Notes under the pieces: generated by a model
Seen by the model: the letters and a program-made list of their open reading frames with translations, nothing else
Told to the model about the DNA's origin: nothing
The model's database searches: none
Translations under genes and position numbers: made by a program
Source of the DNA: Planctomycetota bacterium
GTDB taxonomy: Bacteria > Planctomycetota > Planctomycetia > Pirellulales > UBA1268
Reading direction: 5' to 3'
DNA length: 64,000 nt
NCBI GenBank assembly: GCA_018970785.1
Contig: JAGWVR010000003.1
Coordinates: forward strand, 1 to 64,000
In this document: positions 1-64,000 of the stretch, piece by piece
Layout: the number at the start of each line of letters is the position of its first letter
Numbering within the stretch: the first letter of the stretch is position 1

Positions 1-19
1 CGCCACTGGAGAACCTCCG

Positions 20-1096
20 ATGAACGCTCTGCGTTTCACGCGCTGTGCCGCCGCGCTCGTGCTCGCTCTGACTGTGACGGCGGCCCATGCCGTCACGATC
101 GACATGGTGTCGGTGGGGAACGCCGGCAACGCCAACGACGCGACCGGCTACGGCGGCGTGGCGTACGACTACCAGATCGCGAAATACGATGTGACGATCG
201 GGCAGTACACGGCGTTTTTGAATGCCGTCGCCGCGACCGATACCTACTCGCTCTACAACGCGAGTATGGCGACCGACCTCAACGTGGCAGGCATTTCACG
301 AACGGGTGTTTCAGGCTCGTACACCTACAGCGTGATAAACAACGGCGGCGACAGTGCCAACCGCCCGATCACGTACGTGAGTTGGTTTGATTCAGCCCGC
401 TTTGCGAACTGGATGGCGAACGGCCAGCCGACGGGAGCGCAGAACAGCACGACGACAGAGAATGGTGCCTACAACGTGAACGGGGCGACGACGGGGAATG
501 CTCCGGCGAAGAACGCCACGAACCCCAACACGAGCGCCGCCCCGACGTTTTACATCCCGACAGAGAACGAGTGGTACAAGGCGGCGTATTACTCGCCGGC
601 GCTCAACTCGGGCACGGGCGGCTACTACACGTATGCCACGCGGAGCAACACGGCCCCGGGTAACGTGGTCGGCAGCGGTGTGAATCAGGCGAACTACTAC
701 AACGGTGTCTATTCAGTGACGCAGTCGTCGAGTTACTCGGGGAGCCAGAACTACCTGACCGACGTGGGTACGTTCACGAACAGTGCGAGTTTCTACGGCA
801 CGTTCGACCAGAGCGGGAATGTGTATCAGTGGAACGATCTGGATGGCGCAGCCGGCTCGTCTCGTGGGTTCCGCGGCGGCGCCTGGGGCAGCGTCGCGTT
901 CAACTTGTCGTCCTCCTTCAGGTTCGGGATGCCGGTCGCCCCGTCGGACGAGAGCGGCGGCATCGGTTTTCGTCTCGCAAGTCCGGTCAGCGGCCCCTCC
1001 GGCGTTCCGGAGATCGACGCAGCGGGAGCGCGCCTGGCGATGGTGCTGATCGTGTTCGGACTGGCGCTCCTGGAGCAACGCCGGCAGGGCCGCTGA
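20..1096 (+). CDS. FGE/C-type-lectin-fold secreted protein with VPEID-type sorting tail; candidate DGR target (variable) protein
   Basis: A 358-residue exported protein. Residues 1-24 form a signal peptide ending near AHA. The body has the SUMF1/FGE-sulfatase fold: IAKYDVTIGQYTAFLNAV, PITYVSWFDSARFANWMA, FYIPTENEWYKAAYY, DQSGNVYQWND, FRGGAW and GIGFRLA. The two catalytic cysteines of true formylglycine-generating enzymes are absent, so enzymatic activity is unlikely. The fold more probably serves ligand binding, as in DGR variable proteins. The C-terminus VPEIDAAGARLAMVLIVFGLALLEQRRQGR is a short motif, one hydrophobic helix and a basic tail, which is the architecture of PEP-CTERM-class exosortase substrates. 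The ATG lies downstream of TGGAG. An avd-like gene follows about 180 bp downstream. That it is a DGR target is inferred from fold, variable-region codon pattern and the Avd neighbour; the template repeat is not in the window. Confidence 0.85.
   Translation: MNALRFTRCAAALVLALTVTAAHAVTIDMVSVGNAGNANDATGYGGVAYDYQIAKYDVTIGQYTAFLNAVAATDTYSLYNASMATDLNVAGISRTGVSGSYTYSVINNGGDSANRPITYVSWFDSARFANWMANGQPTGAQNSTTTENGAYNVNGATTGNAPAKNATNPNTSAAPTFYIPTENEWYKAAYYSPALNSGTGGYYTYATRSNTAPGNVVGSGVNQANYYNGVYSVTQSSSYSGSQNYLTDVGTFTNSASFYGTFDQSGNVYQWNDLDGAAGSSRGFRGGAWGSVAFNLSSSFRFGMPVAPSDESGGIGFRLASPVSGPSGVPEIDAAGARLAMVLIVFGLALLEQRRQGR
863..979 (+). other. Candidate DGR variable region (VR) at the 3' end of the lectin-fold gene
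   Basis: This is the last FGE-fold segment, from RGFRGGAW to GIGFRLA. The invariant edges are conserved family sequence. Between them, many codons are NNC with diverse first two bases: GGC AGC GTC at 887-895, TTC at 899, 917 and 923, GTC GCC at 935-940, GAC at 947, AGC GGC GGC at 953-961. All of these are reachable from AAC by adenine substitution, the signature of adenine-specific mutagenic retrohoming. Adenine is rare here (about nine in 887-964), as expected for a diversified copy of an A-rich template. Exact boundaries cannot be set without the template repeat. Confidence 0.6.
1004..1093 (+). other. VPEID/PEP-CTERM-type C-terminal sorting signal
   Basis: The last 30 residues are VPEID, then a hydrophobic stretch (LAMVLIVFGLALL), then EQRRQGR. 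Such tripartite tails are processed by exosortases at the membrane. A matching exosortase is encoded at about 50.3-51.6 kb. The tail lies immediately after the variable region, so diversification would not damage sorting. Confidence 0.75.
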
Positions 1097-1171
1097 CGGT
1101 TGCCTGTGAACTTTATCTCTTTGACCCTTTGTCCCCTTTTGATAACCGGTGTTCGTGAGGTCGGCGCGTGC

Positions 1172-1230
1172 CCCGGCAGGAGGCCTGTTTTCCTGTCGGG
1201 GCGTCGCCGTCGCTCTGAGCGGCGGCGATG
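1172..1230 (+). other. Two consecutive GC-rich hairpins between the DGR target and avd
   Basis: The first is CCCCGGCAGGA / TCCTGTCGGGG, an 11-bp stem with one G-T wobble. The second is GCCGTCGCTC / GAGCGGCGGC, 10 bp with one wobble and a very short loop. A T-rich stretch (GTTATTTTTTGGGG) follows. In known DGRs a hairpin or cruciform just downstream of the VR helps retrohoming. Here the position, about 75-130 bp after the target stop codon, would allow that or a terminator role. Function is inference. Confidence 0.4.
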
Positions 1231-1274
1231 CTTCGCGTTATTTTTTGGGGTCTGCCAAGGTGGCAGGGTGGTTC

Positions 1275-2210
1275 ATGGCGCGAGCGGTGAAGCAGCCGAT
1301 CGTGCTCATGAAGTGGTACCGGGTGGTGTCGTGGATGCTCGACCGCGTGGACCACTTTCCGAAGAACCAGCGATTCGTTTTCGGGCAGCGACTGGCCGAG
1401 CGGTCGATCCATGTGCTGGAGTTGCTCGTGGAGGCGACGTGGTCGCAGGACAAGACGGCGATCTTGGCGCAGGCCAACCGCGAGATGGAAGTACTGCGGT
1501 GGCTCGTGCGGCTAGCCCACGACCGCAAGATTCTCACGGCCAAACAGTACGAGGCGGCGGCCGAGGGTATCTACGAGTGCGGCCGGATGGTGGGCGGTTG
1601 GCAAAAAGACTCCCAGCGGCGGGCGGCCTCGTCACCGCCACCGCGCAGCACCCTTGTCGGGACAGGGGTTCAATTTGTCCGGACCGTCGGCGGACGAAAT
1701 CGGACGAAAGGCGAAATCCGTCGCCGGTCGTCCTCGCTGGCGAAGACGTGGCGGCATTTCGTCCATTTGTCCGGATTCGTCCAGATCGACCCGTGGACGA
1801 ACGATCCCCTTACCGCGGCTTGGGTTGCGGCATTTTTGCCGTTTCGTCCGCCGCCCCCTCGGGGAACAACTCCGCGACCGTCGGCAGCACGTCTACGTCG
1901 TCCCTGGCCTTCCCGGTCGGCTTCCATGCCCGAGGCGGGCGACCGCGACCGCAGTTGGAGCGCTCGCGGGAAGCCCGCGGACGACGGCGCCGGCCGCCGG
2001 AGGTGGCCGGCGCGGCTGGGGGAAACCCGCGGTGTTTCCCGCGGGAGCGTGACTGGCCCCGCAGCATGGACGGCGCCGCCCGCCGACGCCCAAACCTCCT
2101 CGTCGACCCGAACCACCGCGCAGAAGCCGCGAGTCTCCCTCCGAGCGGCCGAGCGCCTCCCCCGCGGCAAGGAGAAAGAACCTTGCGTCCTGGAAAGGCT
2201 GGGCAGGTGA
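1275..2210 (+). CDS. avd: Avd-like DGR accessory protein (four-helix bundle), with abnormal 200-residue read-through tail
   Basis: Residues 1-115 match the bAvd four-helix-bundle family that binds the DGR reverse transcriptase and template RNA: KWYRVVSWMLDRVDHFPKNQRF, FGQRLAERSIHVLELLVEA, ANREMEVLRWLVRLAHD and ECGRMVGGWQK. The ATG at 1275 follows AAGGTGGCAGGGTGG. Family members usually stop near residue 115-125. Here the frame stays open to 2210 through Arg/Ser/Pro-rich, low-complexity sequence that also runs across an intergenic repeat copy (1991-2049). The tail is therefore probably not natural protein. Either the frame is open because of high GC, or a deletion has joined avd to unrelated DNA and removed a template repeat and reverse transcriptase that normally follow. 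The Avd identity is fairly secure; the real 3' end is not. Confidence 0.75.
   Translation: MARAVKQPIVLMKWYRVVSWMLDRVDHFPKNQRFVFGQRLAERSIHVLELLVEATWSQDKTAILAQANREMEVLRWLVRLAHDRKILTAKQYEAAAEGIYECGRMVGGWQKDSQRRAASSPPPRSTLVGTGVQFVRTVGGRNRTKGEIRRRSSSLAKTWRHFVHLSGFVQIDPWTNDPLTAAWVAAFLPFRPPPPRGTTPRPSAARLRRPWPSRSASMPEAGDRDRSWSARGKPADDGAGRRRWPARLGETRGVSRGSVTGPAAWTAPPADAQTSSSTRTTAQKPRVSLRAAERLPRGKEKEPCVLERLGR
1660..1830 (+). repeat. Inverted TTTGTCC/GGACAAA-like repeat cluster downstream of the Avd domain
   Basis: Several related short words occur on both strands: ATTTGTCCGGA near 1674, GGACGAAATCGGACGAAAGGCGAAAT near 1693-1715, and CATTTCGTCCATTTGTCCGGATTCGTCC near 1755-1782. The second block is roughly the reverse complement of the third, so the two could pair across about 40 bp. 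No protein homology was seen here. It may be regulatory RNA, a recombination scar or degenerate template sequence; none of these is established. Confidence 0.35.
1991..2049 (+). repeat. Dispersed GC-rich intergenic repeat, copy D (partial)
   Basis: CGGCCGCCGGAGGTGGCCGG followed by GGGGGAAACCCGCGGTGTTTCCCGCGG aligns with the left part of copy A at 9688. It keeps the inner dyad GGGAAAC...GTTTCCC. The right part, with the GGACAAAGGCC dyad, is missing. It is the most diverged and shortest of the four copies. Confidence 0.5.
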
Positions 2211-2296
2211 GGGCAACTCAGCCGCCCGACACGGGTTGAACGGGATGACGCCCCGCCGACGTGGCAGGCGTGCATCCGCGTTCCAACGACCCGTCG

Positions 2297-3235
2297 ATGC
2301 CGCACACCACTACCGCCGCCGCCAGTGTGCCGCTCGTCGCCGTCTGGTTGTCACTGTCGATCGCCACGGCTTGCGCCGCGGCCGGTACGGCTTGGCTCGC
2401 GGTGTCGCGAAGGACACCGTTTGCCTGGTGGGGGAACTTCGTCCGCTGGTCGCTGGTGCTCGTCACGGCCCTGGCCGTCGCCGACCTCGCGCTGCGCTCC
2501 TCCGAGCCGGCCGAGACCGAGGGGGCGTGGGTCCTCGTGCGCCTCGCGGCCGGTCTGGCGGGAATCCTCCTGGCGACCGCGATCCTCGCCGCGCCGCCGA
2601 CACGTGGCGACCGATGGGGCTGGGCGTGGACGGGGGGTATCGTGGCGGCGCTGGCCCTGGCGTGCGTACGGCTCCAGGCGATCGCGGCTCCGCAGCGACT
2701 CGACTTCGACCCCTTCCTCGCGGTTCCCGTCGAGGAGGAACCGGACGAAACCGGCGCCCACGCGATCACCGACCGCGGTACGGCAATCCACCTCCGCCGC
2801 TACGTCACCCCCGAGCACGAGCCGCTCGTGCCGGACGGGTTCGACGGGCGCGTGATCGTCGCCGACTCGTCACGGTCTCCCTCCAACTGCCACGGATGGG
2901 TGTTCACCGGGGGACGGTTCCAGGTCGGGAGCGCCGACGTCGAGCAAATTCTTTCCGACAACGGCTACGTCGCGGTCGCCACACCGCGCCCCAACGACCT
3001 GATCGTGTACCGCGACGGCAAAGGCGCGATCGTCCACACCGGCCTGGTCAAGGCGACCGGGCCCGACGGTTTCGTCCTCGTCGAGAGCAAATGGGGGCCG
3101 CTCGACATCTACTGGCACACCCCCCACGACCAGGTCTACTCGCAGCGCTACGAATACTGGCGCAGCCCGCGCGCGGGCCACGAGCTCGGGATCGTCGCGC
3201 CCTCGGAAGCACCGCCCGGCACAGTGGGGCGTTGA
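2297..3235 (+). CDS. Membrane protein with C-terminal NlpC/P60-like domain
   Basis: About 312 residues. The N-terminal half has four hydrophobic segments (VPLVAVWLSLSIATACAAAG, WSLVLVTALAVADLAL, LAGILLATAILAA, GGIVAALALACV). The C-terminal half contains SNCHGWVFTGG, then RPNDLIVYRD and IVHTGLVK. The Cys-then-His spacing resembles NlpC/P60 or CHAP papain-like hydrolases, which would suggest cell-wall or peptide cleavage. The match is by pattern only. A GTG at 2261 in the same frame is an alternative start; neither start has a clear ribosome-binding site. It converges with crcB, only 12 bp away. The function is not established. Confidence 0.6.
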   Translation: MPHTTTAAASVPLVAVWLSLSIATACAAAGTAWLAVSRRTPFAWWGNFVRWSLVLVTALAVADLALRSSEPAETEGAWVLVRLAAGLAGILLATAILAAPPTRGDRWGWAWTGGIVAALALACVRLQAIAAPQRLDFDPFLAVPVEEEPDETGAHAITDRGTAIHLRRYVTPEHEPLVPDGFDGRVIVADSSRSPSNCHGWVFTGGRFQVGSADVEQILSDNGYVAVATPRPNDLIVYRDGKGAIVHTGLVKATGPDGFVLVESKWGPLDIYWHTPHDQVYSQRYEYWRSPRAGHELGIVAPSEAPPGTVGR

Positions 3236-3247
3236 CGACCGGAGTGC

Positions 3248-3625
3248 TCAGCGCGTCAGACGGAGCCCGACCCACACCGCCAGCAGGCCGAGCGAGTTGG
3301 ACGCCAGGGCATAGGCCAGCGCTGCTCCGGGGCGGCCGGTTTCCAGGAGGTCCACCGCCTGGAAGGCATAGCTCGAGAAGGTCGTGAACCCGCCGAGCAG
3401 CCCGGCCAGCAGCACCGCCTCCAACCCCGGCGGCAGCTCGACCCGCCCCCGCGACAGGCCGGCGACGGCGCCGAATGCCGCGGCTCCGACGAGATTGACG
3501 GCGAGCGTGCCCCACGGAAAGCGCGTGCCGAGCGAGCGGGCGACCAGCTCGGTGAACCCGGCGCGGGCGAGCGTGCCGAAGGCACCGGCCGCTGCCAGCG
3601 CGATCGAGGTCTGCAGCAGGTTCAT
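3248..3625 (-). CDS. crcB: CrcB/FluC fluoride ion channel
   Basis: A 125-residue protein of normal family length. It has four hydrophobic segments and the family motifs GTLARAGFTEL, FPWGTLAVNLVGAA and GLLGGFTTFSSYAFQ. FluC proteins are dual-topology dimers that export fluoride. The start MNLLQTSIALAAAGAFG is chosen over the track's longer frame because the preceding 68 residues are low-complexity and unlike the family. No fluoride riboswitch was recognised upstream. It is divergent from the decarboxylase gene at 3786. Confidence 0.93.
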   Translation of the reverse strand: MNLLQTSIALAAAGAFGTLARAGFTELVARSLGTRFPWGTLAVNLVGAAAFGAVAGLSRGRVELPPGLEAVLLAGLLGGFTTFSSYAFQAVDLLETGRPGAALAYALASNSLGLLAVWVGLRLTR

Positions 3626-3785
3626 CGCGGATCTCCGGCAACGCGCGTGACAGGCCGGGGTCGCAGCGAGCCGGACCTCCGCCCCCCGGCTCCGGCCGGC
3701 ACGGCAGCGATATACTGCCGCGACGCCGCCGGCCGGGAAAGCCGAAACCGGAGGCGTCCCCTGCCGAGGAGCCGACACCACGACG

Positions 3786-4919
3786 ATGAACCGCAAGACG
3801 CTGTTGGCACTGGCCGAGAAGCACGGCACCCCGCTGTTCGTCGTCGATCACGACGAGTTGCGGCGCAACTACAAGCTCTTCCGCCGCCACTTTCCCCGCG
3901 TCCAGATCTACTACGCGGTCAAGGTCAACAGCGACCCGGCGATCGTCGAGACCTTCTACGACCTCGGCAGCAGCTTCGACGTCGCCAGCATGCAGGAGTT
4001 CCACACCGTCCACCGGCTGATCGCCAAGCTGCCCGCCAAGCAGCGCCAGGACTTCATCTGGGACAAGATCATCTACGCCAACCCGATCAAGCCGATCGAG
4101 ACCCTCCGCGAGCTCGACTGCTACAAGCCGCTGGTGACCTACGACAACCACGAGGAGGTCAAGAAGATCGCCAAGCACGCTCCGCACGCCGGGCTGGCGC
4201 TGCGGCTGCGCGTGCCGAACACCGGCTCGATGGTGGAACTGTCGAGCAAGTTCGGCGCCCTGCCGGGCGAGGCGGTCGAGCTGATCCAGTTCGCCCACGA
4301 CGCGGGGTTGGTCGTCGAGGGATTGAGCTTCCACGTCGGCAGCCAGTGCACCAACCCCGAGAACTACATCCAGGCTCTGCACCTGTGTGCCGGAGTGTTC
4401 GCCGAGGCGGCGAGCCGTGGCTTCAGCCTCAAGCTGCTCGACATCGGTGGCGGATTCCCCGCGGCCTACGACGATTCGGTGCCGAAGTTCGCCGATCTGG
4501 CGGGCAAGATCAACCACGAGATCGACCGGCTGTTCCCCGAGCCGATCGAGATCCTCGCCGAACCGGGGCGGCTTCTCGTCGCCTCGGCGGCGACCGCCGT
4601 CGCGAAGATCATCGGCAAGGCGTTTCGCAACGACAAACTCTGCTACTACGTCGACGACGGCGTCTACCACACCTATTCCGGCGTGATCTTCGACCACTGC
4701 ACCTACCACCTGAAGGCCTTCAAGCGGGGCACGCCGCAGTTGTGCGCCGTCTTCGGGCCGACCTGCGACGCCCTCGACACGATCAGCCTCGCCGAGCACC
4801 TGCCCGACCTCGAGATCGGCGACTACCTCTACAGCGAGAACATCGGCGCCTATTCGGCCGCCAGTTCGACGCACTTCAACGGCTTCCCACCGGCGACGGT
4901 GGTTCACGTCAACCGCTGA
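3786..4919 (+). CDS. Ornithine/lysine-type PLP-dependent decarboxylase (alanine-racemase fold)
   Basis: A 377-residue fold-type III PLP enzyme. Visible motifs are YAVKVNSD (PLP-binding Lys), HVGSQ, DIGGGFP (phosphate loop), EPGR, and FGPTCDALD carrying the catalytic Cys. It probably decarboxylates ornithine (or lysine or diaminopimelate) as a first step of polyamine synthesis. The length fits ornithine decarboxylase better than diaminopimelate decarboxylase, which is usually longer and has other substrate motifs. Substrate remains an inference. A TATACT-like sequence near 3712 sits in a small inverted repeat CGGCAG...CTGCCG and may be the -10 element. Confidence 0.85.
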   Translation: MNRKTLLALAEKHGTPLFVVDHDELRRNYKLFRRHFPRVQIYYAVKVNSDPAIVETFYDLGSSFDVASMQEFHTVHRLIAKLPAKQRQDFIWDKIIYANPIKPIETLRELDCYKPLVTYDNHEEVKKIAKHAPHAGLALRLRVPNTGSMVELSSKFGALPGEAVELIQFAHDAGLVVEGLSFHVGSQCTNPENYIQALHLCAGVFAEAASRGFSLKLLDIGGGFPAAYDDSVPKFADLAGKINHEIDRLFPEPIEILAEPGRLLVASAATAVAKIIGKAFRNDKLCYYVDDGVYHTYSGVIFDHCTYHLKAFKRGTPQLCAVFGPTCDALDTISLAEHLPDLEIGDYLYSENIGAYSAASSTHFNGFPPATVVHVNR

Positions 4920-4990
4920 GACACACGGGCCTTCGCCGGCGTTCTGCGGCACCGGTCAGCCTGCCAGGCGGGAGCGGCTCCCGGCGGCGG

Positions 4991-6037
4991 TCATGGGCGC
5001 ACTGCCTCGACGAGGTGGTAGTGCTTCACCTCTTCACGGGCGACGTCGCGCCACGTCGCTGGAAGGGTCTCCAGGTACCAGGTGGGGCGCTTCGTCGCCA
5101 CCAGCAACGTGCCCCCGGGGGCGAGGGCCCGGTGGGCGGCGTCGACGAACAGTTTCGCGATCCGGAAATCGGCGTAGTAGGGGGGATTGGCGAGGACGAG
5201 ATCCCAGCTGCCGGGGTTGGGGATCGCACCGCCGGCCTCGAGGGTGACGGTGACGTTGTCCAGACCATTGGCCGCGGCGGCACGGCGCGTGCAGTCGACC
5301 GCGCGGGCGTTGCTGTCGAGGGCATGGACGACGACCGACGGATCGCGGGCCGCGATCCCCAGGGCCACGCAGCCGCTCCCGCAGCCGATGTCGACCACGC
5401 GCGTCCCCGGAGCCACGTCGACCGCGTTGAGGAGATGACGGGCGGCGGGATCGACGCGCCGGTGGGCGAACACGCCGGGGCGGGTGAAGGCGGTGAGAAG
5501 CCGCTCCCGGTCACGAAACACCACCGTCGCCGAGAAGTCGCGCTGGCGCGGGGGGCGCGATTTGGTGACGACGTAAGCGACCGCGTCGGAGCCGCGGCGC
5601 ACGCCGACGCGCTCCTTGGTGTCAGCGAGCTGGCCGTGGAGCCAGGTGTCGCGGGGATTGTCGACGGCGGCGACGAGGTGCCCCCCGGGCTCGAGGGCCA
5701 GTAGCGCGGCCTGGAGCATGTCGCGCGACAACTCCGCCTCACCGTCGCACGACAGCGGGACCACGGCGAGGTCGAGCGGCCCCGGAGGGGGATCGGGTGC
5801 GCAAGCCACCGTCAGCCCATCGGGCACGGTGCCGTGGGCGGCAAGCGCGGCATCGAACTGGAACCGATCGAGGAACCACAGGCTCACCGCGGCGGCCGGT
5901 CGCTCGGCGGCGAAGGTCCAAGCCGCCTGGCCACGCCCCGTCGAGCTGCAGCCGATCCGCGTGCCCGGCAGCGCGCGGGCCACCTCGAGGGCGAGGGCCT
6001 CGGCAGGCAGCGGCGGCGGCAGGGACGCGTCGTTCAT
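4991..6037 (-). CDS. RsmC/RlmG-type rRNA guanine-N2 methyltransferase
   Basis: A 348-residue class I SAM-dependent methyltransferase with the two-domain arrangement of the RsmC/RlmG family: a degenerate N-terminal Rossmann domain and a catalytic C-terminal one. The SAM motif is VVDIGCGSGCVALGIAA. The target-base motif is LVLANPPYYADFRIAKLF (NPPY, typical of exocyclic amino methylation). It likely makes m2G in 16S or 23S rRNA; which position cannot be told from sequence. The start MNDASLPPPLPAEALALEVARAL is preferred to the track's start 30 residues upstream, which adds a low-complexity leader. Confidence 0.85.
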   Translation of the reverse strand: MNDASLPPPLPAEALALEVARALPGTRIGCSSTGRGQAAWTFAAERPAAAVSLWFLDRFQFDAALAAHGTVPDGLTVACAPDPPPGPLDLAVVPLSCDGEAELSRDMLQAALLALEPGGHLVAAVDNPRDTWLHGQLADTKERVGVRRGSDAVAYVVTKSRPPRQRDFSATVVFRDRERLLTAFTRPGVFAHRRVDPAARHLLNAVDVAPGTRVVDIGCGSGCVALGIAARDPSVVVHALDSNARAVDCTRRAAAANGLDNVTVTLEAGGAIPNPGSWDLVLANPPYYADFRIAKLFVDAAHRALAPGGTLLVATKRPTWYLETLPATWRDVAREEVKHYHLVEAVRP

Positions 6038-6181
6038 GCCCTGAGCAGACGCCGGCGACGCGCGGGCGCCAACTGCGTCGCGAAAACGACGCGGCCGCGG
6101 GGCGGCTTCCACCGCGCCCGCGGCCACTGGATGGTCACGACGGATCGGGGGCTCTGCCCCCGGACAACTGCCGCCGGTCGG

Positions 6182-7015
6182 TCACTGCGGCCGGCGCGGG
6201 CGCTCGGGGCGCTCGCCGCCGTCGGGTCCGCCCGGAGGTCCGCCACCGGGAGGACCTCCGTCGCGCGGCCGGAAGCCCTCGCCACCCGGCCCACCCGTGC
6301 CGCCCCCTGGGGGCCCGAATCCTCGCCCCTGCATGCGGGCACCGGCGCCCTGCATCTGGGCGCGGAGGCGAATCATGTCTTCGGCGAACTTGCCGAGCTC
6401 GGCGCGATCGAGCTTGCCGTCACCGTCGGTGTCGAACGTCATCGCCCGCTCGACGATCCGGTCGGGCGTGAGCCCACCACCTGGGCCTCCCGGTCCACCC
6501 GGCGGCCCGCCGGGGCCTCCGGGAAACTCGCCGCCCCCAGGAGGGCCACCCGCGCCGCCCGGGGGACCGAATCCCTGCCCCTGGCCCGGCCCGCGCTGCC
6601 CGCCGGGAGGGCCACCAGGACCACCGGGAAAGCCTCCCCCCGGAGGGCCACCGGGTCCGCCGCCGGGGCCACCCTCCGGAGGCGGCGGGGGGCGGAACTC
6701 CTCCGGGTCGATCCGACCGTCCTTGTTGGCATCGAGCGTGAGCAGCGCCGCCGGCGCGTTCTTGATCTCCTCGGCCGACAAGGCATGGTCGCCGTCGGCG
6801 TCGAGCGCGTGGCGGAGCGGATCATGGGGTGGGGGTCCCGGAGGACCGCCGCGATCGCCCCCCGGCGGACCTCCGGGCTGCTGGCCCGGGCCACCCGGTG
6901 GGCGCCCCTGGCCTCCCGGCCCGCCGCGCTGCCCCGGGGGCTGCGCCAGCGCCGCACCGGCGACGGCGACGGCCGCCGCCACCGTCGCACACCGGATCCA
7001 CGTCGTCGTCGTCAT
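6182..7015 (-). CDS. Secreted Gly/Pro-rich EF-hand protein
   Basis: 277 residues with a signal peptide (MTTTTWIRCATVAAAVAVAGAALAQ). Three canonical calcium loops are present: DADGDHALSAEE, DANKDGRIDPEE and DTDGDGKLDRAE. They are separated by long GGP/PPGG tracts that make up more than half the protein. Exported EF-hand proteins of this kind are frequent in Planctomycetota and are assumed to bind calcium outside the cytoplasm. The partner is unknown. The low-complexity tracts produce the long antisense ORF on the plus strand, which is a shadow. Confidence 0.85.
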   Translation of the reverse strand: MTTTTWIRCATVAAAVAVAGAALAQPPGQRGGPGGQGRPPGGPGQQPGGPPGGDRGGPPGPPPHDPLRHALDADGDHALSAEEIKNAPAALLTLDANKDGRIDPEEFRPPPPPEGGPGGGPGGPPGGGFPGGPGGPPGGQRGPGQGQGFGPPGGAGGPPGGGEFPGGPGGPPGGPGGPGGGLTPDRIVERAMTFDTDGDGKLDRAELGKFAEDMIRLRAQMQGAGARMQGRGFGPPGGGTGGPGGEGFRPRDGGPPGGGPPGGPDGGERPERPRRPQ

Positions 7016-7060
7016 CGTCTCGGTCTCCTGGAGGAATCCACGGCCGAAGAAATGTCTCGT

Positions 7061-8395
7061 TCACTCGCCGATACAGGTGAGAAACCGTCCCGAGCGGAGA
7101 AACAGATCACCGTCGGCGATCGCCGGCGTGGCGCTTGCATCGCTGTCGTCGTCGCCGAACACGTTGTGGGCGAGGATCTCGAACCGCGGCTCGGCCGGCA
7201 GCACGAACGTGCCGCTCCAGCGGCTGACCACGTAGATCCTCCCATCCGACACGACCGGCGACGCGTACACCGGCCGGCCTCCGCCCCCCGCCAACCCCTC
7301 GACCCGCTCACGGTACACCGGCGCCCCGTCGCGTGCCGAGATGCAGTGGGCTTGGCCGCGGTCGTCGATCCAGTAGAGGTGGCCGTCGTGAAGGACCGGT
7401 GTGGCGACGTAGGAGCTCGACCGGCTCGTCCAGAGGACGTGGGTCTTGGTGACGTCGCCGCGGCCGCCGGCGCGGAGCGCCAGCGCTCCGGCCGAGCGGA
7501 AGCCGCCGAACACGTACAGCGTCGTCCCGTCGACGACGACGCTCGGCGACACGTTGCCCGTCAGCGCCGTCGTCGCGTACCAGCGCGTCTTGCCGGTGGA
7601 CGGGTCGAGTCCCCAGACCTCCTCGGGCACCGCGAGCACCAGCTCCACTGTGCCGTCGTCGAGCGTCACCGGCACCGGCGTGCCGTAGGCCAGCTCGAGT
7701 TGGGCGGCTTCCGATTTCCAGAGCGGCTTGCCGGTCCGCAGGTCAAAGGCGCGGAGCGACTGGCTCTCCTCGGCGGCGCTGACGATCACCCGATCCCCGA
7801 CGATCACCGGGCTGGCCGCCGAGCCCCAGCGCCGGTTGCTCGATTCCTGGCCGACATCGGCCCGCCACAGCTCGGTGCCGTCGCGGTCCCAGGCGACGAC
7901 GCCCCCCTTGCCGAAGTGGGCCACGACCGTGCGGCCGTCGGTGACCGGCGTACTGCTGGCGTAGCCGTGCTCGGTGAGGTAGCCCTGGTAGGCGTCGTCG
8001 GGACCGGAGGCGGCGACGTCGCGCTGCCACGCGATCCGGCCGTCGGCTCGGTCGATGGCCAGCAGGTGGCGCACCAGCGCCGCGTTTCCCTGCCCACGGC
8101 TCCAGGCGGTGACATACACCCGGTCGCCGTGGACGATCGGGCTCGACGAACCGGAGCCTGGCAGCGGCGTGCGCCAGCGGACGTTGCGTCCGTCACCCCA
8201 GCGCGAGGGCACGCTCGACGCGCCGATGCCACGGCCGTCGGGCCCGCGGAAACGCGGCCAATCCTCGGCCGGGAGCGGCGTGCCACTGCCGATCCCCAGC
8301 ACGACGAAGGGGAGAAGGGCGAGCGGGCCACGAATCGCCGTCCGACGGTCCATGCCGATCCCTCCCACGATGCGCGCGAGTGTCGTCTTCGCCAT
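7061..8395 (-). CDS. PQQ-type beta-propeller repeat protein (exported)
   Basis: 444 residues. The N-terminus MAKTTLARIVGGIGMDRRTAIRG plus a hydrophobic stretch looks like an export signal. The body starts with the planctomycete hallmark DWPRFRGPDGRG and continues with propeller blades (SSPIVHGDRVYVTAW, GRIAWQRDV, SSTPVTDGRTVVAHFGKGGVVAWDRDG, TGKPLWKSE). These proteins are usually non-enzymatic eight-bladed propellers rather than PQQ dehydrogenases. The ATG at 8395 is favoured by AAGGGAG just upstream. An ATG at 8410 would overlap the stop of the YHYH gene as ATGA. The two genes are therefore translationally close and probably co-transcribed. Confidence 0.85.
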   Translation of the reverse strand: MAKTTLARIVGGIGMDRRTAIRGPLALLPFVVLGIGSGTPLPAEDWPRFRGPDGRGIGASSVPSRWGDGRNVRWRTPLPGSGSSSPIVHGDRVYVTAWSRGQGNAALVRHLLAIDRADGRIAWQRDVAASGPDDAYQGYLTEHGYASSTPVTDGRTVVAHFGKGGVVAWDRDGTELWRADVGQESSNRRWGSAASPVIVGDRVIVSAAEESQSLRAFDLRTGKPLWKSEAAQLELAYGTPVPVTLDDGTVELVLAVPEEVWGLDPSTGKTRWYATTALTGNVSPSVVVDGTTLYVFGGFRSAGALALRAGGRGDVTKTHVLWTSRSSSYVATPVLHDGHLYWIDDRGQAHCISARDGAPVYRERVEGLAGGGGRPVYASPVVSDGRIYVVSRWSGTFVLPAEPRFEILAHNVFGDDDSDASATPAIADGDLFLRSGRFLTCIGE

Positions 8396-8406
8396 CTGGT
8401 CTCCCT

Positions 8407-9651
8407 TCATTCGACGACGCGCAGCGCGTCGTTCCGCTTCAGGACCCGGCGCCCCCGCCCGCCGGCACCGGCCGGGAACTCGACATGGCAATCGAGGAGC
8501 ACGCCGAGCGGGGCATCGGCACCGATGTCGAGGACCACGGTCACGGTATCGCCACGGCGGTCGATCTCGACGGCCTCGAACGGCCCGAATTGCACCCACT
8601 CCGGCGTGTCGTCGGGGATCGGACCGCGCCGCGCCGCGGCCGGATCGAGCCGGAGCGCCACGGTCCGCCGCCCGCCGCGCGACACGGTGCCGGGAACGAC
8701 CTCGGCGACGGTCGCCTCGAGCCGGCTCTCGCCGCTGGCGTTGTCCGCGATCGCCCCGCTGCCGGCGCGCCACAGGCCGCGGTTGTTCGACGCCTCGGGG
8801 GCGCCGCGGTAGCCGCCGAGGACGTAGGGAAACCGTCCCGGCGTGACGTGGTAGTGGTAGCCGCGGAGCGGGTCGGAGTGGCCGTTGCAGACGTCGAGGG
8901 GGGCCCCTGAGGAAGCGTCGAGATCACGGGCCATCACCCCGGCCGACTCGTAGGGGCCGTGGACGGGGAAGCCGTCGAAGGCGAAGCCGATGATCGGCGA
9001 GTGGCGCGTGCCGTCGTCGGCGAACGGGCTTTTCACGCACGACGGGTACTTGTGGTAGTGGTACACGCCGGTCTGTTGCGGATGCCCGCAGCAGGCGTCG
9101 AGCCAGACCTCCGAATAGCCCTCGACGGCGTTCATCCCTCCCTGCTCGAACGGGTTGAAGAACACGACTCCGTTGAGCGCCATGCCGATCGGGCCCATCG
9201 GCAGCCGGGTGATCTCGGGGGCGATCTTCGGCTCGAGCGGCAGACGGAACGTGAAGTCTTGGACGACGATCCGGTTGGGGTTGCCGCTGTTGGGGAAGAT
9301 CGCGGTGGGGTGGTTGGGATAGCCCTGGCTCCTGATCACGAGGAACCCCGGTTCGTGGCCCACCCGGACCTCGTCGGTCTCGTCGGCGTTGGAATCGCGC
9401 ATGTGGTAGCTGAACAGGTCGACGTACCGCTCCGCGCCGCCGACGTGGTCGCGGTACAGATACAGCGGCTTGCCGTCGGGCCCGCCGCCGGGGCGGAGGA
9501 ACCAGCGGCCGCCGATCGCCACCGCGTCGGCCGGCTTTTCCTCGGCACGGGCGCCTCCGGCGCCGGCCACCGTCGCGGCGACAAGTGCGCCGACGAACAG
9601 GGCGGCGTGCCGCCAGAATTCCCGATTCGACCAGCCACCGGTGCCGACCAT
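8407..9651 (-). CDS. YHYH-domain secreted protein
   Basis: 414 residues with a signal-like N-terminus (HAALFVGALVAATVAGAGGARAE). Two YHYH motifs are visible: TGVYHYHKYPSCVK and RGYHYHVTPGRFPYVLGGYRG. GFAFDGFPVHGPYE lies between them, which is the diagnostic core of the YHYH family. Conserved His and Cys residues suggest metal binding, but no reaction is known for the family. It is upstream of, and overlaps the alternative start of, the PQQ propeller gene, so the two likely act on the same exported process. Confidence 0.85.
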   Translation of the reverse strand: MVGTGGWSNREFWRHAALFVGALVAATVAGAGGARAEEKPADAVAIGGRWFLRPGGGPDGKPLYLYRDHVGGAERYVDLFSYHMRDSNADETDEVRVGHEPGFLVIRSQGYPNHPTAIFPNSGNPNRIVVQDFTFRLPLEPKIAPEITRLPMGPIGMALNGVVFFNPFEQGGMNAVEGYSEVWLDACCGHPQQTGVYHYHKYPSCVKSPFADDGTRHSPIIGFAFDGFPVHGPYESAGVMARDLDASSGAPLDVCNGHSDPLRGYHYHVTPGRFPYVLGGYRGAPEASNNRGLWRAGSGAIADNASGESRLEATVAEVVPGTVSRGGRRTVALRLDPAAARRGPIPDDTPEWVQFGPFEAVEIDRRGDTVTVVLDIGADAPLGVLLDCHVEFPAGAGGRGRRVLKRNDALRVVE

Positions 9652-9687
9652 CACGACCCCCCAAGCCCCGAGCGGCCCGTGGAAAAA

Positions 9688-9791
9688 GTCGCCGGCCGCC
9701 GGATGCGGCCGACGGCGACCCGGGAAACCCTCGGCGTTTCCCGCGGTCGCTCGAGTGGACAAAGGCCATGGAGGGCTTTGTGCACGGACAG
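9688..9791 (+). repeat. Dispersed GC-rich intergenic repeat, copy A (reference copy)
   Basis: About 104 bp between the YHYH start and the end of the M16 gene. It has three dyads: GGCCGCCGGATGCGGCC, GGGAAACCCTCGGCGTTTCCC and CAAAGGCCATGGAGGGCTTTG. The reverse complement of 62430-62533 aligns along its full length with roughly 15-20 differences. Copies C (13115) and D (1991) align more weakly. No ORF spans the copies consistently, so this is a structured intergenic element similar in concept to REP/BIME sequences. Confidence 0.75.
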
Positions 9792-9860
9792 CTAGTTGAA
9801 CGGCCGAGTCGTGTGCCGGTTCCGCCGCCGCGCCGGGAATCGCCCCGGCGCGGGCGCGGA

Positions 9861-11387
9861 TCACTTCGGCGTTTCGCCCCCCTCGGGCAACGGCTCGAGC
9901 GACAGCGGGTCGCGGAGCGGGAGATGGGTCACCCGGCCCCCGAAAAAGTCCTTCATCGTCGCCCGGCGCTCGAGATCGCCGCCGGCGATCGCGTCCCAGT
10001 CGCCGACGACGAGGATCGCCATCTTCTCCGGATCGAGGTGCTTGCGGGCCACGCGCTGCAGGTCCTCGCGGGTCACGGCGCTGACCTTGTCGCGGTACGA
10101 CTGCCAGTACCCTGGCGGCCGGTTCGTCCACTCGTCGTTGACGAACAGCCGGAGCATCGCCGGCTTGCTCTCGAACTGCCGGGGGAAGGTCTCGACCGCC
10201 GCGAGCTTCGCCGTCTCCAACTCCTCGTAGCTCACCGGTTCCTCGCGGACCTGCGCGATCAGGTCCATGACGATCTTCGTGGCCAGCGCCACGGTGGGAT
10301 TCTTGCTCTCGAACCGGGCCTGGAATTGCCCGGGGTAGTAGACCTTCGGTGCCACCGCCGAGGCCGCCGAATAGGCCAGCCCCTCGTTGCTGCGCACCTG
10401 CTGCATGATCCGGCTGGTGAACCCGCTGCCGCCGAGGATGTCGTTGAGGATCGCCAGCGGGATCGCGTCGGGATCGTCGCGCGAAATCGACCGCATCCCG
10501 ATCACGACCTTGCCCTGGGGGATGTCCTTGGGCACGTGGTACACCCCCGGCACGAGCTGTGCCGTCGGCGCCACCGGGTCGGGCACCGCCGGCCCCTTCT
10601 GCCAGCCGGCGAACGCCTTGGCGAGACGCGCGAGCATGTCCTGCTCGTCGAAGTCGCCCGACACCGACACGATCATGTTTCCCGGATGGAAGATCCGCCG
10701 ATGGACGTCGGCCATCCGCTCGCGCGTCGTCGCCGCGACGCTGGCCGCGGTCGGCTCGCGCCCCTCGAAGTGGTCGGGCCCCCAGAGGAGCCGCCGCCAC
10801 TCGCGGCCGACGATCGAAGAGGCGTCGTCGTTGCGCTGCTTGAGCGCCGCGATCTGCCGCGCCTTGGCCGTCTCGAGCCGGGCGGCGTCGAAGCCGGGAT
10901 TCCGCAGCATGTCGACGAACAGGCCGAGGCTCTCGTCGAACGTGTTCGCCAGGCAGTTCATCGTCGCGGTGGTGAAGGCGTCGCCGCTGGCGACTCCGAT
11001 CTCGGTGGCGAGGAAATCGAGCGCCTCGTCGACCTCGGCCGGCTTCCGCGTGGTGGTGCCCCCCTCGCGCACCAGCCGCGCCGCCGACGCCACCAGGCCG
11101 GGAACGTCGGCAGGGTCGAGCGACGCCCCTCCCTTGAACGTGATCGACAGTGTGACGAGCGGAAACTCGTGGGACGGCGCCACGTAGACCACGGTGCCGT
11201 CGGGGAGCGTCCGGCGGAACCGCGCCGCCTCGGGGGGTTTGAAGTCCAGCGGTGAAAACTCGATCTCCTCCGGCCGGGCGGGAATCGCCGCGGCCGGCTG
11301 CCAGGCATGGGCGGCCGCCGGGGGGAGAAGGCCCGCCAGGCAGCAGGAGACCAGGCCGATGAGAGCGCGGCGAAGCGGGGCGGGCAT
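9861..11387 (-). CDS. M16-family peptidase-like subunit lacking the zinc motif
   Basis: 508 residues with a signal peptide (LIGLVSCCLAGLLPPAAAHA). The fold is M16/insulinase: VTLSITFKGGASLDP, FHPGNMIVSVSGDF and ILGGSGFTSRIMQQVRSNEGLAYS. Where catalytic members have HxxEH after GLA..L, this one reads LVREGGTTTRKPAE, so zinc is not bound. In two-gene M16 systems this partner supplies the arginine/tyrosine pair that holds substrate: RSNEGLAYSA is present. It sits directly downstream of the catalytic subunit (11450). The start at 11387 follows AGGTGA; the track's longer frame overlaps the upstream gene. Confidence 0.88.
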   Translation of the reverse strand: MPAPLRRALIGLVSCCLAGLLPPAAAHAWQPAAAIPARPEEIEFSPLDFKPPEAARFRRTLPDGTVVYVAPSHEFPLVTLSITFKGGASLDPADVPGLVASAARLVREGGTTTRKPAEVDEALDFLATEIGVASGDAFTTATMNCLANTFDESLGLFVDMLRNPGFDAARLETAKARQIAALKQRNDDASSIVGREWRRLLWGPDHFEGREPTAASVAATTRERMADVHRRIFHPGNMIVSVSGDFDEQDMLARLAKAFAGWQKGPAVPDPVAPTAQLVPGVYHVPKDIPQGKVVIGMRSISRDDPDAIPLAILNDILGGSGFTSRIMQQVRSNEGLAYSAASAVAPKVYYPGQFQARFESKNPTVALATKIVMDLIAQVREEPVSYEELETAKLAAVETFPRQFESKPAMLRLFVNDEWTNRPPGYWQSYRDKVSAVTREDLQRVARKHLDPEKMAILVVGDWDAIAGGDLERRATMKDFFGGRVTHLPLRDPLSLEPLPEGGETPK

Positions 11388-11449
11388 GGGGCGATCACCT
11401 CGGTGGGGACGGACGGGGGGCGCGGCGCGACGGGGCCGGGCGGTGGAGC

Positions 11450-13012
11450 TCACTGCTCCTCCTGCCGGCGGAAGATCGCGACGCTGCGATTGGTGGGCTT
11501 GAAATAGGTGTTGGCGACGCGGCGGATGTCGGCCGCGGTGACGGCCTCGTACTTCCGCGGGCCGTCGTTGATCTCGCGCCAATCGAGCGTGGCCTCGGCG
11601 AACGCCAACTGCACGAGCAGCGACATGTTGTTCTCGAGGCGCCGGTAGTTGCCCGCCGCGACGCGGTTTTTCACCTTGCGCAGCTCGCGCTCGGGGACCT
11701 CCTCGGCCTGGAGCCGCGCGAGCTCCTCATACCACGCCGCCTCGAGCTGCTCGGGGGTGGCGTCGCCACGCGCCTGGGCCTCGAAGGCGAACAGGCCGGC
11801 GTATTTCCGCGTGTCGGAACTCGCGCCGGCGCCGGCGGCGATCGCGCGCCCCTCGACGAGGCCGGTGTACAGCCGACCGGTCCGCTCGTTGAGAATCTCG
11901 GCGAGCATGTCGAGCGGGTAGCTGTCAACGTGCCCGGCGGGGACGGTGTGGTAGCGGATCTCGACGGCCGGGGGAAAGTCGCCGCTGGCGTTCATCCGCT
12001 GTTCGGCGAGCTGCTCGACCTCGAGCGTGACCACCGGCGGCGGCTTCCGTGTGCCCGGGTCGAGCCGCGAGAAATAGCGCCGGATGAACGCCTTGGCCTG
12101 GGCCGGGTCGAAATCGCCGACCACCACGCCGACCAGATTCCCCGGGCGGTAGAAGACGTTCCAGTAGTCGAGGGCTTGCTCGAAGGTGTAGCTGTTGAGG
12201 TCGCTGGGCCAGCCGATCACCGGCCAGGAATAGCCGCACGACGCCCAGAACATGCTGTCGAACTGCTCCTCGAAGCGCCCCGTCGGGGTGCTGTCGGTAC
12301 GCAGCCGGCGTTCTTCGTGGACGACGTCGCGCTCCGAATAAAACTCACGGAACACGCTGTCGTGGAGCCGGTCGCTCTCCATCCATGCCCACAGCTCGAG
12401 CTTGTTGGACGGCACCGTGATGAAGTAGCAGGTCAGGTCGTGGCTGGTGAAGGCGTTCATCCCGCTGCCACCGGCCTTGGTGTAGACCTGGTCGAACTCG
12501 TCCTTGACGATCGTCGCCGCCTCGACGCCGTCGTCGCCCCGCCCCTGCTGCGCCTTGATGAGGCCGTCGAGCTTGCCGCGGAGCAGGCGCAGCTCCTGGG
12601 TGTCGTTGGCGGGATCCCACGGGTCGGCGATCTCGCCGCGGAGGAAGCGCTCGTACTGCCCCGTCCAGACCAGGGCGTTGATCTCGTCGCGGAGCTCCTG
12701 CTGGCGCCGCCGGTAGTCGGCGTCGCGCTGCGGCTCACGGGTCCCGATCGTGTCGGTCCCCTTGAACATCATGTGCTCGAAGAAATGGCTGATCCCGGTG
12801 ATTCCGGGGCGCTCGTTGACACTTCCCACCTTCGCCACCCAGCCGGCGCTGACGACGTTGGGCTGGTCGGTCCGGGGAACGAGGAGGAATTCCATCCCGT
12901 TGTCGAGACGGAATTCCTCGACAGCGACCTGCTGGCCGACGGCGCTGGCGGCCGACAGCAGGGCCACGGCCAGGGCGATGCGGCAGGGCGACGGGCGACG
13001 GGCGGCTGGCAT
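11450..13012 (-). CDS. M16-family zinc metallopeptidase, catalytic subunit
   Basis: 520 residues with a signal peptide (ALAVALLSAASAVGQQ). The inverted zinc motif HxxEH is intact as GISHFFEHMMFKGTD. The third ligand is likely a glutamate in VVHEERRLRTD, about 75+ residues on. An insertion between the two contains ELRDEINALVWTGQYERFLRGEI. The second half has GNLVGVVVGDFDPAQAKAFIRRYF. It should degrade peptides outside the cytoplasm as a clamshell dimer with the inactive subunit encoded 60 bp downstream. Confidence 0.92.
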   Translation of the reverse strand: MPAARRPSPCRIALAVALLSAASAVGQQVAVEEFRLDNGMEFLLVPRTDQPNVVSAGWVAKVGSVNERPGITGISHFFEHMMFKGTDTIGTREPQRDADYRRRQQELRDEINALVWTGQYERFLRGEIADPWDPANDTQELRLLRGKLDGLIKAQQGRGDDGVEAATIVKDEFDQVYTKAGGSGMNAFTSHDLTCYFITVPSNKLELWAWMESDRLHDSVFREFYSERDVVHEERRLRTDSTPTGRFEEQFDSMFWASCGYSWPVIGWPSDLNSYTFEQALDYWNVFYRPGNLVGVVVGDFDPAQAKAFIRRYFSRLDPGTRKPPPVVTLEVEQLAEQRMNASGDFPPAVEIRYHTVPAGHVDSYPLDMLAEILNERTGRLYTGLVEGRAIAAGAGASSDTRKYAGLFAFEAQARGDATPEQLEAAWYEELARLQAEEVPERELRKVKNRVAAGNYRRLENNMSLLVQLAFAEATLDWREINDGPRKYEAVTAADIRRVANTYFKPTNRSVAIFRRQEEQ

Positions 13013-13114
13013 GGCGATCCCCGGGGTGGTGGGCAGGAGGGCCGACCGCGGCGGCCGGGGGGTTTTTATACCCCGGCGGCGACTGGCTGTCCGTCGCCAC
13101 CGTGGGAGGGCTGT

Positions 13115-13207
13115 GGCTGCGGCCGCAGCCCGGCCGGCAAACCGGCCGTGTTTCCCCCGGTCGCCCGAGCGGACGAAGGGCCTGGCTGCCCTTGCCCTCC
13201 GTCAGCC
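13115..13207 (+). repeat. Dispersed GC-rich intergenic repeat, copy C
   Basis: GGCTGCGGCCGCAGCC, GGCAAACCGGCCGTGTTTCCCCCGG and GCGGACGAAGGGCCTGGCTGCCCTT align with copy A through the same three blocks at lower identity. It lies between the M16 start and the RMD1 stop. The inner dyad is imperfect here, but the outer ones remain. Confidence 0.6.
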
Positions 13208-13233
13208 AGGCAGGGCCGGCGCCGGCAAGCCTG

Positions 13234-14157
13234 TCAGCCACCGTGGCCCGCCACCCCCAACCCCCACTGCAGGAGCGTGAGGAGGATCTCGCAGACGATC
13301 AGGCCGACGACGGCCCACTCCAGGCGCAGGCTGCGTGTGTTGTGGAGCAGGTCGAGGGCCGTCTCGGCCGTGCGCGAGACCAGCGCGAGCTTGTCGTGGA
13401 GGGCGCGCGACCGCTCGCGGATCTCGAACTCGTCGCGGAGCCGCCCCCAGAGGCGCTCCAGCTCGGGGTGGTCCCAGAGGAGCTCCGGTGTGTCGTCGAC
13501 GCGGGCCCCGGCGACGACCTGGTGCTCGGCCAAGAGCGTGCTGCCGATCTGACGGAGCAACTCGCGTCCTCCCCGGCCGCTGCGGCCGAGGTCGGCGGCG
13601 AACGGCTCGACGCGTTCGAACTGCCGCTCGACGGCACGCTCGTGGTGGGCCAGCGACACGCTCTTGGCGAGGATGTCGGCGACGATCTGCAGCTTCTCCA
13701 TCGTCACGTCGGCGAGGAGCAGCGTGTTCCCCTCGATCAGTTCGCGGCCGGCCGGATCGACCGCGATCTCGAGGACCTCCGTGTCGCGCTCCGCTTCGGC
13801 CAGCGGCTGCCGGACCCGGGGGGCGATCTGGCGCAGCGCCTCGGCGATTCCGGCGGGGGTGACGTCGAAGAACACCGCCGCCCCGGAGCGGTAGAGCACG
13901 GCCACTCCGCGCCCCCCGCCCGGCAGCGCTGTCCCGGTGAGGCTGCCGACCAGTTCGAGGACCAACGGCGCACCCCCGGTCCGTTCGGTCGCCCCGAGGG
14001 CGGTGATGTCGAGGCCGCTCCCGACGAGGATCGCCCGGGCCTCGATCACCGTGCGCGGCGCCGCCCCGGCCGGTGCAGCCGGGGGTGCCGCCTGCTCCGT
14101 CGATTCCCCGCCGCTGCCAACTGTCCGCCACCCGCCACCGCGGGGCACGTCGTTCAC
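13234..14157 (-). CDS. RMD1/DUF155-family protein
   Basis: 307 residues. The C-terminal half carries the family signature: LIEGNTLLLADVTMEKLQIVADILAKSVSLAHHE, LLWDHPELERLWGRLRDEFEIRERSRALHDKL, TAETALDLLHNTRSLRLEWAVVGLIVCEILLTLLQW. The last part is a single C-terminal membrane helix. Eukaryotic members are mitochondrial (RMND1, Rmd1); bacterial members have no assigned reaction. The N-terminal 40 residues are Gly/Ala/Pro-rich and not conserved. It is divergent from the hemerythrin gene. Confidence 0.85.
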   Translation of the reverse strand: MNDVPRGGGWRTVGSGGESTEQAAPPAAPAGAAPRTVIEARAILVGSGLDITALGATERTGGAPLVLELVGSLTGTALPGGGRGVAVLYRSGAAVFFDVTPAGIAEALRQIAPRVRQPLAEAERDTEVLEIAVDPAGRELIEGNTLLLADVTMEKLQIVADILAKSVSLAHHERAVERQFERVEPFAADLGRSGRGGRELLRQIGSTLLAEHQVVAGARVDDTPELLWDHPELERLWGRLRDEFEIRERSRALHDKLALVSRTAETALDLLHNTRSLRLEWAVVGLIVCEILLTLLQWGLGVAGHGG

Positions 14158-14249
14158 GCCGTCACCTCACCCTCCAGCCTACCGTTGCCACGGGGCGGAT
14201 GCGGCGGACGACGACGCGCCGGGCCCTTCTCCCCGGAGGGCCGACGACC

Positions 14250-14699
14250 ATGCTCGATCGCACCGACCCGACACTCGTGAGCCACGTGATGGCGGAACAC
14301 AACGAGTTGTTCCGCCGGCTCACCGACCTGCGGACCCGGTTCACCGCCAGCGCCGCTCCGGCGCCGGCCGTGATCGCTGCCACGGTGGCCGATCTGGCCG
14401 AGCTGCGCCGCCATCTGGCCACCCACTTCGCGCGCGAGGAGGAAGGGGGCCTGCTCGAGGAGTCGGTGGCCCGGCTGCCGCGCCTCGCCGCGGCCGCCGG
14501 CGGCGTGCTCCGCCAGCACCCCGGCCTCCTCGGCAGGCTCGATGCCCTCGTCGCCCGGTTGGCCGCCGGAAAAGCCGGAGCCTGGACGGAGGGAGCGGCG
14601 GACTTCGAGGCCTTCGCCGCGGCGATCCACGACCACGAGCGTGCCGAGAATGCCGTCTTCCAGGAGGGGCACGTCGAGGATCTCGACCTCGACGACTGA
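14250..14699 (+). CDS. Hemerythrin-like domain protein
   Basis: 149 residues, all-helical. The His/Glu pattern of a hemerythrin HHE domain is visible: VMAEHNELFRRLTDL, LRRHLATHFAREEEGGLLEE, LRQHPGLLGRLDAL and AAIHDHERAENAVFQEG. It should bind a di-iron centre for oxygen or nitric oxide sensing or storage, or iron handling. The exact function is unknown. The ATG at 14250 is preferred, since the longer track ORF begins in the intergenic region shared with the RMD1 gene. Confidence 0.8.
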   Translation: MLDRTDPTLVSHVMAEHNELFRRLTDLRTRFTASAAPAPAVIAATVADLAELRRHLATHFAREEEGGLLEESVARLPRLAAAAGGVLRQHPGLLGRLDALVARLAAGKAGAWTEGAADFEAFAAAIHDHERAENAVFQEGHVEDLDLDD

Positions 14700-14708
14700 C
14701 CGGCAGCC

Positions 14709-15596
14709 TCAGGCGAACACGATCGTCCGCCGGCCGTGGACGAAGACCCGTTCCTCGAGCACCAGCCGCACGGCACGGGCGAGGACGAGCTTCTCGACGT
14801 CGCGCCCCGCCCGGGCCATCCTCTCCGGGGTGAAACCGTGATCGACGGGGGTCACGTCCTGGGCGATGATCGGCCCCTCGTCGAGGTCCCCGGTCACGAA
14901 GTGGGCCGTCGCGCCGATCAGCTTCACGCCGCGCGCGAACGCCTGACGGTGCGGTGCCGCCCCGACGAACGCCGGCAGGAACGAGTGGTGGATGTTGATC
15001 GTCCGCCCGGCGTGACGGGCCACGAATCCCTCCGAGAGCACCCGCATGTAGCGGGCGAGGACGAGGGAGTCGGGCTCGTGGGGGGCGATCACCCGCTCGA
15101 TCGCCTCCTCGTGGGCCAGCCGCGCGGCGGTGTCGGCGCCGGCGGCGGGGGCGGGCAGGTGGTGGAACGGGACGCCGAAGCGCTCGACGAGCCGGCGGAG
15201 CCGGTCGTGATTGCTCACCACCGCGCGGATCACGCAGGGCAGGTCGCCGCTGTCGGCGAGGAGGAGCAGCTCACCGAGACAATGGGGCTCGAGGCTGGCC
15301 AGCACGACGATCGGCCGGATCCCCGTGCGCGTGACGCGGACCTCCGCCCCCGGTGGCAGCACTGCCGAGAGTCCCTCGGTCAGGCCCACCGCGGCGCCCG
15401 GCGCATCGCCGGCCGACGTGACCTCGGCGCGGAAGAAGAAGTGCGCCGTCGCCGTGTCGACGAACTCCTGATTGCTCTCGATGTTGCAACCGCGGGCGCG
15501 GAGGACGCCGGTGATCCGGTGGACGAGCCCGACTTCGTCCGGGCACGTGACCAGGACGATGTCGCGCTCGGCCGGGGTGGGGTGCGAGGCGGCCAA
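14709..15596 (-). CDS. purU: Formyltetrahydrofolate deformylase
   Basis: 295 residues. An N-terminal ACT domain (VTCPDEVGLVHRITGVLRARGCNIESNQEFVD) is followed by a formyltransferase-type catalytic domain with NIHHSFLPAFVGAAPHRQAFARGVKLIGATAHFVTGDLDEGPII. PurU hydrolyses 10-formyl-THF to formate and THF, supplying formate for PurT and balancing one-carbon pools. Length and domain order are standard. It is followed 3 bp upstream on the same strand by the HerA-like gene's end, so the two may share a transcript. Confidence 0.95.
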   Translation of the reverse strand: MAASHPTPAERDIVLVTCPDEVGLVHRITGVLRARGCNIESNQEFVDTATAHFFFRAEVTSAGDAPGAAVGLTEGLSAVLPPGAEVRVTRTGIRPIVVLASLEPHCLGELLLLADSGDLPCVIRAVVSNHDRLRRLVERFGVPFHHLPAPAAGADTAARLAHEEAIERVIAPHEPDSLVLARYMRVLSEGFVARHAGRTINIHHSFLPAFVGAAPHRQAFARGVKLIGATAHFVTGDLDEGPIIAQDVTPVDHGFTPERMARAGRDVEKLVLARAVRLVLEERVFVHGRRTIVFA

Positions 15597-15599
15597 TGG

Positions 15600-18089
15600 T
15601 CACCAGGGGGCGGGAACCCGCTGCCGCGGCGTCCCCTCGGCGGCCGGCACCCAGGCGAGGACGACCTCCTCGACGGCGATGTCGGTCTTCCGCGGCGGGA
15701 TCTCGATCGGCTCCAGCGCCATCCGCTCCGGATTGGCCTCGGCCCGCACCGTCGCCAGGGCCAGGTCGATCTCGTCGGCGAGCGTCCGCCGCCGCTCCTC
15801 GAGGGTGCCGAGGCTCTCCTCGGCGTGGACCACGTCGGCCTGCTGACGGGCGGTGCGGCTGGCGGAACGCATCGACGTGGCAGCCCGGCCCACCGTGGTG
15901 GAGCTGGCCACCTTCCGGCCGAGGACCGCCGACAGGACGGCGCTGCCGATCGAGACATAGGTCTGGAGCGATGAATTGCGGACCTCGGCCTTCTCCCGTT
16001 CCACTTTCTGCCGCGCCCTGACGATCCGGTCGTCGAGCGTGGCCAGCCGCGTTGCGTAGCGGTCGCGGACCCGCTCCAGCTCGGCGTCGCGCCATTCGCG
16101 TGCCTGCTGGGCGATGCGGACGCGGAACGCGGCCTCGCTCTCCCCCGGCCGAGAGATCGTGTCGAGGGCCGGGGCCCGCCAGACGGTCAACTTGCTCGTC
16201 CGCGCCAGGTGCCCCTTGAGCGCCGTGGCGAGGAGGGTGTAGCCCTTGGGGCCGGCGAGCGCCGGCGGCAGCGGCGCGAAAAAGCCGGGGCGCGGCGCCA
16301 TCTCGACCTCGGGGGGCTCGGCGAGGATCTCGCCTGCGTCCCAGGCCGACTCGCCGAGTTGGTCGCCGGCGGGCGCGATGCAGATCACCTCGCGGTCGAC
16401 GTCGATCCGCGCCGCGGCCTTGGCATGGCGGACCCGCGCGCGGCCGAGGATGCTCGGACGGTAGCGAACCGGACCGGCCACTCCGGGCTCGGGCGCCAGG
16501 AACACCTCGCGTACCCCGGGGGGCAGGAGCGGGCGCTCGCCGCCGAACCGGCCGCCGGACGGCTCGTCGCGTTCGGCGCGGAGCGGCTCGGCGGGAAGGC
16601 TGGCCGGCGCCGCGCCGGGGGCGGTGGCGGTGAGGCGGCGGATCTCGTCGCGGAGCAGCGGACCGCGGAGGAAAGACAGCGTCCAGCGCGTCTGGAACAC
16701 CGTCTCCGCATCGGCGTGCACGGTGTGCATGAGGAACATCCGCTGGCCGAGCCCGGAGAGGACGCGGTCGACGTGGGCGCGGTCGAATCCCGCCCCCGCC
16801 GAGCTCGCCGCCCCTTCGAGGCCGTCGAGGACCCGCGCCTTGTCGCGGGCGGTCTGGAGCCGGCCGAGGAACCAGGTGCCGGCATTGGAGAGCCCCTTGT
16901 AGTCGAGGTCGACGGGGTTCTGCGTGGCGAGGACGACGCCGAGGCCGAACGCGCGGGCCTGCTTGAGCAGCGTCAGCAGCGGCGTCTTGCTCGGCGGGTT
17001 GGCGGTCGGCGGCAGGTAGCCGAAGACCTCGTCCATGAGGAACAGCGCCTTGAGCGACGACGTGCCCCCCTGGGACCGCATCCAACCGACCACCTGGCCG
17101 GCGAGGAGCGTGACGAACGCCATCCGCTGGGCGTCGGAGAGGTGGGCGATCGAGATCACGCTCACCCGCGGACGCCCCCCCTCCGTCCACAACAGCCGTC
17201 CGACGTCGAGCGGCTCCCCCTGCAGCCAGGCCTCGAACCCGGGCGCGGCGGCGACGGTGTTGAGCCGGGCGGCGAGCTGGTAGCGATCGCCGGCGGGGAA
17301 GAAGTTTTCCAGGTCGAGGAACCCGACGCGTTCCAGCGGCGGCGCGGGGATCGCACGGATCAGCGTCGCGAAGTCGACGCGTTGGCCGGCCCGCCACATC
17401 GTGTCGATGATGGCGGCGAGGAGGACGTGCTCGCGGCTCCGCCCCGGCTCACCGTCGATCCCCGCCAACGCCAGCAGCCCGGCGACGAGCGAATCGATCC
17501 GTTCGTGGCGGACCTCCGGATCGTCGCCATCGGCCGGCGGGTCGAAGCTCTGGAGCATCGCGAGCGGCCGGCCGGCACGGCTGCCGGGGGTGTACACCGC
17601 CATGTCGACCGCGGCACGGAGCCTCCCGATGCGTTCGGCCGACTGGCCGCTCGCTTCCAATCCCTCGCGCCAGGACCGCGCCGTCCGGGCGGCGAGCTCG
17701 TCGAGCGTGATCCCGTCGCGCCGCGCCGCCTCCTCCTCAAGCCACGGCCGGAACGACTCGGGGGAGAGGTCGGGAAAGGTGAGGAGGAGATTGGCCAGAT
17801 CCCCCTTCGGATCGACGACGATCGCCGGGATGCCGTCGATCGCCGCCTCTTCGAGGATCCCGACGAGCAACCCGGTTTTGCCGCTGCCGGTCATCCCCAC
17901 GCAGACTGCATGGGTCGTGAACCGCCGGGCGTCGACGAGGAGCGGCTCCCCCGGCCGGCCGCTGTCGGGATCGACCGAGCGGCCGAGATAGAAGACCCCC
18001 AACCCTTCGATGTCGGGTCCGGCAGCCGGGGTGGCGGCCGTCGAATTTTGGCGCGCCGGAGGACGGCGGGGCGACGGGCGGTCGGGCAT
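15600..18089 (-). CDS. HerA/VirB4-like AAA+ ATPase
   Basis: 829 residues. Walker A is CVGMTGSGKTGLLVG near residue 50. A conserved IVVDPKGDLANLLLTF follows, then Walker B LFLMDEVFGYLP, and LATQNPVDLDYKGLSNAGTWFLGRLQTARDKARVLDGL, the sensor and arginine-finger region of HerA-like (DUF87/DUF853) pumps. The C-terminal third is charged and probably coiled-coil (ARQKVEREKAEVRNSS and EESLGTLEERRRTLADEIDL). It may translocate DNA or protein; no nuclease partner (NurA) is next to it. The start is placed at MPDRPSPRRP, since the 33 residues before it are unlike the family. Confidence 0.8.
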   Translation of the reverse strand: MPDRPSPRRPPARQNSTAATPAAGPDIEGLGVFYLGRSVDPDSGRPGEPLLVDARRFTTHAVCVGMTGSGKTGLLVGILEEAAIDGIPAIVVDPKGDLANLLLTFPDLSPESFRPWLEEEAARRDGITLDELAARTARSWREGLEASGQSAERIGRLRAAVDMAVYTPGSRAGRPLAMLQSFDPPADGDDPEVRHERIDSLVAGLLALAGIDGEPGRSREHVLLAAIIDTMWRAGQRVDFATLIRAIPAPPLERVGFLDLENFFPAGDRYQLAARLNTVAAAPGFEAWLQGEPLDVGRLLWTEGGRPRVSVISIAHLSDAQRMAFVTLLAGQVVGWMRSQGGTSSLKALFLMDEVFGYLPPTANPPSKTPLLTLLKQARAFGLGVVLATQNPVDLDYKGLSNAGTWFLGRLQTARDKARVLDGLEGAASSAGAGFDRAHVDRVLSGLGQRMFLMHTVHADAETVFQTRWTLSFLRGPLLRDEIRRLTATAPGAAPASLPAEPLRAERDEPSGGRFGGERPLLPPGVREVFLAPEPGVAGPVRYRPSILGRARVRHAKAAARIDVDREVICIAPAGDQLGESAWDAGEILAEPPEVEMAPRPGFFAPLPPALAGPKGYTLLATALKGHLARTSKLTVWRAPALDTISRPGESEAAFRVRIAQQAREWRDAELERVRDRYATRLATLDDRIVRARQKVEREKAEVRNSSLQTYVSIGSAVLSAVLGRKVASSTTVGRAATSMRSASRTARQQADVVHAEESLGTLEERRRTLADEIDLALATVRAEANPERMALEPIEIPPRKTDIAVEEVVLAWVPAAEGTPRQRVPAPW

Positions 18090-18321
18090 CGTGGTCCTCG
18101 CTGGCGGCGCGGCCCGCCGCCGGATCGACGGCCGGGTCAGGGGCGATGATACCGGCCGACCGGGCCGGGCGTCGTCGCCCCACGGCAAAGCGCGTGGGGC
18201 TGGGGCGATCTCCCGCCGCAGTGGCCTGGCCCCTCGACGGGCGCCCGGTTCGGGCCGGCCCGCCCCCGGGGAAGGCTACACTGCGGTCACCGAGGCGAAC
18301 CGGGGCCCGGCCCGTCGCCCG

Positions 18322-19560
18322 ATGCCCACAGGATCGCCAGCGACCGTGCCCCCGACCGCCACCGATCCGCGTCAGCCGTGCATCCTCCTCGTCGACGACC
18401 AGCCGATCATCGGTGAAGCGGTGCGGCGGATGCTCGTCGGCGAGGACGACCTGGGCTACCACTATTGCCGCGACTCCTCCGTCGCCCTGGCCACGGCCGC
18501 CGACGTCGGGCCGACGGTGATCCTCCTCGACCTGGTGATGCCCGGCATCGACGGACTGGAGCTGGTCCGTCGGTTCCGTGCCGACGGCCGCTTCGCCGAC
18601 GTGCCGATCATCGTGCTGTCGACCAAGGAGGAGGCGGCGGTCAAGGCCGAGGCCTTCCAGCTCGGCGCCAACGACTACATCGTCAAGCTCCCCGATCGGC
18701 TCGAACTCCTCGCCCGCGTCCGCCACCACTCGCGCGGCTACATCGCGCTGCTCGAACGGAACCAGGCCTTTGAGGCGCTGCGCGCCAGCCGTGAGGCCCT
18801 CGCCGAGGATCTCGCGAGTGCCGCGCGGTACGTCCGCTCACTGCTGCCGCCACCGCAACGGCTCGGCGGTGCGACGGTCGACTGGCGCTTCGTGCCATCG
18901 GCGGAGCTGGGCGGCGATGCCTTCGGCTTCCACCGCATCGACGACCACCGGACCGCCGTGTATCTCCTCGACGTCTGTGGTCACGGCGTCGGGGCCGCCC
19001 TGCTGAGCGTTTCGGTCCTCACGACCCTGCGGACCGAAGCCCTCCCGCACACCGATTTCCTCGATCCCGGCACGGTGCTCGCCGCCCTCAACCGGGCATT
19101 TCCGATGGAACGGCAGAACGACATGTTCTTCACGATCTGGTACGGGATCCTCGACTCGGCTGCCGGGCGGCTCAGGTGGTCAGGAGGGGGCCATCCCCCG
19201 GCACTGCTGATACCACCCCTGGTGGGGGTCCAGCACCCGGCACACGTGCTCCTCGACTCCGACGGACCCCTGATCGGCGCGGTCGATGGACTGGAGTTCC
19301 AATCGCGGGAGATCTCCGTCGATCCCGGGTCCCATCTCTACCTGTACAGCGACGGCGCCTTCGAGGTGAGCCGCCCTGACGGCTCGATGTGGGGGTTCGC
19401 GTCGTTCCTCGACGTCATGACCAGCCCCACCACCCCCCCCGAACGGCGACTCGACACGCTCCGCGCCGCGATCACCGAGGTTACCGGTCGTGACGATTTT
19501 GCCGACGACTTCTCGATCGTCGCGGTGGGGATGGACGAAAAAGCCGATTCCCGCCGCTGA
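18322..19560 (+). CDS. Response regulator fused to SpoIIE/PP2C serine phosphatase
   Basis: 412 residues. The receiver domain is ILLVDDQPIIGEAVRRML ... VILLDLVMPGIDG (phospho-Asp) ... IVLSTKEEAAVKAEAFQLGANDYIVK. A helical linker follows, then the phosphatase: ARYVRSLLPPP, SAELGGDAFGFHRIDDHRTAVYLLDVCGHGVGAALLS, WSGGGHPPALL, YSDGAFEV and FADDFSIVAVGM. The metal-binding aspartates are kept. It is an RsbU-type output that dephosphorylates an anti-anti-sigma factor on receiver activation. No STAS or anti-sigma gene is adjacent, so targets are elsewhere. The next feature is the tRNA cluster. Confidence 0.92.
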   Translation: MPTGSPATVPPTATDPRQPCILLVDDQPIIGEAVRRMLVGEDDLGYHYCRDSSVALATAADVGPTVILLDLVMPGIDGLELVRRFRADGRFADVPIIVLSTKEEAAVKAEAFQLGANDYIVKLPDRLELLARVRHHSRGYIALLERNQAFEALRASREALAEDLASAARYVRSLLPPPQRLGGATVDWRFVPSAELGGDAFGFHRIDDHRTAVYLLDVCGHGVGAALLSVSVLTTLRTEALPHTDFLDPGTVLAALNRAFPMERQNDMFFTIWYGILDSAAGRLRWSGGGHPPALLIPPLVGVQHPAHVLLDSDGPLIGAVDGLEFQSREISVDPGSHLYLYSDGAFEVSRPDGSMWGFASFLDVMTSPTTPPERRLDTLRAAITEVTGRDDFADDFSIVAVGMDEKADSRR

Positions 19561-19624
19561 GCATCGCCACGGGCACCCCCACGACAGGTGGGCCTCGCGG
19601 GACCGTGATCAGCCACCGCCCGCC

Positions 19625-19652
19625 TTGCACGAGGTCACCGAATCCGTAAACT
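19625..19652 (+). promoter_or_regulatory. Candidate sigma70-type promoter for the tRNA-tuf cluster
   Basis: TTGCAC, a 16-bp spacer, then TAAACT, placed about 45 bp before the first tRNA. Position and match are reasonable for a stable-RNA promoter. This is a pattern match only. Confidence 0.4.
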
Positions 19653-19696
19653 GCAGGGTTTCCGCGGTACGGCTGATTCCAGCGGCGCCCGGGGTC

Positions 19697-19769
19697 GCTA
19701 GCGTAGCTCAATTGGCAGAGCAGCTGATTTGTAATCAGCAGGTTGCGGGTTCAACTCCCGCCGCTAGCT
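19697..19769 (+). tRNA. tRNA-Thr (anticodon TGT)
   Basis: 73 nt. The acceptor GCTAGCG pairs with CGCTAGC, with T as discriminator. The anticodon arm is GCTGA TTTGTAA TCAGC, giving anticodon TGT. The T arm has GGGTTCAACTCCC. No CCA is encoded. It is the first gene of the Thr-Tyr-Gly-Thr-tuf cluster, an arrangement conserved widely in bacteria. Confidence 0.95.
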
Positions 19770-20097
19770 CACTGCGTGCCGTTCAATCCGGTCCGTGGTC
19801 ACCCGCCGGCGCGGGGGATTCCGACGAGCCTCGATCACCACAGCGGTGCCGAGTCGGCGGCCTGCCGCGGGGCGGTCGGATGGCGATCATGTGAGATACG
19901 TCGGAGGTGGGCCGGAGAGCGGATCGTTGGGCCGGTGATGTTTTCCGGTTCCGGCGCCGTGGCCGACTCGCCGGGTCGGGATTCGCGGTACCGGCATCAG
20001 GCGACGAAACGGGCGAAACAGAGGTGGATGGCGAGACGACGACTGCGGGTGAGCACCGATGCCGCAGGTCGATCTGTCGCCTCCCGCGCGAGAGTGC
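19770..20097 (+). other. tRNA-Thr to tRNA-Tyr spacer, no gene seen
   Basis: 328 bp of GC-rich sequence. The ORFs of the track that cross it also run over the tRNAs and are not credible. No further tRNA fold, terminator or repeat copy was recognised. It probably contains processing sites of the tRNA precursor. Confidence 0.6.
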
Positions 20098-20180
20098 GGG
20101 GAGTTTCCCGAGCGGTCAAAGGGGTCAGACTGTAAATCTGATGGATTATTCCTTCGCAGGTTCGAATCCTGCACTCCCCA
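20098..20180 (+). tRNA. tRNA-Tyr (anticodon GTA)
   Basis: 83 nt, with the long variable arm of class II tRNAs. The acceptor GGGGAGT pairs with ACTCCCC, with A as discriminator. The anticodon arm TCAGA CTGTAAA TCTGA gives GTA. The T loop is GGTTCGAATCC. Confidence 0.95.
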
Positions 20181-20243
20181 GTCGGTTCCTCCGCTGGTCG
20201 GATCGGGTTTTTCAAGACGGGCGATCGGCGGTGGTTTTGCAGC

Positions 20244-20314
20244 GCGGGTGTAGCTCAATGGTAGAGCAATAGCCTTCCAAGCTAAAGACGAGGGTTCGAT
20301 TCCCTTCACCCGCT
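20244..20314 (+). tRNA. tRNA-Gly (anticodon TCC)
   Basis: 71 nt. The acceptor GCGGGTG pairs with CACCCGC, with T as discriminator. The anticodon loop CTTCCAA gives TCC. The outer pair of the anticodon stem is an A-A mismatch. The T arm is AGGGTTCGATTCCCT. Confidence 0.95.
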
Positions 20315-20543
20315 TCAGGCCCGACGGGGCCTGTCGGGTGCCTCCGAGATACGGCGTGGATCCAAGGCATCACGGCCCGGGAAACCGACCGCTCGGATCG
20401 TGGCACCGACGGACGAATCGAACCGGACACACGGAACGACGGCAACGGCAAGTCACTTCGAAGGAGATCACGTCGCAGCCAATCGGGGCGGAGGATGGGC
20501 CTGGAAACGCGGGCTCCGTTCGACCAACCAATCCATGACATCT

Positions 20544-20618
<75 letters not shown>

Positions 20619-20864
20619 GCGGGAAGTGGGTGTTCGGTCGCCGGCCGCCCATGCCAGCCGCACCATTTTCGTCGAACACGGTTCGAGAGCCCCGCGCCGG
20701 TCGCACCGGCGGGGGGAACGGCACACAAAACAGTCGGTGACGATATCGGCTCCGTCGCGACCGGGCGTTTCCGGTCGGTCGGGACCAGCGATCAGGTGAC
20801 CGAAGCCCCGGAACGCCGGTGACGGTCGAACAGGCACCATCAGAGAGGAACGCCGAGGAGAAGC

Positions 20865-22064
20865 ATGGCTAAGGACACGTTCACGCGGAGCAAGCCCCAC
20901 GTCAATGTCGGCACGATCGGGCACATCGACCATGGCAAGACCACGCTCACCGGAGCGCTGGTGGCGGTGCAGGCCGCCAAGAACCTCGCCATCGCCAAGA
21001 GCTACGCCGACATCGCCAAGGGTGGAACCGTCCGCGACGAGACGAAGACCGTGACGATCGCGGTCAGCCACGTCGAATACGAGACCGCCAAGCGGCACTA
21101 CGCCCACATCGACTGCCCTGGGCACGCCGACTTCATCAAGAACATGATCACGGGCGCTGCCCAGATGGACGGCGCGATCCTCGTCGTCAGCGCGGCCGAC
21201 GGCCCGATGCCTCAGACCCGCGAGCACATCCTCCTCGCTCGTCAGGTCGGCGTGCCGGCGCTGGTCGTGTTCCTCAACAAGGTCGACCTCGTCGACGACC
21301 CGGAGCTGCTCGACCTGGTGGAGATGGAAATCCGCGAGCTGCTCACCAAGTACGGGTTCCCCGGCGACGACATCCCGATCATCCGTGGTGCCGGCAAGCC
21401 GGCCTACGACAACCCGACGGATGCGGCCAAGAACAAGTGCATTGGCGACCTGCTCGATGCCGTCGACAGCTACATCCCGGAACCGGTCCGCGAGCTCGAC
21501 AAGCCGTTCCTGATGGCGATCGAGGACGTGTTCTCGATCGAAGGCCGTGGGACGGTCGCGACGGGGCGCATCGAGCGCGGTCAGGTGAAGGTCGGTGACG
21601 AAGTCGAGATCGTGGGTCTCAAGGACAAGTCGGAGAAGACCACGGTCACGGGCGTCGAGATGTTCAAGAAAGTGCTCGACAGCGGACAGGCCGGCGACAA
21701 CGTCGGCTGCCTGCTGCGTGGCGTGACCCGCGACGGCATCGAGCGCGGTCAGGTGCTCGCCAAGCCGGGCTCGATCAAGCCCCACAAGAAGTTCGAGTGC
21801 GAGGTGTACGTGCTGTCGAAGGAGGAAGGGGGACGGCACACGCCGTTCTTCGCCAACTACCGGCCGCAGTTCTACTTCCGCACCACCGACGTCACGGGCA
21901 CGACGAAGCCCCTCGGCGGTGTCGAGATGGTGTCGCCGGGCGACAACGTCAAGATGGAGGTGGAATTGATGGTGCCGATCGCCATGGACGACGGGGTGCG
22001 CTTCGCGATCCGCGAAGGTGGCAAGACCGTCGGTTCGGGTGTCGTCACCAAGATCCTTGACTGA
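20865..22064 (+). CDS. tuf: Elongation factor Tu
   Basis: 399 residues, full length. GTPase motifs are [14 protein letters not shown] (G1), [28 protein letters not shown] (G3) and [10 protein letters not shown] (G4). Domain 2 starts near [24 protein letters not shown]. It delivers aminoacyl-tRNA to the ribosome. It follows four tRNA genes, the classical tufB arrangement. The ATG follows GAACGCCGAGGAGAAGC, a good ribosome-binding site. A perfect hairpin lies 14 bp after the stop codon. Confidence 0.98.
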
Positions 22065-22077
22065 CGATTCCGTCCCG

Positions 22078-22108
22078 CGCGTGGCGCCGGGTTTCCCGGC
22101 GCCACGCG
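22078..22108 (+). terminator. Perfect 14-bp hairpin after tuf
   Basis: CGCGTGGCGCCGGG, loop TTT, CCCGGCGCCACGCG. No T tract follows, so it is either a non-canonical terminator or an RNA-processing/protective structure between tuf and tRNA-Trp, which begins 14 bp later. Confidence 0.6.
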
Positions 22109-22121
22109 GGGTCCGGGCCAC

Positions 22122-22194
22122 AGGGGCGTAGCTCAACTGGCAGAGCGCTGGTCTCCAAAACCAGAGGTTGCGAGTTCGATCCCCGCCGCCCCTG
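22122..22194 (+). tRNA. tRNA-Trp (anticodon CCA)
   Basis: 73 nt. The acceptor AGGGGCG pairs with CGCCCCT, with G as discriminator. The anticodon arm CTGGT CTCCAAA ACCAG gives CCA. It sits between tuf and secE, as in many bacteria. Confidence 0.96.
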
Positions 22195-22212
22195 CTGCCA
22201 CCGGCTCCGGCC

Positions 22213-22232
22213 GGCACTGCAGCCGCAGTGCC
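22213..22232 (+). other. Perfect 8-bp hairpin between tRNA-Trp and secE
   Basis: GGCACTGC AGCC GCAGTGCC, 19 bp after the tRNA. No T tract. It is probably a tRNA 3' processing or termination structure. Confidence 0.4.
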
Positions 22233-22428
22233 GTGGTGCCGGCCCGGTTCGCGGTGGCGGGCCGGGCCTGGACCGACGACGGTTGGGCCGCCGGTTCCCC
22301 TCCGCGCGGCGTCCGGGAAGCTGCCGGTTGATTCGCGGCGGCAATGTGTTGAGATCGTGGCGGCGGGTGTTCGGCTGGCGATCGATGGGTGCGGATCGCG
22401 ATGGATCGCCCCGCGGAGTGAGCACGAC

Positions 22429-22932
22429 ATGGCAGGCATCCAGGAAAGCGCGTCGTCGGGGGGTGCCGTGTGGAGGGAGATGCTCTCCGCCGCACGGTAC
22501 AAACCCCATCAGGGGCGGATCGCCCGCCGGGCGACCTTCGGGGCGCTCGTGGCGATCCTCGCTCTTGCCGCGTTCCGGCTGTCTCAGGCCTTGTCGGCGT
22601 GGTATGGCGGCACCGTTTCTCTCGGATCGTCGTCCGGGACGCTCGGGGCCGATGGCGGTGTCGATTACGGGTTGGTGCGGATCCTCATCCCACTGTTCCT
22701 GCTGGCGGTCGGCAGTTGGCTGGCGTTTCGGATGGTGAACGTGCCCCGGTTCGCTGAATTCCTCATCGCCGTCGAAGGCGAGATGGCGAAGGTATCCTGG
22801 CCGTCCACCGGCGAGGTCGTCCGCAGTTCGGCCGTGATCATCTTCATGATTTTCGCCCTGACCGCGATCCTGTTCCTCTACGACCTTTTCTGGCGCGTGC
22901 TTCTTCGTTTCCTCCAAGAGGGGGTCGGCTGA
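22429..22932 (+). CDS. secE: SecE preprotein translocase subunit, extended form
   Basis: 167 residues. The conserved SecE core is at the C-terminus: FAEFLIAVEGEMAKVSWPSTGEVVRSSAVIIFMIFALTAILFLYDLFWRVLL. This is an amphipathic helix followed by a membrane helix. Two further hydrophobic segments precede it (ATFGALVAILALAAFRLS and LVRILIPLFLLAVGSWLAF). Single-span SecE proteins are about 60-70 residues and three-span forms 120-130, so this is a long three-span type. It clamps SecY in the membrane. The location before nusG supports the call. Confidence 0.93.
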   Translation: MAGIQESASSGGAVWREMLSAARYKPHQGRIARRATFGALVAILALAAFRLSQALSAWYGGTVSLGSSSGTLGADGGVDYGLVRILIPLFLLAVGSWLAFRMVNVPRFAEFLIAVEGEMAKVSWPSTGEVVRSSAVIIFMIFALTAILFLYDLFWRVLLRFLQEGVG

Positions 22933-23009
22933 CGCAGTGTGCGAGGGGGAGCGCAGCTCTCCCCGCGACCAGGCGCCGCCAGCCCCGCACCCCTTCAATC
23001 GTCCCGCCC

Positions 23010-23741
23010 ATGAACGACGACGACATCGCCGACAACGACCGCCAGGCCGACTCCACTGGTTCTTCCCAGCAGAGCGGACTGCACGATTCCCCGCGGGCCG
23101 ACCAACCCGATGACGACGACGGCCCGGCTGAAATCGCCGATCCGTTCGCCGGGGCCGAGGATGCAGCGCCGGTCACCGACGACAGCGGCGACGACGCGGC
23201 TGCCGCACCCGACAAGCATTGGTACATCCTCAAGGTGCAGAGCAACCGTGAGGATTCGATCCGTGATGCCCTGCTCAGGCGGGTGCGGATGCAGGGGCTC
23301 GATCGGTTTTTCGGCGACGTCATCGTGCCGAAAGAGCAGGTCACGGAATTCAAGGGGGGCAAGAAGAAGGTCGTCTCGCGGAAGCTCTATCCGGGCTACA
23401 TCCTCGTCAACATGGCGCTCAACGACGAGACGTGGTATCTGGTCCGCGAGACCGGGGGCATCGGTGACTTCACCGGCTCGGCCGGGCGGCCGAGCCCGAT
23501 GCTGCCGCAGGACGTCGCCAAACTGCTCAACAAGACCGAGGTCAAGACGGACGAAACACCCAGGCTGCGGATCAACTTCAAGAAGGGCGACCGGGTGAAG
23601 ATCACCGAAGGGACGTTCGAGAACTTCGAAGGCGAGGTCGAGCAGATCGACGAGGCGAATGGTCGCGTGACCGTGATGCTGAGCATCTTCGGTCGCTCGA
23701 CACCTGTGGACATCGAGTACTGGCAGATCGAAAACGTCTGA
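23010..23741 (+). CDS. nusG: Transcription termination/antitermination factor NusG
   Basis: 243 residues. The NGN domain starts at HWYILKVQSNREDSIRDAL and includes KLYPGYILVNMALNDETWYLVRETGGIGDFTG. The KOW domain is RINFKKGDRVKITEGTFENFEGEVEQIDEANGRVTVML. About 70 acidic residues precede the NGN domain (DDDGPAEIADPFAGAEDAAPVTDDSGDDAA). The extension is disordered-looking and absent from short NusG proteins. It binds RNA polymerase and links it to ribosomes or Rho. Confidence 0.96.
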   Translation: MNDDDIADNDRQADSTGSSQQSGLHDSPRADQPDDDDGPAEIADPFAGAEDAAPVTDDSGDDAAAAPDKHWYILKVQSNREDSIRDALLRRVRMQGLDRFFGDVIVPKEQVTEFKGGKKKVVSRKLYPGYILVNMALNDETWYLVRETGGIGDFTGSAGRPSPMLPQDVAKLLNKTEVKTDETPRLRINFKKGDRVKITEGTFENFEGEVEQIDEANGRVTVMLSIFGRSTPVDIEYWQIENV

Positions 23742-23885
23742 ATCTCCGCTACCCGTCAGGGGCCCGATGGTCCCCGTGGCGGTGATTGGAGACACGACGA
23801 TCGCCCCCGCCGGCAGCGCCCCCGGGAGCGGTGAGATGGGCGGGACGGTTGGGCGCGGGCAGGAAACTTCTTCCGAGGCAGGATC

Positions 23886-24311
23886 ATGGCGAAGCAGGTG
23901 GTCGGTCAGGCGAAATTCCAGATCCCCGGCGGGCAGGCCACTCCGGCACCGCCGGTCGGCACCTCGCTGGGCCGGTACGGCATCAACCTCGGGCAGTTCG
24001 TCCAGCAATTCAACGACCGGACCCGCGAAGCCGCCGGTATGGCGATCCCCGTGGTCGTCACCGTGTACAACGACCGATCTTTCGAGTTCTACACCAAGAG
24101 CCCACCGGCAGCCGCGCTGCTCAAGAAGGCGGCGGGCCTGGCGAAGGGATCGGGCGTGCCCAACAAGGACAAGGTCGGCAAGGTCACTCGCGCCCAGATC
24201 GACGAGATCGTGCGCCTCAAGACCAACGATCTCAATTCGCGCGACGGCGATCATGCCCGTCGCATGATCGAGGGCACCGCCCGCAGCATGGGGATCACCG
24301 TCGAGGGTTGA
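23886..24311 (+). CDS. rplK: Ribosomal protein L11
   Basis: 141 residues, normal length. [37 protein letters not shown] is the N-terminal domain (L11 usually has PPVGPALG; here PPVGTSLG). The RNA-binding domain has [21 protein letters not shown] and the glycine-rich end [10 protein letters not shown]. It binds the GTPase-associated centre of 23S rRNA. The start follows GAGGCAGGATC. It is the first of the rplKAJL group. Confidence 0.97.
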
Positions 24312-24386
24312 TCCTTCCCGGCCCGTCACGTCCGTCCGGTTCGTACCTTTCACCCCATCCGCCGATTCCGTCCGAGGACCCCAGCC

Positions 24387-25067
24387 GTGCCCCTGTCGAA
24401 GCGAATGCGGGCAATGCTCGCGAAGAAACCCCAGGCCGAAACCGCACTGCCGATTCCCGAGGCGGTCGCGGTGCTGAAGAGCTTTCCGCCCACGAAGTTC
24501 GACCAGACCGTCGAGATCCACATCCGTCTCGGGATCGACCCGAAGCAGGCCGACCAGATCATCCGCGGATCGCTGGTGCTGCCTCACGGCATCGGCAAGT
24601 CGAAACGCGTGGTCGTGTTCGCCAAGGGTGCCCTTGCCGACGACGCCCGCGCCGCAGGGGCGGAGGAAGTCGGCGCCGACGATCTTGCCAAGAAGATCAA
24701 GGAGGGATGGACCGACTTCGACGTCTGCATCGCGGCCCCCGACATGATGGGCTTGGTCGGGCCGCTCGGTAAGGTACTCGGCCCGCGCGGGCTGATGCCC
24801 AGCCCGCGTGCCGGCACCGTCACCGCCGACATCTCGAAAACGGTGAAGGAGTACAAGGCGGGCAAAGTCGAGTTCCGCAACGACCCGACCGGGATCGTCC
24901 ACGCCGTCGTCGGCAAGGCGAGCTTCGATTCGGCCAAGCTGGCCGACAATATCCGCGCCTTCATCGACTTCGTCCTGGCAATGCAGCCGGCCAGTGTCCG
25001 TGGTCAATTCGTCAAGAGCATCTCGATCTGTGCCACCATGACCCCCGGGGTGATGGTCGCCGCCTGA
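24387..25067 (+). CDS. rplA: Ribosomal protein L1
   Basis: 226 residues. Motifs are [61 protein letters not shown] and [20 protein letters not shown]. It forms the L1 stalk and in many bacteria represses its own operon by binding mRNA. No L1-like leader hairpin was identified with confidence before rplK. Confidence 0.97.
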
Positions 25068-25182
25068 TGCTCGCTGTCCGGTCGCGGCGGGTGGCCGCCA
25101 GTCGGCTTCCCCGCGATCACCGTCCTACCGACTCGCACTTTCGCGCCGGCCTTCCCGGCACTGACTCCCTGGGTGAGTTTTC

Positions 25183-25725
25183 ATGAGCAAGCTCGTCAAG
25201 AACATGTTGATCGACGACCTGAAGCACCGCCTTCGGGATGTGAACGAGTTGGTCGTCGTGAGCCTTGGCAAACTCGACGCACAAAAAACGACCACCCTGC
25301 GGCAGACGTTGCGGAAGAAGCGGATCCACCTTCAGTTGGTCAAGAACAGCCTCGCGCGGCGGGCGACGTCGGGCACGGTCCTCGCCCCGGCTTTTGAAAA
25401 GACCGAGGGGATGCTGGCCATCGCGTGGGGTGGCGAGGACGTGGTGGATCTGGCGAAGGAACTCGACCGGGTGTCGGGCGTCGCCGACTACCAGGGCTTC
25501 GAGCTTCGCGGAGGAGCGCTCGATGGCGCCAGACTCGGCGCAGCCGACATCAAGACGGTTGCCAAATGGCCGAGCCGGGCCGAACAACTGTCGATCCTGT
25601 CCGGACAGATTTCCTCGCTGGGGGGCTTGCTGGCCGGGCAGGTCGTCTCGGCGGGGGGGCTCCTTGCCGGGCAGATCAAATCGCGGATGGAGGACCTGGA
25701 GAAGGCACCGGCTGGGGGCGAATGA
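25183..25725 (+). CDS. rplJ: Ribosomal protein L10
   Basis: 180 residues. MSKLVKNMLIDDLKHRLRDVNELVVVSLGKLDAQKTTTLRQTLRKKRIHLQLVKNSLARRA is the rRNA-binding domain. The C-terminal helices that dock L7/L12 dimers contain SILSGQISSLGGLLAGQVVSAGGLLAGQIKSR. The order rplJ-rplL is conserved, but a 303-bp gap separates them here. Confidence 0.95.
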   Translation: MSKLVKNMLIDDLKHRLRDVNELVVVSLGKLDAQKTTTLRQTLRKKRIHLQLVKNSLARRATSGTVLAPAFEKTEGMLAIAWGGEDVVDLAKELDRVSGVADYQGFELRGGALDGARLGAADIKTVAKWPSRAEQLSILSGQISSLGGLLAGQVVSAGGLLAGQIKSRMEDLEKAPAGGE

Positions 25726-26028
25726 AATCCAGGGTATCGCCGAGCCGGGTTCAAAAGCACGCCCCAAAACCACCACGCAGGGGGGCTTCCGTTTGGATCC
25801 ACGCGCGGTACGATTTAGGGTTCCCCGCGTCGGGCTCTCGCGGACGCCAGGGTGAACCTCGATCTCGCTTCACGCCGCCGGGCGGTTGACCGAACGGTAG
25901 CGTCAAACGAGCCCAACTGACCATGGCCGGGGCCGACGAGTGGCCATCGGCCTCGACCAATCACGTGTAACCACCACCGTCGCCGGAGCCCTCCTCCGCG
26001 ACTCTTCGTAGGGAAAGGATCGCCGGGT
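25726..26028 (+). other. rplJ-rplL spacer, no gene seen
   Basis: 303 bp, unusually long for rplJ-rplL, which are typically separated by tens of bases. No convincing ORF or hairpin was found. GGAAAGGAT just before the rplL ATG is a strong ribosome-binding site. It may hold an internal promoter or processing site that lets L7/L12 be made in excess over L10. Confidence 0.5.
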
Positions 26029-26457
26029 ATGTCGACCGCTGAAGCAACGCGTGAGTTCTCCAAGGAAACCAAGGAACTCGGTGACCGGATCGTCGCTCTC
26101 ACGCTGAAGGCCGCGAAGGAACTTTCCGACTACCTCGACGAGGTCCACGGGATCAAGCCCGCCGCTGGCGGCGCTGTCATGATGGCGGCACCGGGGGCTG
26201 GTGGGGCGGGCGGGGGCGGCGCTGCGGAAGCCGCCGCCGAGAAGACCGAGTTCGACGTGATTCTCGAGAGCTTCCCTGCCGACGCCAAGATCGGCGTGAT
26301 CAAGGTGGTTCGGGCCGCGACCGGCTTGGGACTCAAGGAAGCCAAGGATCTCGTCGAGGGAGCCCCCGCGAAGGTCAAGGAAGGGATTTCCAAGGCCGAC
26401 GCGGAGAAGCTGAAGAAGGAACTGGAGGAGGCGAAAGCCAAGGTTGCGATCAAGTGA
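26029..26457 (+). CDS. rplL: Ribosomal protein L7/L12
   Basis: 142 residues. The N-terminal dimerisation helices precede an Ala/Gly-rich hinge ([26 protein letters not shown]). The C-terminal domain is [51 protein letters not shown], which recruits elongation factors. The N-terminus is about 15-20 residues longer than usual. Confidence 0.97.
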
Positions 26458-26882
26458 CTCGTTCCGATCGGGCGACGATCCGGAGCGATTGTCCGTTTGG
26501 CTTTGAGACTCGCTGAAAGTTCGATTTTGGACGCACGACCGCCGCACGGTATCATTTTTGCTGCCGTCGGCTCCGGGTGTCCTGTCAGCCCCCCCCCGTT
26601 TCGTCCCCTCCGGCCGAACCGGCACGTTCGACCACCTTGCCACCGCGAGCGCTCGGCTGCGATCCAGCTGGCTTCGTGAACGGTTCGGTGACCGTCCGTT
26701 GCAGGCCTCGGTTGCTCCACTGTTCACCGTCCGGCTTCTCTCCGGGATCGCCAAAAGTGCCCCTCGGTCGCCTGCATGCTGGGCTTCCGCGGAGTTTCCG
26801 TGGCGCATCCGGGAACCGTCGCCGACGGTGGCATGCTGGTTGGTGAATCCTTCCTCTTCCGTCCCCCGGGAGTGATCCGCTC
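26458..26882 (+). other. rplL-rpoB spacer (leader of rpoBC)
   Basis: 425 bp without a credible gene. It contains the promoter-like element at 26527-26555, so the mRNA leader of rpoBC would be about 320 nt. The track ORFs here overlap each other in all frames and have no family features. Confidence 0.6.
26527..26555 (+). promoter_or_regulatory. Candidate sigma70 promoter upstream of rpoB
   Basis: TTGGAC, exactly 17 bp, TATCAT. Both hexamers differ from consensus at one or two positions. It lies about 70 bp after rplL and about 330 bp before the rpoB start. This is one of the best promoter matches seen in the window. Confidence 0.55.
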
Positions 26883-30635
<3,753 letters not shown>

Positions 30636-30707
30636 CGTCGTCCCGATCATCGACCCGCTGCCGCACCCGGTCGGCGGCGGACACCGTCGTCCCGAAGGAG
30701 AAGTCTC

Positions 30708-35015
<4,308 letters not shown>

Positions 35016-35188
35016 CCGCGGTCGCCAGACCGGGCGAGTGCGGTGGCATCGTGCCGGTCGTGACGGGTGGCACGATCGTCGCGAACGTGTCGGGTAGCCT
35101 GTTCGGACGGCACTGTTGTCGTGTTCGTCGCCGTGGCGGTTCGATGTTTCCGAAGGTAGGGTTGGCCTGCCTTCAGGAGCATCTCCCC

Positions 35189-36145
35189 ATGCGTCGGATC
35201 CACACCGGCCAGCTCTCAGCGGGTTGCCAGCGCGACCGAAGATCACACGGAGTGGTCGGCCCCCCGCCGATCGCGACGGCGTTCGCCAGCTATGTGCTGT
35301 TCGGCGTCCTCGTCGCGGCGACCACTTGGCCCTCGATCGGTGTGGCCCAATCGGCTCCCTACAACCCGTATGCCGATTCTCAGGATTCCAAGCCTCCGGT
35401 GGCGGCCGACGGCACCCTCCACTGGGGAACCTTTTACAAGTCGGCGGAGTTGCAACAGGCCTACCAGCGTTTGTGGAATCTCGGGGCCTGCCGGGGGACC
35501 AACAAGGCGATCACGGTACCCGTCGAGAACAACCGCCTTGCCGTCGACGGCCTTCCCGAGACGACGCTGACCGGGGTCGTGCGGGGGGTCCAAGGCCGGA
35601 TCGGTGGCGGCATGATCGCCTTCGTCGACCCGACCGTCGAAGATCCCAGCCTCGCCGTGCGCGTCGCCGTCCTCCACCCGGCCGGTGTCTCCCGGCTGTC
35701 GATCCGCGGTGACGCCGACGCCACCGTGCTCCGCACCGGCCTGACGGTCCGTTGCCGTGCCACGGTCGATCGGCAGGGCAAGGCGATCGGCCCTGTCGAG
35801 ACCGTCGACATCGTCACCCCACCCGTCGGATTCCGTCCCGACGCGATCCGTCCCGACACGCCGGGGACGATCATCGGCACCGTGACCCGCATCACCGCCG
35901 ATAGCGTCATCCTCCGCGTCGACGCCGGGTCGATCCGGCGCGTCGTGATTCCCCTCACCGCCGGCCTGCGGGTCTCCGTCGATTGCGCGGAACTGGACCT
36001 GGCGTCGGCCGGGGACACCGTGGAGATCAAGGGCCGACTGTGGACCGGCACCGGGTGCCTGGCCGGTGGCACCGTGTTCGCGTCGGACGTGACCATCGTC
36101 AAACCCGAGCGGCTGGGAACGGTGGGTGTGGCACGGTCGCCATGA
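35189..36145 (+). CDS. Exported hypothetical protein
   Basis: 318 residues, not assigned to a family. The N-terminus MRRIHTGQLSAGCQRDRRSHG is long and basic, followed by a hydrophobic segment (TAFASYVLFGVLVAATTWPSIGVAQ) that looks like a signal peptide. The mature part has GTFYKSAELQQAYQRLWNLGACRGTNKAITVPVENN and then beta-rich repeats (GTIIGTVTRITADSVILRVD and AGDTVEIKGRLWTGTG) that suggest OB-like or SH3-like barrels. The ATG is preceded by AGGAGCATCTCCCC. Confidence 0.6.
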   Translation: MRRIHTGQLSAGCQRDRRSHGVVGPPPIATAFASYVLFGVLVAATTWPSIGVAQSAPYNPYADSQDSKPPVAADGTLHWGTFYKSAELQQAYQRLWNLGACRGTNKAITVPVENNRLAVDGLPETTLTGVVRGVQGRIGGGMIAFVDPTVEDPSLAVRVAVLHPAGVSRLSIRGDADATVLRTGLTVRCRATVDRQGKAIGPVETVDIVTPPVGFRPDAIRPDTPGTIIGTVTRITADSVILRVDAGSIRRVVIPLTAGLRVSVDCAELDLASAGDTVEIKGRLWTGTGCLAGGTVFASDVTIVKPERLGTVGVARSP

Positions 36146-36219
36146 GCCTGCCTCGACGATCATTCCAACCGCTGGCGTGAGGCCCAACCGGTCCGGTAGA
36201 TTCCTCGGTGGAAGCTGCA

Positions 36220-36237
36220 GCCGCACTGCCGTGCGGC
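36220..36237 (+). other. Perfect 7-bp hairpin at the CHAD gene start
   Basis: GCCGCAC TGCC GTGCGGC ends three bases before the ATG at 36241. It could limit translation initiation if that ATG is used. This is a pattern observation only. Confidence 0.3.
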
Positions 36238-36240
36238 GCG

Positions 36241-37182
36241 ATGCCGCCCGACCGGGATCGGATCATGGTGGGGACCGAACTGGGGTCACCGACTCGCTCC
36301 CGCTGGCGACGATTCCAGGGGGGGGCCCGCCGGATCCTCGAGCAGGGGCTACGGTCGATCGTCCAGTTGCTCGCCGACATCGATCACGGTCGCACTGACC
36401 CCGACCGAATCCATGACCTGCGGGTGGCTGCCCGCCGGTCACTCGCCCACTTGAGCCTTCTCCGCGATGTCCTTCCGGGTCGTCCCCGCCGCTGGTTCAG
36501 GAGGCGACTGCGCCTTCTCCACCGTGTCGCTGCCCGGGTGCGCGATTTGGACATCGTCGCTGCCCGGATCGGCGGGTACCGGAGCGTAGCCGGCTCCCGG
36601 TGTGGGCGTCGCCTCCTGGCGAAGCTCGTCGCGTCGCGCCGTGCCGCCGAACGCCGGCTGCGTCGGTTGGCGGTGCTGACCGGAGCCAGCGGATGGGAGG
36701 AGCGCGTCGGGCGGCTGTGCGCGCCCCTCCGCCACACCGACGTGCAGCGCTGCTGGCAGCACCGCGTCCGGGGACGGCTCGAGAGGGTGATCGACCGTTT
36801 TCGCCGGGCCGGGCGGCGACGGTGCCGCGGCGAAGCCGAGATCCATGGCTTGCGGATCGCAGGCAAGAAGCTCCGCTATCACCTCGACGCCTTCGCCACC
36901 TTGCTGCCGAACCAGGCTGTCAACGCGAGTCGGGATTCCCTTCACGAACTCCAGGATCGGCTCGGGGCGTGTACCGACCGTGCCGCGTCTGCCCGTACGA
37001 TGCGGCAACTGCAGCGTGCGGCATCCGCCAGGCGCGAGCGTCGCGGGTGGCGGCGTTGCCGCCACGCCGAACAGGCGGCGGCACGGCGTGCGCGACGAGC
37101 GTTCACCGCCTGGTGGGATCGAGACCGGCGCCGGACGTTCCGGCGACATTGCCGCGAGCTCCTCGGAAACACCCTGCCATGA
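36241..37182 (+). CDS. CHAD-domain protein
   Basis: 313 residues, very Arg-rich. The CHAD signature is present twice in degenerate form: IHDLRVAARRSLAHLSLLRDVLPGRPRRWFRRRLRLLHRVAARVRDLDIV and IHGLRIAGKKLRYHLDAFATLLPN followed by LHELQDRLGACTDRA. CHAD helical bundles bind polyphosphate and localise to polyphosphate granules. No CYTH domain is attached. Starts at 36208 (GTG), 36241 or 36265 (ATG) are all possible; none has a strong ribosome-binding site. The stop codon overlaps the start of the next gene as ATGA. Confidence 0.82.
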   Translation: MPPDRDRIMVGTELGSPTRSRWRRFQGGARRILEQGLRSIVQLLADIDHGRTDPDRIHDLRVAARRSLAHLSLLRDVLPGRPRRWFRRRLRLLHRVAARVRDLDIVAARIGGYRSVAGSRCGRRLLAKLVASRRAAERRLRRLAVLTGASGWEERVGRLCAPLRHTDVQRCWQHRVRGRLERVIDRFRRAGRRRCRGEAEIHGLRIAGKKLRYHLDAFATLLPNQAVNASRDSLHELQDRLGACTDRAASARTMRQLQRAASARRERRGWRRCRHAEQAAARRARRAFTAWWDRDRRRTFRRHCRELLGNTLP

Positions 37183-38366
37183 ATGGCCGTAACACGCACG
37201 CCGTCGAGCGCACGCCCCCTTCGTCACTCATCGTCGCCATCGGTCTCGGCCTCCTCGCGGCGGTCGCCCTATGGATGGTCTGCCGCGCCATCGCCCCTCC
37301 CACGACGGCACGATCGTCCCTCGCTCGCACGACGACCTCACCGGCCGTGGCGTCGGCCCCGACGTCGGCGGCCTTCGCCGCCACCGCCCCGGCCACGCCG
37401 GCGCCCCCCGCGATCGAGGCCGATCGGATCGCCGGGATGGTGTGGATTGCAGGTGGCGAATTCTCGATGGGTTGTGCCGACCCGCGCGGCCTCCCCGAAG
37501 GGGGGCGCGAGGCGATGGACGACGCGCGGCCGATCCATCGGGTCAAGGTCGACGGGTTCTTCATGGATCGGACCGAGGTGACCAACCGCCAATTCGCCGC
37601 CTTCACCGCCGCGACGGGCTACGTCACCGTCGCTGAAAAGCCACCGCGGGCCGAGGACTTTCCCGGGGCCCCGCCGGAAAACCTCGTCGCCGGGTCGATC
37701 GTCTTCACGCCCCCGGATGAACCGGTGCCTCTCGACACCCATTACCGGTGGTGGAACTACGTTCCAGGGGCAGATTGGCGCCATCCGTTCGGCCCGGGCA
37801 GCAGCATCGACGGCGAGGAGGACCGGCCTGTCGTGCACGTCGCCTATGCCGACGCCGAAGCCTACGCCCGGTGGGCGGGCAAGCGCCTGCCGACCGAGGC
37901 GGAGTGGGAGTTCGCCGCCCGTGGCGGCCAGAGCGGCGCGCCGTACCCATGGGGTGATGCCTTCCGCCCCGAGGGACGGTGGATGGCCAACACCTGGCAG
38001 GGACGTTTTCCGTACGACAACAGCGCGGCGGACGGCTTCGCCGGGATCGCGCCCGTGGGTCGGTTTCCCGCCAACGAGTACGGTCTCCACGACATGTCGG
38101 GGAACGTCTGGGAATGGTGTGCCGACTGGTACCGCCCCGACACGTACCGGAACGACGCGGCCCGCGGCACCGTCGTCAACCCGGCCGGTCCCGATGACAG
38201 CCACGACCCACAGGAACCGGGCCAGGCCAAGCGGGTGCTCCGTGGCGGGTCGTTCCTCTGCACCGACCAGTACTGTTCCCGGTACATCGTCGGCACCCGT
38301 GGCAAGGCCGAGGTCTCGTCCGGGTGCAATCACATCGGTTTTCGCTGCGTCCTCTCACCGCGCTGA
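37179..38366 (+). CDS. Formylglycine-generating enzyme (sulfatase-activating)
   Basis: 395 residues. There is an N-terminal membrane anchor (SLIVAIGLGLLAAVALWMVCRAIA) and an Ala/Pro/Thr linker. The FGE fold runs from MVWIAGGEFSMGCADPRG through DGFFMDRTEVTNRQFAAF, KRLPTEAEWEFAARGG and HDMSGNVWEWCADWY to RVLRGGSFLCTDQYCSRY and HIGFRCVL. The Cys-x4-Cys pair in LCTDQYC matches the copper-binding catalytic cysteines of true FGE. It converts a sulfatase active-site Cys to formylglycine. No sulfatase lies in the window. It is translationally coupled to the CHAD gene (ATGA). Confidence 0.92.
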   Translation: MNGRNTHAVERTPPSSLIVAIGLGLLAAVALWMVCRAIAPPTTARSSLARTTTSPAVASAPTSAAFAATAPATPAPPAIEADRIAGMVWIAGGEFSMGCADPRGLPEGGREAMDDARPIHRVKVDGFFMDRTEVTNRQFAAFTAATGYVTVAEKPPRAEDFPGAPPENLVAGSIVFTPPDEPVPLDTHYRWWNYVPGADWRHPFGPGSSIDGEEDRPVVHVAYADAEAYARWAGKRLPTEAEWEFAARGGQSGAPYPWGDAFRPEGRWMANTWQGRFPYDNSAADGFAGIAPVGRFPANEYGLHDMSGNVWEWCADWYRPDTYRNDAARGTVVNPAGPDDSHDPQEPGQAKRVLRGGSFLCTDQYCSRYIVGTRGKAEVSSGCNHIGFRCVLSPR

Positions 38367-38410
38367 ACAGCGGATTTCACCGCCGGTCACGATGCCCACC
38401 CGTTCACGCC

Positions 38411-40219
38411 TCAAGGCCGCCGCATCCGGGTGCGCAGGTCGCGGAGGGAGAGCGTGTTGACCACGTCGCCGGCCGCGCATCCCGCACGCCTGGCCTGGAG
38501 AATCCCGCAGCGGAGATTGTCGAGGCCGGACACTGCATGGGCGTCGGTGGACACCACCAACCCGACCCCTGCATCGCGGGCCGCCGCGGCATGACGGTCA
38601 TCGAGATCGAGTCGCCACGGATTGGCATTGATCTCCAGGAAGGTACCGGTGCGCGCCGCCGCGGCGATCACGGCCTCGATGTCGACGTCGTAGGCCGGAC
38701 GGCGATTGATCAACCGCCCCGTGGGATGGCCGATGACACTGACCCACGGATTCCCGATCGCCTCGATGATCCGCGCGGTGATCCGGTCGCGTGATTGCTG
38801 CTGGCCGTAGTGGAGGCTCGCGACGACCCAGTCGGCACGGGCGAGGACGTCGTCGGGCAGGTCGAGCCCGCCCTGCTCGAGCATGTCGACCTCGACCCCC
38901 TTGAGAATCACCGTGGCGGAAGGGTCGGCATCGCGCAGCGACGCGTTGAGCGCGTCGATCTCCTCCCACTGCGCCAGCAGCCGTTCCGGACCGAGCCCCC
39001 GGGCCATCGCCACCCGCGGCCCATGGTCGGTGATCGCGATGTACTCCAAGCCACGGGCGATCGCTCCCCGCGCCATTTCGACCAGCGTGGCTTCGCCGTC
39101 GGAAGCCGTGGTGTGCATGTGGAGATCACCGCGGATGTCCCCGACGGTGACCAGACGTGGAACGCCCAACGCCTCCGCCCGCGCGACGGTCCCGGGCCCC
39201 TCGCGCAGTTCGGGAGGGATCCAGGGCAGGCCGCACAGCGCGTAGATCGCTGCTTCGTCGTGCGCCGCAGGGCAGGGCCGGAGGGCATCCGTACCGACCG
39301 CGTGGATACCGTCGGTCGCCAATTCGAAACCACGCTGGCGGGCGCGCTCGGAGAGCTCACCGACGTGCTCGGCCGAACCGGTGCGGGTGATCGACGCCGC
39401 GGCGAAGGCATCGTCGGCGACGACTGTGAGGCGGATCTCAATGTCGCGGGGCCCGCGCACATGCGCCGTCGTGGCGCCACGGTCGACGAGGGTCGTCACC
39501 TCCGGCCAGGAGAGGAACCGGTCGAGGATGGCGGCAGGTGCCTCACCCGATGCGAGGAGGTCGACGTTCCCCACGGTCTCCCGTCCACGCCGAACGCTCC
39601 CCACCGCCGCCGTCCGCACGACGTCGGGGCACTGCTCCAGCCACGAGCACACCCGGGCTGCGATCGCGTCGGCGTCGCGCCACAGCATTCGCTTCGTGTC
39701 CGGATCGAGAGCGAAGGACAGGCTGCGGAGCAGGGCGGCTTGCGTCTTGTCACCGAATCCCTTGAGGGCAGCGACGCGTCCCTCGCGACAGGCCCGGGCG
39801 GTTTCCTCGAGGGACCCGACACCGAGTGCCTCGACGATCACCCGGGCCTTCTTCGGACCGAGTCCCGGCACGCGAACCAGAGCGACCGCCACGGGCGGAA
39901 CCCGCGAGCGCAGCTCGTCGAGGATGGGCAGGCGACCGGCGTCGGCGAGGGTGCCGATCTTGTCCGCCAAGTCGGTGCCGATGCCGGGGAGTCCGGCGAG
40001 GGGGTCACGTCCCGAGCGACGTGCCGACGCAATCTCCTCACCGAGCCCCGAAATCGTATCGGCTGCCGCGCGGTACGCGCGGCAGCGGAACGGGTTGTCT
40101 CCGAGGTACTCAAGCAGCAGCGCGATCTCTTCGAGCGCCGCCACGATCGCTTCGTTGGTCACGGCTTCGGCGACCCCAGAGGACGCCGCCCCCGGCCACG
40201 CTCGTCGCGCCTCGCCCAC
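38411..40219 (-). CDS. PolX-family protein (HhH, nucleotidyltransferase, PHP) with altered polymerase residues
   Basis: About 602 residues from the GTG at 40219; a GTG at TNEAIVAALEEIA about 20 residues in is an alternative. N-terminal HhH/8-kDa domain: YLGDNPFRCRAYRAAADTI, GLPGIGTDLADKI, VPGLGPKKARVI. The nucleotidyltransferase motif reads GSVRRGRETVGNVDLLAS, where the family has GD(I/L)D. The third carboxylate position reads DIEIR, where Asp is usual. The C-terminal PHP phosphoesterase is intact: GDLHMHTTASDG, ITDHGPR, GVEVDML, ASLHYGQQQ, IGHPTGRLI, EINANP and STDAHA. The 3'-5' exonuclease/phosphoesterase activity is likely kept, with weakened or lost gap-filling synthesis. Probable DNA-repair protein. 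Confidence 0.85.
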   Translation of the reverse strand: MGEARRAWPGAASSGVAEAVTNEAIVAALEEIALLLEYLGDNPFRCRAYRAAADTISGLGEEIASARRSGRDPLAGLPGIGTDLADKIGTLADAGRLPILDELRSRVPPVAVALVRVPGLGPKKARVIVEALGVGSLEETARACREGRVAALKGFGDKTQAALLRSLSFALDPDTKRMLWRDADAIAARVCSWLEQCPDVVRTAAVGSVRRGRETVGNVDLLASGEAPAAILDRFLSWPEVTTLVDRGATTAHVRGPRDIEIRLTVVADDAFAAASITRTGSAEHVGELSERARQRGFELATDGIHAVGTDALRPCPAAHDEAAIYALCGLPWIPPELREGPGTVARAEALGVPRLVTVGDIRGDLHMHTTASDGEATLVEMARGAIARGLEYIAITDHGPRVAMARGLGPERLLAQWEEIDALNASLRDADPSATVILKGVEVDMLEQGGLDLPDDVLARADWVVASLHYGQQQSRDRITARIIEAIGNPWVSVIGHPTGRLINRRPAYDVDIEAVIAAAARTGTFLEINANPWRLDLDDRHAAAARDAGVGLVVSTDAHAVSGLDNLRCGILQARRAGCAAGDVVNTLSLRDLRTRMRRP

Positions 40220-40314
40220 CGGGAGAGGGCGAAACCGTGCATCGAAATACGTCGTGGATCACCCGTGGGACGGCCCCTTCAGCCTACCTGCAACCCCGTG
40301 CCGGGACCTTCGAC

Positions 40315-41526
40315 TCACGGCTGCGGGATGCCGCGGGCGAGCCTGGCGGGGAGTGCGGTCCGTGGATAGGAAGCAGCGGCGTCGGGGAGCCCGCCGACGG
40401 GCGTGACAGGGGACAGCGAAGTCGTATGGCCGGTCGGCTCGAGCAATCGGGGAAACGCGCCCGTGTTCGCTGCCGGGCCCGTGCCCTGCAGGATCGGCAT
40501 CGTGGCCCCGGTTCCAGCACCACCGCCAGCCCCGTTGGCGTTCACTCCGGGAGCAGTTGGGGCCGGCGTCGATGGCGGCGTCGATGGGACAGGGCTGGAA
40601 GGCGTCACCGGAACGAGTGGTTTGCCGGCGTCACGGGTGGTTCCCCCCGGGGAGGCGGTGCCGGACAGATCCGGAATGGGCCGCAGTGCCGGGGTCGGGG
40701 TCAGTGCCGGAGGCGCCGTCGGCTGCGGCGTGAGCGCCGCTCCCTGGGGGACGGCGAACGTTCCCGACTGGGGCACGATCTGCGGCTGGAACGTCGGCGG
40801 CGGGACCGCCGGCACCGTGCCGCCAGGGGCCACCGCGGAGGGTGTCAGCGCCGGCGCGGCGATGCTCGACTGTCCGGGAATGAGTTGATTGGGGATATCC
40901 GCGCCGGCCGATCCCCAGGCTTGCGGCGAGGTCTGCAACGGCGCCGCAAACGGACTCACGGCGGCGCCCGCCGGCCCGGGCACCACAGTCGACGAGGGCA
41001 CGGTTCCCGGCACCGGCTGTGACACCATTGGTTGGGTCCCGATCGGTTGGCCCGTGCCCGGCTGGACTTGGACGTACTTCGTCGAATACACCGCCCGGTA
41101 TTGGGTGACCGGAACGTTGACGGCCTGTTGGACGTATTGCGTGACCTCCTGCATGCACTCCCGGGGGCATCCGGTGCAGGGATCGATCTCGGTCGACGGC
41201 TTGTAGGTGGTCACGGGAACGCACTGGTACTGCGTCCGGTACGTCGTCTCGGGCACGTAGCTGACCTGTTGGACCGGCACCATCATCGGCGGAGTGGGCG
41301 CGGGTACGGGCACCGGAGCGACCGCGTAAGGCTGGGGCGCCATCATCGCGGGAGCGGCGACCGGGGCGACCGGGGCGACTGCGTACGCCACCGGAGCCCG
41401 GCGGAAGCAACTCGCACACCCGGCGAACAGGTCGTTGAGGCAGCACTGGGCCAGCGCGGTCGGGGACTCCGTCGACCAGACCACGATCACCACTGCCAAC
41501 ACACCAGCGACGCGTCGGGCGTTCAT
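40315..41526 (-). CDS. Secreted Pro/Ala-rich planctomycete protein
   Basis: 403 residues with a signal peptide (VLAVVIVVWSTESPTALAQCC). Near the N-terminus are CCLNDLFAGCASCFRR and Tyr/Val-rich repeats (QQVSYVPETTYRTQYQCVPVTTYKPSTEIDPCTGCPRECMQEVTQYVQQAVNVPVTQYRAVYSTKYVQVQPG). The last 250 residues are low-complexity Pro/Thr/Ala. Similar Cys- and YxP-containing proteins are widespread in Planctomycetota and may belong to the cell wall or stalk matrix. Function unknown. GAGGAG is upstream of the ATG. Confidence 0.75.
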   Translation of the reverse strand: MNARRVAGVLAVVIVVWSTESPTALAQCCLNDLFAGCASCFRRAPVAYAVAPVAPVAAPAMMAPQPYAVAPVPVPAPTPPMMVPVQQVSYVPETTYRTQYQCVPVTTYKPSTEIDPCTGCPRECMQEVTQYVQQAVNVPVTQYRAVYSTKYVQVQPGTGQPIGTQPMVSQPVPGTVPSSTVVPGPAGAAVSPFAAPLQTSPQAWGSAGADIPNQLIPGQSSIAAPALTPSAVAPGGTVPAVPPPTFQPQIVPQSGTFAVPQGAALTPQPTAPPALTPTPALRPIPDLSGTASPGGTTRDAGKPLVPVTPSSPVPSTPPSTPAPTAPGVNANGAGGGAGTGATMPILQGTGPAANTGAFPRLLEPTGHTTSLSPVTPVGGLPDAAASYPRTALPARLARGIPQP

Positions 41527-41865
41527 CGAAGGCTCCTCGTGAGGCGACCCATGGACGGTGGTCCAGGGTCACGCTTCTCCAAGAGCCTAGGTTGGTTTCC
41601 CGGTCGATCGCGGCGAAAAGTGACTCGCTGGAAGCCCAGTTTCTTTTTTCACCACGGCACGACCCGCGCGACCGGCACGACCGGCACGACGTGCCCCACG
41701 GCACGTCCCGAAGCCGGTCATGGCGAGCCGTCTGCTCCAGGGGCAAGCGCGGTTTTTGCGCGTCGAATCCCGACCACACAGTCCACAACTTGCCCCGGGG
41801 GCGCGAGTCTGCATGGCCCTCCGCCGGAAATCCCGAGCGCCCGCACACCGGACCGCTCGAGCCGC
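41527..41865 (+). other. Spacer between the secreted protein and alpha-CTD-like genes
   Basis: 339 bp without a credible gene. A short tandem GC repeat (CGACCGGCACGACCGGCACGACGTGCC) and a TTCTTTTTTC tract occur near 41640-41695. Both flanking genes read to the left, so this should hold the secreted protein's promoter and the alpha-CTD gene's 3' end. Confidence 0.5.
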
Positions 41866-42153
41866 TCACGCCGATGGCGGATCACCGGGGGCCAGCGCCG
41901 CCGTACCGGCCTCACGTGCGAATCCGATCCGCTCCAGCGAGCGGTAGACCTCTTCCAATGTCTTCTCGCCGAAATTGGCGATCGACAGCAGGTCCGCACG
42001 CGTGCACTGCAACAGATCCTGCACCGTGAAGATGCCTCTCTCTTCGAGGCAGTTGGTCGTCCTCACTGACAGACCGATCTCCGCCGTGCTCATCTCCAAT
42101 CGCTCCGCCATCGCATTGGAACGAGTGAGATTCGTGAATGGAATGCGCGGCAT
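41866..42153 (-). CDS. Free-standing RNA polymerase alpha C-terminal-domain-like protein
   Basis: 95 residues. The central part IGLSVRTTNCLEERGIFTVQDLLQCTRADLLSIANFGEKTLEEVYRSLERIGF is the alpha-CTD fold, including the helix-hairpin-helix-like end that contacts UP-element DNA and activators (compare LSVRSxNCLK and GKKSLEEI in RpoA). No alpha N-terminal domain is attached, so it cannot assemble polymerase. The start MPRIPF follows GGGAGGGAACCC. It could compete for or recruit polymerase at promoters. It is divergent from the uvrD-type helicase. Confidence 0.85.
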   Translation of the reverse strand: MPRIPFTNLTRSNAMAERLEMSTAEIGLSVRTTNCLEERGIFTVQDLLQCTRADLLSIANFGEKTLEEVYRSLERIGFAREAGTAALAPGDPPSA

Positions 42154-42402
42154 GGGTTCCCTCCCGTGCGCTCGACAGCGTCGCCCGTGTATCCGGCGGT
42201 GGCAGCCACGAACCATTCCGCCGTGGCGATCGACTTCGATCACCACAGCGTCACCGATCCATCGCACCACGCCCCGGTCCGTATACTAAGTGATCGCGGC
42301 TCCTGACGCCTACGCCCATCGCCGCACGACACAACATCCGACGCCCCTCCTCGCCGCGCTCTCCGAAGCACCCCAGTTTCCCCAGACGCCCAGCCTCCGG
42401 AC

Positions 42403-44790
42403 ATGAACCTGCTGCACGACCCGTTGGATCGACTCCTCACGGGGCTCAACGAGTCCCAGCGGCAGGCGGTCACCCACGTCGCCGGACCGTTGCTGGTGCT
42501 TGCCGGCCCGGGGAGTGGAAAAACCCGTGTCGTCACCACGCGAATCGCGCACTTGATCCACAGCGGCGTGCCCCCGCAGAACATCGTCGCGCTGTCATTC
42601 ACCAACAAGGCCGCCGACGAGATGCGACGCCGCTTGACGGCTCTCGTCGGTCCGCAGCCGGTGGAGATGGGCACCTTCCATCGATTCGCGTCCCGGCTGC
42701 TGCGCCGTCACGCCCGCCTCGTCGGCTTGTCTGCCGATTTCTCGATCCTCGATCCCGACGACGCGGCGGCGGTTCTCAAGAAAGCGGCACGGGCGAGCGG
42801 CCTGACCCTCACCCACACGCCGATCGATCGCCTGGCGGGCATTATCAGCCGTGCGAAGAACGACCTTCTTACCCCGGAGACCTTCTCGCCCCGCTGGGGC
42901 CGCCCCGCGGAGGAAACGGCGCGCCGTCTCTGGCCGACCTACCAACGCCTGTTGCTCGAGTCCGACGCCGTCGATTTCGACGACCTGCTGCTCCACCTCG
43001 CGACCATCCTCGGCGACCATCCGGAACTCCGCGCCCGCCTCGATGCCCGGCATCGCTGGATCCTCGTCGACGAGTACCAGGACACCAACGCGGTGCAATA
43101 CGCGATCGTCCGGGCGCTGTCGATCGACCACCCCAATCTCGCGGTCACGGGGGACCCCGACCAGGCGATCTACGGATGGCGCGGAGCCAGTATCCGCAAC
43201 ATCCTCGAATTCGAGCGTGACTACCCGGCGGCGACGATCGTCGCCCTCGAGGCGAACTACCGGAGCACGGCCAATATCCTCGCCACGGCCGATCGCCTCA
43301 TCCACCACAACACCAAACGCAAGCCGAAGCGGTTGGTCACCGCCGCCGGCCCCGGCGCCCCGGTGCGGATCGTGATCGACGACGATGGCCGTCTGGAAGC
43401 GGAGCGGATCGCCCACGAGATTGCCGACCGTGTCGCCGACGGCCGACGATCCCCCCGGGACTTCGTCATCCTCTTCCGGACCAGCGCCCTGTCGCGGATG
43501 TTCGAGATCTCGCTGCGACGTCTCGGGGTTCCTTATCAACTCGTGCGCGGTGTCGAGTTCTTCAAGCGGCGCGAGATCCGCGATGTCCTTGCGTGGCTGC
43601 GGATGCTGCGCAATCCCCGCGACGAGGAAGCGGTGCTCCGGGCGCTGCAGGCGCCGCCACGGGGGCTCGGGAAAGTGACCCTCGATCGGATCCACACCTG
43701 GGCGGCGGAGCGACGCCTGACGCTGCTCGAAGCGCTACGCGAGGCCGATCGCATCGGCCTCTCATCCCGACGCGCCGTGGCCGCCGCAGCGGCGTTCGTC
43801 GGGATCCACGACGCCCTCTCCGCCCCGGCACCGGGTGTCGCCGATCTGCTCGAGCGACTCTTGCAACAGTCCGGTCTGCGAGACTGGCTTGGGCAGGATG
43901 ATGTCGGCGAAGATGAAGATCGCCTCGCCAACGTCGAGGAGCTCGTCACGGCCGCACGGCAATTCGACGCCGAATGGTCGCGCCCCGGGAATCCCGACGA
44001 GGATCCGCTGTCGGCGTTTCTCGACTCGACCGTCCTCGTATCAGACACCGACGCCTGGGATTCCAATGGCGAGCGTGTCTCCCTGATGACGTTCCATGCC
44101 GCGAAGGGGCTCGAATTCCCGGTCGTCTACATGGTGGCGCTCGAGGACGGGATCCTGCCTCATGAGCGGAGCATCGATCGGGACGACAGCCTCGAAGAGG
44201 AGCGCCGTTTGGCGTTCGTCGGAATCACCCGGGCGAAGGACGAGGTACACGCCAGTTGCGTCCGCGTCCGCGACTACCGCGGTGGCCGACGATTGGCCGT
44301 TCCGAGCATGTTCCTGGCGGAAATGGTCGGCACCGAAACGAGCGTCATGGCGGCCGATGGCACGCTGCTGCCCGGGTTCGGCGAACACCGCTCGTGCGCC
44401 GATGATGACGCCCACCACGACGCGATGGACCAGACGGCGTGGTCGGCGCCGCCCCTGCGGCGTGACGACGGGCTGACGTACCAGCCTGAAGATGCCACCG
44501 AGGACACGGCTCCACGAGGAAGCGAACCCCGGGCGGGAAACGATTCAGCGGCACGGCGTGGACGATTTGCCACGGCGAAGACCCCGTCCCCACCTCTGAC
44601 GATTGGCCAGCAGGTTCAGCATCCTGAACATGGTGTCGGACGGGTCTACACCATCAGCGGGGCTGGCCCACGGGCCGTGGCGACCGTCATGTTCGATGGT
44701 CAGTCTTCGCCGCGTGCGTTCATCATCGGCCACGGCAGCGTCGTGCCTGTCGACGGCTGCCGGACGGACGCCCCGGACACGTCGCCTTGA
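42403..44790 (+). CDS. UvrD/PcrA-type DNA helicase
   Basis: 795 residues, superfamily 1A. Motifs in order: NESQRQAVTHVAGPLLVLAGPGSGKTRVVTTRIAHL (Q, I), ALSFTNKAADEMRRRL (Ia), RWILVDEYQDTNAVQYAIV (II), VTGDPDQAIYGWRGAS (III), LEANYRST (IV), VSLMTFHAAKGLEFPVVYMVALEDGILPHERS (V) and EERRLAFVGITRAKDE (VI). The C-terminal HPEHGVGRVYTISG is the Tudor-like polymerase-binding module. It unwinds DNA 3'-5' in repair. A TATACT near 42284 may be its -10 element. Confidence 0.96.
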   Translation: MNLLHDPLDRLLTGLNESQRQAVTHVAGPLLVLAGPGSGKTRVVTTRIAHLIHSGVPPQNIVALSFTNKAADEMRRRLTALVGPQPVEMGTFHRFASRLLRRHARLVGLSADFSILDPDDAAAVLKKAARASGLTLTHTPIDRLAGIISRAKNDLLTPETFSPRWGRPAEETARRLWPTYQRLLLESDAVDFDDLLLHLATILGDHPELRARLDARHRWILVDEYQDTNAVQYAIVRALSIDHPNLAVTGDPDQAIYGWRGASIRNILEFERDYPAATIVALEANYRSTANILATADRLIHHNTKRKPKRLVTAAGPGAPVRIVIDDDGRLEAERIAHEIADRVADGRRSPRDFVILFRTSALSRMFEISLRRLGVPYQLVRGVEFFKRREIRDVLAWLRMLRNPRDEEAVLRALQAPPRGLGKVTLDRIHTWAAERRLTLLEALREADRIGLSSRRAVAAAAAFVGIHDALSAPAPGVADLLERLLQQSGLRDWLGQDDVGEDEDRLANVEELVTAARQFDAEWSRPGNPDEDPLSAFLDSTVLVSDTDAWDSNGERVSLMTFHAAKGLEFPVVYMVALEDGILPHERSIDRDDSLEEERRLAFVGITRAKDEVHASCVRVRDYRGGRRLAVPSMFLAEMVGTETSVMAADGTLLPGFGEHRSCADDDAHHDAMDQTAWSAPPLRRDDGLTYQPEDATEDTAPRGSEPRAGNDSAARRGRFATAKTPSPPLTIGQQVQHPEHGVGRVYTISGAGPRAVATVMFDGQSSPRAFIIGHGSVVPVDGCRTDAPDTSP

Positions 44791-44814
44791 CACCGAGTCC
44801 GCGATGACACGTCA

Positions 44815-45780
44815 TCACTCGGCCGAACCATGTTCCCGCCACCAGCGCACGGTGGCGGCGAGGCCGCGATCGAAATCCTGTTTCGGCCGCCAGCCGAGGA
44901 ATTTCTCCGCCCGGGAGATGTCGAGCGCACGCCGTGGTTGACCGTTCGGCTTCGTGGCATCCCAAACGATTCGTCCGGTATAGCCGCATACGGCAGCGAC
45001 TTTCGTCACCAGATCCCGGATCGAGATCTCGGTGCCGCCCCCGAGATTGATGGGAATCGGTTCTTCCATGATCTCTGCCGCCCTGACGATCGCTTCCGCC
45101 GCATCATCCACGAAGAGAAACTCACGGGTCGCATCGCCGGTCCCCCAGCAGACGATCTCATCGGCCCCGGCGATTCGCGCCTGTTCGCATTTACGGATCA
45201 GGGCCGGAATGACGTGGCTGGTCGAGGGATCGAAGTTGTCCCACGGTCCGTAAAGATTCACGGGGACAACCACCGTCCCACGCATCCCGTACTGCCTCCG
45301 GTAGCCGTCGAGCATGACGAAGATCGCTTTCTTCGCGACGCCGTAAGGAGCGTTCGTCTCCTCTGGATACCCGTCCCAAATCGTCTCCTCACGAAACGGG
45401 ATCGGGCAGTACTTCGGATAGGCACAAACGGTGCCGGTATGGACGAATTGCTCGACGTCGTGACGGCGAGCATGCTCGACCAGATGCATGCCCATTGACA
45501 TGTTGGCGAAGAAAAATCGCCCCGGCTCGGCCATGTTTGCGCCGATTCCGCCGACCTCGGCAGCCAGATGGATCACCACCTGGGGGCGGGCCGTCGCATA
45601 CAGCCGCTCGACGTCGCTCTCGAGCGTCAGGTTGAACTCCCGACGGCGCGGCACGAACAGCCGGGCATCACTGACACCTCGCTGCCGCAGGACACGGCAT
45701 ACGGCGCGCCCGAGAAAACCGGCACCACCGGTGACGACGACACGCTTCTCGGCCAGATCGATCCGCGACACACTCAGCAC
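44815..45780 (-). CDS. fcl: GDP-L-fucose synthase
   Basis: 321 residues of extended SDR fold. The nucleotide motif is VVTGGAGFLGRAVCRVL. The catalytic triad region is NAPYGVAKKAIFVMLDGYR (YxxxK), with LYGPWDNFDPSTSHVIPALIRK. It epimerises and reduces GDP-4-keto-6-deoxymannose to GDP-L-fucose with NADPH, immediately downstream of gmd, which makes its substrate. The pair supplies fucose for the exopolysaccharide that the kinase/export genes upstream handle. Confidence 0.93.
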   Translation of the reverse strand: MLSVSRIDLAEKRVVVTGGAGFLGRAVCRVLRQRGVSDARLFVPRRREFNLTLESDVERLYATARPQVVIHLAAEVGGIGANMAEPGRFFFANMSMGMHLVEHARRHDVEQFVHTGTVCAYPKYCPIPFREETIWDGYPEETNAPYGVAKKAIFVMLDGYRRQYGMRGTVVVPVNLYGPWDNFDPSTSHVIPALIRKCEQARIAGADEIVCWGTGDATREFLFVDDAAEAIVRAAEIMEEPIPINLGGGTEISIRDLVTKVAAVCGYTGRIVWDATKPNGQPRRALDISRAEKFLGWRPKQDFDRGLAATVRWWREHGSAE

Positions 45781-45837
45781 TCCCCGCTCCGCTCGTGGCC
45801 CGTGACTAGCACTGCAACACTCGTCGTCCGACGTCGA

Positions 45838-47046
<1,209 letters not shown>

Positions 47047-47832
47047 TCACCCTCCGCCGCCAGCCGACGTGGCGACGCTCCCGCGCACTACACCGGCACC
47101 CGCCGAGTGAACCACCGATCCGCTTGCCGTGGACTCCGCGGTTGCATCAGCGGGCTTCGTGTCGAGACGCTCCGCGACCGCACGGTCGAAGGCTGGCAGC
47201 ATCACCGCGAGAAACTCCCGGCAGATTCCGCTCGACTGCGGCGCGCTGACCGCGGTCTGATCGATGATCGCGTACAGCTTGTAGACCGCAGCCGTGCCGG
47301 CAAGCTCGATCCGCGCGATCTGCGGAGCGAGCCATTCGCCACGCACTCCGTACGTCCAATACACCCGGATGGTCTGCCCGGTCTTCCGAAACGTGCCCAC
47401 GAACGCCTCCGCACGCCGGCCGTCTTCGAGGGTGATCGTCTCGCGGTGCTCCGTCTCCGCAATCTCGAACCCCGCGGCTGGGTAGCATCGATCGGGGGTA
47501 TGCCCCGAGGCATCGTGGGGCGTGGCGCAAATCACGAAGGCCGCGACTTTCGCGCCGGTGTCTTTGTTTTGATACAGCCGCGAAACGTGTCCGACGGCAC
47601 CGGCGCGCTCGAGTTGCTCCTGACTTGACTCGACATCGTCGACGTACTTCCACGGTCCAATCTCGGCTGGGAAGGCCTCCTCGAGGATCATCGCGCTGAC
47701 CTTCAGCTCACCGGCGATATCACGATCCGACCATCGCTCGGTCCAAACGCCCTGGACCGCGGTGACGACGGCCACGAATGCCGCGGCGATGACCAACGGG
47801 ATCACGGCTCTTGCCCGTTCATTGAACATCAC
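47047..47832 (-). CDS. epsI: EpsI-family exosortase-associated protein
   Basis: 261 residues. There is one N-terminal membrane helix (AVIPLVIAAAFVAVVTAVQGVW). The EpsI domain has FPAEIGPWKYVDDVESSQEQLERAGAVGHVSRLYQNKDTGAKVAAFVICATPHDASGHTPDRCYPAAGFEI and then IRVYWTYGVRGEWLAPQIARIELAGTAAVYKLYAII. EpsI domains are found fused to, or next to, exosortases. Their role is not proved; they may assist in cleaving or linking sorted proteins. It lies between gmd and the Wzc-like kinase. Confidence 0.88.
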   Translation of the reverse strand: MMFNERARAVIPLVIAAAFVAVVTAVQGVWTERWSDRDIAGELKVSAMILEEAFPAEIGPWKYVDDVESSQEQLERAGAVGHVSRLYQNKDTGAKVAAFVICATPHDASGHTPDRCYPAAGFEIAETEHRETITLEDGRRAEAFVGTFRKTGQTIRVYWTYGVRGEWLAPQIARIELAGTAAVYKLYAIIDQTAVSAPQSSGICREFLAVMLPAFDRAVAERLDTKPADATAESTASGSVVHSAGAGVVRGSVATSAGGGG

Positions 47833-47885
47833 CCGGTCTCCGGGAGGAGGTCGTCAACGCATCAGCCTTCGAACCACGGTCGGCA

Positions 47886-50117
47886 TCAACGCAGGGCCTG
47901 GGTGTAGTTCCGCCTACTTTTTCCGAGGGCAACGCCGTGCATGACGCAACCGAGCACCGTGATCCCTACCGAACGGAGCCGACCGATCGAAGCGGTGAGG
48001 TTCGGCACGCTCGTCACGTCGCGCATCACCGAAACGACAGCGACATCGGCCTGCTGACCGAGAAGCAGCGCGTCTGCCAATTCGATACACGGCCCCGAGT
48101 CGATGACCACGTGATCGAATGCATCGCGGTATTTCCGAAGGGTCGTTTTCAATTGCGGTCTGGACAAAGCGAGGATCGATTCGGTGTCACACCCGCCTGC
48201 CGTCACGGTGAACAACCCGTCGATCTCGGTAGGCTGGATCACCTCATCGGTGCCACACTCGCCCCGCAGAACCTCCGAGAAGCCGGTCCCGAGATCGATC
48301 TGGACGATCGAGTGTACCGATGGATGCCGAAGGTCACCGTCGATCAGCAACGTCCGCTTTCCCGACCGGGCGATGCTCGCCGCCAACTGGGCGGCAAGCG
48401 TGGTCTTCCCCTCGTGCTCACCGGCGCTCGTGACCAGGATCATCTTGGCCGCGTCGCGTCCCGCCTGCATCGTCAGCGTACGGATCGTGTCGATCGCCTC
48501 CATGAAGCGGCCGACATCGGCCGGTGCACGCTTCGATCCGCGCCGACGCAAACGCGGCAGGGTGCCGAGCAACCGCACCCCGACTCGATTCGGGATCTCT
48601 TCCGGGTAGCTCAGCCGATCGCGAAGCAGCTCCGTGCCGATCGTGAGGCCGACACCGGTGGCAAATGCGAACATGCCCGACAAGCCGGCCAGGACCATAC
48701 GGGAAACGTCGCTCGACGACTGCGGCACCGACGCCGGCTCGAGGAGGCGGACACGGGAGGGCATGTTGATGTCGACGCTCGAGGCCTCGAGTTGCTTTCC
48801 CAGGAGACCGGTTACCTGCTCCAGCTGGTCGATCTCACCGCGCCGCAGCTCCAGATCGGAATTGGCACGGCCGATCAGCAGCAGTTCCTCGGAGAGCTTC
48901 TGGTACTCTTTCCTGCTCGCCTCGAGGTTCTTCTCGATCACCGCACGTCGAACCCTGAGCACGGCGGGGCTGACGGCGGCCTGACCTTGGTTTCCGATGT
49001 TGCTCCGCAACTGTCTCGCGACCTGGGGCCGCAACTCGGCTCGTACTTCATTGAGCTGCCGCACCGCCGACTGGTACTGATCTCGGAGCCGCCGGACGGA
49101 CGGTTCACTCGCGCCACGGGCACTTCTTGCCAATTGCTCCGAGAGGGCCTGCCCGAGCGACCGGATCCGCTCCTTGACCTCCGCCACGGCTGGATCGCGA
49201 TCGATCATCGCCTCGACGGCGTCGTCGCCACTGTCTTCGGCGGAATCTTTCCCCGAGTCGAGCCCGTCGGCAATCGCCAACTCGGTGTCGATCCGCGCCA
49301 AATCGGTCTCGGCAGTCTCGATATCGGACCGAATACCCGCCAGCTGATCCATCATCAGGGCACGGTTGGTCGTGACTTCAGAACTCGAGAGCGAATTGGT
49401 GGTCCTGGCGATCTCGTAGAATTTCTCCTTGCGGCTGCGCAACTCCGACTGGCTCTCCTTGAATTTCTTCTCCAATTGATCGCGCTTCGCCAACCGGTCG
49501 GCGCGGTCCTTGTTGACGATGTCATCAAGGTAGCTTTCCGTGACGGCATTCAGGATCTTCGCCGTGTCTTCAGCGATCGGCCCACGCAAGCGGAGCGTCA
49601 CGACCTCCGACTCCTGGGGTGCCGACATGACGATGTTCTTGGCCAGCCAGTCTGACGGATCATCCTGCTCCTTGATCGTGGGCAGGTCGGCAACTCCGGG
49701 GCGCCGCAGTGCGGAATTCAAGACGAACGGGCTCTTGAGCAACTGCATTTGGGTCTTGCGGTACTGATCCTGCACACCCGCGACCGGGCCGAGCATGCCC
49801 TGCTCCGAGCGCATCTGAAGCCAGACGACCGCTTCGTAGCCCTTCGGAAGCAGGAACCACGCCGGCACCGCCACCAGCGGCGCCAGCAACGAGCCGACAA
49901 GAAGGGCCGGCAACCAACGTCGCCGCACTGCATGCAGCAACCTCCGGGTGTCGAACCCCGAAGGACCATCAACGCTCGGGGGCACCGTGACCGTTTGGTA
50001 GTCGGGGAACGGCGCGAGGGGCATGTCGCCCCTGATCGTCAAGCCCCCGAGCGATGGAGACGGGACAGCCCCTGCCGGAGTCGCTACGAACCCGCCGTCG
50101 GCCTCGGACGCGGTCAT
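47886..50117 (-). CDS. Wzc-like polysaccharide co-polymerase / BY-kinase
   Basis: 743 residues. The chain-length determinant domain begins TRRLLHAVRRRWLPALLVGSLLAPLVAVPAWFLLPKGYEA. A long coiled-coil periplasmic stretch follows (KKFKESQSELRSRKEKFYE and LEASRKEYQKLSEELLLIGRANSDLELRRGEIDQLEQ), then a second membrane helix. The P-loop kinase has ILVTSAGEHEGKTTLAAQLAASIARSGKRTLLIDGDLRHPSVH, and DHVVIDSGPCIELADALLLGQQADVAVVSV. The C-terminus has only one Tyr (RRNYTQALR), not the Tyr cluster of classic Wzc. The start at 50117 follows GAGGAGTGGGCGGGC. Confidence 0.9.
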   Translation of the reverse strand: MTASEADGGFVATPAGAVPSPSLGGLTIRGDMPLAPFPDYQTVTVPPSVDGPSGFDTRRLLHAVRRRWLPALLVGSLLAPLVAVPAWFLLPKGYEAVVWLQMRSEQGMLGPVAGVQDQYRKTQMQLLKSPFVLNSALRRPGVADLPTIKEQDDPSDWLAKNIVMSAPQESEVVTLRLRGPIAEDTAKILNAVTESYLDDIVNKDRADRLAKRDQLEKKFKESQSELRSRKEKFYEIARTTNSLSSSEVTTNRALMMDQLAGIRSDIETAETDLARIDTELAIADGLDSGKDSAEDSGDDAVEAMIDRDPAVAEVKERIRSLGQALSEQLARSARGASEPSVRRLRDQYQSAVRQLNEVRAELRPQVARQLRSNIGNQGQAAVSPAVLRVRRAVIEKNLEASRKEYQKLSEELLLIGRANSDLELRRGEIDQLEQVTGLLGKQLEASSVDINMPSRVRLLEPASVPQSSSDVSRMVLAGLSGMFAFATGVGLTIGTELLRDRLSYPEEIPNRVGVRLLGTLPRLRRRGSKRAPADVGRFMEAIDTIRTLTMQAGRDAAKMILVTSAGEHEGKTTLAAQLAASIARSGKRTLLIDGDLRHPSVHSIVQIDLGTGFSEVLRGECGTDEVIQPTEIDGLFTVTAGGCDTESILALSRPQLKTTLRKYRDAFDHVVIDSGPCIELADALLLGQQADVAVVSVMRDVTSVPNLTASIGRLRSVGITVLGCVMHGVALGKSRRNYTQALR

Positions 50118-50323
50118 GCCCGCCCACTCCTCTCGATGAAACCCGCTGCTGCTCGAAACGATTCGAGCAGACGGCTCGACCAACCGCCCCCCGGCATCAC
50201 CCACGCCGGTTCAAAAGCGGGACGCGATTTCGGCACTCGCAGCGACGACGCCGGAAAATCGGATCGTTGCAGGGACGACCATTTCCGCGAAACACCTCGA
50301 CCGTACAGCGTCTGAGTATACCG

Positions 50324-51574
50324 TCAGATTCCGGGCAGCAAGCCGTCTCGGCGCCCACGGACGACGTCGTTGGATTCACGTTTTCTCGATGTCTTCGGGG
50401 CAATTTCCGGCGACACCGCCCCATCTCCCCGACGGAGACGCTCCGCCGTCGTGCCGCGGGGGGGAAACGGATTGGTCTCCGTGTCGACTGCAAGCCGTGC
50501 CGTTGGCTGCGAAACCGGAAGCAACCCATCCGACGAAGCACGCCGACCGGCGGTGGCCGCCGACGGCTGCAGGCCGATCGCGATCATCTCGGCCTCATCC
50601 TCCACGACCATCAGTTTCGCGAGCAGATACTGCTCTCCATACAGCATCGCCAAGGCCATCGGCATCATGAACCAGCCGGCGAGATCGTGGAAAACCATCT
50701 CGGCGATTTCCGACGTCGCGATCTGGTACAGCATTCCGGTGACGGTGATGCGGATGGAGTTGACGATCAGGGCGATGGGGATGGCACTGGCGATGATGAC
50801 CCCGTTCTCCCATGCGGGCCGGTCGCCGAGCATGACCAATGCCACCGACAAGGCGATGAAGATCGTGAGCATTCGCAGCCCACTGCAGGCATCGACGACG
50901 CCGAGGTGCATCTCACCGATGACGATCTGGTTACCTTCCTGGAACGCCTCCAGGCCGAACGTCTGCAACGCGAACGTGCTGACCGTCGTGGCCAGACCCT
51001 GCAATGGCCCGAGAAGGTAGCGCGTCGCTTCGTCGGGCAACGGAAACATGAAGATCAGGAACGCGATCGGCGCCCAGCCCCACCGCAAACCGCTCCAACC
51101 GCACGACAGGAGGAACGCACCTGCGACGGCGGGCACGAAGGTGTACATGTCGATCGTGATGATGCGGAAGGAGGCAGCGCCGAGCCGAATGCCGAACGCC
51201 AACGCGAGCAGAGCCAAGCCCGCCAATCGCGCCGAGTCGGTCACCGGTTCGAGCCGATCGCGCCACCACAACAACATGCCGACGGTGAACAGTGGCACGA
51301 GCCAGCCGTGTGAGTACTGGGCGTTGCTCCAACTGGCATGGGCGTTGAGCAGGCCGGGCCAGTAGGCGTAGATCATCAGTCCGACGAACACGAGCATGGT
51401 CACCAGCGGACCGCGCTGGGCCGGTTCGCCAAGATCGCGGCGCAGATCGCGAAACCGTCGCAACCAGCCTTCGAGCAGCCCTTCGTCCCCGGCCTCGGGG
51501 CGCCCGATCGAGTTGCCGGCCGATTCTTCCCGGGACATCACGGCCAGTCCGCCTGCAGAAGCCGGCGGTTCCAT
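50324..51574 (-). CDS. Exosortase with C-terminal cytoplasmic extension
   Basis: About 416 residues; starts at 51646 or 51538 are also possible. At least eight hydrophobic helices (for example GPLVTMLVFVGLMIYAYWPGLL and LAGLALLALAFGIRLGAA). The exosortase triad is visible: catalytic Cys in GVVDACSGLRMLTIFIA, Arg in IVNSIRITVTGML, and His in MVFHDLAGWFMMPMA. It cleaves C-terminal PEP-CTERM-class tails and attaches the protein to a glycan or lipid. A charged tail of about 90 residues after the last helix (VVEDEAEMIAIGLQPSAATAGRRASSDGL) is poorly conserved. EpsI, kinase and fucose genes follow on the same strand. Confidence 0.9.
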   Translation of the reverse strand: MEPPASAGGLAVMSREESAGNSIGRPEAGDEGLLEGWLRRFRDLRRDLGEPAQRGPLVTMLVFVGLMIYAYWPGLLNAHASWSNAQYSHGWLVPLFTVGMLLWWRDRLEPVTDSARLAGLALLALAFGIRLGAASFRIITIDMYTFVPAVAGAFLLSCGWSGLRWGWAPIAFLIFMFPLPDEATRYLLGPLQGLATTVSTFALQTFGLEAFQEGNQIVIGEMHLGVVDACSGLRMLTIFIALSVALVMLGDRPAWENGVIIASAIPIALIVNSIRITVTGMLYQIATSEIAEMVFHDLAGWFMMPMALAMLYGEQYLLAKLMVVEDEAEMIAIGLQPSAATAGRRASSDGLLPVSQPTARLAVDTETNPFPPRGTTAERLRRGDGAVSPEIAPKTSRKRESNDVVRGRRDGLLPGI

Positions 51575-52000
51575 CGAAGCGCGCTCTCTACCATGACCGA
51601 CGGTATTGTCCGTTCGCTCGTCGGCTTTGGGCGTCAGCGGCAACATTGAGCAACCCGAGCGTGAAAACCCCTGTCGCCTGCCTCAACGTCATCGGGTGCG
51701 AAACACGCCATGCCGACCGGCCAGTGGGCAGCTTGGCCAGGTCGCGTCAACCGTGTGCCGGAACCGCGCTTCCCTCGCGATGGCAAACGACCTACCAGTC
51801 TACACGGTGACGGAAGGGGGGAAAATGGTTTCGGTGATTCCGCCCCGGGGCTGCCGTCGGCTGGCGGGACACAGACGGCGGCACAACGCTCCGCCGATCC
51901 GTACGGATTTTGCCGGAATTTCTGGTACGCTCCGCGGCCGACGCGGCTGTTGGACCGCCCACCCCTCCTCGATCCTGATGGTTGGAGCCACGGAAACGAC
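51575..52000 (+). other. Divergent intergenic region, exosortase/UPF0104
   Basis: 426 bp between oppositely oriented genes. It should hold both promoters. No hexamer pair with good spacing was recognised. The minus-strand ORFs of the track in this stretch lack family features. Confidence 0.5.
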
Positions 52001-53089
52001 ATGAGTTCGTGGGACAGCGGTGCGGACCATTCCGGCCGCGACGCGGCACCCTCGGCCGACGACGCCCTGCCAGAAAAACCCCTCCAAGATCGGCCCTCGG
52101 CGGCAAACCGCCGTCCGCCGGCGTGGGCGTCGGTCGCCGGCACGGTCGGCCGGGTCGCGGGAACGCTGTTCCTGCTTGCATTCGCCCTGCGAAATGTCGA
52201 GTGGTCCACGCTGGCATCCAATCTTAAGGCAGCCGATTGGCGCTGGTGGATGGCGGGGTTGACGGCCGGCGTCCTCGTCCAGGTCGTCGCGGCGGTACGC
52301 TGGGGTTCGCTGGCGCGGCCGATCGGCTTCCCGCTCTCGACCACGACATTCATCCGCCGGTTTTTCGAGGGGGCGTTTTTCAGCCTCTGCCTACCCGGTT
52401 CGATCGGCGGCGACGTCGTCAAAGCGTTCCGCCTGTCGGACACCGTAGACGGCCGACTCCTGGCGGGCTGCACGATCCTCGCCGACCGGATCACCGGTCT
52501 CACGGCGCTGCTGGTTCTGGCTTTCACGGCGCTCGTCTCGCAGCACTACACGCTGCCGGTCACCGCGACGATCGCGGTCGGGGCGGCCCTCTTGCTGCTG
52601 GCGATGACCGGCGCGTACCTCGGCGTACGGATGATCGATCGGGTGATTTCCCGCCTTCCGGAGCATCACCGCGTGAAGCGATTCCTCGCCTACCTGCTCC
52701 CCTACCAGGTGCGGCCCAGCCTGCTGGTGCGGGCCCTCGCCTGGAGCATGGTGGTGCAGATGGGGGGCGCGTTCGCCGTCTCGCTCGTCGGTCGGTCGGT
52801 CGGGATCGAACTCCCGCTGGCGGTGTGGTTCGGATCGGTGCCCCTGGTCGCGGTGGCGATGGTCCTGCCGATCAGCATCAGTGGCGTCGGCGTCCGCGAA
52901 GGTGGTCTGTCGCTCCTGCTCAAACCCCACGGTGTCGCGCCGGAGCAGGCGGTCGCGATCGGGGTATTGTGGTTTCTGACGACGATCGTCTGCGGTCTCC
53001 TCGGAGGCGTGTCGTTTCTCGCTGAACGCCGACCGGCGACGATCTCGCTCCCCCAGGCGCTGCAGTCGACAGCCTCACCGCCGGGGTGA
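52001..53089 (+). CDS. UPF0104 / LPG-synthase-type transmembrane protein
   Basis: 362 residues with about eight membrane helices. Family motifs are RFFEGAFFSLCLPGSIGGDVVKAFRLS, CTILADRITGLTALLVLAF and VLPISISGVGVREGGLSLLL. This is the flippase-type part of lysylphosphatidylglycerol synthase without its aminoacyltransferase domain. Such proteins are associated with lipid or glycan export. It is divergent from the exosortase, consistent with a role at the same envelope locus, but the substrate is unknown. Confidence 0.88.
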   Translation: MSSWDSGADHSGRDAAPSADDALPEKPLQDRPSAANRRPPAWASVAGTVGRVAGTLFLLAFALRNVEWSTLASNLKAADWRWWMAGLTAGVLVQVVAAVRWGSLARPIGFPLSTTTFIRRFFEGAFFSLCLPGSIGGDVVKAFRLSDTVDGRLLAGCTILADRITGLTALLVLAFTALVSQHYTLPVTATIAVGAALLLLAMTGAYLGVRMIDRVISRLPEHHRVKRFLAYLLPYQVRPSLLVRALAWSMVVQMGGAFAVSLVGRSVGIELPLAVWFGSVPLVAVAMVLPISISGVGVREGGLSLLLKPHGVAPEQAVAIGVLWFLTTIVCGLLGGVSFLAERRPATISLPQALQSTASPPG

Positions 53090-53151
53090 GCATCCGGCCC
53101 TCAGGCGGTCTGGCACGACACGGCCGTGCCGCGGTCGGCCGCGAGCGATCG

Positions 53152-53691
53152 CTAGCCGACCGGCGGGCCCGACATACGGTGGCGGTCGAAGACGAGCAAA
53201 CCGGCGATCGACTTGGCATCCTCGATCCGCCCGTCGAGGCACATCGCCACCGCCTCGTCGATGCTCACCTCGCGGGTCCGGATCTCCTCGCCGGGCTCGA
53301 GTTCCTGCGGACCGGCGACGAGCCCCTCCGCCACGAACAGGTGCATCCGTTCGCGGAGGATGCCTGGCGACATCCAAAACGCCCCCAGCGCCGTGATCGT
53401 CCCGGCGCGGTAGCCGGTCTCCTCGACGAGCTCGCGGGCCGCGGCCGCGGCCGGGGGCTCAGGCCGATCGAGCGTTCCGGCGGGCAATTCGAGGAGCGTG
53501 GCCCCGACAGCGACGCGCGCCACCTCGACGAGGCACACGTTCCCGGACGGTGTCACGGGGATCACGACGACGCTCCCCGGATGGTCGACGACCTGGCGCT
53601 CGTGGAGCGTTCCGTCGGCGCAGTGCTGCACGACACGAACGACGCGGAAGCGCCGGCCTTCGAAGAGGACATCGGCAGGTCGGGAAGCCAT
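53152..53691 (-). CDS. Nudix hydrolase (ADP-ribose pyrophosphatase-like)
   Basis: 179 residues. The Nudix box is GTLDRPEPPAAAAARELVEETGYRAG, matching Gx5Ex7REUxEExGU. SPGILRERMHLFVAEGL downstream is typical of ADP-ribose or sugar-nucleotide pyrophosphatases. The start MASRPADVLFEGRRFRVVRV matches family N-termini. It is followed upstream on the same strand by the YgfZ gene. Confidence 0.9.
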   Translation of the reverse strand: MASRPADVLFEGRRFRVVRVVQHCADGTLHERQVVDHPGSVVVIPVTPSGNVCLVEVARVAVGATLLELPAGTLDRPEPPAAAAARELVEETGYRAGTITALGAFWMSPGILRERMHLFVAEGLVAGPQELEPGEEIRTREVSIDEAVAMCLDGRIEDAKSIAGLLVFDRHRMSGPPVG

Positions 53692-53746
53692 CGTCGTGCA
53701 CTCCGGAAACGGGGAATCGCTCGGGGACACCGCGGGCTCGACGGCG

Positions 53747-54721
53747 TCAGGGGAATCGGCCGCTCACGGGCGTGACCCGCTCGGCGCCGACCGCCAGCCG
53801 CTCCCGTGCCGCCAGTCCCTTCGTCGTCACCATCGCCAGCGCGATTCCCGAGCCACCGTCGGCCGACCAGGCGGCGCTCGTCACGCCGCCGACCGTGTCG
53901 CGCGTCCCGTCGTCGTTGATGGCGACCACCTCGGCACCGCCGGTCGGGAGGACGGTCGCACTGGCGAGCCTCACCAGGCGCCGGTTGACGTGGCCGAGTG
54001 CGTCGATCCGGGCGACAGTCTCCTGGCCGAGGTAGCACCCCTTCGTGAACGAGATCGCCTCCCCGTCGCGCCCCAATTCCTGGGGGAGTGCCCGCTCGGG
54101 GATGTCGTGGGGCAGCGGGTAGCCGTTTTCGATCCGCACGGCGTCGACCGCCGCCGCCGCGGCGTTCACGAGGCCAGCCGCCGCACACGCGGCGTCCAAA
54201 TTCGCGGCCGCCGCGCGGGGAACGAGCAGCAACCAGCCTCCCGGCCAGACGCCGGCCGCGGAGATCGTCTTGACCGCGCCGAGGTCGATGCCCGGGACAG
54301 TCCGTACGTCCGGTGACCGGGCTGCGGCCAACCAATCCGTCGCCTGCGGCCCGGCCAGGCCCCGCACCTCCCAGGTGGCGGAGACGGCGGCCACCGTGAG
54401 CCGCTCGCGGATGTGGTACCGCTCGAGATGGACGGCGAGATCGCTTTCCACTCCCGGCCACGCCACCAGCCAGACGTCGTCGCCTTCGCGGAGCACGTGG
54501 ACCAACGCCACGATCTGCCCACGCGCGTCGAGCAGCATCGCTTCGCTCGAAGCGCCGTGCGCCAATGCCGCCACGTGGGCGGTCGCGAACGCGTCGACGA
54601 ACCGCACCGCGTCGGGGCCGGCGACGTGGATCACGGCGCAGCCGGGAATCGCGAACCGCGCCACGCCACGGCGGAGCTGGGAATACCCCGGCGGGACGGG
54701 AGTGGGGGTGGCGTCGTCCAT
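53747..54721 (-). CDS. ygfZ: YgfZ/GcvT-like folate-binding protein (Fe-S assembly)
   Basis: 324 residues. The diagnostic YgfZ motif K-G-C-Y-x-G-Q-E is present as ISFTKGCYLGQETVARIDALGHVNRRLVRL. The GcvT-like N-terminus has VIHVAGPDAVRFVDAFATAHV and LLDARGQIVALVHVLREGDDVWLV. It uses tetrahydrofolate to help assemble or repair iron-sulfur enzymes. The ATG at 54721 is preferred over the track's 45-residue longer frame. It is 56 bp from the Nudix gene on the same strand. Confidence 0.9.
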   Translation of the reverse strand: MDDATPTPVPPGYSQLRRGVARFAIPGCAVIHVAGPDAVRFVDAFATAHVAALAHGASSEAMLLDARGQIVALVHVLREGDDVWLVAWPGVESDLAVHLERYHIRERLTVAAVSATWEVRGLAGPQATDWLAAARSPDVRTVPGIDLGAVKTISAAGVWPGGWLLLVPRAAAANLDAACAAAGLVNAAAAAVDAVRIENGYPLPHDIPERALPQELGRDGEAISFTKGCYLGQETVARIDALGHVNRRLVRLASATVLPTGGAEVVAINDDGTRDTVGGVTSAAWSADGGSGIALAMVTTKGLAARERLAVGAERVTPVSGRFP

Positions 54722-55076
54722 GGAACCAGCGGGTGCGGCGGCCTGACGGGGATCGTCAGTGGAGGGTACCACCGTCGGCCGCGCGAAAAAACGCGGCCTT
54801 CGACCGACCCTGGCGAACGCTCGGCCGGGATCCTGCGTACAGCCTCTCGTTCGCACGACGCGGGATCGGAAGTCCGGATCCCCGTCGCGTGATGGCCGTG
54901 GTCGATCGGCAGGGAACGCTGTCGCGTCACCCGCCGTCGGCCCGGATCACGGCGTCGAGCGGCACCCGCGTGCGGAAGGTTTCCGCCGTGACTCCGTCGG
55001 TGTAGACGCGGTCGCACCGTGCGCCCGCGGCACCCCGGAGGGATGACGTTCCGAGTCCGGAAAGTGATGGTGGCCG
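54722..55076 (+). other. Divergent spacer, ygfZ/HTH gene
   Basis: 355 bp, no credible gene or repeat copy. It should contain promoters for both neighbours. No clear promoter was identified. Confidence 0.5.
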
Positions 55077-55703
55077 ATGGCAACGGTGCGCTTCGAGGGT
55101 CAGTGCCACGACGGCTTCGACGAGGATGGCTGCTATCCCAACCCGTTCGCCGCGGATCACGGTGAGGAATCCGGCCACGACCTCCCGCCGCTCGGCGAGC
55201 GGCCGTCGCTGCGTCCACGGGTCGCGCGGCGCGTGCCACGCCCGCAGACCGGGCTGCACCGGATCGCCGAGGTGCGCGAACAACAGGGCGTCTCCCAGCG
55301 CAACGTCGCCCGCCGCCTGGGGCTGGAATTGGCCGTCGTCCGCCGCCAGGAACAGTCTGACTGCGATCTGCGGATCTCCGACCTGATGCTCTGGCAGCAG
55401 GTCCTCGAGGTGCCGATCGCCGAACTGCTCGTCGAGGGGGAGGGGCAACTCTCCGGTCCCGTCCTGGCCCGTTCCCGAATGGTCAAGCTGATGAAGACGG
55501 CGGCTGCGATCCGCGAACAGTCCGGCAGCGGGGCGCTGGGCAAGTTGGCCGACATGCTCATCACGCAGATCCTGGAGATCATGCCGGAACTGGCCGACGT
55601 CACCCCCTGGCATTCCGTGGGCCAGCGACGGACCCTGGCGGAGTTGGGTCGAACCGCGTGCCAGGTCGTGTCGGAGGACTCTCTCCGCAGCGGCGGCTCG
55701 TGA
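55077..55703 (+). CDS. XRE-type helix-turn-helix protein
   Basis: 208 residues. The HTH is LHRIAEVREQQGVSQRNVARRLGLELAVVRRQEQ, followed by DLRISDLMLWQQVLEVPIAELLVE, as in Cro/CI-family regulators. A helical C-terminal part (LARSRMVKLMKTAAAIREQSGSGALGKLADMLITQILEIMPEL) may mediate dimerisation. Similar two-part proteins occur in Planctomycetota; targets are unknown. The N-terminal 65 residues before the HTH are poorly conserved, so the true start could be internal. Confidence 0.75.
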   Translation: MATVRFEGQCHDGFDEDGCYPNPFAADHGEESGHDLPPLGERPSLRPRVARRVPRPQTGLHRIAEVREQQGVSQRNVARRLGLELAVVRRQEQSDCDLRISDLMLWQQVLEVPIAELLVEGEGQLSGPVLARSRMVKLMKTAAAIREQSGSGALGKLADMLITQILEIMPELADVTPWHSVGQRRTLAELGRTACQVVSEDSLRSGGS

Positions 55704-55762
55704 GGAGGGCGGCGGGCGCGGCGCCGTCGCACACCGCGCTTGATTCGCGCCGTGCCGGCGGC

Positions 55763-56293
55763 CTAGGATCGGTCGGTCGTCTTCCGCTCCGTCGCTCCCC
55801 CGCGAGGTCCGTTCCGGTGTTTTCGCTGCTCGGCGTCCTGCTCATCGTGCTGGTGCTGTTCGTCGCCGTCGCCATGACGGCGAAACTCGTCCTCGGAAAG
55901 TGACGCCGAGTGACGCTGCCGCCCGCGGTCGTCCTGGCCGTGCCGCGAGCCTGACGCCTGCCGCGTGGCTCCGACGAACAGGAGGGTCACCAGCGCCCCC
56001 AAGACCCCGGCGAACGTGACCCAGGCTCCGACTGCCAACCCGAAATAGTCGCGCAGCCACACCCGTGACGGTGGCTCGACACTCCGCGGCACCTTGCGCT
56101 GGACGGGGCCTTCGCGGCCCGTCTGTTTCGCCATCCCGCGGCGGAACTCGTCCCAATCCACTTGGGCTTCGGGGCGGGCGAGGGCCTCGAGCCATCCGTC
56201 CCGGGCCCACCACAGGCCCAGCGGCGGGCCGACCGTGGCGGCCAACCAGAGCGTCGCCAGCACGGTGATCTGCAGCCTGTTGCGCGAAACCAT
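55763..56293 (-). CDS. Small two-helix membrane protein (hypothetical)
   Basis: About 176 residues. Two membrane helices are seen: LQITVLATLWLAATVGPPLGLWWA and YFGLAVGAWVTFAGVLGALVTLLFVGA, separated by a hydrophilic loop. After them comes a His/Asp/Gln-rich tail (HGDGDEQHQHDEQDAEQRKHRNG) that overlaps, on the other strand, the 28-residue ORF at 55817. The tail is likely wrong if the small ORF is real. No family recognised. Confidence 0.45.
   Translation of the reverse strand: MVSRNRLQITVLATLWLAATVGPPLGLWWARDGWLEALARPEAQVDWDEFRRGMAKQTGREGPVQRKVPRSVEPPSRVWLRDYFGLAVGAWVTFAGVLGALVTLLFVGATRQASGSRHGQDDRGRQRHSASLSEDEFRRHGDGDEQHQHDEQDAEQRKHRNGPRGGATERKTTDRS
55817..55903 (+). CDS. 28-residue single-span micro-ORF
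   Basis: MFSLLGVLLIVLVLFVAVAMTAKLVLGK from a GTG, with GAGG about 7 bp upstream. It is a hydrophobic helix with a short basic end, like small membrane regulators. It is too short for the track as a gene of its own and overlaps the minus-strand ORF. Existence is uncertain. Confidence 0.4.
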   Translation: MFSLLGVLLIVLVLFVAVAMTAKLVLGK

Positions 56294-56470
56294 CGCCGCG
56301 GAGTTCCCGGAAAAGCTTGGGGGCCCGACGGCGACCGCTCCGGCACCGTCCCCCCATTCTGCCGCGTCGACCGCGCCGCTCAACCGGTCTGGCGGGGCAG
56401 CCGACGGTTCGCTACCGTCCCCGCCGATCCTCCCGTTTCCCGCCCCGCGTTCCTCGAAGGAGTCGTCAGC

Positions 56471-57559
56471 GTGGTCACCGACCCCTGCACGCTTCGCAGC
56501 CGCGTGACCGCGATCCTCGCGGCCGTGGCGTTCGCCGGCCTCCCGACGGCAGCACTCGCCCAGCCTGGCCAGTCCGGCTGGCTGCCCACATCGTGGTTCA
56601 CCCCGAGCCAAGTCGACCCCAAGGCGATGTTCCCGTTGGCCGAGCAGGACGGTCCCTGGCTCGTCCTCGCGACGACGTTCCGCGGCGAGGGTGCCCGTGA
56701 CGACGCCCGGCGTCTCGTCCAGGAACTGCGGCAGAAACACGGCCTCAAAGCCTACACCCACGAGAAATCGTTCGACTACACGGGATCACCGCAGGGTCTC
56801 GGCCTCAATCCCGACGGTTCGCCGAAGAAGATGCGCTATGCCAACAGCGCGCAGGTCGTCGAGGTTGCCGTGCTCGTCGGCGACTTCGCGTCGTTCGACG
56901 ATCCCCGCGGCCAGAAGGTCCTGGCCCGAGTCAAGCAACTCCATCCTGAAGCCCTCTCGGGCGAAGGAGGGCGGAGCCGTTCCTATTCCGAGTTCCGGCG
57001 GATGGTCGGCCTCGAACGGGGCACCGGCAAGGGACCGCTGCATCTGGCGTTCGTGATCCCCAATCCACTGCTGCCGGAGGACTTTTTCGCCCGCCAGCAG
57101 ATCGACCGCTTCGTCCTCGACATGAACGCCGACGTCACCCACAGCCTTCTCGACTGCCCGGGGGCGTACAGCATCCGGGTGGCGACCTTCACCGGTGCCG
57201 GAAGCTTCGACCAATCCACCGCCGAGGAAACCCCCGGCGCCAGCCGGCTGGTCGAGGCGGCGGAGCAGGCCCATCGGCTCACCGAAACGCTGCGCCGTGC
57301 CGGCTGGCCCGCCTGGGAGTTTCACGACCGTGAATCGAGCATCGTCTGCGTGGGATCGTTCGACGAGGTGCGGATCCGGCAACCCAACGGCGGCACGGCC
57401 CTCCATCCCGAGGCGGCGAGGATCGTCCGCGAACTCGGCCCCGACCCAGCGCGGCTGGCCGCCGGAGCCGTGATGCCGCGGACGATCGACGGGATCCTCC
57501 TCGACGTCGCCCCGAAACCGATCGGCGTGCCGCGCCGGCCGGCCCGCGCCAAGCTCTGA
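56471..57559 (+). CDS. Exported hypothetical protein
   Basis: 362 residues from a GTG preceded by AAGGAGTCGTCAGC. Signal peptide: AILAAVAFAGLPTAALAQ. The mature part begins WFTPSQVDPKAMFPLAEQDGPWLVLATTFRGEGARDDARRLVQELRQKHGLKAYTHEKSFDYTG. This may be a SPOR-like fold, since a rounded LVQELRQKHGLKAYTH motif is typical of SPOR-type helices, but this is uncertain. No catalytic motif was seen. It is followed 4 bp later by rdgB and likely co-transcribed. Confidence 0.6.
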   Translation: MVTDPCTLRSRVTAILAAVAFAGLPTAALAQPGQSGWLPTSWFTPSQVDPKAMFPLAEQDGPWLVLATTFRGEGARDDARRLVQELRQKHGLKAYTHEKSFDYTGSPQGLGLNPDGSPKKMRYANSAQVVEVAVLVGDFASFDDPRGQKVLARVKQLHPEALSGEGGRSRSYSEFRRMVGLERGTGKGPLHLAFVIPNPLLPEDFFARQQIDRFVLDMNADVTHSLLDCPGAYSIRVATFTGAGSFDQSTAEETPGASRLVEAAEQAHRLTETLRRAGWPAWEFHDRESSIVCVGSFDEVRIRQPNGGTALHPEAARIVRELGPDPARLAAGAVMPRTIDGILLDVAPKPIGVPRRPARAKL

Positions 57560-57563
57560 TCCG

Positions 57564-58205
57564 ATGACGGCTCCGACCGGCCCCATCCTCGTGCTCGGCA
57601 CGACCAGCAGCGGGAAGCTGCGGGAGCTGCGCCGGATACTCGAGCCTCTGGGGATCGTCTGCCGGGCCCTGGCCGACATGCCCGGCGCGGTAGACGTCGA
57701 TGAAACCGGTGCCACGTTCGCCGCCAACGCCGCCCTCAAGGCCGCCGCCCAGGCGCGTGCCTGCCGGGCATGGGTCCTCGCCGAGGACAGCGGGCTGTGC
57801 GTCGCCGCTCTCGGCGGCGCGCCCGGGATCCGGTCCGCGCGGTTCGCCGGCGAGCCACGCGACGACGCCGCCAACAACCGGCTTCTGCTCGAGCGCCTCG
57901 CCGACGCCACGGACCGCACCGCGCACTATGCATGCCACGCGGCGTTGGCGAACCCCGCCGGAGCGATCGTGGCGACCTCCCACGGCGAGTGCCACGGCGT
58001 GATCACGGCAGCACCGGCCGGCACCGGAGGGTTCGGCTACGACCCGCTGTTCGTCGTCCCGGAGTACCACCGGACGTTCGGCACGCTGCCGGGGACGGTC
58101 AAGGACCTGATCAGTCACCGGGCGCGTGCGATCCGCGCGATCAGCGACGACCTGCTCAGGCACCTGCGCCCCGCGGCGTCCTCCCTGCCGCCAACCGGGC
58201 GGTGA
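57564..58205 (+). CDS. rdgB: Non-canonical purine NTP pyrophosphatase
   Basis: 213 residues, HAM1 family. The N-terminal loop is VLGTTSSGKLRELRRIL. AEDSGLCVAALGGAPGIRSARFAG is the family signature. GFGYDPLFVVPEYHRTFGTLPGTVKDLISHRARAI closes the active site. It hydrolyses dITP, XTP and dUTP-like nucleotides, preventing misincorporation. Its end overlaps the oppositely oriented glycosyltransferase by 50 bp. Confidence 0.95.
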   Translation: MTAPTGPILVLGTTSSGKLRELRRILEPLGIVCRALADMPGAVDVDETGATFAANAALKAAAQARACRAWVLAEDSGLCVAALGGAPGIRSARFAGEPRDDAANNRLLLERLADATDRTAHYACHAALANPAGAIVATSHGECHGVITAAPAGTGGFGYDPLFVVPEYHRTFGTLPGTVKDLISHRARAIRAISDDLLRHLRPAASSLPPTGR

Positions 58206-59319
58206 TCACGTCGATGACCGTCGGGGTGCCATCCATCCGCCCCCGATACCCCCGCGCAACGGTCGCGAACGGCTCCAGTCCGGCGACGAATCCGCGGACC
58301 ACCTCCGGGGTGACCGCTTCGAGGGGGCAGAACGAGCCGGCGGCCATGTCGGCGAGAAAATGGCTGTTGATCAGCTGCTCGGCGTGGGCGCGCTCCGGCA
58401 GCAGGAACATCGGCTTGCCGAAGTGCAGCGCCTCGCCGATGAGTTGGTTGCCGGCCGCCGAAATCAGGGCCCGGCATCCCGCCAGGTCGTCGATGAACCG
58501 GCACTCGTCGATCTCGTGAAACGTGAGGTTCCGCCACGAAGGCCGGGCGCCGAGCCCGTAGACGCGGATCGGGAGACCGGCTTCGTCGAGGGCGTCGAGC
58601 ACCGAGTGCGGCGTGATGCGGCGGAGATAGCTCACCAGGTGGCCGCGATCCTCGGGCGCGACGGCGAGCAGTGCCGGGCGGAGGAGAGGCCCGACCTGGA
58701 CGACGTGCTCCCACCCCGGCTTGAGTGCTGGGCGAAAAAACGCCGAGACCACGGTGTCGTCGGCGTCGGTCGAGTACATCCAGACCGCATGGCTCATGAA
58801 CCAGGCGTGCCACTGCAGGCCCCAGGGAAGGATCCCGAGGGAGTAGGCGAGGAGGAAGTGCTGGTGGTCCACGCTGACCAGCGGGATGCCCAACCGCGCG
58901 CAGGCCCGCGGCAGGGCCGGCTCGAAATCGGTCACCGCCAGATCGGCGCCGAACGACTGCAGCTCCGTCGCCAATCGTTCGACGAGTGGACCGAGGATCC
59001 GGGCCTGGTAGTCCAGCCCGACGGTGATCGACCGGGCGATGTCGAGACGCCCGTCCGTGTACTGGAAGACGATCCCGGGGATCTCGCTGACGGAGACGGG
59101 CCCGTCTCCCGGGAACCGCCTGGCGAGCATGTCGTGGGCGTCGGCGGAGGTGTAGATCCGAATCGTGTGGCCCGACGGCAGGCGCTCGACGAGCGTCGCC
59201 ACCCGCGTGGCGTGGCCCCGCCCCTCGCCGCACAGGCTGATCGCGATCCGCGCCACGCCAGTCGTCCCGGAAAACCGCGCCGCCGGGGTTTTCGCGCCCG
59301 CGCGACCGTGGTCCGTCAT
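58156..59319 (-). CDS. MurG-like glycosyltransferase
   Basis: 387 residues, GT-B fold. The N-terminus has ARIAISLCGEGRGHATRVATLVERLP. The nucleotide-sugar site is LAGCRALISAAGNQLIGEALHFGKPMFLLPERAHAEQLINSHFLADM. This resembles the Glyco_tran_28_C group of bacterial and archaeal transferases, distinct from MurG. Donor and acceptor are unknown. The start is MTDHGRAGAK; the longer track frame adds a low-complexity leader. Converges with rdgB. Confidence 0.85.
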   Translation of the reverse strand: MTDHGRAGAKTPAARFSGTTGVARIAISLCGEGRGHATRVATLVERLPSGHTIRIYTSADAHDMLARRFPGDGPVSVSEIPGIVFQYTDGRLDIARSITVGLDYQARILGPLVERLATELQSFGADLAVTDFEPALPRACARLGIPLVSVDHQHFLLAYSLGILPWGLQWHAWFMSHAVWMYSTDADDTVVSAFFRPALKPGWEHVVQVGPLLRPALLAVAPEDRGHLVSYLRRITPHSVLDALDEAGLPIRVYGLGARPSWRNLTFHEIDECRFIDDLAGCRALISAAGNQLIGEALHFGKPMFLLPERAHAEQLINSHFLADMAAGSFCPLEAVTPEVVRGFVAGLEPFATVARGYRGRMDGTPTVIDVITARLAAGRTPRGAGA

Positions 59320-59483
59320 TGTGTACGCTGCGGAAAAAACCGTCGCGATGGCCCCTTTTGCGGGCGCGGGAGCCACCGCCATCCGGGGGCGGTCGCCCGC
59401 GGAGAAGGGGACTGTCTGGAGAGAAGGTGTCAGGTGCCGTAGACTGCGATGGAAACGGCCTCGTTTTGCCCGACACGGACGGC

Positions 59484-60581
59484 ATGATGCCAACACCCTC
59501 GTGGTCACGCCACCGGCCGATGTGGGCCGTCGGTCGCCGAGCGACCGCTGCCGCGGCACTGTCCGCGGCGTCGCTGGCGATCACCTGGTCGCTGGCGGCA
59601 CACGGTCTTGGACAGGCCGTCGAACGGGCCCCGGCGGTCGTGTTGACGATCGACGACGAGCCCGTCTCCGCCACGCAGCTGAGCGCCGCCGTCAGGCGTG
59701 TGCCCGGGGCAAGGTCGCTCACCCCGAGCACCCCCCCGGAGCAGCGTCTCCTCGTCGAGGCCCGGGCGGTCGACAGCCTGATCAACGAGCGTCTGCTCGC
59801 GGCAGCTGCACGACGGGAGGCGATCATCGTCACCCCCCAGGACATCGACGCCCGGATCGACCGGTTGGTCGCGGCGGCCAAGAAGGTCAGCCTCGAGGAC
59901 TTCCTCCGTACCACCGGAGACGACGGCGACGACCTCCGCCATCGGGTGAATCTCGATCTGACCATCGAGAAGCTGCTCGAGCCGCAGTTGGCCGAAGGAG
60001 CTCTCCGCGCCGAGTACAACGCCCGACGGCGCGAATTCGACGGGTCACGGGTCCGGGTCAGCCACGTGGTGCTGCGGCCGGAGATGTCGTTGGGAACCGG
60101 TGCCGTGGCCGACACGCTCTCCCGGGCGGAGTCGATTCGCCGGGAGATCCTCCGTGGCGACGCGACGTTCGCCGACGCCGCGCGAAAGTACTCGTCGGGG
60201 CCGAGCCGTCATCGCGGTGGCGACATCGGCTTCATCGGCCGGCTCGATCCGATGACCGAGGAGTTCTCCGCCGCGGCGTTCGCGTTGGCGAAGGGGGACG
60301 TCTCGAAACCGTTCACGACGCCGTTCGGTATCCATGTCGCGACGGTCACGGAAATCGAACCGGGAAAGCTGTCTTTCGAGGCGGTCCGCGGACTCGTGCT
60401 CCGACAGGTGAGCGTGACTGCGTTTCGGAATCTCGTCCAGGGGCTGCGGTCGAAAGCGCGGGTCGTGTATTCCCCCGGCGTACCCCATTTTGCCGGCGGA
60501 CGGCCGGGGGCCGAGGTGGTCGTGCTCGAGGACGCAGACGTCGTCGAACCCGGGGCGACGAGCGAGCCGGTCCGGCCCTGA
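59484..60581 (+). CDS. Parvulin-type peptidyl-prolyl isomerase (SurA/PpiC-like)
   Basis: 365 residues. A signal peptide (AAAALSAASLAITWSLAAHGLGQ) precedes a SurA-like N-terminal domain (VDSLINERLLAAAARREAIIVTPQDIDARIDRLV). The parvulin domain is RVRVSHVVLRPEM ... FADAARKYSSGPSRHRGGDIGFIGRLDPMTEEFSAAAFALAKGDVSKPFTTPFGIHVATVTE. It should act in folding of exported proteins. A second in-frame ATG occurs three bases later. Confidence 0.9.
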   Translation: MMPTPSWSRHRPMWAVGRRATAAAALSAASLAITWSLAAHGLGQAVERAPAVVLTIDDEPVSATQLSAAVRRVPGARSLTPSTPPEQRLLVEARAVDSLINERLLAAAARREAIIVTPQDIDARIDRLVAAAKKVSLEDFLRTTGDDGDDLRHRVNLDLTIEKLLEPQLAEGALRAEYNARRREFDGSRVRVSHVVLRPEMSLGTGAVADTLSRAESIRREILRGDATFADAARKYSSGPSRHRGGDIGFIGRLDPMTEEFSAAAFALAKGDVSKPFTTPFGIHVATVTEIEPGKLSFEAVRGLVLRQVSVTAFRNLVQGLRSKARVVYSPGVPHFAGGRPGAEVVVLEDADVVEPGATSEPVRP

Positions 60582-60774
60582 CGGCTTCCGCCGCGGCTCG
60601 ATGAGACCGCGCGGCGGGCGATGGGGCTGGCGGCATCTCCGCTCGCCCGACGGGCGGGTCGACGTCGGTGAGATGCGATTGGCCCGAACCCGCCGGCGTG
60701 CTACGGTCCCGCCCCCGGTCGAGCCGCCGCTGGCGGCGGAGACGTGGGCCCTCCACCTCGGCGGTGACGACGCG

Positions 60775-61578
60775 ATGAAATGGCGCAGCTCTGTCCTGAT
60801 CACCGCGCTGGTGGTGGTCCCCTTGGTCGCGACCTTCTCCCACCTCGTGCCGAGCGCCGTCAGACGCGCCGCATCCGCGCGGTTGTGGCAGCCGGTACGC
60901 CAGGGGATCCTCGCGCTCCTCGATGACGACACCGACGCAGGGAACGGCGTGCCTACGCCCGTCGCCACCGAACCCACCATGGAAGCCGAGCGACGCAGCG
61001 AGAGCCTCGTCGCGTTGGCGCCGGTGGCCTTGCCCCCCGCCGCGCTCGACACGCCGGTGGCGGCCAGCGTCACCGACCCGCGGGGCACCGCGACACCGGC
61101 GGCGGTGGCCGCGGTGTCGTTCACCTCGTCCCCCGCTCCGGAGTCCGCCGTCGCCCTCCCCACCGAGGCCCCGGCTCCACGGCCACCGGCTTCGCCGCAG
61201 GCGGTCGCCGACGCGCTGGTGGCGTCGACACGTGGCTCGTGGGCACCGCATCTTTCGGAGACCCGGCCACCGGTCGCTCCGGACCTCCCGACCGGGTTCC
61301 CGGCGACCCGGGCGGCGGCCGAGAGGCACCTCGCCGAGCTCGGTGCGGTCGGATTCGACTTCACCCCCGCCGACGCCGCCTGCCCGCGGCATCGTTGTTC
61401 CTGCCGGCTCCCCGCCGATCCCAGCGGCCAGTTGCAGCGCGTCTTCCAAGCGGCCGACGAAAACCCGGAAGTGGCGCTGGGGCAACTCCTCGCCGAGGTG
61501 AAGTCGTGGCAGCGGCGATCGCTCGCCACGGCACCCCCAACCGCGCCGGCGGCGCGCGGCGGAACCATCCGCCGCTGA
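60775..61578 (+). CDS. Exported hypothetical protein with Cys cluster
   Basis: 267 residues from MKWRSSVLITALVVVPLVATF, a signal or anchor. The middle is Ala/Pro/Thr-rich and disordered. The C-terminus has a compact domain: RAAAERHLAELGAVGFDFTPADAACPRHRCSCRLPADPSGQLQRVFQAADENPEVALGQLLAEVKSWQRR. The Cys-x4-Cys-x-Cys group could bind a metal or form disulfides. No family recognised. The track's longer ORF starts in the preceding spacer. Confidence 0.55.
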   Translation: MKWRSSVLITALVVVPLVATFSHLVPSAVRRAASARLWQPVRQGILALLDDDTDAGNGVPTPVATEPTMEAERRSESLVALAPVALPPAALDTPVAASVTDPRGTATPAAVAAVSFTSSPAPESAVALPTEAPAPRPPASPQAVADALVASTRGSWAPHLSETRPPVAPDLPTGFPATRAAAERHLAELGAVGFDFTPADAACPRHRCSCRLPADPSGQLQRVFQAADENPEVALGQLLAEVKSWQRRSLATAPPTAPAARGGTIRR

Positions 61579-61838
61579 ACGACGGCCCGTCGTACGGCAC
61601 GGCCACCGTGCCGTTGCACCGTTTCGGCGCCCTGCCCACGGGACCCACCATGAGGCTGCCACCGCCCTGCGGATTCGGCCGCCGGCGCCCGCCGATCGTC
61701 GCCCCTTCGCGGCCGCGACTGCAGCCGCCGCATCTCGTCGAACCACGGCGCCGCTGGATCCCGGCAAGGCGTCGCTCCGACGGCGGTGACAGCAGAACCT
61801 CACCGGCTCCGCACGCGGCGGGCAGCCCCGCTCTCGGC

Positions 61839-62351
61839 ATGCATCCGAGGACACCCGACGTCGCCCGCCTCGAAGCGGCGTTGTTCGTCGCCCGGGAGCC
61901 GCTGACGCTGCGCCGCCTCGCCAAGCTCGCCGGCCTCCCCGACGCCTCCCGGGCCAGGGTCCTCGTTCGCGAACTGCAGCACCTCCACGACGCCGAGGGA
62001 GCGGCGTTCCGGGTCGAGCGGATCGGCGGGGGATTCCAGCTCCTCACCCGGTCGCCGCTCGGCCCGTGGGTCCGCCGCCTCCTCGCCACCCCGCCGGAAA
62101 CGCGCGTGTCGACCGCCGCGTTGGAGACCCTGGCGATCATCGCCTACCGTCAGCCGGTGACGAGAGCCGAAATCGAGGCGATCCGCGGGGTGGGGAGCGA
62201 AGAGATGCTCCGGCAGTTGCTCGACAGGGACCTGGTGGCGGTCGGAGGGCGAACCGACGACCTCGGTCGCCCGCACGTGTACCTCACCACCCGCCGCTTC
62301 CTCCAGTGCTTCGGCCTGGGCACCCTCGACGAACTGCCCCCGGTCCCCTGA
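61839..62351 (+). CDS. scpB: Segregation and condensation protein B
   Basis: 170 residues. RLEAALFVAREPLTLRRLAKLAGL starts the first winged helix; LETLAIIAYRQPVTRAEIEAIRGVGSEEMLRQLLDRDLVAVGGRTDDLGRPHVYLTTRRFLQCFGLGTLDELPP is the highly conserved second. ScpB dimers bind ScpA and SMC in chromosome condensation. scpA and smc are not nearby. The ATG at 61839 is chosen to match the family N-terminus. Confidence 0.94.
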   Translation: MHPRTPDVARLEAALFVAREPLTLRRLAKLAGLPDASRARVLVRELQHLHDAEGAAFRVERIGGGFQLLTRSPLGPWVRRLLATPPETRVSTAALETLAIIAYRQPVTRAEIEAIRGVGSEEMLRQLLDRDLVAVGGRTDDLGRPHVYLTTRRFLQCFGLGTLDELPPVP

Positions 62352-62429
62352 GCCCGAGCGGCCTGGAAACGGCGGCCTCCAGAGACGCTCGCGGGTCGTT
62401 CCCCCGGGAGTCAGTGGCCACACCTCTTG

Positions 62430-62533
62430 CCGTCAGTGGACAAAGCCCTCCGTGGCCTGTGTCCGCTTTGGGCACCGCGGGAAACGCCGATGGTTGCCCG
62501 GTTCGCCGGCGGCCGCATCCGGCGGCCGATCAC
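62430..62533 (-). repeat. Dispersed GC-rich intergenic repeat, copy B
   Basis: Its reverse complement aligns over about 104 bp with copy A at 9688: GATCGGCCGCCGGATGCGGCCG, CATCGGCGTTTCCCGCGG and GGCCACGGAGGGCTTTGTCCAC are shared. It is the best match to copy A and lies in opposite orientation, 52.7 kb away. Confidence 0.75.
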
Positions 62534-62778
62534 CATGGCCACGGTCCGCCAGGGCCGTTTGCCGGTCCACTGCGGCGGTCGCATCGGTGAAAACGGCGTT
62601 GGATTCCGCTCTGCGACCGCCCGGCCCGGAGCGGCCGGAGGCTGCTCCCGGTCCGGTTGGCGGCGGGAAACGAACCGGTGCTCCGACCGCTTGCACTCGA
62701 TCCCGGCGGGCGACAAACTCTTCCGACCTTCCCCAAGCTCGGACCGCGATATGCGGACTGTCGAAGCGCGAACGGTTT

Positions 62779-62808
62779 TTGGACGGAAGGTGAATGATCG
62801 TGTAGAGA
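62779..62808 (+). promoter_or_regulatory. Weak promoter-like element before the acidic gene
   Basis: TTGGAC, 18 bp, TAGAGA, ending about 110 bp before the GTG start. Only a pattern match. Confidence 0.3.
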
Positions 62809-62920
62809 ATTGGTCGACAGACTGACCGATCGTCGTCCACCGCTGGTTTCGCCGAGAGATCGTTGCCCACCCCGCCCGCGGCGCGCCGACCGTTGGGGGG
62901 AACCGCCGGAGGTCAATGCC

Positions 62921-63382
62921 GTGACGAGTGTCGAGAGCCTTCGTAGTCAATGCGACGCCAGCGCAGACGTCTTCAGCTGGGAGGAGTTGCCCGATCTCCT
63001 GGCCGCCGAGGAACTCTGCGAGTGTGCTGGCGAAACTGCGCTCGAGGCCCCGTGTGCGGCCGAGGTGCTGTGTGGCGCCGTACCCTCCGTCATCCCGTTG
63101 GCGGCCAAGGATGACGACGACGATTTCGAGGATGAAGACGAAGAGGATCTCGACGACGAGGAAGATGACGACGACGACGAGGACGAGGAGGACGAGGACC
63201 TCGACGACGACGAGTGGGAAGAAGTCGACGACGAGGAGGAGGAAGAGGACGACGAGGACGAGGACGACGAAGAGGGTGATGACGAGGACGAGGAGTGGGA
63301 CGACGACGAGGACGACGATTGGGACGAAGACGAGGAAGATGAGGACGAAGATGAGGAAGAGGACGATGACGACGACGATTGA
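62921..63382 (+). CDS. Hyper-acidic protein with poly-Asp/Glu tail
   Basis: 153 residues from a GTG preceded by GGAGGT. Residues 1-63 form a short domain with five cysteines (SQCDASADVFSWEELPDLLAAEELCECAGE and LEAPCAAEVLCGAV). The last 90 residues are almost entirely Asp and Glu with a few Trp, Val and Gly. Such tails can bind calcium or basic proteins, or mimic nucleic acid. No family recognised. The Ser-rich ORF on the other strand is the shadow of this tract. Confidence 0.65.
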   Translation: MTSVESLRSQCDASADVFSWEELPDLLAAEELCECAGETALEAPCAAEVLCGAVPSVIPLAAKDDDDDFEDEDEEDLDDEEDDDDDEDEEDEDLDDDEWEEVDDEEEEEDDEDEDDEEGDDEDEEWDDDEDDDWDEDEEDEDEDEEEDDDDDD

Positions 63383-63455
63383 TCGTTGAGCGCGGCTGTG
63401 GAGACTGCGTTCGCCTCGTCGTTGGAATCTTTGGCAGCGTCGTCCGAGCCGCCCG

Positions 63456-64000
63456 TCAGCGTTGGGCGGTGATCCGGAACAGTCGACCGTCTCGCTCGAC
63501 AGCAATATCGATGGTGCGCCCCGCCCCACGCAGCCTGTTCAGGGCCGCCTGGTGACCGGTGGCCGGAACGCCGGCGATCTCCATGAGCCGGTCGTCGGGG
63601 CGGATTCCCCCCCTCTCCATCGGTGAGTCGCGGGTCACCGCGACGACCACCGGCACGCTCGGCTCCGCCGGATCGACGCGTGTGGCGATGCCCCAAGGCG
63701 GAAACACGCCGCGCGGAGCGACGGGAAGCGTTTCCGCCGGCGGAACCGGCAACGCCGCGCCACGCCGCGACGATTCGGCCCGGCATTGCCCGCGGAACGC
63801 GGGGGGACCGGCCGGCCCGTCGGCAACCTCGAGCACCGTCTGCAGCGCAAGGCGGCTGACGCATGCCAACCCTTCGGCGTCGACCAGGGGCGTATCGTCG
63901 TCGGGGCGGTGATACTGCTCATGCAGTCCGGTGTGGAGGAACAGCGACGGGATGCCGGCGACGATGAACGGGTAGTGATCGGAATCGTCGGTGAGGCTCC
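63456..64000 (-). CDS. M28-family peptidase with C-terminal PDZ domain (3' part only)
   Basis: Only the C-terminal part of the gene lies in the window; it continues past the right edge. Reading from the edge: SLTDDSDHYPFIVAGIPSLFLHTGLHEQYHRPDDDTPLVDAEGL. This is the end of an M28 aminopeptidase domain, with SDHYPF and the metal-binding His in EQYHRPDD. After a linker, VPVVVAVTRDSPMERGGIRPDDRLMEIAGVPATGHQAALNRL is a PDZ domain. The M28-PDZ combination is common in Planctomycetota. Confidence 0.88.
   Translation of the reverse strand, partial: SLTDDSDHYPFIVAGIPSLFLHTGLHEQYHRPDDDTPLVDAEGLACVSRLALQTVLEVADGPAGPPAFRGQCRAESSRRGAALPVPPAETLPVAPRGVFPPWGIATRVDPAEPSVPVVVAVTRDSPMERGGIRPDDRLMEIAGVPATGHQAALNRLRGAGRTIDIAVERDGRLFRITAQR

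Follow-up and report, generated by a model that had tools for sequence, protein, structure and literature searches.

The 3′ end of the gene at 20–1096 is very probably the variable region (VR) of a diversity-generating retroelement (DGR), carried by a stranded target that sits beside a leftover avd gene in a cassette broken just after the avd core. The gene opens the window, by which we mean the whole 64,000-nucleotide stretch analysed, itself the start of a 92.9-kb contig from a planctomycete genome of 3.38 Mb that is 69% complete. DGR features present at the locus are a VR with variation restricted to template adenines, an Avd, and a target of the C-type-lectin type; reverse transcriptase (RT) and template were found nowhere in the 69%-complete genome, and we class the locus as a DGR target with a remnant avd and not as a complete DGR. 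The first-pass annotation had read this 3′ end as the product of adenine-specific mutagenesis, a reading that we retain; the broken machinery next to it had gone unnoticed.

The target (variable protein) gene, on the forward strand, encodes 358 aa with a signal-peptide-like start, an FGE-sulfatase/C-type-lectin-type domain (Pfam PF03781, E=2.3e-18), and a C-terminal tail (VPEID, a hydrophobic stretch, then RR) that resembles a PEP-CTERM sorting signal. The tail of the window protein gave no model match, while that of its homologue in a relative (G087, below) passes the Pfam PEP-CTERM model. A profile of the target family matches variable protein 1 of Treponema denticola (2y3c, E=1.3e-7), and in this profile comparison the segment encoded by 863–979 aligns with the C-terminal GGSW...GFRLA segment of 2y3c, so a C-type-lectin-type fold is predicted for the target. 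An AlphaFold model of the target was set aside for its mean pLDDT of 47. The signal peptide, domain and tail together suggest that this protein is probably exported, anchored in the envelope and engaged in binding, the function expected of its family. We found no paper in the open-access literature that treats DGRs and PEP-CTERM together.

The reference for the VR is an intact cassette in a relative of another genus of the same family (G087, contig JAIXPT010000183.1), where target, avd, RT (RVT_1, E=1.4e-21) and template follow in that order, and where template and VR, over ~129 bp, differ at template adenines and at no other base. The window VR is homologous to this template over 852–984 (+ strand; blastn match to 5312–5183 of the relative's locus), with A-restricted differences, and alignment of codons to two templates and to other VRs places its hypervariable core at 881–961. 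Read in frame from 872, the codons are CGC GGC GGC GCC TGG GGC AGC GTC GCG TTC AAC (the AAC at 902), then TTG TCG TCC TCC TTC AGG TTC GGG ATG CCG GTC GCC (the GCC at 938), then CCG TCG GAC GAG AGC GGC GGC ATC GGT TTT CGT CTC GCA. The NNC codons remarked on in the first-pass annotation are thus as listed there, the AAC at 902 included. Thirteen of them (at 881, 887, 890, 893, 902, 917, 923, 935, 938, 947, 953, 956 and 959) face A-containing codons, namely AAC, AAT, AAG or GAC, in the templates of relatives; derivation from AAC, which had been claimed for all, is slightly off, as the template has GAC at the position of the GCC at 938. Other NNC codons of the VR (GGC GGC, TTC at 899, TCC TCC, ATC, CTC) are fixed.

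The abundance of NNC codons is of little use here. They make up 21 of the 36 codons read from 872 (58%) versus 43% of the remainder of the gene, and a neighbouring gene has C at 59% of third codon positions; since another 36-codon window of the target gene holds 22 NNC codons, we reject their excess as evidence. On its own, such a codon pattern proves little in a genome this rich in GC.

Downstream of the core, the conserved 3′ end of the VR, ATCGGTTTTCGTCTCGCAAGTCCG (961–984, + strand), lies in an IMH-like position and is shared with the templates up to CGCAAG, directly after which template and VR of the intact cassette part ways. Six bases within the core, GGGATG at 926–931 (+ strand), are an unexplained insertion, absent from the known templates and from the other VRs aligned, including that of a same-genus contig (G003:C265). 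A perfect 6-bp stem with a 4-base loop (CTCCGG CGTT CCGGAG, 997–1012, + strand) stands 3′ of the VR and resembles a DGR hairpin; it is not conserved, being missing from the intact G087 locus, and so is possibly coincidental.

Adenine restriction was counted over 34 aligned codons, leaving out the GGG ATG insertion and one extra codon of G087, with templates that come from relatives of other genera (G087 and G062) and not from this species. Relative to the G087 template, the window VR is changed at 20 of the 29 adenines and at 5 of the 73 remaining bases (p=3.6e-10); relative to that of G062, the counts are 20/29 and 8/73 (p=1.5e-8). At the 29 template adenines the window has G 12 times, A 9, T 6 and C 2. 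Alignment to a template had been the check proposed for adenine-specific mutagenesis, an even spread of differences over the four bases being the result that would count against it; run with these heterologous templates, it gave no such spread, and together with the adjacent Avd the counts bear the proposal out. With heterologous templates some non-A differences (five relative to G087) and the 6-base insertion are left over, and these count against the reading, as does the reliance on templates of other genera. Within the genus, 18 of the 19 differences between the window VR and that of G003:C265 fall in template-A columns, the remaining one being AGG versus AGA.

Ordinary divergence among paralogues could in principle give a similar picture without any hypermutation, through selected ligand loops of the FGE family in a GC-rich genome with codons ending in C or G. 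The genome does contain about ten paralogues of the target, the NNC share is unexceptional, and template-A columns vary in all of these genes: three paralogues that are not DGR-like (on contigs C101, C36 and C3 of the same genome) differ from the templates at 19–20 of the 29 adenine columns, since these are natural loop positions of the family. These three also differ at 23–31 of the 73 other columns, and the discriminating signal is therefore the near-frozen state of the non-A and third positions in the window VR. Of the third codon positions, 1 in 34 is changed within the VR versus 48 in 95 upstream, and relative to G087 the non-A columns of the VR differ at 5/73 versus 305 of 777 upstream coding bases (p=2.6e-9), the upstream part having diverged at all positions. 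With real A-rich templates existing for the VR sequence and an Avd adjoining the target, the counts contradict paralogue divergence, which we regard as highly improbable. The paralogues of this genome form a gradient of non-A differences (5–7, 8–14, 14–16, 16–18, 23 and more), as might be expected if targets drift once their mutator is lost.

The end of the target gene appears to have a history of its own. Over 961–1104 (144 bases) the window is 99% identical to G003:C265, and the range is 95–99% when C233 is included, while identity in the neighbouring gene is no more than about 72%; this suggests that the 3′ segment of the target was recombined or transferred between species, and the same-genus identity of the 3′ end may come from recombination.

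The gene following the target, at 1275–1640 (+ strand), is avd, the DGR accessory gene. Its product is recognised by NCBIfam NF033474 DivGenRetAVD (101.8 bits, cut-off 80) and by Pfam bAvd (PF22296, E=1.1e-21). The core is intact; its own stop codon is lost and the frame reads through to 2210, whereas the G087 avd stops at its own stop codon soon past the equivalent of the break point. A search of the GTDB contig collection gave a sole close match to this Avd, in G087, a Planctomycetaceae MAG, and none was found in viral contigs. The two proteins are 97% identical, with dN 0.018 against dS 0.54, so Avd was under constraint for most of its divergence from G087. Either the break is recent or Avd is still serving something.

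Homology to the cassette (window 786–1651, blastn match to 7258–6435 of the G087 locus) ends just after the avd core, at 1651/1652, and beyond that point RT and template are absent. Their place is taken at 1651–1952 by DNA of other origin, 72–76% identical to three contigs of other genomes (G026:C538, G069:C153 and G006:C10) whose matching stretches carry no cassette; the G026 match starts exactly at 1651. So sharp a switch in homology, on a contig that starts at the target gene, and the tendency of hypervariable repeats to break assemblies would be consistent with a chimeric assembly in an organism that does have RT and template at this locus. The next gene (2261–3235, + strand; weak, sub-cut-off CHAP match) argues otherwise: it also follows the target in G003:C265, which places both sides of the break in one locus and speaks for a correct join. 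Nor was there an RT contig elsewhere in the 69%-complete genome, and we consider a chimera unlikely. A short dispersed repeat at about 1957–2056 recurs several times in this genome and also in one of the same genus (G001).

The species' own template and RT were sought in several ways. An ungapped scan of both strands of the window under the rule 'VR base or A' found no template, the best other position scoring 81/124 in low-complexity sequence. In the 69%-complete genome, allowing up to three mismatches and any base other than A to derive from A, only the VR itself was recovered; the RT–template region of a relative had no DNA match there, and no RT was found by RVT_1, RT protein or DNA. An RT and template in the unassembled part of the genome might nonetheless still diversify the VR in trans, with the local Avd perhaps supplying the system. 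We would give this a minor share of the probability, though the largest among the alternatives. The low dN/dS of Avd relative to G087 (about 0.03) speaks for it, as do the incompleteness of the genome, the dispersed VRs common within single genomes of the family, the complete DGR of a same-genus genome (G001), albeit one with a different template, and remote targets documented elsewhere (PMC3521204, PMC4891356). Beside the failure to find RT or template in the assembled 69%, it is opposed by the five genomes that carry a VR and reach a completeness of 90% or more (G002, G022, G026, G063 and G078), in which neither a cognate template nor an intact cognate RT was found. Most likely the VR no longer changes; the exception would be an RT encoded in the ~31% of the genome that is missing.

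Related loci in the family show similar deletions. G062 keeps only the C-terminal end of RT and the template, and G030 and G078 retain about 21 codons of avd. Two loci (G063:C2 and G061:C204) share one common junction at which avd, RT and template have been removed; on another contig of the former genome (G063:C194) an RT fragment of ~53 residues of the close type remains. Searching 72 family genomes with the VR/template pattern found 25 places (2 templates and 23 VR-like) in 15 genomes and none with the reversed pattern; because the pattern fixes the non-A positions, these matches cannot themselves test adenine restriction. Two matches of the template-core pattern in viral contigs, both in unrelated phage-like genes, were rejected as chance.

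The stranded-target reading implies the following course. A DGR RT with Avd would have reverse-transcribed a template RNA in which AAC codons abound, misreading adenines, and the cDNA would have replaced the VR stretch (retrohoming), so that NNC codons came to stand on an FGE/C-type-lectin scaffold that is fixed elsewhere. A later break just after the avd core would have removed RT and template from the locus. A hypermutated gene can thus be recognised from sequence alone after its mutator is gone. In one family, related loci have decayed to different degrees: the cassette is intact, reduced to avd, in fragments, or stripped to the target. What becomes of DGR targets once the RT is lost can therefore be tested directly. 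Tentatively, and with less confidence than we would give even to action in trans, we suggest that in this family a scattered repertoire of surface proteins with VRs outlasts its mutators, that RT/template cassettes are lost repeatedly, and that persisting targets may come back into use if transfer brings in a new cassette, which would be possible because the 3′ end of the VR and its non-A positions are nearly identical across genera.

Among known systems, the DGR of Bordetella phage BPP-1 (Mtd/Avd/bRT) diversifies a phage tail protein; it shares with the window Avd homology (4dwl, weak, E=0.012) and the same mutational logic, and is unlike the loci here in that their hairpin is not conserved. 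Another is the Avd-type DGR of G087, which like the window has a target with VR, an Avd, A-restricted variation and the common VR 3′ end; the window differs in having neither RT nor template, and in the 6-base insertion and few non-A differences of its VR from the G087 template. In Treponema denticola, FGE-sulfatase proteins serve as DGR targets, some targets are remote, and target genes persist in isolates without RT and TR; repeated gain and loss has been proposed (PMC4891356). The window resembles those remnants in its FGE-sulfatase target and in that RT and template were not found, and differs in its planctomycete host, its PEP-CTERM-like tail, the retained avd core, and copies dispersed across genera of a family. 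In Pseudogulbenkiania NH8B there are several targets, the distal ones lie close to an RT that is strongly mutated, and the genome still has an intact RT (PMC3521204); the 69%-complete genome of the window, by contrast, yielded none. DGR targets left behind by RT and template have thus been described already, and the window adds another case, with an avd remnant. A large metagenome survey notes that its own method would miss VRs not adjoining an RT (PMC8144416).

Several further loci are of note. The complete but different DGR of the same genus (L058, on G001:C72) has an FGE target, avd, RT and template, with VR at about 4521–4640 and TR at about 6232–6351 differing at 13 positions, all template A and none elsewhere. 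A DGR-like locus (L019, on G039:C205) has VR 1223–1376 and TR 1826–1979, the template straight after avd, with 15 differences at A and 1 elsewhere. An AAC-rich, template-like stretch near an RT homologue (L089, on G072:C343, 1753–1854) is probably part of a further DGR, and a target homologue (L055, on G001:C27, 1465–2504) seems frameshifted, giving two overlapping matches in different frames. Near the far end of the window, at 63100–63380, is a reading frame with a long Asp/Glu run.

Follow-up and report, generated by a model that had tools for sequence, protein, structure and literature searches.

A diversity-generating retroelement-type variable protein with a VPEID exosortase sorting tail in a planctomycete genome

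The window studied here covers the initial 64 kb of contig C69, which measures 92.9 kb and belongs to a 3.38 Mb planctomycete assembly of 143 contigs that is 69% complete. Close to its left end, positions 20..1096 of the forward strand encode a variable protein composed of a signal peptide, a body of the FGE/C-type-lectin type, a variable region (VR) and a VPEID tail. The signal peptide, judged by eye from the sequence, occupies about residues 1-24. The product matched PF03781 (FGE-sulfatase) with 67 bits (cut-off 23.3), and its predicted model (pLDDT 77, pTM 0.80) found its best structural matches in CarF, TvpA, PvdO and FGE (Z 16-19). Treponema TvpA (2y3c) was matched with a Z of 18.0, while TaqVP (Z 9.5) and Mtd were weaker matches. 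The FGE-sulfatase fold was thus recognised both by sequence and by structure, and an enzyme activity is only putative. The VR (854..984, forward strand) was delimited by alignment to the template repeat (TR) of a related genome, G058, and by a codon-position signature over the family. Comparison with the same TR revealed a conserved VR 3' end, ATCGGTTTTCGTCTCGCAAGT (962..982, forward strand), which occupies the IMH (initiation of mutagenic homing) position. The preliminary description of this DNA had placed a VPEID-hydrophobic-basic tail directly after the variable region, and it is found exactly there, immediately C-terminal of the VR: nucleotides 1004-1093 of the forward strand read VPEIDAAGARLAMVLIVFGLALLEQRRQGR and are followed by the stop codon TGA (1094-1096).

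Downstream of this gene lies avd (accessory variability determinant; 1275..1652, forward strand), identified by NF033474 (101 bits, cut-off 80) and also matched by PF22296. Behind it comes a segment (1652..2210, forward strand) that has no homology to RT or TR. A scan downstream of stop codons also found a strong hairpin followed by a T run between the target gene and avd (1197..1235, forward strand). G058 and G021 have a similar hairpin in which the CTG loop is kept but the stem letters differ. The window hairpin may act as a terminator or in DGR targeting. About 50 kb away, on the reverse strand, the window encodes an EpsH-type exosortase (50324..51646; PF09721 195 bits, TIGR02602 137 bits with a cut-off of 106), a Wzc-like chain-length determinant/tyrosine autokinase (47886..50204; TIGR01007 110 bits, cut-off 108) and an EpsI-like exosortase-associated protein (47047..47832) that lies above the cut-off of PF11984 and below the NCBIfam EpsI cut-offs. 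Two GDP-mannose-dehydratase/epimerase genes are also present, and the gene content reported earlier for the window therefore holds.

The TR used for comparison came from G058 (Planctomycetaceae bacterium C1_MAG_00073, JAIXPT010000183.1; 77% complete), a member of another genus of the same family, and not from the window genome itself. At the VR 3' end, 962..982 equals the G058 TR save for the last base, which is C in the TR. Over the alignment, the window VR mismatched 19 of 30 template adenines against 8 of 93 other bases (Fisher 5e-9). The VR of G058 differed from its own TR at 13 of 32 adenines and at 1 of 94 other bases. In the 55 family VRs that carry tails, mismatch averaged 0.57 at adenines and 0.15 at the remaining bases, while the 160 bases upstream of the same VRs gave 0.26 and 0.28, respectively. 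The codon pattern was equally specific. At template AAY codons, positions 1, 2 and 3 were changed in 68%, 59% and 18% of cases in the family VRs and in 25%, 24% and 33% in the flank; the third position was the most constant within the VRs, and the flank showed the reverse. Because the adenine-biased mismatches and this codon-position pattern are absent from the flank, the sequence evidence shows that the window VR is the product of a diversity-generating retroelement (DGR) and not of ordinary divergence. The region had been called hypervariable on first inspection, and these mismatches now assign its variability to a DGR.

The intact element in G058 has the order target, Avd, RT, TR, and its RT carries the motif IGNLTSQ. 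The window Avd is 95% identical to that of G058, with a dN of 0.015 and a dS of 0.53, values which imply that Avd stayed functional through most of the time since the two separated. The sequence ceases to be homologous to G058 at about 1651, close to where avd ends; the original stop of avd has been lost, the open frame continues to 2210, and the segment 1652..2210 stands where G058 has RT and TR. Searches with the G058 RT and TR (tblastn and blastn) found no homologue of either in the window, a profile search of the 69%-complete assembly returned no RVT_1 match and hence no DGR-type RT, and the TR probe matched only four VRs and no TR in the assembly. In the family tally, the genome holds at least five VR copies of the window type.

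Similar decay was observed in other members of the family. TR/VR-like DNA was found in 35 of 72 family genomes; among those with tail-bearing VR genes a cognate RT was detected only in G058, and the other RT matches belonged to different DGRs or apparently to other RT types. The 3' end of the RT and the TR remain in G023, and Avd is reduced to about 22 residues in G044 and G054. Since the cognate RT was confined to G058, most of the tail-bearing VR repertoires would be former DGR products, and the repertoire of the window genome is probably another. The window copy itself is most likely the product of past diversification whose local element has decayed, because RT and TR beside the gene are gone while Avd remains.

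Other DGR-related loci were noted in the family. A relative of the same genus carries a different DGR RT together with a diverged avd that has one TGA in the matched stretch (L061, G015 contig C72), and no targets of this RT were found. Elsewhere in the family, G038 (L155, contig C343) has yet another DGR RT, the third, whose TR is of the common RGGSWNNTARNCRSANRNRNNPSNRNNNLGFR type. In G032 (94% complete, no RT match), two loci (L148 and L145, on contigs C14 and C4) contain long multidomain open reading frames of up to 1951 aa in which several VR-like FGE units stand in series and which have no sorting tail.

The tail was assigned to the VPEID-CTERM class by a 32-column profile (A2), by its co-occurrence with exosortase E/protease (XrtE) and by the helix of the predicted model. 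The window protein has the features of a substrate of this class, namely a signal peptide and a C-terminal motif, helix and basic end. P, E and D are invariant in the motif, and the window tail, with PEIDA where PEIDP is usual, is one of the less typical members of the class. In the predicted model an isolated helix (334-357) is preceded by a low-confidence hinge (327-333) at the VPEID motif, which is what a separable tail would predict. The window protein gave no match to PF07589 or TIGR02595; it has PEI instead of PEP and is therefore not a canonical PEP-CTERM protein. The G058 DGR target does pass the PF07589 cut-off for PEP-CTERM. The census of tail-bearing proteins that the preliminary description had suggested gave 29-30 strong matches in 3.38 Mb, which places the tail far above chance. 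About ten of these are FGE/VR paralogs, and about two thirds (~20) are unrelated proteins with neither the FGE domain nor a VR. The genome also contains 15 canonical PEP-CTERM tails above the Pfam cut-off. On another contig of the same genome (L013:3310-6168, G000 contig C36), a single open frame of 952 aa holds two copies of the FGE/VR type with a complete VPEID tail and no stop between them; it encodes a tandem protein or has lost a stop.

Two exosortases were found in the genome, the EpsH-type enzyme of the window and an exosortase E/protease on contig C82 (L024, about 2380-3777, reverse strand, outside the window). The latter joins an exosortase to a CAAX-type protease in one protein and scored 186 bits (cut-off 150) against TIGR04162, 'exosortase E/protease, VPEID-CTERM system'; the genome thus possesses an exosortase of the motif class to which its tails belong. 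XrtE and VPEID tails also co-occurred across the family. Of the 72 genomes, 19 had both XrtE and VPEID tails, 1 had XrtE alone, 5 had tails with no XrtE detected and 47 had neither (p 7e-12). The tails of the VR proteins themselves followed the same rule: XrtE was present in 13 of 14 genomes whose VR proteins end in VPEID and in 0 of 12 whose VR proteins end only in VPEPS (p 3e-6). Outside the window, 68 family VR ORFs were tallied, leaving out G054 (VPEPS tail) and a few partial matches; the tail was complete in 55, degraded in 3 and absent from 10, with 7 of these 10 belonging to G032. A VPEID-tail protein also adjoins the intact G058 DGR (L171:1297, G058 contig C58), and no XrtE was found in that 77%-complete genome; transfer or mis-binning is possible.

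The preliminary description had proposed that the variable protein is anchored through the exosortase encoded about 50 kb away. The coupling of a DGR-diversified protein to an exosortase-type tail is borne out and is seen repeatedly in the family and also in other phyla, but the enzyme named is probably the wrong partner, because XrtE exceeds its cut-off and co-occurs with VPEID tails. Neither of the observations that the preliminary description would have counted as a refutation was made: the tail is found on about 20 non-VR proteins of the genome, and the genome encodes an exosortase of the corresponding motif class. The family description and the co-occurrence both suggest that the partner of the VPEID tail is probably the exosortase E/protease on C82, and the 15 canonical PEP-CTERM tails are the more likely substrates of the EpsH-type exosortase in the window.

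The joining of the two systems reaches beyond this family. When DGR RTs were used to scan 84,980 named genomes, 80 loci were obtained, and a TR/VR-like pair was recognised in 59 of them. Seventeen RTs from Planctomycetota, Verrucomicrobiota and two other bacteria, that of G058 included, formed one clade with support 100/100. Among its 14 assessable targets, 11 had intact PEP-CTERM tails directly behind the VR, in 2 (L186 and L187) a tail could be recognised downstream of a defect in the frame or a stop, which makes 13 of 14, and the L173 target had none. In the isolate Rubritalea profundi, a member of the clade, VR and TR showed 21 differences, all at template adenines, and the PEP-CTERM tail was intact. 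No PEP-CTERM tail was seen behind the VR at the remaining scanned loci outside the clade. A single origin of the PEP tail within the RT clade may be considered, but the tree needed 6 changes, partly since targets beyond a contig end count as unlabelled. With 13 of 14 targets tailed, the joining of a DGR to exosortase sorting belongs to the whole DGR lineage and not just to the window genome; DGR-diversified proteins of this planctomycete and verrucomicrobial lineage end, as a rule, in exosortase sorting tails. The L187 target (L187:7100-7400), from an Opitutus sp. MAG, looks otherwise intact, but its tail is truncated by a stop that falls exactly within the PEP motif (P*PST) behind the VR.

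Heads and tails also have separate histories. On a tree of the protein bodies, built without VR and tail, the tail type required 8 changes against 9.0 with shuffled labels; tail type does not track body phylogeny. Over 721 nt the body of the window gene shares 84% identity with a G040 gene that has a VPEPS tail; over 111 nt the window tail shares 100% identity with a G013 gene at the same place, which has no body match to the window gene. The G040-like body and the G013-like tail join at the VR, and the window gene looks chimeric. Such a junction suggests recombination at the conserved VR/IMH. Tentatively, and with somewhat more doubt than confidence, we propose that VR/IMH DNA serves as a crossover point at which diversified heads that move between genera are joined to the exosortase tail of the host locus. 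If this is true, hypermutation and sorting-signal matching would be modules of a single surface-receptor system that evolve separately.

Several other explanations were weighed. Ordinary divergence among FGE-domain paralogs could account for a variable segment in a genome in whose assembly no RT was found, and more distant paralogs without a clear VR, compared with the G058 TR, do show a weak preference for mismatches at adenines (p 0.0009 to 0.01). This source was ruled out by the adenine-specific mismatches (p 5e-9 in the window VR; 0.57 against 0.15 in the family VRs and 0.26 against 0.28 in the flank) and by the codon-position pattern with its constant third positions, and Avd adjoins the target gene; we give it next to no credence. 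A DGR origin of the VR being preferred, the element might still be active in the species, with RT and TR lying in the missing 31% of the assembly and acting in trans. The replacement of the RT beside avd, the lost avd stop and the decayed elements in other family members speak against such activity, as does G014, a genome of the same genus that is 92% complete and likewise has VRs and no RT. Nevertheless, strong purifying selection acts on Avd (dN/dS about 0.03), and the genome, 69% complete, retains at least five VR copies of the window type, so that we regard continued activity in trans as unlikely, yet worth serious consideration, and prefer a relic of past diversification at this locus.

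As for the tail, the EpsH-type exosortase of the window is the strongest exosortase match of the genome, shares its contig with the tail gene and is accompanied by EpsI and polysaccharide genes, all of which would suit it as the processing enzyme. It is disfavoured by the TIGR04162 match of XrtE above the VPEID-system cut-off, by the 15 PEP-CTERM tails that are available to it and by the way VPEID tails track XrtE across the family, and the 50 kb of separation gives no operon link; we consider this assignment improbable and keep XrtE as the candidate partner. It is less probable still, indeed highly doubtful, that the tail is a permanent C-terminal membrane anchor upon which no exosortase acts. 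A single predicted helix with a basic end would suffice for anchoring, but anchoring would leave unexplained why P, E and D are invariant, why the tail class tracks the exosortase of the host and why tails were repeatedly exchanged between bodies.

The explanation that we favour, and hold to be probable as a whole, is therefore a DGR-made receptor sorted by exosortase E/protease, with a relic element at the locus. According to this model, which draws on anatomy and co-occurrence, the 20..1096 product would be exported through its signal peptide and adopt the fold of an FGE/C-type-lectin-type receptor, and mutagenic retrohoming would have randomised its binding face. The responsible DGR would have been laid out as target, Avd, RT and TR, as it still is in G058. 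The VPEID motif, helix and basic end would keep the protein in the membrane until exosortase E/protease cuts it, and the cut protein would be handed to the surface or the polysaccharide coat, with the VR now near the new C-terminus. The targets of this DGR lineage would as a rule be exosortase substrates, each with a tail that suits the exosortase of its host.

The protein resembles the targets of known systems and departs from each of them. As in Treponema TvpA, Legionella LdtA and Thermus TaqVP, an FGE/C-type-lectin-type fold carries an adenine-directed VR at its C-terminal end; Avd is present here and RT with TR in relatives, although RT and TR are absent at the window locus itself. The DGR targets of Legionella and Treponema are lipoproteins with an N-terminal anchor, whereas the window protein has a C-terminal exosortase tail behind its VR. 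PMC8144416 cites surface display of the Legionella and Treponema targets. The PEP-CTERM/exosortase system (models PF07589 and TIGR02595; defined in PMC1569441) shares with the present case a signal peptide and a C-terminal motif, helix and basic end on many unrelated proteins, plus an exosortase, but the window protein has VPEID instead of PEP and matches no PEP-CTERM model. No DGR target among PEP-CTERM substrates was reported in the literature searched. There is also a likeness to the exosortase E/protease, VPEID-CTERM system (TIGR04162), with VPEID tails and an exosortase-CAAX-protease fusion above the curated cut-off. That system has been described mainly in Alphaproteobacteria; here it would serve many proteins, DGR-made ones included. 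The two systems had been presented earlier as usually described separately, and this agrees with the open-access papers searched, in none of which 'diversity-generating retroelement' stood together with 'PEP-CTERM' or 'exosortase'. 'Retroelement' with 'PEP-CTERM' returned unrelated papers only, and VPEID-CTERM appeared by name in no open-access paper searched. We see in the window a variant of the known surface-displayed DGR proteins with a different kind of putative anchoring signal, a novelty that is provisional because the search was limited to open-access papers.

To our knowledge, the function of exosortase substrates is mostly unknown, and we know of no established display route for the DGR targets of most environmental bacteria. 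Where the targets of a DGR lineage are regularly exosortase substrates, each of the two systems acquires a role in the other that can be put to the test. Moreover, VPEID and VPEPS tails have been exchanged repeatedly, in line with the exosortase of the host, and these exchanges form a natural experiment on which motif is read by which enzyme. Variable receptors may be a reason for the sorting pathway in Planctomycetota and Verrucomicrobiota, and exosortase sorting may be the route by which such receptors are shown on the cell surface in these phyla.
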